From contig NZ_VFSV01000008.1 of assembly GCF_007004065.1 (NCBI RefSeq), positions 62,001-126,000 of the forward strand: a stretch of 64,000 nucleotides of DNA, read 5' to 3'. Both the position numbers and the translations under genes were made by a program. The notes under the pieces were generated by a model. That model did not search any database, was not told the origin of the DNA, and was given only the letters and a program-made list of their open reading frames with translations. Positions 1-64,000 of the stretch are shown in pieces. Numbering within the stretch: position 1 is the first letter of the stretch; each line of letters opens with the position of its first letter. The stretch comes from Palleronia caenipelagi (GTDB taxonomy: Bacteria; Pseudomonadota; Alphaproteobacteria; Rhodobacterales; Rhodobacteraceae).

Positions 1-1380
1 GCCGGGCACGAGGATCTTATCGTCGGGGATATCGCCATTCCGATCGCGGAAGACGGCCCATTCGTGGCCGTGGCGGGGGTTCGAGGTCTCGAACAGAACA
101 TAGCGGGCCCTGGCCGACATCAGGGTGTCGAACATCTTTGCCATGGAGATATCGCAGCAATGGGGGCCTTCGTAATTGCCCCAGCAAATATGGATGCGCA
201 CCCGCTCTTGCGGAACGTCGCTCAGGGCGTGGTTCAGCACCTCCACATGACTGTCGGCGATCGTCACGAACTCATCGTCGCTGAGATCGTTGAACAGCAT
301 GTGCCGGGAAAGGGCCAGATCGGGGCAGTCCAGCTGCAGATCCAGCCCGGCGGCGACGATGGTCTCGTACTCCGCCTTCATCGCGTCCGCGAGGGCGGCC
401 AGATAGGCGTCGCGGGTGGCATAGTGGTCGTTCTGCAAAAACAGCGAGATCACCCCCGGAGACGCGGCATTCATAAAGCCCCGCTCCGCCCCGTGCACAG
501 CCATCGCGGCCCGCAGATTGGCGATGTCTTTCTCAAGCTCGCCCTGACCCTTCGACCGCACCTCGCCCACGCACATCTTCCACGAGTTCGTCACCAAGAC
601 CGCCGGGGAGTTGTAGCCGTGTTCGGCCTGCCCCAGCAGGTCGGTGGCGCAGATCTCCGCATCGACAGTGTTGTCCGCGATCACCATGGTCTCGGTCGGA
701 CCGGCAAAGAGGTCGATCCCGACACGACCGAACAGCTGCCGTTTCGCCTCTGCAACAAAAGCGTTCCCCGGACCAACCAGCAGATGCACGGGTGCGATGC
801 TCTCGGTCCCGAGCGCCATAGCGCCCACCGCCTGAATGCCGCCCAGCACATAGATCTCATCCGCGCCGCCCAGATGCATCGCCGCGATGACCGCCGGGTT
901 GGGCTCGCCCCGAAAGGGCGGGGTGCAGGCGATGATGCGGGGCACGCCTGCGACCTTGGCCGTGGCTACGGACATATGGGCGGAGGCAACCATGGGAAAC
1001 TTGCCACCCGGCACGTAGCAACCCACCGATTGCACGGGAATGTTCTTATGCCCAAGGATCACACCCGGCAGCGTTTCGACCTCGATATCGGTCATGGAGG
1101 CGCGCTGGGCGCGGGCGAAATTCACCACCTGCTCTTGTGCGAATTTCATATCTTCCATGTCGCGCGGCGGGACCTTGGCTATGATCGATTTAATTTCGTC
1201 GTCGCTCAGCCGATAGCTGTCGCGGTCGTAGCTGTCGAATTTCATCGCCAGTTCGCGCACCGCCACATCGCCACGTGCCTCGATATCCGCGAGCGTGCTG
1301 GCCACGGCCTCGCGGACATTCGCATCATCCTCGGTCCTCTCCACCTCGGGCTTACTACGGTTGAGACACTCCTTTGCCAT
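1..1380 (-). CDS. Chimeric ORF: histidinol-dehydrogenase-family front joined in frame to a MetE-like back part (runs off the left edge)
   Basis: The frame is open from ATG at 1380 to base 1 with no stop. Residues 1 to about 268 are a histidinol dehydrogenase family protein, a family that includes NAD-dependent dehydrogenases such as HpsN. Motifs are [11 protein letters not shown] near residue 118, [12 protein letters not shown] near 200, DLFAGPTE, and LLGQAEHG near 250, which holds two zinc ligands. At about base 577 the protein becomes the middle and end of a cobalamin-independent methionine-synthase-like protein ([41 protein letters not shown]). The dehydrogenase C-terminal third (catalytic Glu-His, remaining zinc ligands) and roughly 100 N-terminal residues of the MetE-like protein are missing. 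I read this as a deletion between two tandem genes; the product cannot be a normal dehydrogenase. The start overlaps the upstream VOC stop by 26 bases, with AGGAAG just upstream. Confidence 0.75.
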
Positions 1381-1855
1381 CGGAGTCTTCCTTTTCCTGT
1401 CCGTCCGCTGCGAGCAGCGACGGGTCAAACGCAACCAGTTCCACGGTGTTTCCCTCCGGATCGAGGCAGAACACGCCCCGCCAGCCGATCCAGTCAAAGA
1501 CCTCGACCCGGTAATCGATGCCGTGATGCGAGAACCACCGCATGGCGTTCTCCTGCGCCTCATGGTCCACGGTCAAAGCGAGGTGATGCAGGGAGGACCC
1601 GGCGCCGGTCCGGGGTGCGTCACTGGTGTGGGGATGGATCTCGGCCCGCCCGGCGTCGCGGGCGAACAGCGCCAAAACCGCCGTATGCCCTCCATAGCCC
1701 GGCCCGATCCGGAAAAACACGATGCCGTCGTCGTCGGAGGATCCGCTGAGCACTTCCAGCCCGAGCACATCGCGGTAGAACGCCACCTGACGCCCAACGT
1801 CTCCGCATCGAATGGCGATCTCGCCCAGCGCCTTGATGTCGAAACCCCGCTCCAT
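1355..1855 (-). other. VOC (glyoxalase/dioxygenase fold) module with probable internal start
   Basis: This is the C-terminal part of the permease fusion, listed separately because ATG at 1855 is preceded by a GGAGAA ribosome binding site at usual spacing. From that start it would be a 166-residue single-domain VOC protein. His-containing strands ([12 protein letters not shown]) and a terminal Glu (GNTVELVAF) fit a metal-binding vicinal oxygen chelate fold. The substrate is unknown. Confidence 0.6.
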
Positions 1856-2743
1856 GACCCGTTCTCCCTTCACTGCGCCTGCAGTGAGACCGTAAACGAT
1901 CTGGCGCTGGAGGAACATCACCCGAATGAACAGCGGCGCGGGTGCGGAGACCACGGCGGCGACGGCGAACATGACGTTGCCTTCGGTCTGGGTCGTCCCG
2001 AGAAAGGCCGCGATCTGCGGGATCATGGTCCGGTGGCTCTCGGCCAGCAGCATCGAGGTCACGGCAAAATCGTTATAGGCCAGAAGGAAGCTGAACAGCC
2101 CCGTGGTGATCACCCCCGGCCACATGACCGGCACGATGACCAGCCGGAAGGCCTGAAACTGCGAGCACCCGTCCACCTTGGCGCTCTCGTCCAGCTCCTT
2201 GGGAATATTCTGAAAGAAGCTGTGTAGCATCCAAAGGGTAAAAGGCTGGTTGATCGCCACCAGCACGATGATGGTCGTGGGCAGGATGCCCCAGAGGTTC
2301 CACTCAAAGAATGGCAGCAGATAGCCCGACACGAGGGTGATCGGCGGCATGGCGCGGAAAATCAGCGCGGTGATCAGCAGCCAGAACGTGTAGCGGTAGG
2401 AGGACCGCGACAGGGCGTAGCCACCCAGCGTGCCAATGGTCAGCGATGTGCAGACCACGAAGAAGCAGACGATGAAGGTATTGATTGCGGGCCGCCAGAA
2501 ACCCTCTGCGACCCAAGCGCCGTAGTAACCGGCGCCGGTAAACGGGCTGCCATAAGTCTCTTCGGTGTTCTTGCCCGTCAGCGCATTGGTCCAGTCGGAG
2601 ATAGAGAAGAAATCCAGCTCGACCTTGAACGACCCCCAGAACGTCCAAAGGAACGGGAATGCGGCGATGATCAGCCAGACAATGATGAAGACGTTTGTGG
2701 CGATCCGCAGGCCGAGGGGTGCGCGTTGCGCTTTGGAAGCCAT
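1355..2743 (-). CDS. ABC transporter permease (MalG type) fused in frame to a VOC/glyoxalase-like domain
   Basis: Residues 1-296 are an inner-membrane permease of the carbohydrate MalG family. There are about six hydrophobic segments, and the EAA-type loop reads [17 protein letters not shown]. Family members normally end near GLTAGAVKG. Here the frame continues through ERV into a complete 166-residue VOC domain ([33 protein letters not shown]). The ATG at 2743 overlaps the TGA of the preceding permease (TGATG). An in-frame ATG at 1855 with GGAGAA upstream looks like the original VOC start, so the permease stop has probably been lost and the VOC protein may still be made alone. An earlier upstream start would lie inside the previous gene and is not used here. 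Partners are the ATPase at 5131-6180 and the binding protein at 3835-5064. Confidence 0.8.
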
Positions 2744-3771
2744 CAGTGCGTACTCCTGGAATCCCGCCATGTGCGGATGAGAACCGGTGACAGCAGAACC
2801 GCCACCCCGAGGATTGTCAGAACCGAGGTCGCTGCAGCGGCGGAGAGCTGGCGCGTCTCGCCACCCAGATCGTTGAAGATGATCCATGACAGGGACGTGG
2901 CATGGGCCTGCGCGTTGAACCCGACGATCTCCTCGAACACCCGGAAGTTATCCATCAGCTTGATCAGGGTGACGAAGGTCACGAGCGGCATCAGATGCGG
3001 CACCACCACCAGACGCAATTGCTGGAACCGGCTGGCGCCGTCGATCTGCGCCGCTTCGATCTGGTCTTTGGGCAGGGTCTGGAGACCGGCATAGAAGACC
3101 ACAAAGGCGAAGGGCGCCGAGTGCCAGATCCCGTAGATGATGATTGCGATCCACATGAGCGGCGTCGAGGCCTTCAGCGAGAGCTGCGGATCGCCCGTCA
3201 GGTAGATCATCAGATTGCCGATGACGCCGCGGCTGTCGATCATCCAGAACATGATCAACGCCCCGATGATCGGCGTGACGATCATAGGCAGGAGTGAAAA
3301 GAAGATCGCCAGCCCCTTGAGATGGCGGTGCAGGGAATTGACCGCCACCGCGATCATCAGCCCCAGCAGGATCAGCAAGGGGACGGTGACGAACGTGTAG
3401 ACCAGCGTAAAGCTCATGGCGCGGTAGAAGGGCAGGTTTTGCAGCTTGCCAAAGAAAGCGCCCAGGCTGTCGCTGCTCCGCCACGCCTCGCCGACCTCGG
3501 CGACCGCCAGATGGCCCCGGTCGAGATAGACATCCAGCCCGATGAACCGGCCCAGCGGTGCCGCGTCCCGCAGCGCACGGGTGGCCTCCTGATCGACCGT
3601 GGTTTCCTTGGTGCAGCCCACCAGCGGGGTGCAGTTCTCGACCACCTTCAGCACAGCCTCATGGGGGGCAAAGAGGGACTAGGTCACCACTGATACGATC
3701 GGCGCGGCGATGAACAGGAGCATCGCCAGACCTGTGGGCAGAAAAAACCAAAAGAACGTGCGGTGCTTCAT
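2743..3771 (-). pseudogene. ABC transporter permease (MalF type) interrupted by an amber codon at position 31
   Basis: Reading from ATG at 3771 gives a typical first membrane segment (MKHRTFFWFFLPTG...IAAPIVSVVT). A TAG at 3681-3679 follows, and then the same frame continues for about 310 codons as an ordinary MalF-type permease with LPKDQIEAAQIDGASRFQQL as the coupling loop. Relatives as I remember them have Gln at this place, so a single CAG-to-TAG change explains it. The remaining open frame could start at 3654 but lacks the first membrane segment and a clear ribosome binding site. It may be a real nonsense mutation or a base-call error. It sits between the binding protein and the second permease. 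Confidence 0.85.
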
Positions 3772-3806
3772 CGGATCGGGGTCTCTCGACGGAACGGGGA
3801 AGGCAG

Positions 3807-3823
3807 GGGGCCCTGAGGTCCCC
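3807..3823 (-). terminator. Hairpin between binding protein and first permease
   Basis: GGGGCCC / GGTCCCC arms form a 7-base stem with one mismatch and a 3-base loop, directly downstream of the binding-protein stop at 3835. There is no T tract. It probably protects or partly terminates the message so that more binding protein than permease is made. Confidence 0.45.
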
Positions 3824-3834
3824 AGCGCGGTGGC

Positions 3835-5064
3835 TTACTGGAGGTAGCCGTTTTCCTTGGCAGCAGCGGTGTAAGCGGCCTCCACATCGGCCAGCGCCTG
3901 CTCCGCACTTTCCTTGCCCTGCATGAAGTCCGACAGCTCATTGCCGAGCGCGGTGTGCATCAGCCCCATATAGGGCAGCATCGGATAGGGCTTCGTCCCC
4001 ATCTGCGCGGCGGCAAAGACGCCCTTGGCAGCTTCGGTCCGCTCATAGCCGGGGATCAGCCATACGGCCTGCTTCGCCACCTCTTCATCGTCGAGGATCT
4101 CCGGACGGATGGCATAGCTCAGCGCTTTGAAGGTGGAGGCGGCCTCGTCGTCAGAGACGTTTTTCGCCACGGTCCAGCCATCCCACCACAGGGTCGATGC
4201 GGGGATCTCGCCGCCGCCGACAGTCATCGGTCCGGCAATGGCCATGCCGTCAATGACCTCCTGCGGCACGCCCTCGGCATCGGTCAGGGTCGCGGCCCGG
4301 CTGCCCCACATGTTCATCAGCGCCACATTGCCAACGCGGAACTCGGCATTGGTGGCATTGCTGTCATGGGTCAGGAAATCCGGGTTCATGTACTCCGACA
4401 GCGACTTCATCATGTTGAGCGCATTCACACCGGCCTCGGTGTTCACGCTCGGATTGGCGGTCCCGGCCTCGAAAAACTCGCCCCCATAGCCGATGAACAT
4501 GTTCACGAACTCTTCGGCGAGGTTCCAGCCCGCCGCATAGGCGCCGCCGACCGGGTTATCCATCAGACCCTTGTCACGGATCATCTTTGCGGCGGCGAGC
4601 ATGTCTTCGTAGGTTTTCGGTGGCTCGACCCCGATCTCTGAGAGCACATCCGCGCGGTAGACCAGATGCTGGGCGTTGGCCATGAAAGCCACAGCCATCA
4701 CATCATCGCCAATGCGGATCAGCTGCTGATCGCTCAGCCGGTCGCCATGGGTGTCGACCAGGTCGTTGAGGGGGCGGATCACGTCTTCGTTCATCAGCGC
4801 GACGATCGAGGAGTTGGCGATAATCGCCGAGGTATACTCCGCCGGATCGCCCTGCATGCCCGCCAGATTGATCTTCTGGTGGTCGGCCGTGAGGTTCGTT
4901 GTGACCTCCGCCCCGGAGCAGTCCTGTGCTCCCGCGCCGACCGTCTGGATCGCGGGGAATTCGTTACCCACGATGCTCACGCGCGCTGTGATCTCACACT
5001 CGGCAAAGGCGCCGCCTGCGGTCAGAGCCAGAACTCCGGCGGTAGTCAGGCTTCTCAGAAACAT
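3835..5064 (-). CDS. Extracellular solute-binding protein of a carbohydrate-type ABC transporter
   Basis: This is a 409-residue family 1 solute-binding protein. The start at 5064 is preferred because GGGAGGA lies just upstream and because it begins a clean signal peptide (MFLRSLTTAGVLALTAGGAFA, cut before ECEI). Another 17 residues in frame upstream are unsupported. The body has periplasmic-binding-protein features such as VYRADVLSEIGVEPPKTYEDM and a late Trp-rich segment (STLWWDGWTVAKN). It lies between the ATPase gene (66 bases upstream) and the permeases. The substrate cannot be told from sequence; sugar, polyol or a sulfonated polyol are possible given the dehydrogenase in the operon. Confidence 0.88.
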   Translation of the reverse strand: MFLRSLTTAGVLALTAGGAFAECEITARVSIVGNEFPAIQTVGAGAQDCSGAEVTTNLTADHQKINLAGMQGDPAEYTSAIIANSSIVALMNEDVIRPLNDLVDTHGDRLSDQQLIRIGDDVMAVAFMANAQHLVYRADVLSEIGVEPPKTYEDMLAAAKMIRDKGLMDNPVGGAYAAGWNLAEEFVNMFIGYGGEFFEAGTANPSVNTEAGVNALNMMKSLSEYMNPDFLTHDSNATNAEFRVGNVALMNMWGSRAATLTDAEGVPQEVIDGMAIAGPMTVGGGEIPASTLWWDGWTVAKNVSDDEAASTFKALSYAIRPEILDDEEVAKQAVWLIPGYERTEAAKGVFAAAQMGTKPYPMLPYMGLMHTALGNELSDFMQGKESAEQALADVEAAYTAAAKENGYLQ

Positions 5065-5130
5065 GTTGTCCTCCCTGTTTCCTTTTGGTTCGGGATGCGC
5101 CTTGCAACCACGCATCCAGGTCTTTGGGTA

Positions 5131-6180
5131 TCACTCGCTGAGCCGCGCTCCGGTCCCGCCATCAAAGAGATGGCAATGTTCGCCGGGGACGCGGATCGAG
5201 ACCGGCTCCCCGATTTCGGCTCGAAAGCTCTTGTCGGCCTTGGCGCTGACCAGCGCGCCGCCGATGCGCAGGCTGACCATGGTCGCGTCACCAAGCAACT
5301 CCAGCGTGTAGATCGGCCCGGTGATCTGACCGGACCCGGTGCCGACCTCCGCATCCTCGGCCCGGAAGCCCAGCGTCACCGGCCCGTCAGGGGCCCGCAG
5401 ACCTCCGATTTCGGTATTCTCGGCGCGGAACACACCGCCGGAGATCTGGCCCTTGATGAGGTTCATCGCCGGACTGCCGATGAAACTCGCCACAAAGGTA
5501 TTCGCGGGTCGGTCATAGATCTCGGTCGGACTGCCCACCTGCTGAACCACGCCTTTCTCCATCACCACCACACGATCCGCGAGGGTCATCGCCTCGATCT
5601 GGTCGTGGGTGACGTAGACCGTGGTCACCGCGAGTTCGTGGCTGAGGTTCTTGATCTGCGCCCGTGTGGAGACGCGCAGCTTCGCATCGAGATTGGACAG
5701 GGGCTCGTCCATGAGGAAAACATTGAGCTGGCGCACAATGGCCCGGGCGAGCGCGACCCTCTGGCGTTGACCGCCAGACAGCTCCGCCGGTTTGCGGTGC
5801 AGAAAATCGTCCAGCTCGACCATCGCACTGGCAAGCATCACTTTTTCCTTTTGTCCCGCCGGGTCGCTGCCACGCACGCGCAAAGGAAAGCGGATGTTCT
5901 CATAGACGTTCAGGTTCGGGTAAAGCGCATAGCTCTGCAACACCATCGCCACGTCCCGATCCTTGGGCTCCAGATCGTTCACCACCTTCCCGTCGATCAG
6001 AATCTCGCCCTCGGTCGGGTCTTCGAGACCGGCGATCATCCGCATCGTGGTGGTCTTGCCGCAGCCCGAGGGGCCCAGCAAGACGAGGAATTCGCGGTCA
6101 GGAATAGTCAGGTCGAGCTTGCCCACACAGACAAAGGAGCCCCGGCGGTTTGAGACGCCCGACAATCTGATCTCGGCCAC
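5131..6180 (-). CDS. ABC transporter ATP-binding protein (MsmK/UgpC type)
   Basis: This cytoplasmic ATPase has 349 residues from GTG at 6180. Motifs are Walker A (GPSGCGKTTT), Q-loop (MVLQSYALYP), signature (LSGGQRQRVALARAI), Walker B (VFLMDEPLSNLD) and the H-loop (VYVTHDQ), followed by a C-terminal TOBE-like region typical of sugar importers. I chose the GTG because GGGGAAGG lies about six bases upstream; an in-frame TTG at 6198 has no such site. It is the first gene of the minus-strand operon. Unlike the genes downstream of the binding protein, it looks intact. Confidence 0.88.
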   Translation of the reverse strand: MAEIRLSGVSNRRGSFVCVGKLDLTIPDREFLVLLGPSGCGKTTTMRMIAGLEDPTEGEILIDGKVVNDLEPKDRDVAMVLQSYALYPNLNVYENIRFPLRVRGSDPAGQKEKVMLASAMVELDDFLHRKPAELSGGQRQRVALARAIVRQLNVFLMDEPLSNLDAKLRVSTRAQIKNLSHELAVTTVYVTHDQIEAMTLADRVVVMEKGVVQQVGSPTEIYDRPANTFVASFIGSPAMNLIKGQISGGVFRAENTEIGGLRAPDGPVTLGFRAEDAEVGTGSGQITGPIYTLELLGDATMVSLRIGGALVSAKADKSFRAEIGEPVSIRVPGEHCHLFDGGTGARLSE

Positions 6181-6204
6181 TGGAGCCTTCCCCGGCAATC
6201 GATA

Positions 6205-6222
6205 ATTGCAGACGCTGGCAAT
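6205..6222. promoter_or_regulatory. Candidate operator in the divergent gap upstream of the ABC operon
   Basis: ATTGC and GCAAT arms are separated by eight bases, with a further GCAAT at 6195-6199. It lies in the 65-base gap between the ATPase gene and the divergent SnoaL-like pseudogene. The 18-base size fits a repressor operator, but no regulator gene is next to it. The call is weak. Confidence 0.25.
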
Positions 6223-6245
6223 AAACGCGGACTTTTATCTGTCTT

Positions 6246-7280
6246 TTGGGGGATTGTTTTCTTGAAGGCGTATGCAATTTTTCCCCAGAAGGTTGGAAAG
6301 ATAGAAGGTTCCAGAGAGAACAGGCCATCTTTCGGGAGTTTCACAGAGCTCTGGACGCCGCCTCAGATCACGCCACGGGCGAATCACTGGCGCGATTTCT
6401 CAGCCCGGATCAACTGTGGCGCAGCTTTCATACCTTTGTCCTGATCACAGAACCACAGGAGATGGCCACAAAGTTCTGGACCCCGCTCAAAGCCGCTCTC
6501 ACTGCCCTGACCCACCGTGAAGACATCTTCTTTGCCGGGCGAAACGAGATGGACGGTTTTGCCACCACATGGGTGGTGTCCATGGGGCATCTGATGGGGC
6601 TATTCGACCGGCCGTGGCTGGGGGTCCGGCCCACGGAGAAGATCGCCATGCTCCGCTACTGCAGCTTTTACCGGGTTGAGGGCGACCGGATCACCGAAAC
6701 CGCCATGTATTTCGACCTCCCGCACCTCATGGCGCAGGCAGGGCTGCCCATATGGCGCGATCAGACGGCCCAGCATCTGGTCCAGCCCGGCCCGGCAACC
6801 CATGATGGGCTCCTCTATGACCCGCCCCCCCCCCCGAAGAAGGTCAGCAGACCCTCGCACTGATCAACAGGATGATCACGGATCTCGGGCAGTGGAGTTC
6901 TGAGCTGTCGCTGGAGGATGAGCTGGCGCGGACATGGGCCGATGACATGCTCTGGTGGGGTCCGGAGGGGATCGGCGCGACCTACACCATCGCCCGCGAC
7001 GCAGAGCAGCATTCCGGCCCAAGGACTAAGCCGCTCCGCGGCATTGGCGCGTCTGGCGGAGGAAGCCTTTGGCGGCTTTCTTGGCTGGCCCAATTTCACC
7101 GCAACCCTGTCAGGCCCCTTCATGGGACATCCCCCCACGGGGTGGCCCGGAGACTTCCGGGTAATCGATGTCTACCGCCGCGACGGGGACAAGCTGGGCC
7201 AAAACTAGATTTTCATCGACCTTCTGCACTTCTAGGAAATGCCGGGGCGTGATTTTCTGGCTGAGGTGGCGGGGTCCTGA
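6246..7280 (+). pseudogene. SnoaL/NTF2-like two-domain protein, broken by two frameshifts and two stops
   Basis: Pieces in different frames together make a protein of about 345 residues with two SnoaL-like (polyketide-cyclase-type) domains. Domain one (REDIFFAGRNEMDGFATTWV, MGHLMGLFDRPWLG, FLSPDQLWRSF) runs to the C tract at 6825-6835. One C is missing there, and the frame continues in the next phase as EEGQQTLALINRM...GIGATYTIARDAEQHSGP. A second indel around 7020-7050 returns to the first phase (RLAEEAFGGFLGWPNF, VIDVYRRDGDKL). In that phase TAG codons at 7206-7208 and 7233-7235 stand where I expect Trp (N-W-IFIDLLHF-W). The start, TTG at 6246 or a later codon, is uncertain. The gene is divergent from the ABC operon and ends one base before regA. 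Confidence 0.85.
6825..6835 (+). repeat. Run of 11 C within the SnoaL-like pseudogene
   Basis: Eleven consecutive C bases (after CCCG) encode the proline-rich linker between the two SnoaL domains. Twelve would keep both domains in one frame. It may be a slippage site, a real deletion, or a sequencing error. Confidence 0.9.
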
Positions 7281-7835
7281 TCAGCGCGGGCTGCGTTTCG
7301 CCAGAATACGCTGTAGAGTTCGCCGGTGCATGGAGAGACGCCGCGCCGTCTCGCTGACATTGCGATCACACTGCTCATAAATGCGCTGGATATGCTCCCA
7401 ACGGACCCGGTCGGCGGACATGGGGTTTTCCGGCGGCGGAGGCAGCTCGGCCGTCTCGCTGAGCAGAGCGTCGGTGATCTGATGCGCATCGGCTGGCTTT
7501 GAGAGGTAATCTGTAGCGCCGATCTTTACGGCAGCCACGGCGGTCGCAATCGCGCCGTAGCCGGTCAGCACAACGATCTTTGCGTCCGCGCGCTTTGCCC
7601 GAATCGTCTCGACAACGTCGAGCCCGTTGCCATCCCCGAGCCGAAGATCCACCACCGCATAAGCTGGAGGCCGGTGATTGCCAATGACCATCCCAGCCGC
7701 GACCGAGTCCGCCGTTTCTACCTGAAAACCACGCTTTTCCATCGCTTTGGCCAGACGCCGCAGAAACGGCTCGTCATCATCGACCAGCAACAGGGACGGA
7801 TCCGGGCCGATTTCCAGTGCCTGCGTATCCGACAT
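7281..7835 (-). CDS. regA: Redox two-component response regulator RegA/PrrA/ActR
   Basis: This is a 184-residue DNA-binding response regulator. The N-terminal receiver domain has acidic residues LLVDDDEPF near 16-24, the phosphoacceptor Asp63 (AVVDLRLGDG) and the conserved Lys (YLSKPADA). A Pro-rich linker (ELPPPPENP) leads to a Fis-type helix-turn-helix (SETARRLSMHRRTLQRIL) that is almost invariant in this family. In Rhodobacter relatives it controls photosynthesis, respiration, nitrogen and carbon fixation genes under low oxygen. It lies 67 bases downstream of senC on the same strand, with GGAGAGGAG before the ATG. The neighbouring regB is the expected kinase. Confidence 0.95.
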   Translation of the reverse strand: MSDTQALEIGPDPSLLLVDDDEPFLRRLAKAMEKRGFQVETADSVAAGMVIGNHRPPAYAVVDLRLGDGNGLDVVETIRAKRADAKIVVLTGYGAIATAVAAVKIGATDYLSKPADAHQITDALLSETAELPPPPENPMSADRVRWEHIQRIYEQCDRNVSETARRLSMHRRTLQRILAKRSPR

Positions 7836-7902
7836 GCCGTGCGCTCCTCTCCTGTTGCAGCCCTTAACTAGTCACAAGGGGCGCAGTTTCAAAGGGGTGG
7901 AT

Positions 7903-8538
7903 TTAGAAACGTTCCAAATAGCAGGCCGTAATCGCAGCGACATCTTCGGCGCTCTGCCCCTCGGATCCGCCAGCACCGGGCGCACCGCGCAAAATATCCA
8001 CAAATCCCTCTTCGGGCGTGACGAGGTAAGTGTAGAAGGTGTGATCCACGAGATAGGTCGCCGGATCGTCACCTTGCCGCTGATAATAAACCCGGTAGGC
8101 TTTGGCCGCCGCGCGGATCTGTTCGGGGGTGCCCGTCAGACCGATCATGTCAGGATGCATATAATCGGTGTATTCGGTCAGTACCTCCGGGGTGTCCCGC
8201 TCCGGGTCCACGGTGATGAACAGAGCCTGCACGTTATCATGGCCGCGCTCAGCGAGCAGATCGAGCGCTTCGGCATTGCGGCTCGCATCGAGGGGACAGA
8301 CATCGGGGCAATAGGTGTAGCCAAAGTAGATCAGCGACGGGCGGTCAATGATCTGGGCGTCCGTAACGGTGTCGCCGGTCTCGCTGACCAGCTCAAACGG
8401 GCCACCCAGCGCCCCGCCTGCGACGGTGGTGCCGGAGCGGCAGGGCGTGTCTTCGTCGCCGAGCCACAGCAGAATTGCGCTACCTGCAAGGAGGGCTGTC
8501 GCGGCAGTCGCGGCCACTGTTACATAGGTTCGTTTCAT
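7903..8538 (-). CDS. senC: SCO1/SenC/PrrC copper chaperone-like protein
   Basis: 211 residues. An N-terminal membrane anchor or signal (residues 5-26) is followed by a thioredoxin-like SCO domain with the copper ligands Cys77 and Cys81 (TYCPDVCP) and His166 (LVDHTFYTY). The family delivers copper to cytochrome c oxidase and, in Rhodobacter (PrrC), is linked to signalling through RegB. It is divergent from regB with a 68-base gap that must hold both promoters, and it lies upstream of regA. This is the classical regB / senC-regA layout. The length is normal. Confidence 0.93.
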   Translation of the reverse strand: MKRTYVTVAATAATALLAGSAILLWLGDEDTPCRSGTTVAGGALGGPFELVSETGDTVTDAQIIDRPSLIYFGYTYCPDVCPLDASRNAEALDLLAERGHDNVQALFITVDPERDTPEVLTEYTDYMHPDMIGLTGTPEQIRAAAKAYRVYYQRQGDDPATYLVDHTFYTYLVTPEEGFVDILRGAPGAGGSEGQSAEDVAAITACYLERF

Positions 8539-8606
8539 CAGCGCGCCTCACGTCGACAGGTCGCCGCATTGATCTCAAAGCTTTCGGCTGCCTACAAGGG
8601 GGGGCA

Positions 8607-10025
8607 ATGCCGCAGACCCGCCTTCCCCTCTCGCTCAGCCCATTCGACGGCTCGCCCAGTATCCGGGACCGGTCCGATTGGGTTCGGGTGCGTACGCTGA
8701 CCCGACTCCGCTGGATTGCCGTCAGCGGCCAGCTTGTCACCGTTCTGGTGGCGCAATGGGTGTTCGACCTTCGGCTTGATCTCGGGCTTGTGCTGCTGGT
8801 GATTTACGCTGCTGTGATCACAAACCTGATGGCCCTGCAACTTCTGCCCCCGAACCGGCGCCTGAACGAAGCCGAGTTCACAGGGGCTCTGGCGTTCGAC
8901 ATGGTCCAGCTCTGCTCGCTGCTCGCGCTGTCAGGAGGCCTGAACAACCCGTTCGCACTGCTGGTGCTGGCTCAGGTCGCTATCTCGGCCACAGCTCTCC
9001 CGTCTCGCAAGATCATCGGCCTTTGCAGTCTGGCGATCACGCTCATTACGCTCATGCTGTTTTTCTATGCCCCCTTGCAGACCCGTACCGGTGACCTGCT
9101 GGAGATCCCCGAACTGTTCCGGATCGGGTTTTGGGCGGCGCTTGTGGTCGGGATCACGTTCGAGGCAAGCTACGCCCGTCGGGTGACAGCAGAGGTCGCC
9201 GCTATGGCCGAAGCACTCTCAGCCACGCAAATGGCACTCGCGCGCGAGCAAAAGCTGACCGATCTGGGCGGCGTGGTGGCTGCGGCGGCACATGAGCTTG
9301 GGACACCGCTTGCGACAATCGCTTTGGTCTCTCAGGAGATGGCGGATGAGGCAGTGGACGCAGACATGCGCGACGATGCGCTGCTCATCCGCGCTCAGGC
9401 CGAGCGCTGCCGCGAGATCCTGAGGTCGATGGGGCAGGCCGGCAAGCAAGACATCCACATTCGCATCGTGCCCATCCTGGGGCTGATTGAGGACGCCGCC
9501 GAGCCTCATTTGAACCGGAGCAAGCATGTGATCATCGACACACCGGATGTCAGTGATCCCACAGAGGGCCACCCCAGTGTCGCGCGGCGCCCGGAAATGA
9601 TCCATGGATTGCGCAATGTGATCCAGAACGCCGTTGATTTTGCCACCACTACGGTCTGGATCGACGTCCGCTGGACGACGGAGCGCATAACCGTGCAAAT
9701 CGCGGATGACGGGTTGGGTTTTCCAGTCGAGGTGCTGCCGCATCTGGGCGACCCGTTCCAGCGTCACCGCCGCGCCCCCGACAATAGCACACCGCGCGAA
9801 AGTTACGAAGGCATGGGCCTCGGGCTGTTCATCGCCAAAACCCTGCTGGAGCGATCCGGGGCCGAAATCACCTTTGCCAACGGTCGCGACAAGTTTGGTC
9901 CGGCGCTAAAGGAGGGCGAACGGTCCGGGGCCGTCGTGACCATCGTCTGGCCCCGCGATGCCGTAGAAATCACCGAAGATCGCGCCGCCCTTGGCGAAAA
10001 CCCCTGGACCGACGACAGGGTTTGA
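8607..10025 (+). CDS. regB: Redox sensor histidine kinase RegB/PrrB/ActS
   Basis: 472 residues from ATG at 8607, which has a strong AAGGGGGG site. About six N-terminal membrane segments include the quinone-sensing motif GGLNNPF. The phosphoacceptor is His229 (AAAAHELGTPLAT). The redox Cys268 (AERCREILRSMG) corresponds to Cys265 of R. capsulatus RegB. The ATPase domain carries N (RNVIQNAVDF) and G (ADDGLGF, GMGLGLFIAKTLL) boxes. It phosphorylates RegA and is inhibited by oxidised quinone or Cys oxidation in studied relatives. All key residues are present, so the system should be functional. A 44-residue upstream extension in the same frame overlaps senC and is rejected. Confidence 0.95.
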   Translation: MPQTRLPLSLSPFDGSPSIRDRSDWVRVRTLTRLRWIAVSGQLVTVLVAQWVFDLRLDLGLVLLVIYAAVITNLMALQLLPPNRRLNEAEFTGALAFDMVQLCSLLALSGGLNNPFALLVLAQVAISATALPSRKIIGLCSLAITLITLMLFFYAPLQTRTGDLLEIPELFRIGFWAALVVGITFEASYARRVTAEVAAMAEALSATQMALAREQKLTDLGGVVAAAAHELGTPLATIALVSQEMADEAVDADMRDDALLIRAQAERCREILRSMGQAGKQDIHIRIVPILGLIEDAAEPHLNRSKHVIIDTPDVSDPTEGHPSVARRPEMIHGLRNVIQNAVDFATTTVWIDVRWTTERITVQIADDGLGFPVEVLPHLGDPFQRHRRAPDNSTPRESYEGMGLGLFIAKTLLERSGAEITFANGRDKFGPALKEGERSGAVVTIVWPRDAVEITEDRAALGENPWTDDRV

Positions 10026-10038
10026 TCCGTACCGCCGG

Positions 10039-10773
10039 TCAGCCGTAGCGCACGGCGAACCGGCGCAGGATCTCACCCGGAACGGAAACGCGCGCGGCAT
10101 GGCAGGCCGCGATCAGACGGTCTGCATCTTCGGGCGGGAAGTACCCATACCCGCGATAGATCTGAATACGCCGCTCAAAGTCATTTGCGTCGGCCTCGGG
10201 GTGAAACTGAGTCGCGTACACATTGCTTCGGTAGCGGATCATCTGAAACGGGCACGGGGCAGAGCCGACCAGGTGGACAGTGTCCGTGGGCAGATCCTGT
10301 ACAGCTTCTTTATGACCGACGAAGGCTTCAAATTCCGCTGGCAGCCCGCGCAGGAGCGGATCGTCCTCACCCTCGGGCGTCATGGTACAAAGCGACGGCC
10401 CCACCGGCTCGCCAAAGCGGGCCTTGCTGACTTCGCCACCCAGATGATGCGCCAGAATACCCAAGCCATAACAACACCCCATGAAGGGGTGATCTGCCGC
10501 AGTAATCTGCGGCATCAGAGCCAGAATCTGCCCTTCGATCCGAGCGTCGAGAGGGCTCTTGTCCTCGGGCCGGTCGCTGACGCAGCCCGGCCCGCCGCCG
10601 ACGATAACCCCGGCATAGGCGGTCACGTCGAGATCGGCCTGGATATCCTGCTGGTCGACCCGGATGCGGTGAGTCCGCTCCTCCGGCAAGCCGCACTTGT
10701 TCAGGATCGACCTGAACTCCTCGTCAGACGCCTCGGTTTCCGGGCGCAGTTGCAGGATCAAAAAACGCTTCAT
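10039..10773 (-). CDS. Class I glutamine amidotransferase-like protein
   Basis: 244 residues with the triad-type fold of GMP synthase amidotransferase domains. The nucleophile elbow is GCCYG (second Cys), and the His/Glu pair is in QFHPEAD. VGGGPGCVSD precedes them. No synthase domain is attached, so it belongs to the stand-alone GMP-synthase-like group, several of which act on gamma-glutamyl compounds. It follows the citrate-lyase-like cluster on the same strand after 49 bases, with no strong ribosome binding site. The substrate is unknown. Confidence 0.8.
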   Translation of the reverse strand: MKRFLILQLRPETEASDEEFRSILNKCGLPEERTHRIRVDQQDIQADLDVTAYAGVIVGGGPGCVSDRPEDKSPLDARIEGQILALMPQITAADHPFMGCCYGLGILAHHLGGEVSKARFGEPVGPSLCTMTPEGEDDPLLRGLPAEFEAFVGHKEAVQDLPTDTVHLVGSAPCPFQMIRYRSNVYATQFHPEADANDFERRIQIYRGYGYFPPEDADRLIAACHAARVSVPGEILRRFAVRYG

Positions 10774-10822
10774 GTCGGCGCGGTACTGTCCGGCGTCTCA
10801 AAGTGCAAGAGAGACGACCCCC

Positions 10823-12310
10823 TCAGCCCGCGCCAATCTTACGAACCACGTCCGTCACACTGCCATCGCGATATTCGGAAACCGCGACGACCCGGCCCTG
10901 CGATCGGGGCGGTGTCGGGACCTTGGCCAATCCTTGCGCTTTGTCAAAGAGGGTCTCGATCCCCGTCACATTCAGTCCGGCCGCTCTCAACCGTTCGGCC
11001 AGCTCAGGACGTAGGGGATTCACAGCGATGCCCTCTTCGGTAACGACCAGATCTACGGTTGATCCCGGGGTCGTCAGCGTTCCGACCTCAGGCACGATTT
11101 TCGCATAGCCGGAGGCGGTAAGCCGGGTGGTGACAACGGTCAGACTGGCACCGGCGGCGGTATCTGCATGCCCTCCGGAGCCACCGATGATGATTCCGCC
11201 CGCTTTGGTCGTCACGTTTACATTGAAGGACAGGTCGAACTCAGCGGCCCCCAGCACGACTGTATCGACGCGGTCAACCACAGCTCCACCCATATGCGGC
11301 CCGGCATACGTGGCCGCGCTCATCATTTGGTGGCGCGGGTCTGACTTGTAGGACTCGACTGCTTCGAGATCAAAGCATTGCACGTCCATCAGCCCGCGAA
11401 ACAATCCGTCCCGCAACATCCGCACATGAAAGCCGGTAATCCCCCCCGCAGCAAAACTACCGGTCACGCCGCGCTCGGCCATGATCTGACCTACCGCATC
11501 GGCTGTGGCCAGTGACACGCCACCCGCGCCCGTCTGGAAAGAGAATCCGTCCACCAACACTCCACTGGCGGCGATCGCTGCGGCTGCGGTGTTTCCGATC
11601 CCGGTGCTGACTGAATCGCTGGCAGGACGGGTGGTGCCCGAAGCAATGCCACCCGGGTTCCCGATGCTGGAGACGGCCACGACGTAATCAACCTTGCCCT
11701 GTGGGATATCAATGCTGGGCGCCGGAAAAGGAACCAGCGTGTCGGTCACCGCCACCACATGCTGCGCAACCTCCACATCGGTCAGCGGATAACCCAGCGT
11801 GCCGCAGGCGGTGGGGCCAATGCGCCCGGAGATATTGCCCATGTCATCAGCGGCCGGAGCGGCGACAAAAGCCACGTCAACGCGCAACTCTCCCTGATCG
11901 AGCGCCCGTGCCCGACCCCCATGGGTGCGCAGAATAACCGGATGGGGCAGGAGGCCGTGACTTACCGCTTCGCCCACCGGTCCGGAGATGAAGTTCGCGG
12001 ACAGCCGCGTCACCGTGCCGCTGCGGATGTGCCCGACCAGCGACGCATGCACTGGAAAGATCGACGTGGCCGCGACATGTAGACCCTTCAGCCCGCGCGC
12101 AGCCAGGCGGTCGAGCACGAGGTTCAGCACCCCGTCACCATTGCGCAGGTGGTGGTGAAAGGACACCGTCGCGCCATCACGTATCTCGCAGGCGTCAAGC
12201 GCAGCGTCCAGATCCGCCAGCAGCTTTGACGGTCTGCGGGCGGGCCTCAGTCGGCCCGTCGGCAGCTTCAGCGGGCCGTAGCCGTCAATCTCTCTGGGAA
12301 GAACAATCAT
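10823..12310 (-). CDS. citF: Citrate lyase alpha subunit-like CoA/ACP transferase (CitF family)
   Basis: 495 residues, matching the CitF family throughout (DGATVSFHHHLRNGDGVLN, SSIGNPGGIASGTTRP, GGHADTAAGA). In classical citrate lyase the alpha subunit moves citrate onto the acyl carrier protein subunit. Here the carrier (CitD) and the prosthetic-group genes citC, citX and citG are absent nearby. This copy may therefore act as a CoA transferase paired with the CitE-like lyase, on citrate or another 2- or 3-hydroxy acid. It lies three bases after the CitE-like gene, in one operon with an SDR, a SnoaL-like protein and a GST. Confidence 0.85.
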   Translation of the reverse strand: MIVLPREIDGYGPLKLPTGRLRPARRPSKLLADLDAALDACEIRDGATVSFHHHLRNGDGVLNLVLDRLAARGLKGLHVAATSIFPVHASLVGHIRSGTVTRLSANFISGPVGEAVSHGLLPHPVILRTHGGRARALDQGELRVDVAFVAAPAADDMGNISGRIGPTACGTLGYPLTDVEVAQHVVAVTDTLVPFPAPSIDIPQGKVDYVVAVSSIGNPGGIASGTTRPASDSVSTGIGNTAAAAIAASGVLVDGFSFQTGAGGVSLATADAVGQIMAERGVTGSFAAGGITGFHVRMLRDGLFRGLMDVQCFDLEAVESYKSDPRHQMMSAATYAGPHMGGAVVDRVDTVVLGAAEFDLSFNVNVTTKAGGIIIGGSGGHADTAAGASLTVVTTRLTASGYAKIVPEVGTLTTPGSTVDLVVTEEGIAVNPLRPELAERLRAAGLNVTGIETLFDKAQGLAKVPTPPRSQGRVVAVSEYRDGSVTDVVRKIGAG

Positions 12311-12313
12311 CTG

Positions 12314-13123
12314 CTACTCCGCATTCTGCCGGGCCCGGTCAAGGACCCGGCGCGCCGCGTTCTCGACCGGCTTGTCGATCATCTGGCCGTCGAGCGCCAC
12401 CGCGCCCGGCTGACCGGAGGAAGTCGCCGCGATAACTCTCCGCGCCCAGATGATCTGGGCGTCGGTCGGGGCAAAAGCGCGGGCGCAGGGCGCGACTTGC
12501 GCCGGGTGGATCAGCAGCTTGCCGCCAAAGCCAAGCGCCCGGGCCGCCGCAGACTCCTCATGGGTCGCAGCGTCGTCGATCCTGGCGGTGACACTGTCCA
12601 GTGGCGCGCCGCGCTCCATCACCCGGGACCGCCAGACCAGCCTGTGCCGGGCAAAGCTGAGCGCCTCTCTCACGGGTTCGGCATCAAGATCGGCGGCGAA
12701 ATCCAGATGCCCGAACGCCACACGCCGAACTCCGGTCGCAGTCAGAAGCTGGTCGATCCGGTCAAGGCCACGTGCGGTCTCGATCTGCGGCAAAACGGTG
12801 GTGCCGGGACCCGAACGCTCCACGATCATGGCAATGACAGCGGCAGACTCGGCCTTGGGCAGCATGACCGCTGGCGGGCGGATCCGTTTCAGGAGCGCCA
12901 GATCGTCATCCCAGAAAGGAGAGTCCGCCGGGTTCATGCGGATAACGATCCGTCGCCAGTCCAGCCCGGCGTTCCGGATGGCCTCGCGGGCGGCGGATTT
13001 GGCCTCGGCCCGCACCGCGTCCTCAAGATCGAGGATCACCCGATCCGCACCAGACCCCAGCGCCTTGGCGAAGCGGTCAGGACGGTCGGCGGGGACAAAG
13101 AGATATGTGACCGGCAACGTCAT
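12314..13123 (-). CDS. CitE/HpcH-HpaI aldolase family lyase (citrate lyase beta-like)
   Basis: 269 residues, a TIM-barrel CoA-ester lyase. Motifs are LFVPADRPDRFAKAL, the Mg-ligand region LDLEDAV, the substrate Arg in VIRMNPADS, and the second acidic ligand region FGHLDFAADLD. C-terminal LLIHPAQV is family-typical. The length fits stand-alone CitE-like enzymes such as citramalyl- or malyl-CoA lyases as well as true CitE. It is three bases downstream of the SDR stop and just upstream of citF, so the two proteins probably act in sequence: activation, then C-C cleavage giving acetyl-CoA and an oxo acid. Confidence 0.82.
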   Translation of the reverse strand: MTLPVTYLFVPADRPDRFAKALGSGADRVILDLEDAVRAEAKSAAREAIRNAGLDWRRIVIRMNPADSPFWDDDLALLKRIRPPAVMLPKAESAAVIAMIVERSGPGTTVLPQIETARGLDRIDQLLTATGVRRVAFGHLDFAADLDAEPVREALSFARHRLVWRSRVMERGAPLDSVTARIDDAATHEESAAARALGFGGKLLIHPAQVAPCARAFAPTDAQIIWARRVIAATSSGQPGAVALDGQMIDKPVENAARRVLDRARQNAE

Positions 13124-13126
13124 GGC

Positions 13127-13876
13127 TCAGACCGTCCGACCTCCGTCCACTTCAAAGACCGTCCCGGTGATGAACTCCGCCTCGTCGGAGGCCAGGTAGA
13201 GGCAGGCGCTGGCAATATCGCGCGGTTCGGCCAGTCGGCCCAGCGGTACTGTCGCGATAAACCGGGCGCGGTTCTCCGGCGTATCGGGCAGGCCCATAAA
13301 GGACTCCAGCAGCCCTGTCGCCCCCATCACCGGGGCCACGCAATTTACCCGGATCCTGTCGGAAGCGAGCTCGACCGCCATGGAGCGCGACAGAAGGTTC
13401 ACCGCGCCCTTGGTCGAATTGTACCAGGTCAGGCCCGGACGAGGGCGGATCCCGGCGGTGGAACCAATGTTCAGGATTACCCCACCGCCCTGCGCCCGCA
13501 TCACCGGCACGCAGGCATTCGCCATGTGATAAATCGACTTGACGTTGATGGCGTAGAGGCGGTCGAATTCGTCCTCGGTGACCTCCAGCATGGGCTTGTT
13601 GCGATGGGTCCAGCCGGCATTGTTCACTACGATGTCGAGCGCCCCACCGTTATCCCGGGCGGCCGAGACGGCAGCGCCGATATCTTCGGCGCGGGTCACG
13701 TCCCCGGTGACGGCACGCGCGACTGGGCCGATCTCCGCAGCGGTGGCAGCGGCACCCTCCCCGTTCAGGTCGAGGATCACCACGCTGGCGCCCTCGCGGG
13801 CAAAGACCCGGGCGATCTCCGCTCCGAACCCCGCCCCACCGCCGGTGACCAGCGCCGATTTGCCAGCGAGCCGCAT
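13127..13876 (-). CDS. SDR family oxidoreductase
   Basis: 249 residues from ATG at 13876, which overlaps the stop of the SnoaL-like gene (TGATG). It is a classical short-chain dehydrogenase: cofactor loop TGGGAGFGAEIA, Asp for NAD preference (VILDLNGEG), NNAG (VVNNAGWTH), catalytic Ser and YxxxK (NIGSTAG; WYNSTKGAV). It resembles FabG-like 3-hydroxyacyl or sugar alcohol dehydrogenases. Its place upstream of CitE/CitF suggests it oxidises a hydroxy intermediate of the same pathway. An in-frame upstream extension overlaps the neighbour and is unsupported. Confidence 0.88.
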   Translation of the reverse strand: MRLAGKSALVTGGGAGFGAEIARVFAREGASVVILDLNGEGAAATAAEIGPVARAVTGDVTRAEDIGAAVSAARDNGGALDIVVNNAGWTHRNKPMLEVTEDEFDRLYAINVKSIYHMANACVPVMRAQGGGVILNIGSTAGIRPRPGLTWYNSTKGAVNLLSRSMAVELASDRIRVNCVAPVMGATGLLESFMGLPDTPENRARFIATVPLGRLAEPRDIASACLYLASDEAEFITGTVFEVDGGRTV

Positions 13877-14292
13877 CAGAGCATCCCGATCTGCTGTTGC
13901 AGGCCGATATTGTCGATGGCGGGCCATTGCTCGGCGATCATCCCATCCTCCATCCGGAAGAGGTCGAGCACGGCCACGTCAAACCGTTTGCCCGTCGCCT
14001 GATAGTCCCCAAACGCGCCCGAATGGACACCCCGAAACTGGAGACGGACCAAAACCTTGTCGCCCTCGGCCACGGTATCCTGCACGTCGAGCTCGATCTC
14101 GGAGAACGCGCCCAGCAGGAGGTCACCAAGTTGCAGCACGCCCTCGGGGCCTTTGACCTCGAATGGCAGGGTGGTGTCGTTGCGGATATAGTCCGGGCTC
14201 ACATTGGCTTCGAGCCAGGCGCGGTCCTTGCTCGCGAAGGCCTTGAAATAATCCTGCGCGCGCTGGCGGTTGGCTTCGATGATGTCAGTCAT
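13876..14292 (-). CDS. SnoaL-like (NTF2 fold) ester cyclase/isomerase-like protein
   Basis: 138 residues, a single NTF2-like domain (FASKDRAWLEANVSPDYIRND, LVRLQFRGVHSG, IAEQWPAIDNI). Members act as small-molecule cyclases, isomerases or hydratases, and function cannot be assigned. GGAGATC precedes the ATG. It is translationally coupled to the downstream SDR and is the second gene of the GST-SnoaL-SDR-CitE-CitF operon. A second, broken SnoaL-like gene lies at 6246-7280. Confidence 0.8.
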   Translation of the reverse strand: MTDIIEANRQRAQDYFKAFASKDRAWLEANVSPDYIRNDTTLPFEVKGPEGVLQLGDLLLGAFSEIELDVQDTVAEGDKVLVRLQFRGVHSGAFGDYQATGKRFDVAVLDLFRMEDGMIAEQWPAIDNIGLQQQIGML

Positions 14293-14319
14293 TGGGGGAT
14301 CTCCGTTGGTTTGCGTGCC

Positions 14320-15240
14320 TCAGGCGGGCAGCGCCTCAAACCCGGCGCGCGGGAAGTGGATGTGGATCAGGCCCGCCTCGTCCGTGTCGCGGGCGAGGAC
14401 GATTTCCTGCGCATCTGCCGCAACGATCTGTCCTGTGACGGGCACGCGGGCATTGTCGTCGGGGGTCACGGTGACCCGTTGCCCGAAATGAAGGCCTGAC
14501 GGATCATCATCGGCGTCGAATCCGTCTACGGGTGTGGCAGCTTTGGCGGCGGCAATGGCGTCGTCGGAGGTCATCTCGGTGGAGGTTCCGTGACCGATCC
14601 CGGCGACTCGGTCCATCCAGTCGGTCAGACGCGTGGACAGACGCAGGCGGCTGTCGATGGCCTCCGCTCCGCAATTGGCGCGCAGGAGCCACAGGGAGTG
14701 ATAGCAGGTCAGGTCCGCCGCGCTGAGTGCGTCGCCGGTGAGGTAGGGCTGTTCGCCCAGCATATCATCGAGCCACGCGGCAAAGGCCGTCATCTGCTGC
14801 ACATAGGCGGGCATCTGCGGAGCCATGGCATCCTTCGAGATGTCATAGCCCAGATAATGCTCCTTGCGGTCGCGCAAGAATTCCTCGGGGAGATGCTCGC
14901 CGATGTAATCCACCAGAACGCCGATGGCGGGCTTCCACGTGGCGCGGTCCCACCAGAGCGACAGAGCCTTCGACAGACCTTCGCCCGTCGGGTAGAGCGA
15001 CGGCGTGGGTTTCACCCGCTCCAGCGCGCGAAAGATCACTTCGGTATCGCAATAGACATCCGCACCGATCTGCAACACCGGCACCCGGCGATACCCGCCG
15101 GTCAGCACATCTAGCAGCGGGCGGGGCGGCACCGCTTCGACCTTGACCGAGCGCCAGTCGAGATCCTTATGCCCCAGCGCCAGACGGATTTTCTCGGAAA
15201 ACGGCGACAGGTCGTAATGGTGCAGGGTGATCTCGGTCAT
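14320..15240 (-). CDS. Glutathione S-transferase family protein with extra C-terminal beta-rich domain
   Basis: 306 residues from ATG at 15240 (GGAGGAG upstream). Residues 1-80 are a thioredoxin-like GST N-domain (LHHYDLSPFSEKIRLALG, RRVPVLQIG, DTEVIFRAL), followed by a helical domain to about 225. The last 75 residues (after PVDGFDADDDP) look like a separate small beta domain (GLHFGQRVTVTPDD, GLIHIHFPRAGF), so the protein is longer than the usual 200-230 residues. It is the first gene of the operon opposite the LysR regulator. It may act on an activated or halogenated/aromatic intermediate; this is inference. Confidence 0.8.
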   Translation of the reverse strand: MTEITLHHYDLSPFSEKIRLALGHKDLDWRSVKVEAVPPRPLLDVLTGGYRRVPVLQIGADVYCDTEVIFRALERVKPTPSLYPTGEGLSKALSLWWDRATWKPAIGVLVDYIGEHLPEEFLRDRKEHYLGYDISKDAMAPQMPAYVQQMTAFAAWLDDMLGEQPYLTGDALSAADLTCYHSLWLLRANCGAEAIDSRLRLSTRLTDWMDRVAGIGHGTSTEMTSDDAIAAAKAATPVDGFDADDDPSGLHFGQRVTVTPDDNARVPVTGQIVAADAQEIVLARDTDEAGLIHIHFPRAGFEALPA

Positions 15241-15371
15241 GGGCGCTCCTCCGGTTTCGGCCATGACCTACGGCTAGCAGCCCTGATCTGCGGAGCGGTA
15301 AGACAGTTTTTCTTGCGTCGTTAGAAGGTTTTGTTTTGACTGAGCCTGTGGCGGGAGGATTTCCCTTTGGA

Positions 15372-15389
15372 ACAGGGCTGTAGCCCTGT
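15372..15389. promoter_or_regulatory. Perfect palindrome, candidate LysR operator
   Basis: ACAGGGCT, a 2-base centre and AGCCCTGT form a perfect inverted repeat in the 198-base divergent gap between the GST operon and the LysR gene, about 50 bases upstream of the regulator's start. The position suits autoregulation and control of the divergent operon. There is no T tract to suggest a terminator. Confidence 0.5.
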
Positions 15390-15438
15390 GTCGGCCGGGA
15401 CCCATCATAGAGGATCTGTCTGACAGGGAGTATTGGCG

Positions 15439-16398
15439 ATGGATATTCGGCAACTTCGCTATTTCGTGGCCATCGCCGAAGAAGGCTCCCTCTCCGCGGC
15501 CGCACAACGGGTTCATGTGGCCCAGCCCTCCCTGTCCCAGCATGTCATTTCGCTGGAAAAAGAGCTTGATGTGCAGCTGTTGGAACGCAGCCCACGCGGC
15601 GTGACCCTGACGGAGCCGGGGGAGATTCTTTTGTCTCACGCGCGCGAGGTTATCGCGGCGCTGGGCCGGGCCGAAGAGGCGGTGCGCCAGTCGGGCAGCG
15701 AGCCGCAGGGGGAGGTGACGTTCGGCCTGCCGTCCTCCATCGCCATGGTGCTGTCGGTCCCGCTGGCAGAAACGGTCCGGCTTGAACTGCCGAAGGTGCG
15801 GTTGCGCCTCGTCGATGCCATGTCGGGCTTTATCAAGACGTGGCTGGAGGACCAGACCATCGACATGGGCATCCTCTATGACCTCGGATCAGTCCGGCAT
15901 CTGTCGCACCGGCAGTTGATGACCGAGGAGCTCCATTTCTTCTCCGCGCCCGATGCCTGGCCATTTGATAGCCCGCCCGGATCGCCCGTCCCGATGACCG
16001 CTTTGCCGGAGGCCGAACTGGTGCTGCCCTCGCCCCATCACGGGCTTCGGAGCATGATCGACCGTTTCATGAAAGCGCAGGGCATCGATCTGAATGTGCC
16101 CACTGAAATGGACGGCCTCGGACATATCAAATCCATGGTCTCGCGCGGGTCAGGTTACACGATCCTCGCCCCTGCTGCCGCCATTGACTACGTGGAGCGG
16201 GGGGAGCTGATCATGGCGCCCATCGTGGACCCAGCCATGGTCCGACCCGTCTACCTGATGCGCAATCCGGGCCGCCCCGCGACCCGCGCGAGCCGCGAGG
16301 TGGAGCGGATCACGCTGGAGGTGATCCGCGATCTGGTGGCCCGTGGGATCTGGCAGGCGCTGGACCCGACGGATGTGGTTACCCCCGACAGGGGATGA
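15439..16398 (+). CDS. LysR family transcriptional regulator
   Basis: 319 residues from ATG at 15439, with GGGAG eight bases upstream. An N-terminal winged helix-turn-helix (MDIRQLRYFVAIAEEGSLSA, AQPSLSQHVISLEKEL) is followed by a periplasmic-binding-like effector domain (GEVTFGLPSSIAMVLS, SRGSGYTILAPAA). It resembles NAC/CbbR-type LysR proteins that control aromatic and nitrogen catabolism. It is divergent from the GST-SnoaL-SDR-citE-citF operon, its likely target. It ends nine bases before the convergent livF stop. Confidence 0.9.
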   Translation: MDIRQLRYFVAIAEEGSLSAAAQRVHVAQPSLSQHVISLEKELDVQLLERSPRGVTLTEPGEILLSHAREVIAALGRAEEAVRQSGSEPQGEVTFGLPSSIAMVLSVPLAETVRLELPKVRLRLVDAMSGFIKTWLEDQTIDMGILYDLGSVRHLSHRQLMTEELHFFSAPDAWPFDSPPGSPVPMTALPEAELVLPSPHHGLRSMIDRFMKAQGIDLNVPTEMDGLGHIKSMVSRGSGYTILAPAAAIDYVERGELIMAPIVDPAMVRPVYLMRNPGRPATRASREVERITLEVIRDLVARGIWQALDPTDVVTPDRG

Positions 16399-16407
16399 GG
16401 TGAGGAC

Positions 16408-17127
16408 TCAACTCGCCTTGCGCGCGCCGAGATAGGCCTGCGCGATCAGCTCCTCGTGATCCACCTCGCCGGGACGACCGCCAAAGGTCACGTGTCCCTG
16501 TTCGAGAAGATAGAAGTGATCCGCGTAGTCGAGCGCCATATGGGCGTTCTGCTCCACGAGAAAGATCGTCCGACCCTCGTCCCGGAGCTGGCCAATAATG
16601 GCGAAGATTTCCTCGACGATGATCGGCGCAAGCCCGGTGGACGGCTCGTCCATCAGCAGGACCCTGGGCCGTGCCATCAGCGCGCGGCCCACCGCCAGCA
16701 TCTGCTGTTCACCGCCTGAAAGCGTCCCCGCCTCCTGACTGGCCCGCTCGCGCAGACGCGGAAAACGCTGCAGCACATCCTCCAGATCGGCCATCACCCC
16801 CGTCTTGTCCTTCCGGCGGGAAAAGGCGCCGGCGATCAGGTTGTCGCGCACGGTCATTTCCGGGAAGACCAGCCGGTTTTCGGGCACGGTGACGACGCCT
16901 TTGCCGACGATGGTGTGAGATTTCAGGCCGGTCAGCTCCTCGCCATCGAGGGTCATCGACCCCGACTGGGCGCGCAGAATTCCGGCGATGGTCCAGATCA
17001 GCGTGGTCTTGCCCGCGCCATTCGGCCCCAGGAGGCAGGTCAGCCCGCCTTCGCGGATATCCAGAGAGACGCCCTTGAGCGCGGCGATCTTGCCGTAGGA
17101 GGTGCGGATGTCGCGGATCTCAAGCAT
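16408..17127 (-). CDS. livF: Branched-chain-type ABC transporter ATP-binding protein LivF
   Basis: 239 residues from ATG at 17127, overlapping the livG stop by eight bases (ATGCTTGA). Walker [10 protein letters not shown], signature LSGGEQQMLAVGRALM, Walker B LLMDEPSTGLAP and H-loop LVEQNAH are all present. The phrase TVPENRLVFPEMTVRDNL is typical of LivF. It energises uptake of hydrophobic amino acids or, in many relatives, of amides, urea or aromatic acids. It is the last gene of the binding protein-HMGF operon. Confidence 0.92.
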   Translation of the reverse strand: MLEIRDIRTSYGKIAALKGVSLDIREGGLTCLLGPNGAGKTTLIWTIAGILRAQSGSMTLDGEELTGLKSHTIVGKGVVTVPENRLVFPEMTVRDNLIAGAFSRRKDKTGVMADLEDVLQRFPRLRERASQEAGTLSGGEQQMLAVGRALMARPRVLLMDEPSTGLAPIIVEEIFAIIGQLRDEGRTIFLVEQNAHMALDYADHFYLLEQGHVTFGGRPGEVDHEELIAQAYLGARKAS

Positions 17128-17887
17128 GGGCCAGTTCCTCGTTCTTGTGCTTCGAGCCGAGATAAGCGCTGCGCACATCGTCGTTGCGTTGGATCTCTGC
17201 AGGCGTGCCCTCGGCGATCTTGCCGCCGAAATTCAGCACGGCGATGCGGTCGGTGATGCCCATCACCAGCTCCATCATGTGCTCGATCAGGAGAACGGTG
17301 ACGCCGCGCCCCTGCACCGCACGGATGCGCTCGGCCAGCAGTTGGCCGTCCTCCAGGCTTGCCCCGGCGGCCGGTTCATCGAGCAACAGGACACGTGGGT
17401 TTGAGGCCAGCGCCCGCGCCATCTCCAGCCGCCGCATCTCTCCGAAGGAGAGCGCCGAGGCCGGCACATCGCGTTTCGACAGGAGCCGGGAAAACTCCAG
17501 CAGCTCGTCGATGTCGGCGCCCCTTTCGCCGCCCGCCCTGAACCAGCGGGACAGGAAATGGGCGCGGCGCTGCTCATGGCCGTTCTGCGCAACCCAGAGG
17601 TTCTCCGCCACGGTGAGGTTGCCGAAGAGCCGGATGTTCTGGAACGTCCGGGCCACCCCCATTGCCGTGCGCTCATGCTGCGCCATGGTGGTCAAATCGT
17701 AGCCGTCGAGCATCACCCGGCCCGTCGTCGGCGCATAGAGGCCGGTGATCAGGTTTACCGTGGTCGATTTGCCAGAGCCATTCGGACCGATCAGGCCAAA
17801 GATCTCGCCTTCGCGGATCGTCAGGCTCACATCATCGACCGCGCGCACGCCGCCGAAATGCTTGGACAGGTTTTCAAGGGTCAGCAT
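17120..17887 (-). CDS. livG: Branched-chain-type ABC transporter ATP-binding protein LivG
   Basis: 255 residues. Walker A GPNGSGKSTT, Q-loop VARTFQNIRLF, a variant signature (ALSFGEMRRLEMARAL in place of LSGGQ/LSYGQ), Walker B VLLLDEPAAGAS and H-loop LLIEHMM. The ATG overlaps the livM stop by one base (TGATG). It pairs with LivF as the ATPase dimer. Confidence 0.92.
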   Translation of the reverse strand: MLTLENLSKHFGGVRAVDDVSLTIREGEIFGLIGPNGSGKSTTVNLITGLYAPTTGRVMLDGYDLTTMAQHERTAMGVARTFQNIRLFGNLTVAENLWVAQNGHEQRRAHFLSRWFRAGGERGADIDELLEFSRLLSKRDVPASALSFGEMRRLEMARALASNPRVLLLDEPAAGASLEDGQLLAERIRAVQGRGVTVLLIEHMMELVMGITDRIAVLNFGGKIAEGTPAEIQRNDDVRSAYLGSKHKNEELAHA

Positions 17888-18807
17888 CAGTCAGCCTCCT
17901 GTAATGCCGGCGTGGAGCTGGGTTTGCGCCTCAGCCCCCCCAGTCGCAGTGGGGTGTCACCCAGTAAGCCCTTGGGCCGCAGGTTCATCGCCACGACGAT
18001 CAGCGCGCCAAACAGAAGCGACCGCCAGTCGCCCATGAAGCGCAGTCCTTCGACGAGAAACCCTTGAATAAAGAGCACCGCGATGAGCGTGCCAAAGACA
18101 GAGCCAAGCCCGCCAAGGATCGGATAGGCCACGGCAAAGGTCGCCAGCAGCACGCCGAAGATCCCGTGCTCGATATGGGTCACGGTGTGGGCGTAAAGGC
18201 TGCCGCCGATCCCGGCGATGAAGCCCCCGGCGGTCATGGCTCCGACCTTCACCGCGGTCAGGTTCAGGCCAATGGATTGCGCGGCGACCTCATCATGACC
18301 CACTGCGCGGAGCACCGCTCCGGCGCGGGTCCGGTCCATCCACCAGAGCGCCGCCATGACCAGTGCGACGAAGATCCAGATCAGCGTCGTCACCTGCCAG
18401 ATCTCCCAGCCATTCTCCGGGAAATAACGGATCGCGCGAAAGCCTTCAGCACCATTCGGGCCGACCAGCGCACCGTCGCGTTCAACCTGCCAGGTGAGGT
18501 TGAAGAAAATCATCCGCACCATCTCGCCGAAGGCCAGTGTGGCGACGACCAGCATCAGGCCCTTGACCCGCAGAGCCGGGAAACCGACCGCGCAGGCAAT
18601 GGCCGCCGACACGAGACCGGCGAGCAGGACGGCAGGGATGATGTGCATCCCGAACATGGCCGTGGCGGCCCCGGCGGCATAGGCCCCGATGGCGTAGAAA
18701 CCCGCCTGCGCCATGCTGACCTGTCCGGTCAGCAGTACTACATAGGCAGAAAGACCGAGCAGCGTGTGCACGCCAAAGATCTGCAAAAGTCCGAAGTAGA
18801 AATCCAT
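17887..18807 (-). CDS. livM: Branched-chain-type ABC transporter permease LivM
   Basis: 306 residues with about nine hydrophobic segments. Family features include GLSAYVVLLTGQVSMAQAGF near the start, AVGHDEVAAQSIGLN in the coupling loop, and LGGLGSVFGT. It starts 12 bases after the livH stop with a GGAGG site. The substrate is set by the binding protein, not by this subunit. Confidence 0.92.
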   Translation of the reverse strand: MDFYFGLLQIFGVHTLLGLSAYVVLLTGQVSMAQAGFYAIGAYAAGAATAMFGMHIIPAVLLAGLVSAAIACAVGFPALRVKGLMLVVATLAFGEMVRMIFFNLTWQVERDGALVGPNGAEGFRAIRYFPENGWEIWQVTTLIWIFVALVMAALWWMDRTRAGAVLRAVGHDEVAAQSIGLNLTAVKVGAMTAGGFIAGIGGSLYAHTVTHIEHGIFGVLLATFAVAYPILGGLGSVFGTLIAVLFIQGFLVEGLRFMGDWRSLLFGALIVVAMNLRPKGLLGDTPLRLGGLRRKPSSTPALQEAD

Positions 18808-18819
18808 GATCGCCTCCGC

Positions 18820-19710
18820 TCAGTCGCGGCCCGCGTGGGCGCCAAACAGGCCGCCCGGACGCAGGGTGAGGAACAAAAAGAGCAGGAGCATCACGTAGAT
18901 GTCGCGCTCGGTCACACCGCGCAGCAGCAGGAAGATGTTCTCCGCCGCACCCACCAGCAATCCGCCGATGATCGCGCCCGGGATCGACCCGAGACCTCCG
19001 ATGACCACGACGATCAGCCCCTTCACCGTCAGCCCCATGGCGATGATCGGCGAGAGCACCCCGACAGCGGCGGCAGTCATGGCCCCCGCGACCCCGCCGA
19101 GCACGCCAGCGATCACAAATGTCAGGGCGTTCACCCTAGCACTGTCGATCCCGCAAAGTTGGGCGGCGCGTGGTTGCTGGCTGACGGCCCGGGTCGCAAG
19201 CCCCAGAGGCGTGCGGTGCAACAGCCAGAACAGCACTCCCATGGCGACGACGCACATTAGGAAAACAAAGAGCAGGTCGCCGCGCACCCAGACTTCGCCG
19301 ATCTCGATGACCGAGTCGCGGAAGACGGACGGATAGGGATAGGGCATCCCGTGGCTGAGATGGACCACCACCTCGTCGATGAAGAGCAGCATCCCGACCG
19401 AGGCCAGCAACGAGGCCATGGGAACAGTTTCGGGGGTGAAGCGGAAGCAGCAGTAATAGACCACCAGCCCGATCACCCCGGCTCCCAGCGCCGAGATAAC
19501 AAAGACCAGCGCCGGAGGGGCGCCGAGATTGAGGAAGGCCAGAAGGCCGATGTAAGTGCCCGCCAGCGAAGCCGCGCCATAGGCGAGGTTCAGCTTGCGC
19601 ATGACACCGAAGATCAGGGTAAAGCCGATGCCGATCAACGCGTAGGTCGTGCCAAATAGCAGACCGTCCGTCAGGGATTGGAGCAGATCGATGAAGAAGA
19701 AATAATCCAT
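18820..19710 (-). CDS. livH: Branched-chain-type ABC transporter permease LivH
   Basis: 296 residues from ATG at 19710 (GAGG upstream). Hydrophobic throughout, with LIGIGFTLIFGVMRKLNLAY near residue 25, the coupling loop RAVSQQPRAAQLCGID and VIGGLGSIPGAIIGGLLVG. A longer in-frame reading into the upstream hairpin region is rejected. It lies after the binding protein, separated by a strong hairpin at 19750-19770. Confidence 0.9.
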   Translation of the reverse strand: MDYFFFIDLLQSLTDGLLFGTTYALIGIGFTLIFGVMRKLNLAYGAASLAGTYIGLLAFLNLGAPPALVFVISALGAGVIGLVVYYCCFRFTPETVPMASLLASVGMLLFIDEVVVHLSHGMPYPYPSVFRDSVIEIGEVWVRGDLLFVFLMCVVAMGVLFWLLHRTPLGLATRAVSQQPRAAQLCGIDSARVNALTFVIAGVLGGVAGAMTAAAVGVLSPIIAMGLTVKGLIVVVIGGLGSIPGAIIGGLLVGAAENIFLLLRGVTERDIYVMLLLFLFLTLRPGGLFGAHAGRD

Positions 19711-19749
19711 GGGAACCTCACGCGGTGCAGCGGTCGGAGGGAGGGGAAA

Positions 19750-19770
19750 CCCCGGGGTCAGCCCCCGGGG
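19750..19770 (-). terminator. GC hairpin between binding protein and livH
   Basis: CCCCGGGG is repeated around a five-base loop, giving a perfect 8-base stem just after the binding-protein stop. There is no T run. It probably stabilises the binding-protein message or attenuates read-through into livHMGF. Confidence 0.6.
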
Positions 19771-19783
19771 CGAGCACTGAGGA

Positions 19784-20974
19784 TCAGCTGTCGGGCGCGT
19801 GGACCACGGTCCAGCTGGCATCGCTGGCGCCGACGAAGACGTAAGGCTTTTCGGCCTCGCCATCGGGCAGACGCTTGTTCTGGCCCAGAAGACCCTCGGC
19901 CTCAGTCAGAGCGGCCAGCCCGTCGCGGATCTTGCGCCGGTCGGCGTCACGGCTGTCGGCCGTCCCCTCGATCCCGGCTGCGTTGATCACATCGCGCAGG
20001 ATCATGAAATTCTCCCATGCGGCGGCGCTGTGCAGATCCAGCGCGGCCCCCTTGGCAGCCACGGCATCGGCGGCAAATTTGGCGTCGTCATTCACCGGCG
20101 CAAAAGAGGTGGGGATGATCATGCCCTCGGCCTCGGCCGCGCATCCGGACAGGGTCTCCAGCGAGGACGATGAGGTCAGGCCGACAAGGACTTCCGGCTC
20201 AACCTTCTGCCGCGCCATCTCCCGCAACGCGCCACAGGTGGTGAAGGGGTGGGCGGAGATCGCCACCACATCGGGCTCGGCCCGGCGCATACCCCTCACC
20301 TGATTGGAGAAATTAGTGTCGTTCAGCAGCCACTGCGCCTCGCCCACTACCTCGAAGCCGTGCTTGATCGCGGCTTCCTTCATCACGGCGTACCAGGTCG
20401 CGCGGGAATGGGCGAAGTCCTCCTCGACGCCGCCATAGATGGTCTTGGCCTCCGGGTGGGTTTCGCGGATCCAGGCAAAGAGGTTGTCATACATCATCGC
20501 CTCGGACGGCGTGTTGCGGAACACCCATTCCGAGATGCCGGCCAGTCCGCCCTTGATCGCGACGTCGGTAAAAACCGGGAATTGCAGGCCCGTGTCACCG
20601 TCGTCATCGACCTTGGCCTGCAGGATGCCAAAGAGCGGTTCGGCCACGTTCGAGCAGGTCGGCCCAACGGCCACCAAAGCATCAGTGGTGGCGATGCGGC
20701 GCAGGACGGAAATGCCCTCCTCAGCATTGCAGCGGTCGTCGTAATAGGTGGTCTCGATCATTGCGGTGCTGCCGTCGGCCAGCGTCACGCCGCCCTCGGC
20801 GTTAATCTTCTCGGCAGCGGCAGACATGGCAGCGCCCGAATTCTGGCCGAAGATGCCGACCACCCCCGAGGCGGCGCCAAAGCCCGCAATGCTGATGGTC
20901 TTGTCTTCGGCGAGAGCGGGTGCGGCTACGGTGAGGGCCAGAGTGGAAACGGTCAGGAATTTGGCGAGTGTCAT
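19784..20974 (-). CDS. Branched-chain amino acid-type ABC transporter substrate-binding protein
   Basis: 396 residues from ATG at 20974. The signal peptide MTLAKFLTVSTLALTVAAPA ends before LAEDKT. The mature protein is a Peripla_BP_6 type lobe pair (AAAEKINAEGGV, VAVGPTCSNVAEPLF, YGGVEEDFAHSR, VAISAHPFTTCGALREM). Upstream in-frame sequence is not part of the gene. The substrate is not evident. The divergent SDR-GST-aldehyde dehydrogenase operon suggests an alcohol, ester or aromatic compound rather than leucine, but that is inference. Confidence 0.88.
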   Translation of the reverse strand: MTLAKFLTVSTLALTVAAPALAEDKTISIAGFGAASGVVGIFGQNSGAAMSAAAEKINAEGGVTLADGSTAMIETTYYDDRCNAEEGISVLRRIATTDALVAVGPTCSNVAEPLFGILQAKVDDDGDTGLQFPVFTDVAIKGGLAGISEWVFRNTPSEAMMYDNLFAWIRETHPEAKTIYGGVEEDFAHSRATWYAVMKEAAIKHGFEVVGEAQWLLNDTNFSNQVRGMRRAEPDVVAISAHPFTTCGALREMARQKVEPEVLVGLTSSSSLETLSGCAAEAEGMIIPTSFAPVNDDAKFAADAVAAKGAALDLHSAAAWENFMILRDVINAAGIEGTADSRDADRRKIRDGLAALTEAEGLLGQNKRLPDGEAEKPYVFVGASDASWTVVHAPDS

Positions 20975-21314
20975 GGGCTTCTCCAGTGCTCCAGATGATC
21001 CCGCCAATGGTTGGGCGGCGATCGATGGCGCCATCCTGAAGTTTTGAACGCGATTTTCGCAAAGACGGTTTTCCCATGCCGCGTATATGGAAAACCTATA
21101 CCCTTGCGTTGATCGGTGACCGCAGCCTCGCGCCATTTGGGAAACCAGGCGCTTTGATCGTGCCGAAGAGACCCGGAATCTTCCCGTCGCGGCACATCGC
21201 CGAACTGCTAGAGCGAAATGCAATATCGGACAGAGCCGAATGGTATTTGTGCCGCAGAGTCTTACGAAGGATGATCGTCGCAACCTCGACAGATCAGCAA
21301 AGGATGCGGGAGCG
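20975..21314. promoter_or_regulatory. 340-base divergent promoter gap between binding protein and SDR operon
   Basis: No gene is visible. It must contain promoters for both the livJ-like operon (left) and the SDR-GST-aldehyde dehydrogenase operon (right). The notable element is the inverted repeat at 21067-21096. The rest shows no motif I can name. Confidence 0.6.
21067..21096. promoter_or_regulatory. Inverted repeat, candidate operator
   Basis: Perfect 8-base arms GGTTTTCC and GGAAAACC lie 14 bases apart, inside the divergent promoter gap and about 93 bases upstream of the binding-protein start. The wide spacing fits a dimeric regulator touching adjacent major grooves. No regulator gene adjoins this operon; the LysR gene at 15439 is the nearest candidate. 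Confidence 0.5.
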
Positions 21315-22112
21315 ATGGGTGACAGACTCAAGGACAAGGTGGTGTTCTTCACCGGAGCGGGCTCCATCGGCCCGGGCTGGGGCAATGGCAAGGCTGCGGC
21401 AGTTGCCATGGCGCGCGAAGGGGCCCGGGTCTTTGCTCTCGATCTGAGCGCTGACGCGGTCGAGGAGACGGCGCAGATCATCCGCGACGAGGGCGGAACG
21501 GTCGAAACCGCCGTCTGCGACGTATCCAAGGCGGATCAGGTCGAGGCCGCCGTGGCCGCCTGTATGGACAAGTTCGGGCGGATCGACGTGCTCGACAACA
21601 ATGTGGGCATCATCGACCCCGGCGGCCCCGAAGATCTGAGCGAGGAGCAATGGGACCGGCTGATGGCGATCAACGTCAAGTCGATCTACCTCACCTGCCG
21701 CCACATCCTGCCGATCATGACGGCGCAGGGTGGCGGCTCGATCATCAATATCAGCTCTATCGCCTCGACCCATTCACTGGGCTATAGCTGCATCAGCTAC
21801 TCCGCCTCGAAGGGCGCGGTGAATGCCTTCACCCGCGATATCGCCCTGAACTACGGCCCCAAGGGCATCCGCTGCAATTCGATCCTGCCGGGGCTGATGA
21901 ACACGCCCCTGATCCACGCGGGCAACGTCACCTCGGTCTATGGCTCGACCGAAGCAATGGTCGAGGCGCGCAATGCACTGGTGCCGCTGGGACAAATGGG
22001 CGACGGTTGGGATGTGGCCTGGGCCAGCGTCTTCCTCGCGTCCGACGAGGCCAAGCATATCACCGGCATCGAACTGGTCGTCGATGGTGGCATCACATTG
22101 AAGGTGAAGTGA
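21315..22112 (+). CDS. SDR family oxidoreductase
   Basis: 265 residues from ATG at 21315, with GGGAG upstream. Cofactor site TGAGSIGPGWGNGKAAA has an insertion relative to the plain TGxxxGxG loop. Asp in FALDLSAD suggests NAD. DNNVGI replaces the usual NNAG (first Asn is Asp), and the catalytic set ISSIAS ... SYSASKGAV is present. GIELVVDGG closes the fold. It is the first gene of the SDR-GST-ALDH operon divergent from the LivHMGF transporter, and one base separates it from the GST gene. Confidence 0.88.
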   Translation: MGDRLKDKVVFFTGAGSIGPGWGNGKAAAVAMAREGARVFALDLSADAVEETAQIIRDEGGTVETAVCDVSKADQVEAAVAACMDKFGRIDVLDNNVGIIDPGGPEDLSEEQWDRLMAINVKSIYLTCRHILPIMTAQGGGSIINISSIASTHSLGYSCISYSASKGAVNAFTRDIALNYGPKGIRCNSILPGLMNTPLIHAGNVTSVYGSTEAMVEARNALVPLGQMGDGWDVAWASVFLASDEAKHITGIELVVDGGITLKVK

Positions 22113-22113
22113 C

Positions 22114-22710
22114 ATGCATCTCTATATCAACACGACCTCGCCCTTCGTCCGTCTGGTGCGGCTCGCCATCGAGGAAAAGAGCCTGTCGGATCGGATCACT
22201 ACAGAGATTGTCGACCCCTGGGCCGATCCCGCCGCTTTTCTCGCCGCCAACCCGGCGGGCCGGGTGCCGGTCCTGACCACGGATGACGGCGTTTCCTTCG
22301 CCGAGGCGCATCTGATCCTGCGCTATCTTGACGAGATCGCCAGACCGAGCCTGTTCCCATCTGACGGGTTGGCCGAAACGCTGGCCATCGCCGCCCCGGC
22401 TTTGGGCGCCATGGAGGCCGCTACGGCGGTGATTATCGGCCGGAAATCGTCCGACAATTTCGACTCAGATATGGTCGGGTCAAAGCGCTTCCGCAGTATG
22501 GCCGAGGGACTGGAGCGGCTGAACGCACGGCTGCCCCGCGACTTCGCCAACCGGCCCGATATCGGGAATATCGCGGCCATCACGGCCCTCGACTACATCA
22601 CCTTCCGCTTCCCTGACCGCGACTGGCTGGCGGATCTACTGGAGCTTGCCGCGTGGCGTGAGCGCCAGAATGGCCACCCCTCCGTCGAAGCCACCATGCC
22701 CTATATCTGA
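22114..22710 (+). CDS. Glutathione S-transferase family protein
   Basis: 198 residues. The N-domain has NTTSPFVRLVRLAIEEK, NPAGRVPVLTTDDG and FAEAHLILRYLDE (GST glutathione-site pattern with Glu/Ala before the helix). The helical C-domain includes NIAAITALDYITFRFPD. The gene starts one base after the SDR stop. It may conjugate or isomerise an electrophilic intermediate produced by the SDR/ALDH pair; this is inferred from position only. Confidence 0.83.
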   Translation: MHLYINTTSPFVRLVRLAIEEKSLSDRITTEIVDPWADPAAFLAANPAGRVPVLTTDDGVSFAEAHLILRYLDEIARPSLFPSDGLAETLAIAAPALGAMEAATAVIIGRKSSDNFDSDMVGSKRFRSMAEGLERLNARLPRDFANRPDIGNIAAITALDYITFRFPDRDWLADLLELAAWRERQNGHPSVEATMPYI

Positions 22711-22722
22711 CCCGAGGTTTCT

Positions 22723-24159
22723 ATGAACACTCACACCACCGCGACCGCCGATCTCGACCGGCTGGACCATTGGATCAATGGCACCTCAATTGCTCCGGGC
22801 TCCAGCTCCTACATCTCTAACACTTGTCCCATGACCGGCGCCCCCTCGGTCGAAGTCGCTGCCGGGACGGCTGCGGACGTGGGGGCCGCCTGCGCCGCCG
22901 CCGAAGCCGCCAAGGACGGCTGGCGCCGCTACAACGCCGCTGACCGGGGACGTCTGATGCTGTCGCTGGCCGCGAAAATGCGGGACAATCGTCAGCATCT
23001 GGCCGAGCTCGAACGCGCCGATACGGGCAAACCCATGGCCGGGGCACTGGCTGAAATCGACGGCTCCATCGCCTACTTCGAGTTTTATGGCAGCCTCGTT
23101 TATCTGCCGACCGGCGATGTGCTGGACGTGGCCCCCGACCAGCACGTCTTTACCAAGCGTGAGCCCTATGGGGTGATCGGCGTCATTACCCCCTGGAACC
23201 TGCCGCTAAATCAGGCCGCCCGCGCCATCGCGCCGGCCCTGACCGCTGGGAATGTGGTGGTGGCGAAGCCCTCCGAAATCACCTCGCGCACCACCATCGC
23301 CATGGCCCGGATGGCGTCCGAGGTGGGCTTCCCCGACGGGGTGATCAACATCGTTCTGGGAACCGGACAGGAGGTCGGCGAGGCCATCGGTCGCCATCCC
23401 GCCGTGCGCAAGGTGGCCTTCACCGGCTCCGTCGGCGTGGGACGCGCCATCGGAGCCATCGCCGCCGTGCGCATCATCCCGCTGACGCTGGAGCTGGGCG
23501 GCAAATCGGCCAATATCGTTTTCGACGATGCCGATCTGGATCTGGCCGCTGCCGAAGCGGTCAAAGGCTTCACCCTTAACGCCGGTCAGGTCTGCTCCGC
23601 CGGGACACGGGTGCTGGTGCAGCGCGGCATCTATGACCGCTTCGTCGACAAAGTCCGCGAGGCGATCGCCGGGGTGGTGCCGGGTGACACCCTCGGCCCA
23701 ATCATCACCCCCGCCCAGTTCCAGCGTGTCCAGAGCTATTTCAAGGTCGCAGAGGAAGACGGCGCGCGACTTGTGGCAGGTGGCGCAGCGTCGGATGGCG
23801 ACGGGTTCTATGTGCAGCCCACCGTCTATGCCGATGTGTCGAACGACATGCGCATCGCGCAGGAAGAGGTGTTCGGCCCCGTCGGCGTGCTGATTCCCTT
23901 CGACACCGAAGAGGACGCCATCCGCATCGCCAATGACAGCGATTACGGATTGATCGGCACGCTATGGACACGGGACGTCAGCCGCGCATTACGGGTAGCC
24001 GACCGGATCGACGCGGGGCAAATCTTCGTCAACGTCTGGAACACGATGTCCGTGCAGACGCCTTTCGGCGGTCATAAGAACTCAGGCTACGGGCGCGAAA
24101 AGGGGATCGAGGCGATCCACCATTACAGCCACTCGAAAACCATCACTGTGAAGATCTGA
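22723..24159 (+). CDS. NAD(P)-dependent aldehyde dehydrogenase
   Basis: 478 residues, the normal length. Oxyanion Asn is in TPWNLPLN, cofactor Lys in VVVAKPSEIT, FTGSVGVGRAIG, general base Glu in LELGGKSANIV and nucleophile Cys in NAGQVCSAGTR. It resembles betaine-aldehyde and related broad-range dehydrogenases. It closes the operon with the SDR and GST, so an alcohol-to-aldehyde-to-acid route is likely. Confidence 0.92.
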   Translation: MNTHTTATADLDRLDHWINGTSIAPGSSSYISNTCPMTGAPSVEVAAGTAADVGAACAAAEAAKDGWRRYNAADRGRLMLSLAAKMRDNRQHLAELERADTGKPMAGALAEIDGSIAYFEFYGSLVYLPTGDVLDVAPDQHVFTKREPYGVIGVITPWNLPLNQAARAIAPALTAGNVVVAKPSEITSRTTIAMARMASEVGFPDGVINIVLGTGQEVGEAIGRHPAVRKVAFTGSVGVGRAIGAIAAVRIIPLTLELGGKSANIVFDDADLDLAAAEAVKGFTLNAGQVCSAGTRVLVQRGIYDRFVDKVREAIAGVVPGDTLGPIITPAQFQRVQSYFKVAEEDGARLVAGGAASDGDGFYVQPTVYADVSNDMRIAQEEVFGPVGVLIPFDTEEDAIRIANDSDYGLIGTLWTRDVSRALRVADRIDAGQIFVNVWNTMSVQTPFGGHKNSGYGREKGIEAIHHYSHSKTITVKI

Positions 24160-24198
24160 AGCCCACCACAAGACGCCCGCACGGGGGGGGCTGGCCGC

Positions 24199-24756
24199 TC
24201 AGGCGCCAATGCTCTCCACGGTGAGATTACCGTTGGTGTAGACGCAAATGTCCGCAGCAATCGTCATGGCACGCCGTGCGACTTCTTCAGCGTCGAGATC
24301 GCTGTCATAGAGACCCCGCGCCGCCGCCAGCGCGTAGTTGCCGCCCGAACCAATCGCGGCCACGTCATGCTCCGGCTCCAGCACATCGCCTGCGCCGGTA
24401 ATCACGTAGAGCTCGCTTCCGTCGGTTACGATCAGCATCGCTTCGAGCTTTTGCAGGTATTTATCCGTGCGCCAGTCCTTGGCCAGTTCCACCGCCGCAC
24501 GCTGGAGCTGGCCGGGGGTGGCTTCGAGCTTGGCCTCCAGCCGTTCGAGAAGGGTGAACGCATCCGCCGTTGAACCGGCGAATCCCGCCACGACGTCATG
24601 GCCCCCTGGCGAGAGACGGCGCACTTTGCGGGCGGTGCCCTTGATCACGGTCTGGCCCAGCGAGACCTGTCCATCTCCGGCGACGACAACCTTTCCGCCC
24701 TTGCGAACGCCAATAATCGTAGTGCCGTGCCATCCGGGGAAGCTTTGCTCAGACAT
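24199..24756 (-). CDS. hslV: ATP-dependent protease subunit HslV
   Basis: 185 residues from ATG at 24756. This start is preferred over in-frame ATGs at 24765 and 24786 because of the short propeptide usual for the family. The mature enzyme begins at the catalytic Thr in [34 protein letters not shown] and the C-terminal [15 protein letters not shown] are typical. It forms a double hexamer activated by HslU. hslU is not adjacent on either side here, which is unusual because the two usually lie together. Confidence 0.92.
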
Positions 24757-24846
24757 GTTTCTCATTCCAGTTCCGTTTGTCGCCATATGGGTGTGTCACC
24801 GGCGGGCTGCAACCGATACTATGCCTCCATCAGCACCGGAGAGACG

Positions 24847-25857
24847 ATGCCCGATAAGACGATCACCCAAGAGCAACTGAAGCGCGCAGCTTTGCGCCAC
24901 TGGCCTGCGCTCGCGAAACAGGCCGGACTCGAAGAGCATCTGGAAAGGGTCGAGGTGCTTCATTCGCGGCACGATGCCTCCAGTCCACGCATCGTCCTAA
25001 AACTCTCCGGCTCGACAGGTCCGGTCGCCCTGAAATGCAAGCTCGAAGCCCGTAAACAAAAGAAATTCCCGGCAGAAATCGCAGCTAACCGTCGAGCGGC
25101 CGAGAAGATGGCGGACAATTCAGATTATCGCGTGCCGCACATACTGGCTGTGCAGGACGGCGCAGTTCTGCTCGAATATGCCGAAGCCTCGAATGTCTAT
25201 CATCTGATCAGGCAAAAGCCCCGAGCCGAGCATCTGCCCATAATCGAACGCGCCGGGGCGTGGCTGGACCAGTTCCATCGCACCGGCGCCATAGAGGAGC
25301 GTGTCTTTCGGACGAAGTTCTTTATTAACAACATCAAAGATCTGGTGTCTCTGACCAGCGAGGGGCTGAGTTCCATTCCGATGCCGGAACAGTTTCTGAA
25401 CATAGCGCGCAAACACATCCGGCAGGGCCGGCAGATGGACGAGGTTGACTGCCTCACGGGAGAATTGCACGGCGATTTCCACCTGCGGAATCTGCTGATT
25501 GGCAACGCCGTCTGGGGTGTTGATCTGCTGCCGGTGAATGCCGGTCCCTTTGAGCGTGACATTGCGCTGTTCCTGGTCCGCTACGGCGCGCTCTCCGCAT
25601 CATATGATGAGATCCCGGATGGGGCCGCCGTGCCCGCTGATATCACCGAAGCGTTCTTTAGCGGCTACCGGCTGACCCTCCCGGACAGTCCCGTGCTCGC
25701 GTTTTTCCTGCGCCACCGGGCGCTGATGGACTGGGCCAAGCTCGTCAGTTCCGGGGATAAAAGTAAAATGGCAAGCGACCCTGTTCTGAGCCTAACCCAG
25801 ATTGAGCGGCTCTCGGGGCTGCGCGCGATGGCAGCTCGGCTGTTCGCCAAGGCATGA
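24847..25857 (+). CDS. Aminoglycoside-phosphotransferase/kinase-fold protein
   Basis: 336 residues from ATG at 24847 (GGAGAG upstream). The phosphotransferase fold shows a catalytic loop ELHGDFHLRNLL (HGDxHxxN) and a second acidic motif GVDLLPVN in place of the usual D-F/L-G. The N-lobe has VALKCKLEARK, with the possible ATP-binding Lys. Lys/Arg-rich stretches suggest a polyanionic or lipid substrate, but no target can be named. It is divergent from hslV and convergent with trxA across a terminator. Confidence 0.75.
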   Translation: MPDKTITQEQLKRAALRHWPALAKQAGLEEHLERVEVLHSRHDASSPRIVLKLSGSTGPVALKCKLEARKQKKFPAEIAANRRAAEKMADNSDYRVPHILAVQDGAVLLEYAEASNVYHLIRQKPRAEHLPIIERAGAWLDQFHRTGAIEERVFRTKFFINNIKDLVSLTSEGLSSIPMPEQFLNIARKHIRQGRQMDEVDCLTGELHGDFHLRNLLIGNAVWGVDLLPVNAGPFERDIALFLVRYGALSASYDEIPDGAAVPADITEAFFSGYRLTLPDSPVLAFFLRHRALMDWAKLVSSGDKSKMASDPVLSLTQIERLSGLRAMAARLFAKA

Positions 25858-25869
25858 CCTGAGACGCAA

Positions 25870-25892
25870 AGAGCCGGCGCAGGGCCGGCTCT
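25870..25892. terminator. Bidirectional terminator hairpin
   Basis: AGAGCCGGC and GCCGGCTCT form a perfect 9-base stem with a 5-base loop, between the convergent phosphotransferase and trxA genes. A-rich bases on the left and CTCTC on the right are only weak U tracts. Confidence 0.7.
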
Positions 25893-25913
25893 CTCTCGGG
25901 TCACAAGATCAGA

Positions 25914-26234
25914 TCAGATCTCGGACTTGATCCAGCTTTCGAGCGCCGCCTTGGGGGCCGCGCCAATCTTGTTCGAGACAACCTGACCGCCCTTGAACAG
26001 GAACAGCGCAGGAATGCCGCGCACACCCATCTGGGCGGGGGAATTCGGGTTCTCGTCCACGTTCACCTTCACGATCTTGACCTGCCCCTCAAGCTCGGCG
26101 GACAGCTCTTCGAGCGCCGGGCCGATCTGCTTGCACGGACCACACCACTCGGCCCAGAAATCCACCACCACGGGGATGTCGGACTGTTTCACTTCACTGT
26201 CGAAGGTCGCGTCGGTCACGGCTACGGTCGCCAT
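25914..26234 (-). CDS. trxA: Thioredoxin
   Basis: 106 residues from ATG at 26234 (AGGAGA site). The redox-active WCGPC has Cys31 and Cys34, and cis-Pro is in RGIPALFLF. It reduces disulfides in the cytosol. It lies downstream of addA on the same strand, the usual order in Rhodobacteraceae. Confidence 0.96.
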
Positions 26235-26290
26235 TTGCTTTCTCCTGTTCAAAAGCTCGATCTGCTAGGTATGGACGCCCCGCGAGCCCG

Positions 26291-29200
26291 TCAAGCGCCC
26301 ACGGTCTCCAGCGCCGCCAAAGCCGTTGAAATCGGCACCTCCATCAGCCGGGCCTCACGGGTCCAGACGATTGAGACCGTCACGGTGCTTCCCGGGAAAA
26401 TCTGTTTCAAAGCTGAGGCATAAGCGCCCATCTGTCGTAGAATACCGTCCGGCACCTGATCGACCGTCTCCGGCACAATGCGGTTCGATTTGTAGTCAAT
26501 CGCGTGGACGTGATCCTCGGTGACGATGAGCCGGTCCACTGTCCCGGCCACCGCGCCCGTGCCATGGGGTGCAACCAGATCGACCTCAGTCATCGCGGAC
26601 TGACTCAGGAGCGCGCCCAACCCGGGCGCATCCATCAGGGTGCTAATCTCCGACAGGAGCGCGTGGCGCAGAGCGGGGGGCTCGTCGGGCAGCAGCGTCG
26701 CGGCATCAGCCGGCCAACTTTCAGGCTCCGTGAGAGACAGGTGTTCCAACAGCAGATGGAGGTTCGTCCCCCGCTGTCGCGCCAGCTCGCCATCCTCGGC
26801 GGTGGCGCTTTCACCCGGCAAAACTTTGCGGCCACCCAGCTCCGAAGGGGACAGGATTCTCGGACGTGGCAGCATGGTGGGCGGCGGAGCATGGACCCAG
26901 TCGGGCAGAACATCCTCATCAGGCGCAACCGAATCGCGGTCAGGAATCTGCGGTACCTGCCAGTCATTCACCTGATAACGTTGCCCCATGCCGAACGGCG
27001 TCTCATGCTCCGCCGTCTGCAGCCGCGACAGTCCTGCCTCGATCTGCCCATACCAGCCCCTGTCTGCGTCCTGTGCCGTCCCGGCCCCACAGACGATCAG
27101 CCAACTTTCGGCGCGGGTCATGGCGACATAAAGCAGGCGCCGACGCTCGGCCTCGTCCGCGATCTGCTCGGCCTCAAGCAAAGGCTGGAGGACCGGCGGG
27201 GTTTCCGGCTTGGCCGGACGACGCAGCACCGGACCCTCCGGGATCACAAAAAGTGGATCCTTGGTTGGCGGCCGCGTGTAGACGGTCTCGGGCAGGATCA
27301 CCACCGGCGCCTCCAGCCCCTTCGCCCCATGGACCGTCATCACCCGCAACAGCGACCCGGCGCTGTCGAGCTGACGCTTGATCCTGACCTCCTCGCTGTC
27401 AAACCAGTTGAGAAAGCCGGTCAAAGACGGCACGGAAAGACGTTCATACTCGATGGCCTGATGGAGCAGGGCCTCAATCGCGTCCGCACTCTCCTGTCCC
27501 AGTCGCCCGAGCAGCCGTGCCCGACCGTGGTGCCGCAACAGAATCCGGTCGAGCAGCTCATAGGGGCGCTGGAAATCGACCGCCTGCAACAGATCGCGCA
27601 GTGTGTCCACAACGTCGGGATGGGCGTCGGAACGTTGCAGCGCCCGCCAAAGCGTCCCCTCGCGCCCATTGGCCAGCGTGAACAGGTCCTGCTCGGTCAG
27701 GCCAAAGAGCGGCGATCGCAGCGCTTCGGCCAGGGACAGATCGTCGGCGGTGAGGCCGAGGAAGCGCAGGAGCGACAGGAGATCCTGAACCGCGAGATCG
27801 TCCTGCAAGGTCAGCGTGTCCGCCCCGGCGATCTCGATTCCGCGCGCCTTGCACGCACGGATCAGCGGGGCGAAGACGCCGCTGCGGCGCCGCACGAGGA
27901 TCAGGATATCGCCCGCGGTCACCGGACGGTGCGCCCCCTTGCCATCGGGAATTTGCTCACCCCGGTCGATCATCTGGCGAATCTGCCCGGCGACGGTGCG
28001 GGCAAGGATGTTGGTCGCGTCCTCGGGGCTGGGCTGATCCACTGGATCGAACCAGTCCCCGTGTTCCGGCTTGGGTTCCGGCTCGACCAAAGGCCACAGA
28101 TCGACCCGCCCGGGTTTTGCGCCATGGAACGCCAGATGCCGCACGTCATCGCCGCCCATCCCGTCGGCGAATACCGCGTCCACAGCCTCCAGCACCGCTG
28201 GGGCCGAGCGGAAGGAGTGCTGCAATTCGAGCCGTTGGATGCCGCCTTCCCCGAGCCGGTCGTGGAAATGCGCGTGCATTCGGTCGAATCCTTCGGGATC
28301 CGCGCCCTGAAAGGAATAGATCGACTGCTTTTTGTCGCCGACCACAAAAATCGTTCGCTCACCGGTCCGATGGGTGCCGTCCCCGGCAGCAAATTCTCGG
28401 GCCAGCGCCTCGATGACGGTCCATTGCACGGGGCTGGTGTCCTGCGCCTCGTCCACGAGGATCTGGTCGATCCCTCCGTCGAGCCTGTAGAGAACCCAAT
28501 CGGCCACCTCGCGCTTTGACAAGAGATCGCGCGCACCCAGAATTAAGTCGTCGAAATCGAGCCAGCCGAGGGCTTCCTTCCGCGCTGCATAGATGTCGAG
28601 CAGACGTTTCCCAAAACGCAGCACCAGCAGGGACAGGTCCGCCAGCTCCAGCGCCACGACACGGCCCTTGGCCGCGGCAACCCGCTCCATCCAGGCGTCG
28701 AGATCGTCCAGCACCGGTTCGAGCGCCGCGCGGGCGTTTTTGTGATTGGTCTGCGGGTACTTGCCAGCCCTCGGTTCAAGCGAGTTGGCGTAGAGAAACA
28801 GCTTGCAAAGGGTCGCGAAGTCAGCCTCATCGGGATTGGAGAAATCGACAGACAGAAGGTCGGCAATGAAGCCATCCAGCGTCTTCGTCACGCCCTGACC
28901 AAGATCGCGGATCTCCTCCGCCAGATCCGCCTCGCCCCCGAGAAACGCCTCAGCGCGGATGCTGTCAGCAGTGTCGGCCGGCGACAGTTCCAACGCCGCG
29001 CGAATGTCCTCGGGCGTGGTCCGGGCGAAAGGATCGCGCTTGCCCGTGATGTCGCGTGCGAGGCGGTCCAGATCACCCATCCGCAGCGCCATGGCCCGGA
29101 TCAGATCAGGGTCGGTCTGGGCCATCTCTTCGAGACACGCCTGACGCAGCGCCGTGGCACTGCGGTCATCCATCTCGCGAAAGGCCGGAGAGACGCCTGC

Positions 29201-29602
29201 CTCCAACGGAAAGCGGCGCAGAAGCACAGCGCAGAAGGAGTGGATCGTCTGGATCCTCAGCCCCCCCGGCGTCTCGATGGCCTGGGCAAAGAGGCGGCGG
29301 GCACGGGGCAGATCATCGGGTGCGAACCCTTCCGCCCCCAGCGTTCTCAGCGCCTCCAGCAGGTCCGTGTCAGGCATCATTGCCCATTCGCCCAACCGCT
29401 TGAACAAGCGGTTCTGCATCTCGCTCGCAGCGGCCTTGGTATAGGTCAGGCACAGGATGTTCTGCGGCGCAAACCCCGCCAGCAAGAGACGCGCAACACG
29501 GTCCGTCAGAACCCGCGTCTTGCCCGACCCCGCATTCGCCGAGAGCCATGTGGACGTGCCGGGGCTGGCAGCGGCGATCTGGCGTTGCGTTGCGTCGTTC
29601 AT
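26291..29602 (-). CDS. addA: Double-strand break repair helicase-nuclease AddA
   Basis: 1103 residues, a UvrD/SF1-type helicase with a RecB-type nuclease. Walker A (SANAGSGKTRVL) lies near residue 20, Walker B (LVDEAQDTSPVQW) near 390, QSIYSFQGADP follows it, the helicase motif MTVHGAKGLEAPVVILPE near 750, and the nuclease motif HAIDYKSNRIVP near 1040. With AddB it resects broken ends for RecA loading. The ATG overlaps the addB stop (ATGA). A long open frame on the opposite strand is a codon-bias shadow. Confidence 0.95.
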   Translation of the reverse strand: MNDATQRQIAAASPGTSTWLSANAGSGKTRVLTDRVARLLLAGFAPQNILCLTYTKAAASEMQNRLFKRLGEWAMMPDTDLLEALRTLGAEGFAPDDLPRARRLFAQAIETPGGLRIQTIHSFCAVLLRRFPLEAGVSPAFREMDDRSATALRQACLEEMAQTDPDLIRAMALRMGDLDRLARDITGKRDPFARTTPEDIRAALELSPADTADSIRAEAFLGGEADLAEEIRDLGQGVTKTLDGFIADLLSVDFSNPDEADFATLCKLFLYANSLEPRAGKYPQTNHKNARAALEPVLDDLDAWMERVAAAKGRVVALELADLSLLVLRFGKRLLDIYAARKEALGWLDFDDLILGARDLLSKREVADWVLYRLDGGIDQILVDEAQDTSPVQWTVIEALAREFAAGDGTHRTGERTIFVVGDKKQSIYSFQGADPEGFDRMHAHFHDRLGEGGIQRLELQHSFRSAPAVLEAVDAVFADGMGGDDVRHLAFHGAKPGRVDLWPLVEPEPKPEHGDWFDPVDQPSPEDATNILARTVAGQIRQMIDRGEQIPDGKGAHRPVTAGDILILVRRRSGVFAPLIRACKARGIEIAGADTLTLQDDLAVQDLLSLLRFLGLTADDLSLAEALRSPLFGLTEQDLFTLANGREGTLWRALQRSDAHPDVVDTLRDLLQAVDFQRPYELLDRILLRHHGRARLLGRLGQESADAIEALLHQAIEYERLSVPSLTGFLNWFDSEEVRIKRQLDSAGSLLRVMTVHGAKGLEAPVVILPETVYTRPPTKDPLFVIPEGPVLRRPAKPETPPVLQPLLEAEQIADEAERRRLLYVAMTRAESWLIVCGAGTAQDADRGWYGQIEAGLSRLQTAEHETPFGMGQRYQVNDWQVPQIPDRDSVAPDEDVLPDWVHAPPPTMLPRPRILSPSELGGRKVLPGESATAEDGELARQRGTNLHLLLEHLSLTEPESWPADAATLLPDEPPALRHALLSEISTLMDAPGLGALLSQSAMTEVDLVAPHGTGAVAGTVDRLIVTEDHVHAIDYKSNRIVPETVDQVPDGILRQMGAYASALKQIFPGSTVTVSIVWTREARLMEVPISTALAALETVGA

Positions 29603-32547
29603 TCGACCCGCTCCGCAACCGGCTCATCTGACAGGTCCCACTCGCCATAGCGCGCCAGATGGGCGTAATGCGCGTAGGCGCCGGTGGTCTCAATGGCCCT
29701 GAGCGCCGTGTATCCTTGCTCCGGCCGGGCATAACAGCGCAACAGCCCGCACAGCTCAGCCACCGCGATATCGGGGTCCAGCGTCGGCTTCTTCCCCTTG
29801 GGGTCGTCAACGCGCAGGGGATGCTGCACCGCGCCACCTTTCGGACCGAGACCGATATGCGAAACTCCGTGCACAGGCGCGGCGGCAACGCCCTCAAAGG
29901 CCCCGCGCTCGGCCATGGCAGCCTCAAGCACAAGCTGTTTATCAAAATAGGTCATCTGGTCGGCCGTGGGCAGTTTGCCCGTCTTATAGTCGTAGATCAG
30001 CAACTCCCCGTCAGGGCGCCGGTCAATCCGGTCCGCCGTGCCGGTGAGGGTAAAAGGGGGGTCGCTGAGTTCAAGACGCCCCTTGACCTCACGCACCAAC
30101 GGATCGGCCTCGGATTGACGGGAGAGTTCGTCGGGGATGAGAGTTCCGGCGCTCTGTTCGAGGAACGCCGCCCACTGCACGCGTGTGATCGCCCAGGGTA
30201 ATTGGGCCAGATACGTCTCCGCTGTCTCTCGCAGGGCGGTCAGGGCCGTTTCTGCATCCGCCGGTTCGGGCAGGACGTCGATCCAGCTCTTCAGGATCTC
30301 GTGGATCAGGATGCCGCGAAGCCGCGCGTCGGGCAGAACCTGCAACGGGTCGAGGGGCTTCAGCCGGAGGATCCGTTCGGCATAGATGGCGTAAGGGTCT
30401 CGGATCAGGGTCTGGATCCGCGTCACCGACAATTGGTTCGGGCGCAGCGCTACGGGCGGTTGGGGCGAGGGGCGGAAGGCCAGCGGCGACACATCTTGCT
30501 CGTCAATGAGACCGCGCGCCAGCCTGAGCCAGTCGGACCCGCGCGTCCGCATGGCCGCAAGCGCTTCGGGACCGTTCTGCCCGGGCAGGCCCTCCAGCAA
30601 GGTCGTCATCCGGTTCAGCCAGCGCGAAGCAACGGTCTCCGCCTCGGCATCCCGGCGCGCGCGAGTGAGGACAACCCGAGGTGCGCCCATGGCCTGCTGG
30701 AAGTCGTGAGCCGAGAGGCCAATGCGTCGCTCGGGCGACGGCAGGCCGAGGGCGCGGCGCATTGCCCGGTTCAGCCAGGGGTCCTGATCGCCGGTCTCGG
30801 GCCAGACCCCGTCATTCAGCCCCGCGAGCACGATCAGGTCGGCGCCCTGCATCCGCGCATCGGTGCGCCCCCAGATCACGATCCCGCTGCTGTCCTTGCG
30901 CTGGGTAAGGGCTTGTTCACCCGCGAAGTGGGTGTCGATCAGCGCGGCGAAATCCACCAGCTCAATCTGCGGGGTCGCGTCGGCTTCGGCGGTGAGTGCC
31001 GCGAGCGCCTCGGCAGCCTTTTGTCCGTCATCGCCTTTCCACAAATCGGCCCCGTCGCCGGTCGGCCCGCCGGACAGACGGTTTGCCAGCGTCAGATGGG
31101 CGTTTAGCAGATCCGAAAGCGGCGCGGCGGCGATGACCGGGATTTCCGAGGTGAGCGTCTGCACCCAGAGGAGCCACAGGTCGTGCTCCGGCAGTTCAGC
31201 TTGGTCCGCCCATTCGCTCAGGTCGCGCGGCGTCACGGCGGGCAGCGGACGTCCGCGCAGCCAGATCTCCAGCGCCCGCACCCGCTCCAGATGGAGACGG
31301 CGGTCGGGGGCGGCGACCAGAGGGTGTTTCAGCATCGACAGGAGCGGCTCGGGCGCAAGCGCCTGCCCCATGATCCGGGCCAGCATCCGCAAGAGCCGCC
31401 CCGGTGCGGTCAGGTGCAACGGCGCCCCGGCGCTGTCATCAACCACCAGCCCCCAGCGATCCACTGCGGCCTCGACCCGGCGGGCCAGTGTCCGGTCGGC
31501 AGTGATTAGCGCGGCGTTGAGGCCCTCATCCAAAGCGCGGCGCAGGCGAAGGGCAACGGCTTGCGCCTCTTCGGCGGGGTCGGCGGCCTCGATCAGGTCG
31601 AGCCCTTCGGTCGCCGCAATCAGGTCGCCGAGCTCCGGCCCGTCGCGCATCCACTGATCCGTGACCGGCGCGGGCCGCAGCGCCATGGAGACCATGGCGG
31701 CACGGGCGCGGCGGGGACGCGCATCCGTCCAGCAGCGCACCTCATCGGGGGTCATCCCGAGGCGCCGGATCAGATCCGCCAGCAGGAATTGCGGATGGTC
31801 CTCCTGGGGCGGCTCGGCGGTGAGGCTGCGCCAGACCGGGGCGGGCAGATCGAGGTCGAGACCGGGCAGGATCACCGCACCATTGGGCATCCGGGCCACC
31901 GCTTCCATCAGCAGCGTGACCGGGCGCCGCGACCCGGTCGAACCGATGACAAAGACCGGATCCGCCGGGGGAGACCCGCTCCAATGGGCGGCCAGTGTCA
32001 GGGCGGCCTGCCGCAGCCGCGTGTTTTGTCCCGGCACATCATCGCGCGCGGCAAAGTTGTCGGCGATGGTCAGAAACCGCAAAGCGCGCTGCCAGTGGCC
32101 GCTCTCATTGCTCACATCGAGGGCGCTGAGCGCATCCGGGTCGATGCCCTCGGCCTCCATCTCCTCGAACAGCTCGATCAGCGTGTCAGCCAAGGCGAAG
32201 GCATGGCTTCGAGGGGCCAGGGTCGGGTCCTGCTCGATCAGCTTACGCACCAGTTCCGCCAGTTCCAGCCGCCGTCGCACCGCAGAGGGCGCGCGGGGCA
32301 GATCCCGGGTCAGTGGATGATCGGCGAGATGCGTCACCACCTGCATCCGGGGCAGGAGCCGAGCGGGACCTTCGGCCAGTTTTTCGCGCAGGCGCCGCTC
32401 CATCCGGGCGGAGTTCACGTAGATCGTACTCCGCGCCCAGAGCAAGGGGTCGTCGCCGAGACGCGACTCCAGCCCGCGCACCACCTCGGTGGTGAAATCC
32501 GCCCCCACAGGCAGGGCAAAGAGGTTGGGGAGGGGCGCGTCAGGCAC
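29599..32547 (-). CDS. addB: Double-strand break repair protein AddB
   Basis: 982 residues from GTG at 32547, which overlaps the murU stop by eight bases (GTGCCTGA). An upstream in-frame extension lies inside murU and is rejected. The protein resembles alphaproteobacterial AddB: LPVGADFTTEVVRGLESRLG at the start, IVLAGLNDGVWPE in the middle, and a RecB-like nuclease core LLIYDYKTGKLPT at the end. I see no intact Walker A, consistent with a mostly structural/nuclease role. It is coupled to addA. Confidence 0.92.
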   Translation of the reverse strand: MPDAPLPNLFALPVGADFTTEVVRGLESRLGDDPLLWARSTIYVNSARMERRLREKLAEGPARLLPRMQVVTHLADHPLTRDLPRAPSAVRRRLELAELVRKLIEQDPTLAPRSHAFALADTLIELFEEMEAEGIDPDALSALDVSNESGHWQRALRFLTIADNFAARDDVPGQNTRLRQAALTLAAHWSGSPPADPVFVIGSTGSRRPVTLLMEAVARMPNGAVILPGLDLDLPAPVWRSLTAEPPQEDHPQFLLADLIRRLGMTPDEVRCWTDARPRRARAAMVSMALRPAPVTDQWMRDGPELGDLIAATEGLDLIEAADPAEEAQAVALRLRRALDEGLNAALITADRTLARRVEAAVDRWGLVVDDSAGAPLHLTAPGRLLRMLARIMGQALAPEPLLSMLKHPLVAAPDRRLHLERVRALEIWLRGRPLPAVTPRDLSEWADQAELPEHDLWLLWVQTLTSEIPVIAAAPLSDLLNAHLTLANRLSGGPTGDGADLWKGDDGQKAAEALAALTAEADATPQIELVDFAALIDTHFAGEQALTQRKDSSGIVIWGRTDARMQGADLIVLAGLNDGVWPETGDQDPWLNRAMRRALGLPSPERRIGLSAHDFQQAMGAPRVVLTRARRDAEAETVASRWLNRMTTLLEGLPGQNGPEALAAMRTRGSDWLRLARGLIDEQDVSPLAFRPSPQPPVALRPNQLSVTRIQTLIRDPYAIYAERILRLKPLDPLQVLPDARLRGILIHEILKSWIDVLPEPADAETALTALRETAETYLAQLPWAITRVQWAAFLEQSAGTLIPDELSRQSEADPLVREVKGRLELSDPPFTLTGTADRIDRRPDGELLIYDYKTGKLPTADQMTYFDKQLVLEAAMAERGAFEGVAAAPVHGVSHIGLGPKGGAVQHPLRVDDPKGKKPTLDPDIAVAELCGLLRCYARPEQGYTALRAIETTGAYAHYAHLARYGEWDLSDEPVAERVE

Positions 32548-33214
32548 GGGCAAGCATATCCTCTGCGATGGCAATGCCCTCGGGGTGACCCACATCTGCC
32601 CAATGGCCGGGATGCACGAGCCCGAATAACCGACCCTCGTCAGCCAGCCGCAGCCAGACCTCGCGGATCGAGAAAACCCGATCAGGGATGTCCTCGACCA
32701 GCGTCGGGTCGATGATCTGCGCGCCCGCATAGACCAGATCACCGCCGAAACTCAGCCGCCCCTTCGCGTCAAGGCTCAGATCCCCGCCGCCTTTGCGGCC
32801 ATGGGCGCGGTCCAGAGGCACGGTCATCATCAGCGCACCCATGCCGGGACGCCAGGCGGCCTCCAGCGCGCGCAGCGGGTTCGGTCCCGTCCACAGCATG
32901 TCAGAATTCAGCGTCCAGACCGGTCCGTCGCCCAGCAGAGGCCGCGCCAGCCGCAACCCGCCCCCCGTATCCAGCAGATCGGGCCATTCCAGCGACACCT
33001 GCACGTCTTGCGCTCGCAGATGCGGCGCGAGCCGCTCGTGCAGGTAATGGGCATTGGCAACAATCCGGCCTGCACCCGCGTCCCGACCCAGTGCGATGGC
33101 GTGGTCGATCAGCGGACGGCCGGCCACCTCGATCATCGGCTTGGGCCGGGTCTGGGTCAGGTGCAGCATCCGCGTGCCACGCCCGGCAGCAAAAATCATC
33201 AGGGGCAAGCTCAT
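32540..33214 (-). CDS. murU: Sugar-phosphate nucleotidyltransferase (MurU-like)
   Basis: 224 residues. The nucleotidyltransferase signature is FAAGRGTRMLHLTQTRPKPM, with LNSDMLW as the metal-binding Asp motif and FSIREVWLRLADEGRLFG near the end. MurU activates MurNAc-1-phosphate to UDP-MurNAc in cell-wall recycling, bypassing de novo synthesis. The ATG overlaps the stop of the amgK-like gene (ATGA), the usual partner order. A related sugar-1-P specificity cannot be excluded. Confidence 0.85.
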   Translation of the reverse strand: MSLPLMIFAAGRGTRMLHLTQTRPKPMIEVAGRPLIDHAIALGRDAGAGRIVANAHYLHERLAPHLRAQDVQVSLEWPDLLDTGGGLRLARPLLGDGPVWTLNSDMLWTGPNPLRALEAAWRPGMGALMMTVPLDRAHGRKGGGDLSLDAKGRLSFGGDLVYAGAQIIDPTLVEDIPDRVFSIREVWLRLADEGRLFGLVHPGHWADVGHPEGIAIAEDMLARA

Positions 33215-34131
33215 GCGGTGCCTTCGGGTTGGGGCATGATCTTTGTCAGCTCTTCGACGAGAGGGGCGGCCACCGGATGGCTGAGGCAGCGTTCGAGATA
33301 GCTGCGCACCCGCGGGACGAGCGCCAGATACTGGGTCTTGCCCTGCTGCGCAGCAAGGCGGCGGAAAATGCCCAGTATCCGCAGGTGCCGCTGGGCAGAT
33401 TGCAGCGCATACGCGGCGCGGAATCGCTCGGGGTCGAGCCCCGTCGCGGCGAGGTAGCGGGCGATCATCTGCTCTTCGAGCGCCGGGGCGACGTCGCGCC
33501 GCGCGTCCTGCAGGAGAGAAGCCAAGTCATAGGCACGATGGCCGGCCAGTGCGTCCTGAAAATCCACAAGCCCGACCTGCGCCACACCTGTCCGATCCGG
33601 CAACCAGAGCAGGTTCTGTGCGTGATAGTCCCGGTGCAGAAGTATGTCTGTCTCAGGGGCGTGGCGTGTCAGCAGCTCGTTAAGACGCGCGGGAATATTG
33701 CTGGAGCCATAGGCCGCCTCAAACGGTTCGAGAAACGCGGCCATGCGCGACGGGTCATAGCGTTCGGCCCAGTCGGGCGGTGCATGAGCATGGAGCGCGA
33801 CGAGCAGATCCGTTGCAGCTTCGTAGAGCGGCAGTTCCAGGGCCGGATCGGCGGCGATCTCGACGCTGAACAGAGCATCGCCCAGATCCTCCATCAGCAC
33901 GAGCCCAGCCTCGCGGTCCTCTGCGAAGATACCGGGACAGGACAGGCCGAGCGCTGAGAAATGCGCCGCCGCGCGAACAAACGGCTCAATGTCGGTACCG
34001 GGGCTCTCCATCAGGATCGCGGAGCCTCGGGGGCCGGTCAGGCGCGTGAACCTCCGGCCCGACGCGTCACCCGCCACCGGCGCCCGGTTCGAAGAGTCCC
34101 AGCCGCAATCCGACAAAAACCGCTCAGACAT
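33211..34131 (-). CDS. amgK: Sugar kinase/aminoglycoside phosphotransferase-like protein (AmgK-like)
   Basis: 306 residues from ATG at 34131, overlapping the tsaE stop by eight bases (ATGTCTGA). The phosphotransferase core is LLHRDYHAQNLLWL, with LVDFQDALAGHRAYDLASLL as the metal-binding part. AmgK phosphorylates MurNAc/GlcNAc at the anomeric position, feeding MurU next door. The start GDASGRRFTRLTG is conserved in this family. Confidence 0.87.
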   Translation of the reverse strand: MSERFLSDCGWDSSNRAPVAGDASGRRFTRLTGPRGSAILMESPGTDIEPFVRAAAHFSALGLSCPGIFAEDREAGLVLMEDLGDALFSVEIAADPALELPLYEAATDLLVALHAHAPPDWAERYDPSRMAAFLEPFEAAYGSSNIPARLNELLTRHAPETDILLHRDYHAQNLLWLPDRTGVAQVGLVDFQDALAGHRAYDLASLLQDARRDVAPALEEQMIARYLAATGLDPERFRAAYALQSAQRHLRILGIFRRLAAQQGKTQYLALVPRVRSYLERCLSHPVAAPLVEELTKIMPQPEGTA

Positions 34132-34600
34132 GCTGTTGCTCCAGATGCGCCAGACGGTCGGCCCAATGGTCATCCTGACCGGTCAGCGTCACGATCCGAC
34201 CGTCGCCCGCCGGGGTCAGGACAAGCTTCAGCGCGCTGTCGGGCCAGCCCTCGCCGCGCTCGGGCCATTCGATGAGACAGACAGCCTCGCCCAGCGCTTC
34301 TTCGATCCCCAACTCGGGCAATTCCGACGGATCGCCCAGCCGGTACAGGTCCGCATGAAGCACCTCCAGCGGCCCGGCCCGATAGGTCTGGACCAGCGTG
34401 TAGGTGGGGGATGGGACGTCTTCGACCGGCCCGTGGGGCTCCTGAAGCGACTGGATGATTGCGCGTGCGAGATGGCTCTTACCCGCGCCCAGATCCCCCG
34501 TAAGCAACAGGGTATCGCACGCCTCCAACATCGGAGCGAGCGCCTGAGCCAGCCGGTCCGTGGCAGACGGGTCGGGCAGAGAAAACGTGACGTTTGCCAT
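34124..34600 (-). CDS. tsaE: tRNA threonylcarbamoyladenosine biosynthesis ATPase TsaE
   Basis: 158 residues from ATG at 34600. Walker A GDLGAGKSHLARA, the family motif VPSPTYTLVQ, and HADLYRLGDPSELPELG. TsaE works with TsaB and TsaD to make t6A37 on ANN-decoding tRNAs. It is grouped with amgK and murU by overlapping ends. A 14-residue upstream extension is unsupported. Confidence 0.93.
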   Translation of the reverse strand: MANVTFSLPDPSATDRLAQALAPMLEACDTLLLTGDLGAGKSHLARAIIQSLQEPHGPVEDVPSPTYTLVQTYRAGPLEVLHADLYRLGDPSELPELGIEEALGEAVCLIEWPERGEGWPDSALKLVLTPAGDGRIVTLTGQDDHWADRLAHLEQQHV

Positions 34601-34661
34601 GGGCGGAAGATGGCCGCAGAGGCCGCCCACTGCAAGGGACAAGCGTGCAGACCAAATACGG

Positions 34662-36077
34662 TCAGGCGCGCCAACTCTCCAATACCGCGTCCGCCGTCAT
34701 CTCCGGGTTGTAGCGGACGATAAAGCCATGCTGCCCCAGCGGGTTGACCTGCAATGCCCTGTCCTCCAGCGGTTCGACCCGATCGCCTGAACCGGTGAGG
34801 GCGTGAAGATCCGGAATATCACCGGCTGGAATTTTCAGGCGCCACTGGTCTGACAGCTCACCCCATGACTGGCCGGGGCGGGCCGATGGCCAGATCTTCC
34901 GGAACGCGTGATTGGCATAGGTGAGCGCGCCGTCGCGATCACAGAGTGCTGTTGCGCCCGGCAGCGCATCAAACGCCGCGCGGTAGCTGCTGAGTTCGCT
35001 TTGGGCGCGCTGAACTTGCCTGATTTCGGCGGTGGCGTCTTCGAGCATGAACCCGCAGGAACCGTCCTCCTGAAGATTGGCAGAAAACCGAAGAATGCGA
35101 CCATCCTCCTGGCGCCAGATCTCCATGATCTGACCGTTCCTTTGCGCCTGTCGGGCGAAGCGCGTGCGCAGATCTTCGCCCTCGATTTGCCCTGCGATGC
35201 CGCACGCCTCGAACCGGTCGAACAGGCTGTTCCGAAGCGGATTGGTGAGAATCCATTCCGCAGCAAGTCCTGTCAGATCCAGCCACGCCGGGTTGAACGC
35301 GGAAATCCGGCCCTCCGCGTCGTAGATCGCCAGCCCGTTCGGGAGTTGTGAGAAGATCCGCGACATGGACTGATTGATCCTGCCAGCGCCTCGTGCCTCA
35401 CCTGTTGGCAACAAGGCACAGATGATCGAATCGACAGACTCGGTGCTCGCAAAAACATATTGCCGATCACCCATCTCTAAGCGTCCCCCGTCGGTGGACA
35501 TGTCATGGCCTGCAATGCGGGGAATCGGCCAGATGTCCTGCCCCGCGCCGACCACGTCCATATAGGCCCGGTTGGCCCAGACGATCCGTTCTGCCGCGTC
35601 ATGCTGCCAGACAGGGAACGGGAGCGCTTTGATCAACCTATTTTTCGCAGCGCACTCCAGTTGCAGCGCATTGATGCAGACCCGGTCGATCTCGACCCGA
35701 TCATTGCGATCATCGAGGGCCTCCAGCGTCACCCGGTTCCCCGAGCGTTCGAGCCGGGCGCGGGACAATCCGTCAGCCGCCATGAGCATCTCTGTTTCGC
35801 CATCACCCATGTCGTGCACGAGCGGAGCCAGAGTCGGAAACCGCGCGACCAACTGGCGCCAGAGCGTATCATCCGTCATTTTCGCGCCATGTGATCTGCC
35901 GAGAAACTCTGCGATCCGCGGATCCCAACCAGTCAGAACTCCATCGGAAAAGGTCACCCGAACGGGCTCGGCGGAGGCCGGGGGTTTGCTGTCGGCGCAG
36001 CGGGAGAGCCGGGGGGACCGGCGGGCCCCCGCAACGCGGGCGACCAAAGATGACAGTAAACCACCTGAAAACACCAA
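34662..36077 (-). CDS. PAS-domain protein without an output domain
   Basis: 471 residues from TTG at 36077 (GAGGG upstream), with GTG as the next codon. There are at least three PAS-like modules: near 145-200 (ALPFPVWQHDAAERIVWANRAYMDVVG), 240-350 (FSQLPNGLAIYDAEGRISAFNP) and 375-430 (FDALPGATALCDRDGALTYANH). No histidine kinase, GGDEF or DNA-binding domain follows the last PAS; the gene simply stops. It may be a sensor that binds a partner protein, or a shortened relative of a PAS histidine kinase. It lies 61 bases upstream of tsaE. Confidence 0.75.
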   Translation of the reverse strand: MVFSGGLLSSLVARVAGARRSPRLSRCADSKPPASAEPVRVTFSDGVLTGWDPRIAEFLGRSHGAKMTDDTLWRQLVARFPTLAPLVHDMGDGETEMLMAADGLSRARLERSGNRVTLEALDDRNDRVEIDRVCINALQLECAAKNRLIKALPFPVWQHDAAERIVWANRAYMDVVGAGQDIWPIPRIAGHDMSTDGGRLEMGDRQYVFASTESVDSIICALLPTGEARGAGRINQSMSRIFSQLPNGLAIYDAEGRISAFNPAWLDLTGLAAEWILTNPLRNSLFDRFEACGIAGQIEGEDLRTRFARQAQRNGQIMEIWRQEDGRILRFSANLQEDGSCGFMLEDATAEIRQVQRAQSELSSYRAAFDALPGATALCDRDGALTYANHAFRKIWPSARPGQSWGELSDQWRLKIPAGDIPDLHALTGSGDRVEPLEDRALQVNPLGQHGFIVRYNPEMTADAVLESWRA

Positions 36078-36394
36078 AACACCCTCAAACCACCAATTCC
36101 GTCTGCAGATCTACCGAGACATGATTAATCCAGCGTAAACCAAAATACGGGTCCGACGGGGCCGAACAGGATGTGCAGCAACAGCCATGGGCCGCGCTTC
36201 ATAATGAACCCAATTGTTCGACTGGTGTCTGCCGGTCACGCAACGCGCAGTCTGGCCGGACCAGGCTCAAGATCGTGCGGCGCACAGACCTGCGGAGCAA
36301 TATTGTTAACAAAGTATTGCTCGCGCGGCGCGACTTCACGTAACACAGTGGTCGCGCCCGGATGGAAGAAACCGGGACAGGGAGGATTTTATTG
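36078..36394. promoter_or_regulatory. 317-base divergent gap between PAS gene and AfuA-like operon
   Basis: No gene is visible. The right half contains the nested palindrome 36295-36322, and a strong AGGGAGGA ribosome binding site lies just before 36395. The left part is relatively A-rich and probably carries the PAS gene promoter. Confidence 0.55.
36295..36322. promoter_or_regulatory. Nested palindrome, candidate operator of the AfuABC-like operon
   Basis: Outer arms GAGCAATA and TATTGCTC are perfect complements. They enclose TTGTTAACAA, itself a perfect 10-base palindrome at 36303-36312. It lies 73 bases before the binding-protein start. The nested symmetry suggests binding of a dimeric repressor or a cruciform-like element rather than a terminator. 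Confidence 0.55.
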
Positions 36395-37426
36395 ATGATA
36401 ACGAAGACAACCGTGAGTGCTATTGCCGTTACGACCAGCCTTTTCGCGACCGGCGCCATGGCCGAGACGTTGAACGTGGTCTGCTCGAACGAGCAGTCCT
36501 GGTGCGATCTGATGGCCCAGAACTTCAAGATCGACACCGGGATCGACACCGCCATCGTGCGCAAATCCACGGGCGAAGTGCTGGCCCAGATCCGCGCCGA
36601 GGCCGGCAACCCGAAGGTTGACGTCTGGTGGGGCGGCACCGGTGATCCGCATCTGATCGCTGCAAACGAAGGGCTCACCGTGGCCTCGGAGGCGGATACC
36701 TCTGAGCAGCATGACTGGTCCCAGAGCATGGCCGAGATGACCGAAGGCAAGGCTATCGGCGTTCATGTGGGTCTCCTCGGGATGCTCTACAACACGGAGG
36801 TTCTGGCCGAGAAAGGCTTGCCTGCCCCGGCTTGCTGGAGCGATCTGACAAAGGCCGACTACAATGGCGAGATCACCGTGGCCAACCCGCAATCCTCGGG
36901 CACGGCCTATACCCAGCTGGCCACGCTGGTGCAGCTCTTCGGCGAGGACGAAGCCTTTGAGATGCTGGCTGCAATCGGCGCCAACGTGAACCAGAACACC
37001 AAATCCGGCTCCGCGCCGGGCAAGATGGCCGCGCGTGGGGAGACCACAATCGCCGTGGGCTTCATGCATGACATGGTGAATCTCAAAAAGCAGGGCTTCC
37101 CGGTCGAAATCGTCTCGCCCTGTGAAGGCACCGGGTACGAAGTAGGCGCCGTCTCCGTCATCAATGGCACGCCGAACATGGATGCCGCAAAGAAATGGGT
37201 CGATTACGTGCTTAGCGCCGATGCCCAGTCACGCGGTCTGGAGGTCGGCGTGTTCAACATCCCGTCGAACACGAACGCTTCCACCGACCCTGACGCCCCC
37301 GACATGAAGGCCGTGAAGCTGATCGACTATGATTTCGCCACCTACGGTTCCTCCGACACCCGCAGCCGTCTGCTGGAGCGCTGGGAGACCGACGTGAAGG
37401 CCAAAGGCGGCAATTTCGAAGAGTAA
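36395..37426 (+). CDS. ABC transporter substrate-binding protein (AfuA/FbpA family)
   Basis: 343 residues from ATG at 36395 after AGGGAGGA. Signal peptide residues 1-23 end at ATGAMA. The body matches the cluster of iron/hexose-phosphate/phosphonate binding proteins (VVCSNEQSWCDLMAQNF, VDVWWGGTGDPHL, LPAPACWSDLTKADYNGE, NIPSNTNAS). The adjacent tyrosine pair that ligates Fe(III) in FbpA is not visible. A sugar-phosphate or other anionic ligand, as for AfuA, is more likely than ferric iron, but the family is often labelled Fe(III). It is first in an operon with a two-domain permease and an ATPase. Confidence 0.82.
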   Translation: MITKTTVSAIAVTTSLFATGAMAETLNVVCSNEQSWCDLMAQNFKIDTGIDTAIVRKSTGEVLAQIRAEAGNPKVDVWWGGTGDPHLIAANEGLTVASEADTSEQHDWSQSMAEMTEGKAIGVHVGLLGMLYNTEVLAEKGLPAPACWSDLTKADYNGEITVANPQSSGTAYTQLATLVQLFGEDEAFEMLAAIGANVNQNTKSGSAPGKMAARGETTIAVGFMHDMVNLKKQGFPVEIVSPCEGTGYEVGAVSVINGTPNMDAAKKWVDYVLSADAQSRGLEVGVFNIPSNTNASTDPDAPDMKAVKLIDYDFATYGSSDTRSRLLERWETDVKAKGGNFEE

Positions 37427-37434
37427 CGACCGAC

Positions 37435-37458
37435 GGCCCGCCTGATGACGGGCGGGCC
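37435..37458 (+). terminator. Hairpin between binding protein and permease
   Basis: GGCCCGCC and GGCGGGCC give a perfect 8-base stem around an 8-base loop, eight bases after the binding-protein stop. There is no T tract. It likely sets higher expression of the binding protein. It also argues against the early in-frame ATG at 37445, which lies in the loop. Confidence 0.6.
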
Positions 37459-37480
37459 TGACGGGATCGGGGACAAGATC

Positions 37481-39637
37481 ATGCGAAGAACGGCGGGGCT
37501 GTGGCTCCTGATCGGGCTTGGTGCCTTTGTGCTCTTGCCCTGGTACGCGACCGGGGGCGGGTTCTGGTCTTTTGGCTGGCTCCCGACGCTGTTTGCAGGT
37601 GACGCCCCGGCGGTTTTGTGGATGGCGGCAGAGCGGCCGTGGCTGATGCTGCCGCTTCTGGGCCTCTTTGGCGCAACGCTCAGCCTCGGGTTCCTCGGCC
37701 ACTCCGTCACGCTGGCCCGCGGGCTGGTGGCAAGCGGGGTGCTGGGTCTTTCAGCCCTTGTCTTCGAGGGGCTGACCATCCTCGGCAATGGCACACGCTT
37801 TGGTCTTTTTGACGGAGCCACACAGCCCGGCATGGGCATGGGGGCGTTTGTCACATCCGCCGCATTGCTGTTCATTCTGACCACCGGCATTTCCGGGCTC
37901 CGACGCGGGCGGGGCGATGCCTTCATCACCGGCATGGTGGGCGCCATCATCGCGCTGGTAGCGGTGTTTGTGTTCTACCCGATGAGCTTCATCCTGATCC
38001 GCGCCTTTGAGCTGAAAGACGGCGCAGGGTTCGGGCTGACGGAATTCCTGCCTCGCTTCTTTGCGCCCGCCAACTGGTCGGTCGCTTGCCTGACCGGCAA
38101 CGGGTCCTGCGGGGTAGCGGTCAACTCGGCGCTGCTCGGCCTCGCGACGGCCACCGGAACGACCCTCTTGGGCCTTGCCTTTGCACTGATTTTCACCCGC
38201 ACCAATTTTCGCGCAAAGAAACTCCTCCGGGTTCTGACAATCCTGCCGATCATCACTCCGCCCTTCGTCATCGGGCTGGTGCTGATCCTGCTGCTGGGCC
38301 GCCAAGGCACCTTCACCGTATTCTTCGCCGACCTCCTGAACATCGAGAAAACCCGATGGCTCTATGGCTTCTGGGGGGTGTGGCTCGCGCAGATGCTGTC
38401 CTTCACCCCCATCGCCTTCCTGGTGCTCATTGGCGTGGTCGAAGGAGTCAGCCCCTCCATGGAGGAAGCCAGCCAGACCCTCGACGCCAATCGCTGGCAA
38501 ACCTTCCGCCATATCAGCCTGCCACTCATGCGCCCGGGTCTCGCCAACGCGTTCCTGCTGGGCTTCATCGAGAGCGTGGCCGATTTCGGCAATCCGCTGG
38601 TGCTGGGGGGCAATTTCAACGTGCTGTCGACGGAGATTTATTTCTCAATCGTCGGCACGGTCGCCGACCCGGCCAAAGCCGCGATTCTGTCGGTGATCCT
38701 GCTGTCTCTAACCCTGACCGCCTTCATCGCCCAACGCACCTGGCTCGGTAAAAAGAACTACGCCACCGTCACGGGCAAGGCCGATAGCGGTCGCCACGCC
38801 GCCCTGAACCCGGCCCTGCGGTGGACCTGCTACCTCGTCGCCATCCCCTGGGCGGCGTTCACGCTGCTCCTTTATGTGCTGATTGTATTTGGCAGCTTCG
38901 TCAAACTCTGGGGATACGATCACACCTTCACGCTGGAGCATTACAAGCGCGCCTTTGGCATCGTCGTCCGGAACGGGGTGCATTTCACCGGCGCCGCCTG
39001 GGACAGCTACATGACGACGCTCACTATCGCCGGGATCGCCGCGCCGCTGACCGCTGCGGTGGGCCTCGCCACAGCCTACCTGCTGGTGCGGCAGAAGTTC
39101 TTTGGCAAGGACGCTTTCGAGTTCTCGACCATGCTCTCCTTTGCCATCCCCGGAACGGTGATTGGCGTGGCCTATGTGATGGCCTTCAACTTCCCGCCCA
39201 TCGAGCTGACCGCGACCGGGCTGATCCTCGTCATCGTGTTTATCTTCCGCAACATGCCAGTGGGGGTGCGCGGCGGGATCGCGGCCATGAGCCAGCTCGA
39301 CAAATCCCTCGACGAGGCGTCCATCACCCTCGGGGCGAATTCCGCCACCACACTACGCCGGGTCATCCTCCCGCTCATGGGGCCTGCGATCCTCGCCGCG
39401 CTAACCTATAGCTTTGTCCGGGCGATCACCTCAGTCTCGGCGGTGATCTTCCTCGTTTCGGCGCGTTACAATATGGCCACCTCCTTCATCGTGGGACGGG
39501 TGGAGAACGGGGAATACGGCATCGCCATCGCCTATTCCGCCGTGCTCATCGTCACGATGCTGCTGGCCATTCTCACCCTGCAACTGATCATCGGCCGCCG
39601 CCGTCTGCGCCGCGCGGACCGGGTGGAAACCGCGTGA
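37481..39637 (+). CDS. ABC transporter permease with two fused membrane domains (AfuB/FbpB type)
   Basis: 718 residues from ATG at 37481. Two copies of the binding-protein-dependent permease domain are present, each with a coupling loop (MEEASQTLDANRWQTFRHIS and LDEASITLGANSATTLRRVI). About four extra hydrophobic segments at the N-terminus (residues 1-165) make it longer than the roughly 550 residues of plain FbpB and similar to the larger AfuB type. It works with the ATPase that starts 11 bases after its stop. Confidence 0.87.
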   Translation: MRRTAGLWLLIGLGAFVLLPWYATGGGFWSFGWLPTLFAGDAPAVLWMAAERPWLMLPLLGLFGATLSLGFLGHSVTLARGLVASGVLGLSALVFEGLTILGNGTRFGLFDGATQPGMGMGAFVTSAALLFILTTGISGLRRGRGDAFITGMVGAIIALVAVFVFYPMSFILIRAFELKDGAGFGLTEFLPRFFAPANWSVACLTGNGSCGVAVNSALLGLATATGTTLLGLAFALIFTRTNFRAKKLLRVLTILPIITPPFVIGLVLILLLGRQGTFTVFFADLLNIEKTRWLYGFWGVWLAQMLSFTPIAFLVLIGVVEGVSPSMEEASQTLDANRWQTFRHISLPLMRPGLANAFLLGFIESVADFGNPLVLGGNFNVLSTEIYFSIVGTVADPAKAAILSVILLSLTLTAFIAQRTWLGKKNYATVTGKADSGRHAALNPALRWTCYLVAIPWAAFTLLLYVLIVFGSFVKLWGYDHTFTLEHYKRAFGIVVRNGVHFTGAAWDSYMTTLTIAGIAAPLTAAVGLATAYLLVRQKFFGKDAFEFSTMLSFAIPGTVIGVAYVMAFNFPPIELTATGLILVIVFIFRNMPVGVRGGIAAMSQLDKSLDEASITLGANSATTLRRVILPLMGPAILAALTYSFVRAITSVSAVIFLVSARYNMATSFIVGRVENGEYGIAIAYSAVLIVTMLLAILTLQLIIGRRRLRRADRVETA

Positions 39638-39648
39638 AGGAAGCTTCG

Positions 39649-40704
39649 ATGACAAAAGGTGCTGTTCGATTTGAGGCCGTGACCAAGATGTTCGGGGACG
39701 TGGTGGCGTTAAAGCCCCTCTCCCTCGATATCGCCCCGGGCACGCTGGTGACGCTGTTGGGGCCCTCGGGCTGCGGCAAGACCACCACCCTGCGCCTCAT
39801 CGCGGGGCTCGAGAGCGCCACGAGCGGGCGCATCCTGATCGGTGGCGAGGATGTGACTCATCTCTCGGCCACCTATCGGAAGGTCTCGATGGTGTTTCAG
39901 TCCTACGCCCTCTTCCCCCACATGACCGTGCGGGAGAATGTGGCCTACGGTCTGACGGTGACGAAGACACCCAGGGCCGAGGCCCATGCCCGCGCCGAAG
40001 AGGGTCTTGCCATGGTCGGGCTCAAGGGCTTCGGCGACCGTCTGCCCTCGGAGCTGTCGGGCGGCCAGCAACAACGCGTGGCCGTGGCCCGCGCCATCGT
40101 GCTGGAGCCTGAGGTGCTGCTGCTGGACGAGCCGCTGTCGAATCTCGACGCAAAGCTGCGCCGCCACGTGCGCGAGGAGATCCGCGAGATCCAGCAGCGC
40201 CTCGGCCTGACGGCGGTCTATGTGACCCACGATCAGGAAGAGGCCATGGCCGTCTCTAACCGGATCATCGTTATGCGCAACGCCGAGATCGCACAGGAAG
40301 GCACGCCCTTTGAGCTCTACGACCGCCCCGCCTCGGCCTTCATCGCGGATTTCATCGGGGACGCGAACCTGATCGGCGTGGAGGTAACACGGACAGGTGC
40401 CGAAACCGAGATCCTGGTGAATGACACACGCATCACCCTGCCTCTGGCCCATGACAAGACCGGCCCGGCGCAGATGGTTCTGCGTCCCCATCAGGTCCAA
40501 CTCAGCCCCGAGCCGGTGCCGGGCAGCTTTGCCGCGGAAATCAGCTATGCCGCCTGGCTCGGCAATGTGATCCAGTACACGCTGGCTACGCCAGTCGGTC
40601 CGCTCTTTGTCCTCAGCCCGCCGGTCGCACACCCCTTTGCCCACGGCGATACGGTCCACGTGAACTTCCGCCCCGAAGACGTGCGCCTCGTCCGCACGGC
40701 TTGA
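39649..40704 (+). CDS. ABC transporter ATP-binding protein (AfuC/FbpC/PotA type)
   Basis: 351 residues from ATG at 39649, with GAAGGAAG upstream. Walker A GPSGCGKTTTLR, Q-loop VFQSYALFPHM, signature LSGGQQQRVAVARAI, Walker B VLLLDEPLSNLDAKL, H-loop VYVTHDQEEA, and a C-terminal TOBE region (AAWLGNVIQYTL, VHVNFRPEDVRLV). The TOBE type is shared by iron, polyamine, thiamine and sugar-phosphate importers, so it does not settle the substrate. Confidence 0.9.
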   Translation: MTKGAVRFEAVTKMFGDVVALKPLSLDIAPGTLVTLLGPSGCGKTTTLRLIAGLESATSGRILIGGEDVTHLSATYRKVSMVFQSYALFPHMTVRENVAYGLTVTKTPRAEAHARAEEGLAMVGLKGFGDRLPSELSGGQQQRVAVARAIVLEPEVLLLDEPLSNLDAKLRRHVREEIREIQQRLGLTAVYVTHDQEEAMAVSNRIIVMRNAEIAQEGTPFELYDRPASAFIADFIGDANLIGVEVTRTGAETEILVNDTRITLPLAHDKTGPAQMVLRPHQVQLSPEPVPGSFAAEISYAAWLGNVIQYTLATPVGPLFVLSPPVAHPFAHGDTVHVNFRPEDVRLVRTA

Positions 40705-41028
40705 CCGATCCTGACCGCGTTGTCAGGCGTGGCTTGTCGCTGCGAATCAGATGTCCGGTCCCATGCCTTGGGTTGAACAGACAGTTTCCACCCTCGGGTT
40801 GTCGCCCGGCTTCCGCGCAGCGCTGCCCCATGGGCACCGTTCTGTCTTGAAAAGAGGGGTCGATAGCGGCATGTTCGGGTTGCGGACTGGCGATAGCGTC
40901 GCCGGCGCCTCACCCAAGGTGCTCCGCAATCAATCTCCTGAACGCCGGGACGTTTTCATGTCGCCTCCCGGCCTGATGGAGACAGTCCCTCTCCGGCCGG
41001 ACCGCATTCGGATCGGAGGAGCCTGTTC
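40705..41028. other. 324-base gap between transporter operon and creatinase
   Basis: No convincing gene. A weak hairpin at 40710-40727 (CCTGAC / GTCAGG, six-base loop) just after the ATPase stop may end that operon. The rest should hold the creatinase promoter. GGAGGAG lies just before ATG 41029. Short open frames here lack start signals and coding character. Confidence 0.5.
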
Positions 41029-42243
41029 ATGGCCGAAACACAACAGCGCCCGGAATTCTACCGGTTTCATCAGGGTGAGAAGATCTTGCCCTTTGCCGAT
41101 GATGAGTATGAGTCCCGGTTGGCAATCCTGCGGCGATCCATGGCAGATCACGGCGTGGATGCCTGCCTGTTCACCTCAATGCACTGCGTCGCCTATTATA
41201 GCGGATTTCTCTACTGCGCGTTCGGCCGCCCCTATGCACTGGTGGTGACGGCTTCGGAGAGCGTTACCTTCAGCGCCGGGATCGACGCAGCCCAGCCGTG
41301 GCGCCGTTGCCATGGCGACAACATCACCTACACCGACTGGCAGCGGAACAATTATTGGCGCGCCATCGTCTCGGTGACCGGGACGGGCAAGACCATCGGT
41401 TTTGAGAGCGACCACCTGACCCTGACCCAGAAGGCGCTGCTTGACACGTTTCTGAGCCCCGCCGCGACCGTAGACATGGCTCCGGTCTCCATGCGTCAGC
41501 GGATGCACAAATCCCCGGCCGAGATCGCGTTGATCCGGGCGGGGGCTGAGGTGGCGGATGTCGGCGGTTATGCCATCCGCGACGCGATCAGCGCCGGCCA
41601 GCGTGAGATTGATATCGCCATGGCGGGCCGGGACGCGATGGAGCTGGAGATTGCCCGCCGATATCCCGACGCGGAATATCGCGATACATGGGTCTGGTTT
41701 CAGTCGGGGATCAACACAGATGGCGCCCATAACCCGGTCACCGGGCGACGCCTCGAAAAAGGCGACATCCTGAGCCTGAACTGTTTTCCGATGATCAGCG
41801 GCTATTATACGGCCCTCGAACGCACGCTGTTCATCGGGACGGTCGATCCCGACAGCTTGCGGATCTGGGAAGCCAATGTCGCGGCTCATGAATTCGGTAT
41901 GAGCCTGCTCCGCCCCGGTGTGAGCTGCGCGGAGGTGACCGGGGAGATCAACCGCTTCTTCGCAGAGCGCGATCTGCTGCAATACCGGACCTTCGGCTAC
42001 GGACACTCTTTTGGTGTGCTGTCGCATTACTATGGGCGCGAAGCCGGGCTGGAACTTCGGGAGGATATCGACACGGTGCTTGAGCCGGGCATGGTGATCT
42101 CGATGGAGCCGATGTTGACCATCCCTGACGGTCAACCCGGCGCAGGCGGATACCGGGAGCATGACATTCTTGTCATCACAGAAGACGGCGCAGAAAACAT
42201 CACCGGCTATCCCTATGGTCCGGACTTCAACGTGGTCGGTTGA
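41029..42243 (+). CDS. Creatinase (creatine amidinohydrolase)
   Basis: 404 residues, a pita-bread fold M24 protein closely like Pseudomonas creatinase as I remember it: FTSMHCVAYYSGFLYCAFGRPYALVV, TYTDWQRNNYWRAI, WFQSGINTDGAHNPVT (catalytic His), LSLNCFPMISGYYTALERTLF, YGHSFGVLSHYYGREAGLEL and GAGGYREHDILVI. Like creatinase, and unlike the aminopeptidases, it lacks the full metal-ligand set. It would convert creatine to sarcosine and urea. No sarcosine oxidase or urease gene is present in the window. The strong GGAGGAG site sets the start. Confidence 0.9.
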   Translation: MAETQQRPEFYRFHQGEKILPFADDEYESRLAILRRSMADHGVDACLFTSMHCVAYYSGFLYCAFGRPYALVVTASESVTFSAGIDAAQPWRRCHGDNITYTDWQRNNYWRAIVSVTGTGKTIGFESDHLTLTQKALLDTFLSPAATVDMAPVSMRQRMHKSPAEIALIRAGAEVADVGGYAIRDAISAGQREIDIAMAGRDAMELEIARRYPDAEYRDTWVWFQSGINTDGAHNPVTGRRLEKGDILSLNCFPMISGYYTALERTLFIGTVDPDSLRIWEANVAAHEFGMSLLRPGVSCAEVTGEINRFFAERDLLQYRTFGYGHSFGVLSHYYGREAGLELREDIDTVLEPGMVISMEPMLTIPDGQPGAGGYREHDILVITEDGAENITGYPYGPDFNVVG

Positions 42244-42354
42244 GCGCCGGGGGCAGGACAAACGTCAAGGTACTTAGTGCTTTGATATGTCTTGCCATTT
42301 CATCCCTGTGGCGTGAAGGTGGACGGTGATCCATCTCATCGGGGGCGACCGTGG

Positions 42355-43407
42355 TCAGGGTGCGTCTTTCAAGCGGAGGTCGACCCAGACCGGACGATGC
42401 GGAGGCAGATCGTCGAGGCCGTCCACGCCCCAGACAACCCCGCTCCCGTCCACGTGCAGACCCGCGGATGGCAGCACGTAGCTGAGCCGCAGATTGCCCG
42501 GCGGCATATCGTAGGCGGCAGTGTCGAGGGCCGGGTCCCCGCTATGTTGCGGGTCCGCCTCCTGCGCTGCCCCCGTACTGCGGGGCTGTGGATCCTGAAG
42601 GCGCGAGTCGCTCAGGAGCGCGTTCAACGCGTCCCGTCGGCCCTCGCCATCGAGCGGGTCCACATTGGCGAGGCCCAGAATAACGTATGGCGGCTCTGGC
42701 GCGGGCAGCTCCAACACACCGTCGAGTAGCCTCATCCACAGCGCCGCCTCGTCATTGGCGCGGCGGCCATTGCGGTCTTCGGGGCCGTCAAAGACCGGTG
42801 GAGTGGCAGCCCACGTCAACAGCGTCAGGCGCGTGTCACCGACGACCACCGGCAGAACCCAATGCGCCACCGAGGAGAGGCGCTGGACCTCTGTCGCGTA
42901 CCCCAGCTCCGGGGGTATCCCACCCGGCAGATCACGCCACAGCAGGGCCGAGAGGTCAGTGACCCCCCCCAGGTCAAAGGGGTAGCGAGACAGCACCGCC
43001 ATTCCATGCGCTCCGGCAAATCGCCCGTAGCCCTGCGCGTCTCGCGGGCCATTCAACTGCCCGTCCCCGTCCAGATCGAGGCCCGTCCGCATACCGCTAT
43101 TGGGCAGGGCGGAGAACAGGTGCGGGTAGTCCAACCCATTCGACCTCAGACGATCGGCCAGCGCGCCGAGCGTTGCCTGCCCGGCGTCATAATCGATGTC
43201 CTGCAGCACAAGAATATCGGCGCGTGTCGCGAGGATCAGGGCCAGCGCCGCTTCGATCCGGGCGTCCTCACCGCGCATCAGGTCGCGCAACAAAAGACCG
43301 GGCCCCCTCGCGGAGATCCCGGTCTTGAAAGTCGCGACGCGAACCGTCTCCGCCCCGAGCGGCCCCGCGAGGAGGCAAAGCCCGAGGAGGAGGACGGCGC
43401 GGATCAC
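42355..43407 (-). CDS. Exported endonuclease/exonuclease/phosphatase-fold protein
   Basis: 350 residues from GTG at 43407, overlapping the leuD stop (GTGA). Signal peptide [19 protein letters not shown]. The fold is indicated by VRVATFKTG at the start, [10 protein letters not shown] (Glu of the usual LQE replaced by Asp), [24 protein letters not shown] and [25 protein letters not shown] (His near the end). The usual N-A-D ending GDFN is changed to LANVD. It may cleave a phosphodiester in the periplasm. It sits at the end of the leuC-leuD transcript. Confidence 0.75.
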
Positions 43408-44009
43408 ACCCAGGGGCGCGCCTGGCTGGCCTGCGCCTCAAAGCTGTCGATGGCTGCGCCCTTTTCCAGCGTCAGACCGATATCGTCGAGACCTTCGAGC
43501 AGGCAGTGCTTGCGGAACGGATCGACCTCAAAGGAGATCTCGATACCGTCCGACGCGGTGATGGTCTGGTTCTCCAGATCCACGGTCATCCGGGCGTTCT
43601 GGCCCTTTTCGGCGTCTGACATCAGCAGGTCCACCTGCTCCTGCGGCAGGACGATGGGCAGGATGCCGTTCTTGAAGCAGTTGTTGAAGAAGATATCGGC
43701 AAAGCTCGGCGCGATGACGCAACGGATGCCGAAATCCTTGATCGCCCAGGGGGCGTGCTCCCGCGACGAGCCACAGCCGAAATTCTCGCCCGCCACGAGG
43801 ATCTCGGTCTCGCGATAGGCGGGCTTGTTCAGCACGAAATCGGCGATCTCGTTGCCCTCGCGATCATAGCGCATCTCGTCAAAGAGGTTCACGCCAAGAC
43901 CCGAACGCTTGATCGTCTTCAGGAACTGCTTGGGAATGATCATGTCGGTATCGACATTGACCAAAGGCATAGGCGCCGCAACGCCGGTGAGAGTGGTGAA
44001 TTTTTCCAT
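43404..44009 (-). CDS. leuD: 3-isopropylmalate dehydratase small subunit
   Basis: 201 residues, the normal length. Motifs are [14 protein letters not shown], the swivel-domain signature [17 protein letters not shown], and [17 protein letters not shown]. Together with LeuC it isomerises 2- to 3-isopropylmalate in leucine synthesis. It follows leuC after 15 bases. Confidence 0.97.
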
Positions 44010-44024
44010 GGTCTCTGTTCCCTC

Positions 44025-45446
44025 TCAGGCGGCTTCGGTCGCGGACAGCTCGCGCACGTCGGTGATTTTCCCGGTCACGGCGGCCGCGGCGGCCATGGCG
44101 GGGCTCATGAGGTGGGTGCGGCCTTTGTAGCCCTGACGGCCCTCGAAGTTCCGGTTCGAGGTGGCGGCGCAGCGTTCGCCGGGTGCGAGCTGGTCGGGGT
44201 TCATGGCGAGGCACATGGAGCACCCGGCCAGACGCCATTCGAAACCGGCCTCACGGAAGATGTCGGCCAGACCTTCTTCCTCGGCCTGTGCGCGGACAAG
44301 ACCCGAGCCGGGGACGACCATGGCGCGCATGCCGTCCTTGACCTTACGGCCCTTCAGGATCTCGGCGGCGGCGCGCAGATCCTCGATCCGGCCATTGGTG
44401 CAGGAGCCGATAAAGACCGTGTCGATCTCGATATCGGTCAGCGGCATCCCGGCGGTCAGGCCCATGTAGTCGAGCGAACGGGCAGCGGCCTCACGCTTGC
44501 CCCCGGAGAAGCTCTCGGGCGCGGGAACGGTCGCGTTGATCGGCAGAGCGTCCTCGGGCGAAGTGCCCCAGGTGACGGTCGGTGCGATGTCTTCGCCCTT
44601 TAGCGTCACGACCTTGTCCCAATGGGCATCGTCGTCGGAATAGAGGGTCTTCCACCAGTTGAGCGCGGCTTCCCACTGGGCGCCTTTGGGGGCGTGAGGA
44701 CGGCCCTGCACATAGTCGAAGGTCTTCTGATCCGGCGCAATCAGGCCAGCGCGGGCGCCGCCTTCGATGGCCATGTTGCAGATGGTCATCCGGCCCTCCA
44801 TCGAAAGGTCCCGGATCGCCTCGCCGCAATATTCGATCACGTAGCCGGTGCCGCCGGCGGTGCCGGTCTCGGCGATGATCGACAGGACGATATCCTTGGC
44901 GGTGACGCCCGGCGAAAGCTTGCCGGTGATCTCCACCTTCATGTTCTTCGACTTCTTCTGGATCAGCGTCTGGGTGGCCAGAACGTGCTCGACCTCGGAC
45001 GTGCCGATGCCATGGGCCAGCGCACCGAACGCCCCGTGGGTGGCGGTGTGGCTGTCACCGCAGACGACGGTCATGCCAGGCAGCGTCCAGCCCTGCTCGG
45101 GGCCGACGATATGGACGATACCCTGACGGACGTCGCTGACCGGATAGTAGTGGATGCCGAAATCCTTGGCGTTCTTGTCGAGGGCGGCGACCTGAATGGC
45201 GCTGTCCTCGGTCATGTTTGCCGGATCCTCGCGGCCCGGGGTGGTGGGCACGTTGTGATCGGGCACGGCGATGGTCTGATCGGGACGGCGGACCTTGCGG
45301 CCCGACATGCGCAGCCCTTCAAAGGCCTGCGGGCTCGTCACCTCATGGACGAGGTGGCGGTCGATATAGAGGAGCGACGTGCCGTCTTCGGCCTCATGCA
45401 CGAGATGCGCATCCCAGATCTTGTCATAGAGTGTCTTGCCAGCCAT
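44025..45446 (-). CDS. leuC: 3-isopropylmalate dehydratase large subunit
   Basis: 473 residues, an aconitase-family protein. The [4Fe-4S] cysteines lie in IGSCTNGR and [45 protein letters not shown] and RNFEGRQG are also present. Ribosome binding site AAGGAGA. The 227 bases upstream contain only a possible 31-codon frame and no obvious leucine-rich leader. Confidence 0.97.
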
Positions 45447-45497
45447 GGCGGGTCTCCTTCAGGAGAAAATGTAACGGGTCTTGATGGGGTGACGGGT

Positions 45498-45593
45498 TCA
45501 GGCCGCGCGAAGTCGCGCGAGGACCGACCGTGTGTCGCCCTCAAAGCGCTCGGTCAGCCGTGCGTGGTCGCTCATATCGAGTCTGAACATCAT
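45498..45593 (-). CDS. Possible 31-residue upstream peptide of leuC
   Basis: An open frame starts at ATG 45593 (MMFRLDMSDHARLTERFEG... ending RLRAA). It ends 51 bases before leuC, and a GC inverted repeat covers its last codons (45504-45519). There is no clear ribosome binding site, and leucine codons are not clustered as in a classical leu leader. It could be a small protein or chance. Confidence 0.22.
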   Translation of the reverse strand: MMFRLDMSDHARLTERFEGDTRSVLARLRAA

Positions 45594-45673
45594 GGCGGTG
45601 ATACATAGCCCAAAGCGGCGCGAAAGAGAAGACAGAAGCTTGCCCTGCCGCAGCGATGCCCCATGATCCCTGT

Positions 45674-46162
45674 ATGACCCGGTTACCTGTCGAGATCCGT
45701 CCCGCTCGCCCTAAAGATGCCGCTGAGATTGCACGGATCCACGTGCAGGCGTGGCAGGAGAGCTATCGCGGCCTTCTGCCCGATGACCTGCTCGCCCGGC
45801 AAGACGTGAGCGCGCGGCAGAAGATCTGGGAACAGGCGTTGGAGCAGGGCCAGACCCGGATCGTCATCGCCCCGGGTGCGGGGTTTGCGCAGCTCGGGCC
45901 ACAACGAGAAGCAGAGTTCGCCGCCGACTGGCCGCTGGAGCTGTGGGCGATGTACTTGCTCGACGACGCCAAACGTCGAGGCATCGGGCGCGCGCTCTGG
46001 GCGGCTTTGGCCCCGCAGAAACCCATGACCTGCTGCGTACTGATCACCAACCTCCCCGCCATCGCGTTCTACGAAGCCATAGGCGGCAGGCGGCTCCTGA
46101 CCCGGGATGAGGAGATCGCCGGGACGCCGATCCGCGAGCACGTTAACGGCTTTGCGCCCTGA
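45674..46162 (+). CDS. GNAT family N-acetyltransferase
   Basis: 162 residues from ATG at 45674, with another ATG six codons earlier; neither has a good ribosome binding site. [20 protein letters not shown] is the N-terminal fold, and the acetyl-CoA loop is [15 protein letters not shown] (R/Q-x-x-G-x-G/A). [12 protein letters not shown] is typical near the end. Substrate unknown. It is divergent from leuC. Confidence 0.8.
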
Positions 46163-46226
46163 GATCCTTGCGTCCGCGCCCGCGTTCCAGCAAGGCTGGG
46201 GTAACACATTCAGCAGGGAGACGATT

Positions 46227-47363
<1,137 letters not shown>

Positions 47364-47374
47364 ACCGCCTCAAC

Positions 47375-47397
47375 GGGTCCGCCTCGATGGCGGGCCC
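47375..47397 (+). terminator. Hairpin downstream of formaldehyde dehydrogenase
   Basis: GGGTCCGCC pairs with GGCGGGCCC (one G-U) to make a 9-base stem with a 5-base loop, 12 bases after the stop. There is no T tract, so it may be an RNA-stability element or a weak terminator. Confidence 0.5.
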
Positions 47398-47518
47398 GGC
47401 CTCCGGGGAGGAGATCCCGATTGCGGGAGGGCTGTTGAGACGGATTGCACCGAAATGCGCTTCACCCCGGCGTCAGACCCTCTATACCGTCGGGCGAAAC
47501 AACGAATGGCGACGTAGC

Positions 47519-49267
47519 ATGACGTATACTCTGGGTCTGGCGACGATGGATAACAGCGCGGCGGCACTGTTTCATGACGGTCGGCTGATCGCAGCTGTCG
47601 AGCAAGAGCGCCTGAGCCGGATCAAGAATGACGGCGCCCTGCCCTTTCTCGCCATCGAAGAATGTCTGACCATGGCCGGCATCACGGCCAGCCAGATCGA
47701 TCGGATTGCGGTCTATTGGCAGCCATGGCGTGTGGCCTCGCGCGGCGTTCAGACCCTGCGCAAGATGGCCGGGTCCTCTAACGCGCGCTCCGCAATTCTG
47801 GGACGGCTCCGGCACATCATGGGACAGGGAGATGCCGAGGAAGATCCGCGCAGCTCCTGGTCCGATCTGTTTCGCCTGCGCAAGCATCTGACCGGGCACT
47901 TTGGTCCTCTGAACGCGCGGATCAGCTACCACGACCACCACCTGTGCCATCAGCTCTATGCCGAGCAGATGCGCGACTGGGACGAGTTTGTGTCTCTCTC
48001 ATATGACGGTGGCGGAGAGACGAACTCCACCGTTCTGAGCACGGTGCGCGGCGGCAGGCGTGAGACCGTCTCCCGCCACCGTTGGCCCAATTCGCTGGGG
48101 CATTATTACAGCTTTTTCACCGGCTTCCTCGGGTTCACGATGCTCGAGGGTGAGTACAAGATGATGGGCTTGGCGCCCTACGGCACGCCCCGCTATGCCG
48201 ACGCGCTGAAAGCCCATGCCCTGCATCTGGAACCCGGCGGACGCTACCGGCTGAACACCGCGCTCTGCGACTATCACGCCGCGCTCAAGGGGCATTTTCC
48301 GGCAGAGGCCGAAGAGCTTTTTGGACCCCGGCGCCAGCCCGATGCGGACCCGTCGCCGGAGCATGTGGATCTGGCGACCTCGGTGCAGCAGGTCCATGAG
48401 GACGCGCTGATCCACCTCTTTGAACCGCTGCGGGAACGCGCGCCGGAGCTGCGCAAGCTGGTCATCTCGGGCGGTTGCGCCTTGAACGTGACCGCGAACG
48501 GGCGGTTGCTGGCCGATGGGATCTTCGACGAAATCATCATCCCTCCGGCTCCCCATGACGCGGGCTGCGCCATAGGCGCGGGGCTGGCGGATCTGGCCGC
48601 GCGAAGTGTATCGCCTGAGACGGAGACGGTCCGCTCGCCCTATCTGGGGGCCGCCTATGATCGCTCCCGGATCGAGGCCGCCATGACCGCGGCAGGTGTG
48701 ACGCCGCCCCCGCCGCGGTCGGATGCGGATCTCGCCCGCGATACAGCTCAGGCGTTGGCAGACGGGCTGGTCGTCGCTTGGTTTCAGGGCCGCAGCGAGT
48801 TCGGACCCCGGGCGCTGGGGGCGCGCAGCTTTCTCGCCGATCCGCGCCGGGATGCGGTGCGGGAGGAGCTGAACCAGAAGATCAAAAAGCGCGAACTGTT
48901 CCGTCCCTTCGCGCCCAGCGTGGCGGAGGAAGCGGCCTCGCGCTTCTTCGAGATTGACCAGCCCAGCCCCTACATGAACATTGTCGCCAAGGTCCGACCC
49001 GAGATGGCCTCGGTCATTCCCGCCGTGACGCATGTGGACGGGACGGCGCGGGTGCATACGGTGTCACCTGAGGCGAACCCGATCTACCATGCACTCCTGA
49101 CCGCGTTCGGGGACCTGACCGGGGTGCCGGTGCTTCTCAACACCTCGTTCAACATTCAGGAACCCATCGTGCACACGCCCGAAGACGCGCTGGCGACCTT
49201 CCGCGCGTCGGGCGTAGACGTGCTGGCGCTGGGACCTTACCTGATCCGGCGTGCAGACCTGTCATGA
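47519..49267 (+). CDS. Carbamoyltransferase (NodU/TobZ/CmcH family)
   Basis: 582 residues from ATG at 47519. N-terminal Kae1-like domain: GLATMDNSAAAL, metal site YHDHHLCHQLYA (His-x3-His), ATP site SYDGGGETNS, SGGCALNVTANGRL and PPAPHDAGCAIGAG. C-terminal carbamoyltransferase domain: WFQGRSEFGPRALGARSF, KKRELFRPFAPSV and LLNTSFNIQEPIVHTPEDAL. It would carbamoylate a hydroxyl using carbamoyl phosphate and ATP. The stop overlaps the start of a polysaccharide deacetylase (ATGA), so the acceptor is probably a sugar or glycan. Confidence 0.9.
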   Translation: MTYTLGLATMDNSAAALFHDGRLIAAVEQERLSRIKNDGALPFLAIEECLTMAGITASQIDRIAVYWQPWRVASRGVQTLRKMAGSSNARSAILGRLRHIMGQGDAEEDPRSSWSDLFRLRKHLTGHFGPLNARISYHDHHLCHQLYAEQMRDWDEFVSLSYDGGGETNSTVLSTVRGGRRETVSRHRWPNSLGHYYSFFTGFLGFTMLEGEYKMMGLAPYGTPRYADALKAHALHLEPGGRYRLNTALCDYHAALKGHFPAEAEELFGPRRQPDADPSPEHVDLATSVQQVHEDALIHLFEPLRERAPELRKLVISGGCALNVTANGRLLADGIFDEIIIPPAPHDAGCAIGAGLADLAARSVSPETETVRSPYLGAAYDRSRIEAAMTAAGVTPPPPRSDADLARDTAQALADGLVVAWFQGRSEFGPRALGARSFLADPRRDAVREELNQKIKKRELFRPFAPSVAEEAASRFFEIDQPSPYMNIVAKVRPEMASVIPAVTHVDGTARVHTVSPEANPIYHALLTAFGDLTGVPVLLNTSFNIQEPIVHTPEDALATFRASGVDVLALGPYLIRRADLS

Positions 49268-50133
49268 CGGGCGGAGGGCTGTTTCTCTCGATCGATTTCG
49301 AGGATTTCGCCCATGATCTGAAGCGTGACCTTGGGCTGTGGGACACCGGACCGCTGCGGCTCGACGCGCTTTGGCGCTGCTATGAGATCATCGACCGGTT
49401 TCTGGCCGGATACAGCGCGCGGGCGACGTTCTTTTGCACGGGCGTGATCGCCGATCAGGCGCCTGATCTGGTGCGGCGCATCGCGGCGGATGGGCATGAG
49501 GTCGCCTGCCACTATCATTTCCACGACGAGATGGACCGGCAGGAGACAAGCGAGACCGCCCGGAGCCTCGCCCGGGCCAAGGCCGCGCTGGAGACTGCCG
49601 CCAACACTCCGGTTCTCGGGTTTCGTGCGCCAAAATTCCGCATCCGTAAAGACGACCCGGCGCAGTATCGGGAGGTGGAACGTCTCTTTGCCTACGATTC
49701 CTCGCTCTGTGTTGCGACCAAGGCCGAGGTGACGGCGTTTCGCGGACGCATGGGACTGACCTCCCTCCACATCCTGCCGATTTATTCTGCTCCGCCCACG
49801 CGCAGTTTTCCAGCTTTGAACCTGGGCGGCACCTATCTCAAACTCTTTCCCCGTGTCCTCACCGACCGGCTCATCACCGGTGCCGAGGCTGAGGGGATGG
49901 TGCCGCATATTTATCTGCACCCCTACGAGTTCGCGTCGGAGGGAGAATTCCTGCTGAGCCGTAACGAGCTATCCGGGCTGGGACAGCGCAAGGCAGCCTA
50001 TTGGCGGTTGCGGCAGCACCAGTGGAACACGGTCGGGAACCGCAGTCTCCTGACAAAGCTCAAAAAGATCTGCGACAGCCGTCCCCCACGAGGGCGGCTC
50101 TGCGATCACCTCTCCGAATTGGCGGTCGCCTGA
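49264..50133 (+). CDS. Polysaccharide deacetylase (NodB-like)
   Basis: 289 residues. Deacetylase motifs: LSIDFEDFAHD (catalytic base and metal Asp), HEVACHYHFHDEM (H-x3-H region), FRAPKF (conserved Arg) and HIYLHPYEF (late His). No signal peptide is visible, so it acts in the cytoplasm, unlike exported chitin deacetylases; this fits modification of a precursor. It is translationally coupled to the carbamoyltransferase. Its last 28 bases overlap the convergent flavoprotein gene. Confidence 0.88.
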   Translation: MTGGGLFLSIDFEDFAHDLKRDLGLWDTGPLRLDALWRCYEIIDRFLAGYSARATFFCTGVIADQAPDLVRRIAADGHEVACHYHFHDEMDRQETSETARSLARAKAALETAANTPVLGFRAPKFRIRKDDPAQYREVERLFAYDSSLCVATKAEVTAFRGRMGLTSLHILPIYSAPPTRSFPALNLGGTYLKLFPRVLTDRLITGAEAEGMVPHIYLHPYEFASEGEFLLSRNELSGLGQRKAAYWRLRQHQWNTVGNRSLLTKLKKICDSRPPRGRLCDHLSELAVA

Positions 50134-51284
50134 ACCCACTGCGCAGCGGCCTGCCCGGCGCTCCGCCCCGTGGCGAGGCAAGCGGTCAGCAGATAGCCGC
50201 CCGTTGGCGCCTCCCAGTCGAGCATTTCTCCGCAGGCAAAAACGCCGGGGGATTCATGCAACATCAGGTCCTGGGTCAGCGCGTCGAATCGAAGTCCACC
50301 AGCGGTCGAGATCGCTTCGTCGAGCGGGCGGGGGCCATTGTGGCGAATGGGCAGGGACTTGATCAGCGGCGCGAGATCCGCAGGCAAGGGGCGGCCAAAT
50401 TCCTGAGCCAGTGCAATCTGTACCGGGCTCAGACGCAGCCCCTTGCGCAGGCGGTTGGAGACGGAGCCTTTCGCGCGGGCGAGTTGCTCGGCGACGCGGT
50501 CAAGACTCCAGTCTGGTTTCAGGTCCAATGTCAGCGCACCACCGTCCCGCAGCCACGGCGTCAGCGGGTAGATCCCACCGCCCTCAAGACCCCGTGCGCT
50601 GACCACGAACTCCCCCCGATGAATCTGGTCGCCGGTCAGGAGCGCTGTGTTTTTCACCGGCGCCCCAAAATGGGGCGTCATGTGGGGGCTCCAATGCAAC
50701 GACAGCGCGGCGTTGCTGGGGGCGAAAGGCGCGACCAGCCCATGCGCTGCGAACCGCGCGGCCCATGCTCCGTCAGAGCCCAAGCGCGACCAGCTCGCTC
50801 CGCCCAGAGCGAGAACGGTGGCACGGGGGTGGAGCGTGAAAGGGCCGTCCTGTGTGTCAAAACGGGCCTCTTGCACCGACGACGAGTCCCAGCGCCAGCG
50901 GGTCCTGAACCTCACCCCAAGCCCGTCCAGCCGCGCCAGCCATGCCCTGAGCAAGGGGGATGCTTTCATCGCCCGGGGGAAAACCCGTCCCGTGGAGCCG
51001 GTGAAGAGCGGCTGTCCCAGCCCCTCTGCCCAGTCCATCACATCGCGCGCAGAGAACCGGGCCACGTGGGCCGCCACCGGATTGTCGCCGAACGCCGCCA
51101 GAAACTGTTCCTTCGGCACCGTATTCGTGAGATTCAGCCCGGATTTCCCAGCCATCAGGAACTTCCGTGCCGGGGACGGCATCTGGTCGGCGACCAGCAC
51201 CGAGGCACCTGCCATCGCGGCGGCTTCGGCTGCCATCAGCCCTGCCGGTCCGGCGCCGATGATGAGAATATCAGGATCGGTCAT
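50106..51284 (-). CDS. FAD-dependent flavoprotein (HI0933/TIGR03862 type)
   Basis: 392 residues. FAD-binding Rossmann motif [21 protein letters not shown], the family motif [29 protein letters not shown], and C-terminal [18 protein letters not shown]. It belongs to the BaiN/HI0933 group of NAD(P)/FAD oxidoreductases, whose cellular role is mostly unknown. It is convergent with and overlaps the deacetylase by 28 bases. Confidence 0.85.
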
Positions 51285-51379
51285 GGCGACGATCTACGCG
51301 CACGGGCCGGCAAAGCAAAGCGTTGTGCTTTGCCTCGGGCGGGGTTAGCCCTAGCTCCCTGCAAAACACGAGGGGATCC

Positions 51380-52312
51380 ATGGCGGACATTGTGCGCGTC
51401 GAGGGGCTGTCAAAGTCCTATAAGGGCGGCTTTCAGGCCCTGAAACACGTGGATCTGACGATTCGCGAGGGCGAGATCCTCGCCCTACTGGGGCCGAACG
51501 GCGCGGGCAAGACCACGCTGATTTCCTGCATCTGCGGGATAACGTCGATCAGCGCCGGCCGTGTTCTGGTGGCTGGGCATGACAATGTCACCGAATACCG
51601 CGCGGCGCGCTCCCTGATTGGGTTGGTGCCGCAGGAGATCAACCTTGAGCCGTTCGAGACGGTGATGGCGACCGTTCGGTACTCGCGCGGTCTGTTCGGA
51701 AAGAAGGACAACGACGCCTATATCGACGAGGTGCTGCGCCAGCTCTCCCTTTACGACAAACGCGATACGCAGGTGCGCGCGCTGTCGGGAGGGATGAAGC
51801 GCCGGGTGCTGATCGCCAAGGCGCTGAGTCATGAGCCGCAGATCCTGTTCCTCGACGAGCCCACCGCCGGGGTGGATGTGAGTTTGCGCAAGGAGATGTG
51901 GCAGACCGTGGCCGAGCTGCAAAAGCGCGGAGTGACGATCATCCTGACCACCCATTATATCGAGGAGGCCGAGGCGATGGCGGACCGGATCGGCATCATT
52001 TCTGACGGGCAGATCCGGCTAGTCCGCGAGAAACAGGCGCTAATGCATGAGCTGGGGCGCAAGGTGCTGCGGATTGAGCTGGCGCAGCCTCTGACAGAGG
52101 TGCCGGCGGGACTCGACACCTACGAACTGAGCCTCGCGAAGGACGGGGCGGAGCTGGTCTACACCTACGATGTACAGAGTGACGGGACCGGCATCACCCG
52201 GCTTCTGACGGCGCTGGCGGAGCGGGGTGTGAAGGTGCGCGACATCCGCACGGAGCAATCCTCGCTCGAAGACATTTTCGTCGATCTGGTCGAAGCGGAG
52301 GGGCAGGCATGA
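51380..52312 (+). CDS. ABC exporter ATP-binding protein (YadG type)
   Basis: 310 residues from ATG at 51380 (GAGGGG upstream). Walker [13 protein letters not shown], signature [16 protein letters not shown], Walker [13 protein letters not shown] and H-loop [10 protein letters not shown]. The C-terminal 90 residues are the usual extension of ABC-2 exporters. The stop overlaps the permease ATG (ATGA). The exported substrate is unknown. Confidence 0.9.
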
Positions 52313-53082
52313 ACGCACAGATGAACCTCCGGGCGATCCTTGCGATCTACCGTTTCGAGATGGCGCGGGGCCTGCGCACGATCACCCAGACGCTGGTTTC
52401 GCCGGTCCTGTCCACGTCGCTCTATTTCATCGTCTTCGGTGCCGCCATCGGCAGTCGCATCGACGAGGTCGAGGGCGTGAGCTACGGTGCCTTCATCGTG
52501 CCGGGCCTGATTATGCTGTCGGTCATCACCCAATCGATCTCCAACGCGTCTTTCGGAATCTATTTCCCGAAATTCATCGGCTCGATCTATGAACATCTCT
52601 CGGCCCCGGCCTCGTTCCTCGAAATCACCACCGGCTATGTGCTGGCGGCGGCGACCAAGGCCTTTGCCATCGGCATCGTGATCCTGCTCACGGCGTTCCT
52701 GTTCGTTGATCTGCAAATCGATCATCCGCTGTGGATGCTGCTGTTCCTGACCCTGACCTGCCTCAGCTTCAGCTTGCTGGGCTTCATCGTCGGCATCTGG
52801 GCCACGAATTTTGAGCAACTCCAGCTCGTGCCGCTCTTGCTGATCCAGCCGCTGATCTTCCTCGGAGGGACCTTCTACTCGGTCGATATGTTGCCAGGGG
52901 TGTGGCAGACGATCAGCCTGTTCAACCCGGTAGTCTATCTCGTGTCGGGATTCCGCTGGTCGTTCTACAGCATGGCGGACGTGTCGCTGGGCTGGTCGCT
53001 GCTGGCGATTTTCGGCTTTACCGGGATCTGCACCGCGATCATCGGCTGGATCTTCAAAACCGGTTGGCGGCTGAGGGACTAA
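52309..53082 (+). CDS. ABC-2 type permease (YadH type)
   Basis: 257 residues with about six membrane segments. ABC-2 features are [53 protein letters not shown] and [20 protein letters not shown]. Partner of the ATPase just upstream. Confidence 0.9.
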
Positions 53083-53114
53083 GGCATCGGCGGGCCTTCC
53101 CCTCGGCTCTCCGA

Positions 53115-53939
53115 ATGCATATGTCCCGACGTATGAGAGAGCATCTGAAATTCCTCGCCCGTCGCGGCGCGCCACTCGTCTCGGTCATCCGCCTGCAAGG
53201 CGTGATCGCCAATGGCGGGTCAGGCCGGTTGAACGATGCGGGTCTGGCACCTCTGATCAACCGGGCGTTCCGCAAGGGCAAGCCCGCCGCCGTGGCGCTG
53301 ATCCTAAACTCGCCGGGCGGCTCGCCTGTGCAATCGTCGCTGATCGCGGCGCGGATCCGCCGTCTATCCGAGGAGAAGGAGGTTCCGGTTTTTGCCTTCG
53401 TCGAGGATGTGGCAGCCAGCGGCGGGTACTGGCTGGCCTGCGCGGCGGATGAAATCTACGCCGATACCAGCTCGGTCGTGGGCTCCATCGGAGTGATCTC
53501 GGCAGGGTTTGGGCTGAACAACTTCATCCAGCGCTATGGGATCGAGCGTCGTGTCTACACGGCAGGCGAGTCGAAGAGTATGCTGGACCCGTTCCAGGCC
53601 GAAAAGCCCGAGGATGTCGCCCGGTTGAAAGAATTGCAGGGCGAGATCCATGAGGCGTTTAAGGCCCATGTTAGCGAGCGTCGCGGCGCGCGCCTGTCGC
53701 AGGACCCGCAGCTTTTCACCGGCGCGTTCTGGACCGGGCAAAAGGCCCATGAGCTGGGCCTCGTGGACGGGATTGGCCATCTGGTGCCGGTCATGAAGCA
53801 GAAATTTGGGGAAAAGACGCGCTTTGCTGTGTATCGGCAGAAGAAGTCGCTCTTCTCCCGCTTTGGTGCGCAGCTCAGCAATGGTGTTGTCGAGGGGCTC
53901 GATGATCAGCTCCTGCAATCGCGATACGATCTGTCGTGA
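53115..53939 (+). CDS. S49 family peptidase (SppA/SohB-like)
   Basis: 274 residues from ATG at 53115; 53121 and 53133 are alternatives, and none has a clear ribosome binding site. LNSPGGSPVQSS, nucleophile Ser in DVAASGGYWLACAADEIYA, and a probable catalytic Lys in GESKSMLDPF. There is no signal anchor, so it acts in the cytoplasm or at the membrane face, like short SppA proteins that degrade signal-peptide or membrane fragments. The stop overlaps the GTG of a 52-residue protein. Confidence 0.86.
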   Translation: MHMSRRMREHLKFLARRGAPLVSVIRLQGVIANGGSGRLNDAGLAPLINRAFRKGKPAAVALILNSPGGSPVQSSLIAARIRRLSEEKEVPVFAFVEDVAASGGYWLACAADEIYADTSSVVGSIGVISAGFGLNNFIQRYGIERRVYTAGESKSMLDPFQAEKPEDVARLKELQGEIHEAFKAHVSERRGARLSQDPQLFTGAFWTGQKAHELGLVDGIGHLVPVMKQKFGEKTRFAVYRQKKSLFSRFGAQLSNGVVEGLDDQLLQSRYDLS

Positions 53940-54094
53940 TCAAGATCGTCTCCCTGTTCCTGATCGGAATGCTGGTCCTCGCGATGTTCGGGCGCCTGCG
54001 TCTGCCCGGGCAAAAGCACCTCTCGTCGCGCAAATGTCCCTCTTGCGGTCGCTACCGGATCGGCAAGGGGCCGTGTTCCTGCAGAAAAACCTGA
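53936..54094 (+). CDS. Small membrane-anchored Cys-cluster protein (52 residues)
   Basis: GTG at 53936 overlaps the peptidase stop (GTGA). One N-terminal hydrophobic helix (IVSLFLIGMLVLAMF) is followed by a basic stretch and a cysteine cluster: CPSCGR (Cys34, Cys37) and CSC (Cys47, Cys49), able to bind one zinc. One base separates its stop from the antiporter ATG. The tight packing on both sides and the clear domain plan support a real gene. Function unknown. Confidence 0.75.
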   Translation: MIKIVSLFLIGMLVLAMFGRLRLPGQKHLSSRKCPSCGRYRIGKGPCSCRKT

Positions 54095-54095
54095 C

Positions 54096-55028
54096 ATGAC
54101 CTTTGTTCTCGCCATTCTGGGCCTCGTGATCCTCGTGGTGGCCGGGGATTTCCTCGTCAAAGGGGCGGTGAACCTGTCCCTGCGGCTGGGAATTCCGGCG
54201 CTGATCGTCGGTCTCACGGTCGTGGCCTTCGGCACCTCCGCGCCGGAGCTCCTCGTCAGCATAGACGCGGTGCGCAAGGACGTGCCCGGCATTGCCATGG
54301 GCAACGTGGTTGGCTCGAATATCGCCAATATCCTGCTGGTGCTGGGCTTGCCCGCGCTGATCTACGGCTTCGACACCAGCGACAGCCATGTGCAAAAGCA
54401 CTACGTGACCATGCTGCTCGGCTCGGTCCTGTTCATCGCGCTGGCTTTCACCGGCACGTTCACAGTGTGGAACGCGCTAATCCTGCTGGCCGTTCTCACC
54501 GTGATCCTGCTCGATCAGGCCCGGATTGGTCTCAAGCAGCGCAATGGCACCAGCGAAGAGGATCTTGAGGGCGCTGACCCCAATATTGGCGGCTGGCGCA
54601 TCGCGTTATTTCTGGCGCTGGGCCTGATCGGCCTGCCGCTGGGCGCGAACTTGCTGATCGACAACGCACGCGTCATCGCAGAGTCCTTTGGAGTGTCAGA
54701 TGCTGTGATCGGCCTGACGCTGGTGGCCGTGGGCACCTCTCTGCCCGAACTCGCGACCACTATCGCCGCTGCTCGGAACAAGGAAGCCGACGTGGCGCTC
54801 GGCAATGTCCTCGGGTCCAACCTGTTCAATCTGCTGGCGATTATCGGTATAACTGGCCTGGTGGGCGACGTCCCGGTCGGAGAGCAGTTCCTGCGTCTCG
54901 ACCTGTGGGTCATGCTGGGCGCGTCGCTGGTGCTGGCGCCGTTTATCTTCACCCACGCACGCATGACCCGTCCCGTGGGTCTGGCCTTCTGCGCGCTCTA
55001 CCTCACCTATCTATGGATCATCGTATGA
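54096..55028 (+). CDS. Calcium/sodium (cation/H) antiporter, CaCA family (YrbG-like)
   Basis: 310 residues with about ten hydrophobic segments in two inverted halves. Each half carries an alpha repeat: VAFGTSAPEL / GNVVGSNIANILL and VAVGTSLPEL / GNVLGSNLFNLLAI. The acidic Glu of GTSxPEL binds the cation. The stop overlaps the next ATG (ATGA). Confidence 0.93.
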   Translation: MTFVLAILGLVILVVAGDFLVKGAVNLSLRLGIPALIVGLTVVAFGTSAPELLVSIDAVRKDVPGIAMGNVVGSNIANILLVLGLPALIYGFDTSDSHVQKHYVTMLLGSVLFIALAFTGTFTVWNALILLAVLTVILLDQARIGLKQRNGTSEEDLEGADPNIGGWRIALFLALGLIGLPLGANLLIDNARVIAESFGVSDAVIGLTLVAVGTSLPELATTIAAARNKEADVALGNVLGSNLFNLLAIIGITGLVGDVPVGEQFLRLDLWVMLGASLVLAPFIFTHARMTRPVGLAFCALYLTYLWIIV

Positions 55029-55804
55029 AACGTGCGCTCGTCACAGGTGGGGCCGCCCGACTGGGCAAGGCCATGGCGCTGCATTTGGCCGAGCGCGGGC
55101 TGGATGTGGCGGTGCATTACAACAGCTCGTCAGACGCAGCCGATGAGGTCGTCGCAGATATCCACGCCATGGGTCGGCAGGCGGTCGCACTCGGGGCGGA
55201 TCTGCTCTCAGACACTGAGACCGGATCCCTGCTGCCGAACGCTGCCGAGACGCTGGGCGGCCCGATTGATCTGCTGATCAACAACGCGTCGATCTTTGAA
55301 TATGACACGCTGGCCAGCGCCACCCGGGAGAGCTGGGACCGGCATATGGGCTCAAACCTGCGCGCACCATTCCTGCTGACGCAGGCGATGCTGGCGCAAG
55401 GGCTGCAAACGGAGCCGGATGAGAACGGCGAGCCGCAAGCCACCGGGCTGGTGGTCAATATGATCGACCAGCGTGTGCGCAAACTGACGCCCGAATTCAT
55501 GACCTACACGCTGGCCAAGATGGGGCTATGGGCCTTTACGCAGACCGCGGCCATGGCGATGGCGCCGGCGATCCGCGTCAATGCCATCGGCCCGGGTCCG
55601 ACTCTTCGCGGGGGGCGCCAGACCGAAGAGCACTTTGCCCGCCAGCGGGCTGCGACAATTCTTCAGCGTGGTTCCGACCCGCAAGGGATCTGCGCGGCGC
55701 TGAATTACCTGATCGATGCACGGGGCGTGACGGGGCAGTTGATCTGCGTGGACGGTGGACAACATCTCGCCTGGCAGACCCCCGATATTCTTGGCGTCGA
55801 GTAA
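55025..55804 (+). CDS. SDR oxidoreductase, pteridine-reductase-like
   Basis: 259 residues. The cofactor loop TGGAARLG fits the TG-x3-R-x-G pattern of pteridine reductase 1/FolM, and NNAS (LLINNASIFEYDTL) replaces the usual NNAG, as in those enzymes. YTLAKMGLWAF holds the catalytic Tyr-x3-Lys. It may reduce dihydrobiopterin, dihydromonapterin or dihydrofolate with NADPH. Specificity is inferred from motifs only. It is coupled to the antiporter gene by ATGA. Confidence 0.75.
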   Translation: MKRALVTGGAARLGKAMALHLAERGLDVAVHYNSSSDAADEVVADIHAMGRQAVALGADLLSDTETGSLLPNAAETLGGPIDLLINNASIFEYDTLASATRESWDRHMGSNLRAPFLLTQAMLAQGLQTEPDENGEPQATGLVVNMIDQRVRKLTPEFMTYTLAKMGLWAFTQTAAMAMAPAIRVNAIGPGPTLRGGRQTEEHFARQRAATILQRGSDPQGICAALNYLIDARGVTGQLICVDGGQHLAWQTPDILGVE

Positions 55805-55928
55805 GGGCGCTATCGCGACTTATTCTTGCGTGATGGCTTGTGAGGGAATCGGGCTGACGCGCTTCCTAAGCACCTCAAAAAATCGCAAGATATAAAATTA
55901 AGCGTTTAAATTCAATGGTCTAATTATG

Positions 55929-55945
55929 TGCCTAAAAATTAGGCA
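55929..55945. repeat. Perfect 7-base inverted repeat in the AT-rich gap
   Basis: TGCCTAA, AAA, TTAGGCA, followed by ATTTAA. It could be a weak terminator for the SDR transcript or an operator for uvrC. Stem GC content is low for a terminator in this genome. Confidence 0.4.
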
Positions 55946-56006
55946 ATTTAACCAACCGTGCCGGAACAAAGAAAAAATCGCGCTTCACGGAGTTTTCACC
56001 ACAGAC

Positions 56007-56015
56007 TTATCCACA
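56007..56015 (+). promoter_or_regulatory. DnaA-box-like 9-mer
   Basis: TTATCCACA is an exact match to the strong DnaA box consensus. It lies about 75 bases upstream of uvrC, next to the AT-rich tract. I find only this one copy nearby. Confidence 0.4.
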
Positions 56016-56089
56016 GGAATCGTGGAGACCTTTTCCCTTGCCGCAGGTCCCAATATCTTGCAGCCCGAGTCACCCGGGGGATTCTCTGA

Positions 56090-57949
56090 ATGAGCGACGC
56101 TGACGGCCTGCGGGGCCATGCCTGCATCCACTCCTATTTGCGGACCCTCGACGGATCCCCGGGGGTCTACCGGATGCTCGATGAACGGCAGGCGGTGCTC
56201 TATGTGGGCAAGGCGCGGAACCTGAAAAAACGTGTGGCGAACTATGCCAAGCCCGGTGGCCATTCGCCCCGGATCGCGCGGATGATCTCTGAAACCGCGT
56301 CGATGATGTTCCTCACGACGAAGACCGAGACCGAAGCGCTGCTACTGGAGCAAAACCTGATCAAGCAGCTGAAGCCGCGCTACAATGTGCTGCTGCGGGA
56401 CGATAAATCCTTTCCGAATATCCTCGTGACGGGTGACCACGCCTATCCGATGATCCGCAAGCATCGGGGCGCAAAAAAGGACAAGGGCAGCTATTACGGT
56501 CCCTTTGCCAGTGCCGGCGCAGTGAACAGGACGCTGAACCAGCTGCAAAAGGTATTCCTGCTGCGCAACTGCACCGACGCGACCTTCGATGCGCGGACAC
56601 GGCCTTGCCTCCTGTACCAGATCAAGCGCTGTTCCGCCCCCTGTGTCGAGTACGTCTCCGAGGCGGACTATGCGGCGTCGGTTCGGGATGCCGAGGAGTT
56701 CCTGCAAGGCCGCACCACCCGCGTGCAGGCCGACCTTGCCCGCGAGATGGAGACCGCCGCCGAAGCGATGGAATTCGAGCGCGCTGCTGCATTGCGCGAC
56801 CGGATCCGCGCCCTGACCCATGTGCAGGGTTCTCAGGGCATCAACCCGGCAGGCGTGACGGAGGCTGACGTGATTGCACTGCATATGGAGGGCGGGCAGG
56901 CCTGTGTGCAGGTGTTCTTCATCCGCGCCAACCAGAACTGGGGCAACCACGATTACTACCCAAAGACCGGCTCCGGCGCGGATGCGGCCGAGGTGCTCGA
57001 AGGCTTCATCGGCCAGTTCTACGAGAACAAGGAAGCGCCCCGGCTCTTGCTGCTCTCCGACGATATCGAGGAACGCGCCCTGATGGAGGACGCCTTGTCC
57101 GAGCGGGCCGGGCGGCGGGTGCAAATCTTCGTCCCCCAGCGGGGGGAGAAAAAAGACCTCGTGGCCGGAGCGCTTCGCAACGCCCGTGAGAGCCTCGCCC
57201 GCAAGATGAGCGAGAGCGCCACACAGACGAAACTGCTCGCCGGACTTGCCGACGCCTTCGATCTCGACGCCCCACCAGAGCGGATCGAGGTCTACGACAA
57301 CTCCCATATTCAAGGGACGAACGCCGTGGGTGGGATGATTGTGGCCGGGCCTGAGGGGTTCCTGAAAAGCCAGTACCGCAAGTTCAACATCCGGGGCGAC
57401 GACCTCACCCCCGGCGACGATTTCGGCATGATGAAAGAGGTCCTGACCCGGCGCTTCAAACGGCTGCTGAAGGAGGACCCCGAGCGGGAAAAGGGGATGT
57501 GGCCCGACCTGCTCTTGATCGATGGCGGTGCGGGGCAGGTCTCGGCGGTGCAGGAGATCATGACCGAGATGGGGGTCGAGGACCTGGCCATGGTCGGTGT
57601 GGCCAAGGGGATCGACCGGGACGCGGGTAAGGAAGAATTCCACCGCCCCGGCGAGCGGCCCTTTGCCCTGAAGCATAACGACCCGGTGCTCTACTTTGTC
57701 CAACGGTTGCGGGACGAGGCGCACCGGTTCGCCATCGGCACCCACCGCGCCAAGCGCGCCAAGGCGGTGGGCGCCACGCCTCTGGACGAGATTGCAGGTG
57801 TAGGGGCAACCCGCAAGCGCGCGCTGCTGGCCCATTTCGGCTCTGCCAAGGCCGTGTCACGCGCCTCACTGGAGGATCTCAAGGCGGTAGATGGGATCAG
57901 CGCCGGTCTCGCGGAGAAGATCTACGGGTTCTTTCACGAGGGCGGATAG
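56090..57949 (+). CDS. uvrC: Excinuclease ABC subunit C
   Basis: 619 residues, normal length. GIY-YIG nuclease ([20 protein letters not shown]) near residue 25, Cys-rich patch ([13 protein letters not shown]), UVR motif ([16 protein letters not shown]), RNase H-like nuclease ([19 protein letters not shown]) near 400, and terminal helix-hairpin-helix repeats ([16 protein letters not shown]). It makes both incisions in nucleotide excision repair. No pgsA follows, although I recall uvrC-pgsA adjacency in many bacteria. Confidence 0.96.
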
Positions 57950-58103
57950 GAGTCGTCACGAAAGCGATACTCCGGCAACAGAAGACAGCTCGCGCCTACT
58001 CGGAAACGCGCCCGAATTTTGTGGTCAATGCTTCGCAGAGCCGGCTGGTCTTCATTGACCCTGACATAATTTACGCAACGCGACGTCTAGCCATTAGGAT
58101 GTG

Positions 58104-58871
58104 TTACCCGTCGCAGGCCTCCGTATCTCCGAGCACCATCCGTGCAGGAGCGGCACCAAGATCCTTCACCTGCGGCTCCGCTCGGTCAAACCGAACCGCG
58201 ACCATCCGTGTTCCACCCCCGTCGAGCAACACCGCACGCGGTCCGTCAGAACACAGCGCGATCCGGCTTTGCACCGTCTCTTGCCCGATGGCGTGGTTTG
58301 TAACGCCAATCACCCGGTCAACCTCGATCAGACGGTCCCCCTCCCGGCGCACCAGTTTCAGCACGCGGGACAAATGCGGCTTTTCCACATAGGCCAGCTC
58401 AATCGCCCCGTCCCCGTCAAAATCCGCAGCTCCGATGGGGGCCAGCCAGCGAAACGCGGTGCCGGTGTATTCGGTCGAGGCACCCCTGCGGAGGCCCGGC
58501 CGTCCCTCCTGCGTGATCACATCCCAGACGGTGAGCCGGGCGCCCCGGTCCCGGTCGCTTTCAACCGTTACGATCTCAGGGCGTCCGTCGCGGTTCAGGT
58601 CGATCAGACGGGGCGCGAAATCCTCAAAGACCAGATGATCCGGCTGACGCACCGTGACGGTCTGTGTCCTGCCGCCGGTTTGCAGAGTGACCACCAGATC
58701 CGTACGCCCGGGGATCGACCCCATGATGTTGTGCGGATAGCGGTTGGTCGGCCCCTCGTAGCGGGCGGCGGTGGCGACCGCAGGTGCCTCTTGCGCGGCG
58801 GCCTGCCAGCCCAGCAGCGCTAATGTGACAACACTGGCCAGCCTGCGGAAACCTCTGAAAGACCATGCCAT
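58104..58871 (-). CDS. Exported VCBS/FG-GAP repeat-like protein
   Basis: 255 residues from ATG at 58871, with GGGAGAG upstream. A signal peptide (about residues 1-27, ending AAAQ) is followed by at least two Asp-rich calcium-type loops, DLNRDGRPEI and DFDGDGAIEL, as in integrin-like VCBS repeats. YVEKPHLSRVLKLVRREG and two late Cys (ALCSDGP, DTEACDG) that could form a disulfide are also seen. Role unknown. It ends 154 bases from the convergent uvrC stop; that gap shows no gene. Confidence 0.75.
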   Translation of the reverse strand: MAWSFRGFRRLASVVTLALLGWQAAAQEAPAVATAARYEGPTNRYPHNIMGSIPGRTDLVVTLQTGGRTQTVTVRQPDHLVFEDFAPRLIDLNRDGRPEIVTVESDRDRGARLTVWDVITQEGRPGLRRGASTEYTGTAFRWLAPIGAADFDGDGAIELAYVEKPHLSRVLKLVRREGDRLIEVDRVIGVTNHAIGQETVQSRIALCSDGPRAVLLDGGGTRMVAVRFDRAEPQVKDLGAAPARMVLGDTEACDG

Positions 58872-58963
58872 TCCGAAATCTCTCCCTTGCGTCCCGGTGC
58901 CGTCATATTGGCACAGGACGCTAGATCCGGCATCCGGCTGACACAAGCCGGGACAGCGGGTCC

Positions 58964-59617
58964 TCACGCAGCTGTCAGGCGCTGAAGGATCTGCGGCAAT
59001 TGGGCGAAATCATCAAAGACCGCGTCATGAGGCAAGGCCTCGACGGGTGTTTTTCGGTATCCCCGCGTGTAGAGCGCAAAGGGGACCATGGCCCGCTGTC
59101 CGGTCTCAGCGTCCACTTCGCTGTCACCCACGAAGACCCCGGATGCCCCCAGCGCTCTGAAGCTGGCGTGAAGCGGGGCGGGATCGGGCTTGCGGACCGG
59201 CAGGCTGTCGCCGCCAATCACCACATCAAACAGGCTGTCGAGATTCAAGGCCGTGAGGATCTGAAGCGTGGGCGTGTAGCTCTTGTTGGTACAGACCCCA
59301 AGCCGATAGCCCTCGCCGCGCAAAGTGCTGAGGGTCTCCGGAACCCCGTCATAGATTCGCGTCAGGGTCACCGGATCGCGGGCGTAGTGGCCCAGCATCG
59401 CGGCGATCATCGCGCCATGATCGCCCATGGGGATCTCCCGTGCTTCCATCGCGCATTTCACAAGGTTTGGGATGCCGTTGCCGACAAATGCCATGACCTC
59501 CGCCAGCGTCAGCGGCGACTTGCCCGCATCCGCGAGCATCCGGTTCACCGCAACGTGGAGGTCAGGGACGCTGTCGATCAGCGTGCCGTCGAGGTCAAAG
59601 ACAACAGCTCGGGTCAT
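58964..59617 (-). CDS. gph: Phosphoglycolate phosphatase-like HAD hydrolase
   Basis: 217 residues. HAD motif I FDLDGTLIDS (nucleophile Asp), motif II VCTNKS, Lys in RKPDPAPL and motif IV FVGDSEVDAE. The cap domain placement and NGIPNLV match Gph. It removes phosphate from 2-phosphoglycolate made by DNA repair or RuBisCO oxygenation. Related HAD phosphatases cannot be excluded. Confidence 0.88.
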   Translation of the reverse strand: MTRAVVFDLDGTLIDSVPDLHVAVNRMLADAGKSPLTLAEVMAFVGNGIPNLVKCAMEAREIPMGDHGAMIAAMLGHYARDPVTLTRIYDGVPETLSTLRGEGYRLGVCTNKSYTPTLQILTALNLDSLFDVVIGGDSLPVRKPDPAPLHASFRALGASGVFVGDSEVDAETGQRAMVPFALYTRGYRKTPVEALPHDAVFDDFAQLPQILQRLTAA

Positions 59618-59641
59618 CGGAATCCTTTCGCGATGGGATGC

Positions 59642-60571
59642 TCAGTCGCCCGGAGCGGTAACCAACACCGCTTCGACCCGGCGGTTGCGTGCGCGCCCGG
59701 CATCGATGAGGTTCGAGGCAAGCGGCGCCAGATAGGCAACCCCGTCGGCTTCGATTTGCGCCGCCGCGACCCCGTGATCGGAGATCAGCGCCGCCCGCAC
59801 GGCCTCGGCCCGCTTGCGCGAAACCGCCCGGTTCGTGTCCAGACCGCCATCCGTATCCGTATGCCCAACCAGTGCGATACGCGCGCCCGGATCTGATTTG
59901 AGCCGGGCCGCCAGTTCTTTGAGCGAGGGCAAATCGGTGGAAGACAGCGCGGTCGATCCGGTTTCAAACCGCACATCCCTGAGCACCGCATGCCCGTCGC
60001 GCAGGAGCCGCGCCCAGATTCCCGCGCCGTCGGGGATCGCGGTCGGCGTCGTCGCCTCTGCCTCGACGGCTTCGGGCAGGTCGGGGGGGGCATCGAGGAG
60101 AACGGTCGTGGTCTGCACGTAGACATCGCGTCCGCCGCGACTGACCAGCACTGACAGCAGCTCCCCAAAGGAGGCTTCGGCGAGGAGGTAGTGATACTCC
60201 GTCAGATCCACGAACATTGCGGGCGCAGGCAAGGTTTCGAGGGCAAAGCGGAAGTCATACCCGCCGCAGGCGCTGGCCGGACAGTCGTAGATGATCTGAT
60301 AACCCGCGGCTTCCAATTGCTGGCCCAAGGTGGCCGCGAGGTCGGCAGAGGCGATCTCGGCGTCGTCACTGATCCGCCAGGCGGTCCGGGTCACCGTTCC
60401 GGTCGCATTCCGCGTCTCCAGCGTCCCCTCGTGCCACGGCCCGACCGGCAGCGCCACAGCGGCACGGGCGCTGTCTTCGGCGGTCCGCTCGGCCCCATCT
60501 GGCAAATCCAGTGCCATCGCCTGAGCAGCGCCAGCCCAGAGCAGCGCCGCAAGCGCCAGCTCTGCCCTCAT
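59642..60571 (-). CDS. OmpA-domain outer-membrane/periplasmic protein
   Basis: 309 residues. Signal peptide MRAELALAALLWAGAAQAMA. A central region contains two Cys (YDCPASACGGYDF). The C-terminal OmpA peptidoglycan-binding domain (LRDVRFETGSTALSSTD, LVGHTDTDGGLDTNRAVSRKR, ARNRRVEAVL) is present. The domain anchors to peptidoglycan; the N-terminal part is not recognised. The ATG overlaps the AhpD-like gene's stop (ATGA). Confidence 0.87.
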   Translation of the reverse strand: MRAELALAALLWAGAAQAMALDLPDGAERTAEDSARAAVALPVGPWHEGTLETRNATGTVTRTAWRISDDAEIASADLAATLGQQLEAAGYQIIYDCPASACGGYDFRFALETLPAPAMFVDLTEYHYLLAEASFGELLSVLVSRGGRDVYVQTTTVLLDAPPDLPEAVEAEATTPTAIPDGAGIWARLLRDGHAVLRDVRFETGSTALSSTDLPSLKELAARLKSDPGARIALVGHTDTDGGLDTNRAVSRKRAEAVRAALISDHGVAAAQIEADGVAYLAPLASNLIDAGRARNRRVEAVLVTAPGD

Positions 60572-61137
60572 CGCGCCTGCCCGTGATAGTCATCATTGGG
60601 GCGCATCTCGGAGGCCGTCGCCACCCGGTTCGTCATGTTGAAGAACCCCGCGACCGAGGCGATGTCCCAGATATCCCGGTCGGAGAAGCCCGCATCGCGC
60701 AACGCCTGCCGGTCCTCCTCGACGACCTCGGGACAGCGCTCGGTGAGCTTGGTGGCGAATGCGAGCATCGCCGTCTGCCGCGCATCCAGATCCGCCACCC
60801 GCCAGTTCATCACCATCTGCTCGCCAAGGATCGGATCGCCGGACAGCTCCCGCACCGCCGCGCCGTGGGCCACGAGGCAGTAATAGCAGCGGTTGCAGGC
60901 TGAGACAGCGACCGCAATCATCTCGCGTTCGAGCTTCGTCAGATTGCTCTCGCCCAACATCAGGTCGTTATAGAGCGCGGTGAAGGCGTTGAGCTTGTCG
61001 ATATCGAAGGCATAGGCGCGCAGCACATTGGGCACGAGGCCGAGTTTGTCCTGACAGATGTCAAAATATTTCTGCGTCGACTCTGGCAGCGGATCGACCG
61101 CGGGCAGGTCGAGGGCGGTGGGCGCGTCTTTGGTCAT
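60568..61137 (-). CDS. AhpD-like peroxidase-related protein (carboxymuconolactone decarboxylase fold)
   Basis: 189 residues from ATG at 61137 (GAGGA upstream). All-helical AhpD fold with the redox motif CNRCYYCLVAHG (Cys81, Cys84, Cys87, His91). NMTNRVATASEMRPN is typical of the uncharacterised peroxidase-related family. It probably reduces peroxides with a thiol partner. It lies upstream of and coupled to the OmpA-domain gene, an association with no obvious reason. Confidence 0.85.
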   Translation of the reverse strand: MTKDAPTALDLPAVDPLPESTQKYFDICQDKLGLVPNVLRAYAFDIDKLNAFTALYNDLMLGESNLTKLEREMIAVAVSACNRCYYCLVAHGAAVRELSGDPILGEQMVMNWRVADLDARQTAMLAFATKLTERCPEVVEEDRQALRDAGFSDRDIWDIASVAGFFNMTNRVATASEMRPNDDYHGQAR

Positions 61138-61153
61138 TGGGGTCCTCGGCGGC

Positions 61154-61855
61154 TCAGTCTCGGATGCGATAGTGGTAGCATGGCCCGCCCTCAAATCCGA
61201 GCGTGCCGTAGAGTGCGCGGGCCGGAGCGTTGGCTTCGGTCACGAACAGTCCGATCTCGCGCGCGCCTCGCCGCATGGCCCAGCGCTCGGCATGGGCCAT
61301 GAGGTGCCGCGCCATGCTCTGACGCCGGCACTCAGGCCGGACGTGAAGCGCATGGACCACGGCTGTGCGTCCCGAGACGGCAACGAACAGGGTCCCGGCG
61401 GGCTTGTCCGAGGCGCGGCCCAGAACGCTGACCTTGGGCACCGCGACGCGAGCCATGACAGCGCGCCGCGTCTCGGGGACGTCGCCCTCGTCCCAGATCT
61501 CGCGTTGCACTTGCAGGGGCGGCCAGATGGCAAAGCCAGTGACCGGCGGCGGTGAGGGCGCCTCTGTCAGCGGGCGGCTGAGCCAAAGGGTCGGGTCGAT
61601 CCGGGCATAGCCCCGCGCGGCGAGCATCTCGTCGAATGCCGTTTCATCGCTGCGCAGGCGAAACAGGAGGGGCCTTTGGCGCGCGGTCAAAGCGGCCTCG
61701 GCCTCGTCCAGCGTCGCGTCATCCGGTACGCCGTTGCAGGTCGCGGCCTCTGTGCGTTTACCCCCACCAGCCCCGTCGCGCAGGGTGAATGGTCCCAGCC
61801 GCTCGGTCGCAGCAGCGGGCCAGGTGTCCGTCAGAAACCTCTCCGGGTCGATCAT
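61154..61855 (-). CDS. GNAT family N-acetyltransferase
   Basis: 233 residues from ATG at 61855, overlapping the upstream stop (ATGA). The N-terminal half is poorly conserved. The C-terminal half holds the acetyl-CoA site (ALHVRPECRRQSMARHLMAHAE; Gln-Ser-Met-Ala replaces the usual G-x-G/A) and ANAPARALYGTLGFEGG. Substrate unknown. Confidence 0.82.
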   Translation of the reverse strand: MIDPERFLTDTWPAAATERLGPFTLRDGAGGGKRTEAATCNGVPDDATLDEAEAALTARQRPLLFRLRSDETAFDEMLAARGYARIDPTLWLSRPLTEAPSPPPVTGFAIWPPLQVQREIWDEGDVPETRRAVMARVAVPKVSVLGRASDKPAGTLFVAVSGRTAVVHALHVRPECRRQSMARHLMAHAERWAMRRGAREIGLFVTEANAPARALYGTLGFEGGPCYHYRIRD

Positions 61856-62583
61856 TCCGCCGCCTCGGGGAAGTCCTGCCGCAGCCGCGCCACGGCCTGC
61901 TCCAGCAACGTCCCGTCCGTGCCGCGCAGGACAATGGCGACCTGATGCCCGGTGCCGGTCCACGACGGATAGGAGCCTACGGACAGATCCGGGAATTCAG
62001 CGGCCAGCGCGGCCAGCGGCGCGGCAATGTCGCCCTCGCCCCGGGAGACGCGCAGGGTGCGGCTCAGAACCGGTGCTCCCCCCGCCAGACGCGGGAGAAG
62101 CCCGGCCAGCATTGCCTCAAAAATCTGTGGCACCCCGGCCATCACGTGGATGTTACGCAGGGAAAAGCCCGGCGCGGAAGAGATCGGGTTGTCGATCAGC
62201 TCCGCCCCGTCGGGGATCCGGGCCATGCGCAGGCGCGCTTCGTTCAACTCGGCATCGCGGGCGGCATAATGGGCCTGAAGGATCGCGCGGGCATCGTCTC
62301 GCACCCCGATGGGCGTGTCGAACACTGCGGCGATGCAATCGGCGGTGATGTCGTCATGGGTCGGCCCGATGCCACCCGAGGTGAAGAGGTGGGTGTAGCG
62401 CCCGGACAGGTCCCGCGCGGCGCCGGTGATCGCGTCGGGTTTGTCGCTGACCACGCGGATCTCGCACAGCTCGATCCCGCGCTCGGTGAGGGCCTTTGCC
62501 AGATGATGCGCGTTCGAGTCGCGGGTCCGGCCCGAGAGGATCTCGTCTCCGATTACAAGCATGGCGGCAGTGGGGTTTGTCAT
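61852..62583 (-). CDS. Molybdopterin-binding protein, MoaB/CinA N-terminal-like
   Basis: 243 residues from ATG at 62583. MLVIGDEILSGRTRDSNAHH and FTSGGIGPTHDDITADCIA are the MoCF_biosynth motifs. The CinA C-terminal nicotinamide-mononucleotide amidase domain is absent. It may be a pyrophosphatase or cofactor-binding protein. The 49 bases upstream to sfsA hold the divergent promoters. Confidence 0.88.
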   Translation of the reverse strand: MTNPTAAMLVIGDEILSGRTRDSNAHHLAKALTERGIELCEIRVVSDKPDAITGAARDLSGRYTHLFTSGGIGPTHDDITADCIAAVFDTPIGVRDDARAILQAHYAARDAELNEARLRMARIPDGAELIDNPISSAPGFSLRNIHVMAGVPQIFEAMLAGLLPRLAGGAPVLSRTLRVSRGEGDIAAPLAALAAEFPDLSVGSYPSWTGTGHQVAIVLRGTDGTLLEQAVARLRQDFPEAAE

Positions 62584-62632
62584 GGCGCGACGTCCTTGGC
62601 CTGAGGGTCTGGCACGGGTATAGCCCTCTGCG

Positions 62633-63337
62633 ATGCAGTTTCCATCCCCCCTGATCCCCGCGCGGCTGATCCGCCGCTGGAACCGGTTCCTGAGCGAGGC
62701 CGAGCTGGCCGACGGGACCATCGTGCGCGCCCATTGTCCCAATCCGGGCGCGATGCTCGGGCTGGCCGAGCCGGGGATGCGGATCTGGCTGGAGCCCAAT
62801 GACGACCCGAAGCGAAAGCTGAAATACGGCTGGCGGCTGGTCGAACTGCCGGGCGGGCACATGGCCGGGATCGACACCGCCGTGCCGAACCGGGTGGTGG
62901 GCGAGGCATTGCGGGCGCGGGGCATCCCAGAGTTGGCCGCCTACACAACCGTGCGTCCGGAGGTGAAATATGGCGCAAAAAGCCGGGTGGACTTCCTGCT
63001 GACCGAACCTAGCCTGCCTGATGTGTATGTAGAGGTGAAGAACGTCCACTTGCGGCGCGACGAGGACTGGGCGGAGTTTCCCGATTGCGTCACGGCGCGC
63101 GGAGCCCGTCACTTGCAGGAGTTGGGCGACATGGTGGCGCAAGGTCATCGGGCGGTGATGCTCTACCTGATCCAGCGAGATGATTGCGCCCGGTTCCGCC
63201 TCGCCCGCGATCTGGACCCGGCCTATGGCGCGGCGTTTGATCTGGCCGCCGAGCGGGGCGTTGAGGCGCTGGCCTATGGTACGGTGATCACGACCGACGG
63301 GGTGACGCTGGGTCGCGCGATGCCCCTCTCCCCATGA
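62633..63337 (+). CDS. sfsA: DNA/RNA nuclease SfsA (sugar fermentation stimulation protein)
   Basis: 234 residues, the normal length. CPNPGAMLGLAEPG near residue 30, YGAKSRVDFLL, VYVEVKNVHLRRDEDWAEFP (Asp-x-Glu-x-Lys nuclease core) and DCVTARGARHLQEL. It starts divergently from the MoaB/CinA-like gene and is followed by map, an order I recall from related genomes. Confidence 0.94.
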   Translation: MQFPSPLIPARLIRRWNRFLSEAELADGTIVRAHCPNPGAMLGLAEPGMRIWLEPNDDPKRKLKYGWRLVELPGGHMAGIDTAVPNRVVGEALRARGIPELAAYTTVRPEVKYGAKSRVDFLLTEPSLPDVYVEVKNVHLRRDEDWAEFPDCVTARGARHLQELGDMVAQGHRAVMLYLIQRDDCARFRLARDLDPAYGAAFDLAAERGVEALAYGTVITTDGVTLGRAMPLSP

Positions 63338-63409
63338 GTGCCCTTGGCTGCACTGGCAAATTGACCGTCCTGCGTTTATATTGCTGCCGCGCAGAAAACG
63401 GAGAGTGAC

Positions 63410-64000
63410 GTGGACGAAACCAGCGGTCGACTGACGAAGGACGGCATCCGCTTGCATGAGGCAGGGGATTTCGCGGGGATGCATAAGGCTGGACATCTCG
63501 CCGCCGAGATCCTCGACCGCATTGCCGAACATGTCTTTCCCGGCCAGACCACCGGCGCGCTCGACAAGCTGATCACCGACTGGGTGGTCGAGGCGGGCGC
63601 GACCTCCGCGACGATTGGCTATCGCGGCTACAAGCACGCCAGCTGCATCAGCGTGAACCACGTGGTCTGCCACGGCATCCCCGGCGACAAGGTCCTGAAG
63701 GACGGCGACATCCTGAATATTGACGTCACCGTGATCGTGGATGGCTGGTTCGGCGACACGTCCCGCATGTATGTGGCAGGCAAGCTCAGCCGCAAGGCTG
63801 AGCGCCTCATTCAGGTCACCCACGATGCGCTGATGCTGGGGATCGAGGCGGCAAAACCGGGCAACACCTTTGGCGACATTGGCCATGCCATCCAGAGCTA
63901 TGCCGAGGGCCAGCGGATGAGCGTGGTGCGCGATTTCTGCGGTCATGGACTGGGCCGCGTGTTCCACGCTCCGCCCAACGTGGTGCATTTCGGCCGCCCC
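63410..64000 (+). CDS. map: Methionine aminopeptidase type I (partial, runs off the right edge)
   Basis: 197 codons from GTG at 63410 (GGAGAG upstream). Pita-bread fold: HKAGHLAAEILDRI, ASCISVNHVVCHGIPG, metal ligands Asp in NIDVTVIVDGWFGDTSRM and His in CGHGLGRVFH. The remaining Glu ligands would lie beyond the window. It removes initiator methionine and is essential in most bacteria. Confidence 0.93.
   Translation, partial: MDETSGRLTKDGIRLHEAGDFAGMHKAGHLAAEILDRIAEHVFPGQTTGALDKLITDWVVEAGATSATIGYRGYKHASCISVNHVVCHGIPGDKVLKDGDILNIDVTVIVDGWFGDTSRMYVAGKLSRKAERLIQVTHDALMLGIEAAKPGNTFGDIGHAIQSYAEGQRMSVVRDFCGHGLGRVFHAPPNVVHFGRP

Follow-up and report, generated by a model that had tools for sequence, protein, structure and literature searches.

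A HisD-like/MetE-like chimeric reading frame in Palleronia caenipelagi and its probable origin by deletion within a catabolic operon

HpsN is the sulfopropanediol (DHPS) 3-dehydrogenase, and is the best solved relative (PDB 8v35, E 8e-118) of an intact HisD-like protein encoded by a relative of Palleronia caenipelagi (genome G013). The second protein family considered here is MetE-like, that is, similar to cobalamin-independent methionine synthase II, and its solved relatives are weak (best 3rpd, E 6e-5). The CpHpsN study (PMC11382572) names Glu318, His319 and Asp352 as important residues and identifies as a zinc ligand His411, which the partner subunit contributes. In its account HpsN has the motif G-R-Y-A/S-H at the place where HisD has G-S-A-P-L. 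The closest known system to the locus described here is an intact operon on plasmid NZ_CP081104 of Ruegeria conchae M340. It begins with genes for an ABC ATP-binding protein, a solute-binding protein (SBP), two permeases and ester cyclases, continues with 'hisD', an ester cyclase and an SDR, and ends with LacI, a further ester cyclase, a cupin, 'methionine synthase II', an alpha/beta hydrolase and RraA. The locus compared with it lies at the edge of a 64,000-nucleotide stretch of P. caenipelagi DNA, hereafter the window, which corresponds to positions 62001–126000 of contig C171.

A single frame with two parent families

A minus-strand reading frame opens with an ATG at window position 1380 and remains open to window base 1, from where it runs a further 204 bases past the window edge to a normal stop. 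The complete ORF (C171:61797–63380, minus strand; L004:5794–7380) encodes 528 aa with a complete C-terminus. The sequence-only reading had reported one open frame that changes family near base 577, and this was borne out. The front, residues 1–268 (577..1380, minus strand), was assigned to the HisD/HpsN-superfamily dehydrogenases from Pfam, tblastn and relatives, whereas the back, residues 269–460 within the window (1..576, minus strand) and on to 528 outside it, was found to be MetE-like from family models, tblastn and relatives. Comparison of the DNA with that of relatives placed the junction between K268 and M269 (576..577, minus strand), the sequence following the HisD family as far as AACTCGTGGAAG and the MetE family starting from ATGTGCGTGGGC. 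The nearest relatives of the front and back show 89% and 87% identity, respectively. Frameshift or stop-codon decay in the ORF was considered and rejected, none being present, as was a second MetE-like copy in the same genome, where only the chimera was found. Scans of the window for tRNA genes and Rfam families returned none.

The Pfam Histidinol_dh (PF00815) match covers residues 15–275 of the chimera and only positions 4–265 of the 411 in the profile, although the score alone passes the cut-offs of both Pfam and TIGR00069. With a TIGR00069 (hisD) score of 279 against a cut-off of 244 (428 for the intact relative), the truncated chimera is a warning for annotation. The back matches the models of B12-independent methionine synthase weakly (E about 2e-5), and the 460 residues within the window gave no match to PF01717 at 0.001; the intact relative of the back matches this family with an E of 6e-12. 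About 166 C-terminal residues of the 434 in the HisD-like protein are missing from the front and about 111 N-terminal residues of the MetE-like protein from the back, in agreement with the earlier estimates of a lost C-terminal third and a lost first 100 or so residues.

The same boundary was recovered by tblastn against the fetched loci. Alignments of the front ended at residue 269 or 270 in 102 of 123 matches (at least 60% identity), and the start of the back fell on one of the same two residues in 80 of 88. One family extending across the whole ORF, the circumstance that the sequence-only reading had named as fatal to its proposal, was ruled out by the Pfam coverage together with this split of the alignments at 268/269. 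Three of 251 HSPs crossed the junction by at least 30 aa (L125, L044 and L163; residues 18–302, 44–64% identity). In L044 and L163 the C-terminal part of HisD directly follows the front, and their crossing HSPs are therefore HisD alignments running on.

A family-wide search found matches to the chimera at E 1e-60 or better in 272 of 394 genomes, paralogues included; among the matches listed, a span of the full query was seen in the chimera's own genome only, and no other protein among them has both halves. When the 201 bases around the junction were used as the query, 10 of the 14 genus genomes matched, with a match crossing the junction again confined to the own genome. Among the best 80 of 581 relatives in a named genome collection, in which the own genome or its nearest relative may be absent, none matched past residue 302. 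The chimera is thus confirmed as a real feature of the assembly.

The intact operon and the interval missing here

Among distinct HisD-like homologues from the retrieved loci (at least 60% identity), 110 of 111 are complete, the exception stopping at a contig end, as are 84 of 87 distinct MetE-like homologues (at least 50% identity), the three exceptions reaching the end of the DNA retrieved. Both genes occur together in 68 loci, which include some copies of one place; in 59 of these they lie on the same strand, HisD first and 148–8031 bp apart, and in the remaining nine on opposite strands. Two separate complete genes, usually on one strand and in one operon, are therefore what the relatives carry, as had been anticipated. 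A deletion between two adjacent catabolic genes had been among the origins proposed, and a deletion within one operon is the best supported of these; the genes are, however, not adjacent, and in the nearest relatives with synteny some 5 kb lies between them. In L084, L086 and L103 the genes between them encode an ester cyclase, an SDR, LacI, a second ester cyclase and a cupin, and L083 has the same set without a recognised SDR. From the coordinates of these four loci the stretch missing here amounts to about 5.7–5.8 kb, and the corresponding stretch in G013 to about 7 kb.

The missing genes were then sought in the rest of the P. caenipelagi genome. The interval DNA of G013 matched only HisD paralogues there, together with two weak hits each roughly 100 bases long. 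The cupin gave no match, compared with six positives in six other genomes, and the second ester cyclase, whose query ORF overlaps the start of the LacI gene, gave none, compared with three of three others. Seven LacI-like matches are present, the best at 38% identity, which is paralogue level, against 59–63% in three of three others; the LacI orthologue is thus absent from the genome. Taken together, both parents are intact in relatives, on the same strand and in the same operon, and the interval that separates them is absent here, the SDR and first ester cyclase being covered by the DNA search alone.

The genes upstream of the chimera, identified from the ORF list and relatives, are all on the minus strand. 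An ABC ATP-binding protein (5131..6198) is encoded by the first gene of the operon and is followed by a solute-binding protein (3835..5115), the first permease (2743..3654) and a second permease (1355..2743) that forms an in-frame fusion with a VOC/glyoxalase-like domain, the VOC ATG lying at 1853–1855. In the six relatives compared the second permease ends in AVKG and a stop; the stop is absent here and the frame continues into VOC. The only other retrieved locus whose VOC is close and full-length (G033, L034) encodes it on its own, ahead of hisD. Outside the window, an RraA-family gene (C171:60528–61097; L004:4528–5097) has an in-frame gap of 32 codons, the 32 alignment columns being filled in the 13 relatives compared except for one column in one of them. 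The frame is preserved in both the permease–VOC fusion and the RraA gap. In a small control of 11 ORFs from two other loci of the same genome, gaps of at least 8 residues were seen against at most three matches each. Judged from this gap and from changes at 4 of 31 invariant positions, RraA is probably decaying.

Two operator-like sites precede the first gene, each one mismatch from the consensus of relatives, TTGCA-N6-TGCAA: TTGCCAGCGTCTGCAA (6206..6221, minus strand) and TTGCATACGCCTTCAA (6262..6277, minus strand). They are 56 bases apart, compared with 54–55 in relatives with a pair, and two such sites never arose when the bases of the region were shuffled 20000 times. Among 23 distinct loci in which the ABC gene comes first, 22 have a LacI homologue and 14 have a pair of sites (at most one mismatch each, 54–55 bases apart), both perfect in nine; L083 and L084 keep a single site, and no site within one mismatch was found in L044, L132, L154 or L169. 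The pair would be the operator for the operon's own LacI protein, and P. caenipelagi keeps it although its LacI gene is missing. Its retention supports the view that an ancestor would have carried a LacI gene in the interval now missing. Further upstream, at about 7012–7066 of the window, a stretch of approximately 42–55 bases recurs at 84–91% identity in several genomes of the same genus, twice beginning at contig base 300, and could be a repeat or the end of a mobile element.

What the two halves retain

The sequence-only reading had placed the front in the HisD/HpsN family, which holds at the superfamily level and fails for HpsN itself. Where HpsN carries G-R-Y-A/S-H, residues 126–130 of the chimera read GKFPM, and 108 distinct homologues carry GKFPM (80) or near variants (28), with none having GRYA/SH. 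The motif given there for HisD, GSAPL, is likewise absent from the chimera, but the HisD-family copy on contig C147 of the same genome reads GLASY at this place and so lacks GSAPL too. As TIGR00069 also accepts the intact relative, the sequence may still be compatible with HisD proper. A widespread operon was seen around this HisD-like GKFPM subfamily without the HpsN motif (L034, L035, L083–L094 and L183), for which our literature search found no fitting paper; nothing relevant was found on HisD/MetE-like fusions of this kind.

In the intact relative, the HpsN residues Glu318, His319, Asp352 and His411 correspond to positions 317, 318, 351 and 411. All four lie past the junction at 268, leaving the chimera without the Glu/His pair and the Asp/His zinc ligands, and for this reason the front should not catalyse. 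The back keeps HICWGN at 397, FETSNPR at 430 and AGSDCGFG at 493, which we take to be the zinc-site motifs (H-x-C, E, C) of PF01717. THVGSLPR and VSDGE are absent from the chimera, and the back lacks the first part of its barrel. Since the front has lost the HpsN-equivalent residues and the back the first part of the barrel, both enzymes are presumed dead and the chimera non-functional.

Signs of decay in the chimera itself are few. One of 100 invariant positions is changed in the front and none of 103 in the back (74 and 73 homologues, at least 70% identity), and in the same test 61 of the 74 and 58 of the 73 intact relatives show no changes. The earlier impression that the event is recent is strengthened by this total of 1/203. 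With a wider homologue set, the chimera shows no change at 77 positions in the front and 99 in the back (0/176), whereas the other genes of the operon together show 14/433 (ABC 3/143, SBP 0/41, permease A 4/69, permease B 2/116, hydrolase 1/33 and RraA 4/31), with identity cut-offs that differ per gene and only one homologue for VOC. The contrast has a Fisher p of 0.014 for 0/176 and 0.046 for 1/203 against 14/433, the two tests not being independent. Such a pattern would fit a recent deletion in an operon that is, in parts, under relaxed selection.

Deletion, misassembly or a new protein

The explanation that best accommodates these observations, to which we assign a probability of about 0.82, is one recent in-frame and homology-independent deletion of roughly 5.7–5.8 kb in a catabolic operon of a kind that is common among marine bacteria and serves nutrient use. 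Illegitimate joining would have removed this much of a LacI-controlled operon. Besides the 3' part of the hisD-like gene and the 5' part of the MetE-like gene, the loss would have included the genes for an ester cyclase, an SDR, the LacI-type regulator, a second ester cyclase and a cupin. Up to five whole genes would be gone, including the operon's own LacI-type regulator. The frame would have been kept by chance (1 in 3), giving a single 528-aa chimera, and the transporter genes would be left without their own repressor in an operon presumably under relaxed selection. One locus argues against a deletion this large: in L123 the HisD and MetE-like copies are only about 150 bp apart, and with such an ancestral gap the deletion may have been smaller. 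Both the arrangement in the closest relatives and the surviving operators speak against this without settling the matter, as the sites could serve a different LacI protein.

Had the assembly instead joined distant parts of an intact operon and lost its middle, the same frame would appear, and the draft state of the assembly (192 contigs) and the restriction of the join, among the matches listed, to this genome would suit such an artefact. However, although the assembly is scored 99.7% complete, none of its contigs gave a match to the cupin, to the second ester cyclase or to the LacI orthologue. As judged from the parent sequences of relatives, the two parents share at most about one base at the junction, so no repeat is visible there that could have misled an assembler. 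The same operon also holds two further frame-keeping changes, compared with 11 control ORFs without well-supported gaps, a small control. The assembly join that had been offered as one option is thereby made unlikely, and we infer that the deletion took place in the cell with the size and gene content given above.

The sequence-only reading had also offered a new fusion protein. In the form considered here, the nucleotide-binding part of the HisD-like enzyme and the zinc-site part of the MetE-like barrel would have been selected together. The frame is open, neither half has decayed, and the smaller number of invariant changes than in the rest of the operon speaks against a plainly dead gene; nothing other than this marginal and weak contrast in constraint hints at retention of the chimera. 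Against selection, both halves are without parts needed by their families, no other match among those listed spans the junction, the enzymes that would act alongside it in the operon are missing, and little decay is also predicted by a recent deletion. A selected fusion is accordingly very improbable, and it is just as hard to credit that two incomplete catalytic domains would be retained as a working enzyme in an otherwise drifting operon. The locus is most likely a broken operon and not the source of a new protein.

Deletions fusing two genes of one operon are an ordinary kind of event. The chimera also points to a widespread operon whose HisD-like subfamily lacks the HpsN motif, with a TTGCA-N6-TGCAA site or pair upstream in many relatives, and this operon may deserve more attention than the fusion. 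When compared with the intact operon of R. conchae M340, the P. caenipelagi operon shares the transporter order, the two enzymes on the same strand and the two downstream genes. It differs before hisD, where a VOC gene stands in place of an ester cyclase, and in the absence of everything from the middle of 'hisD' to the first third of the MetE-like gene.
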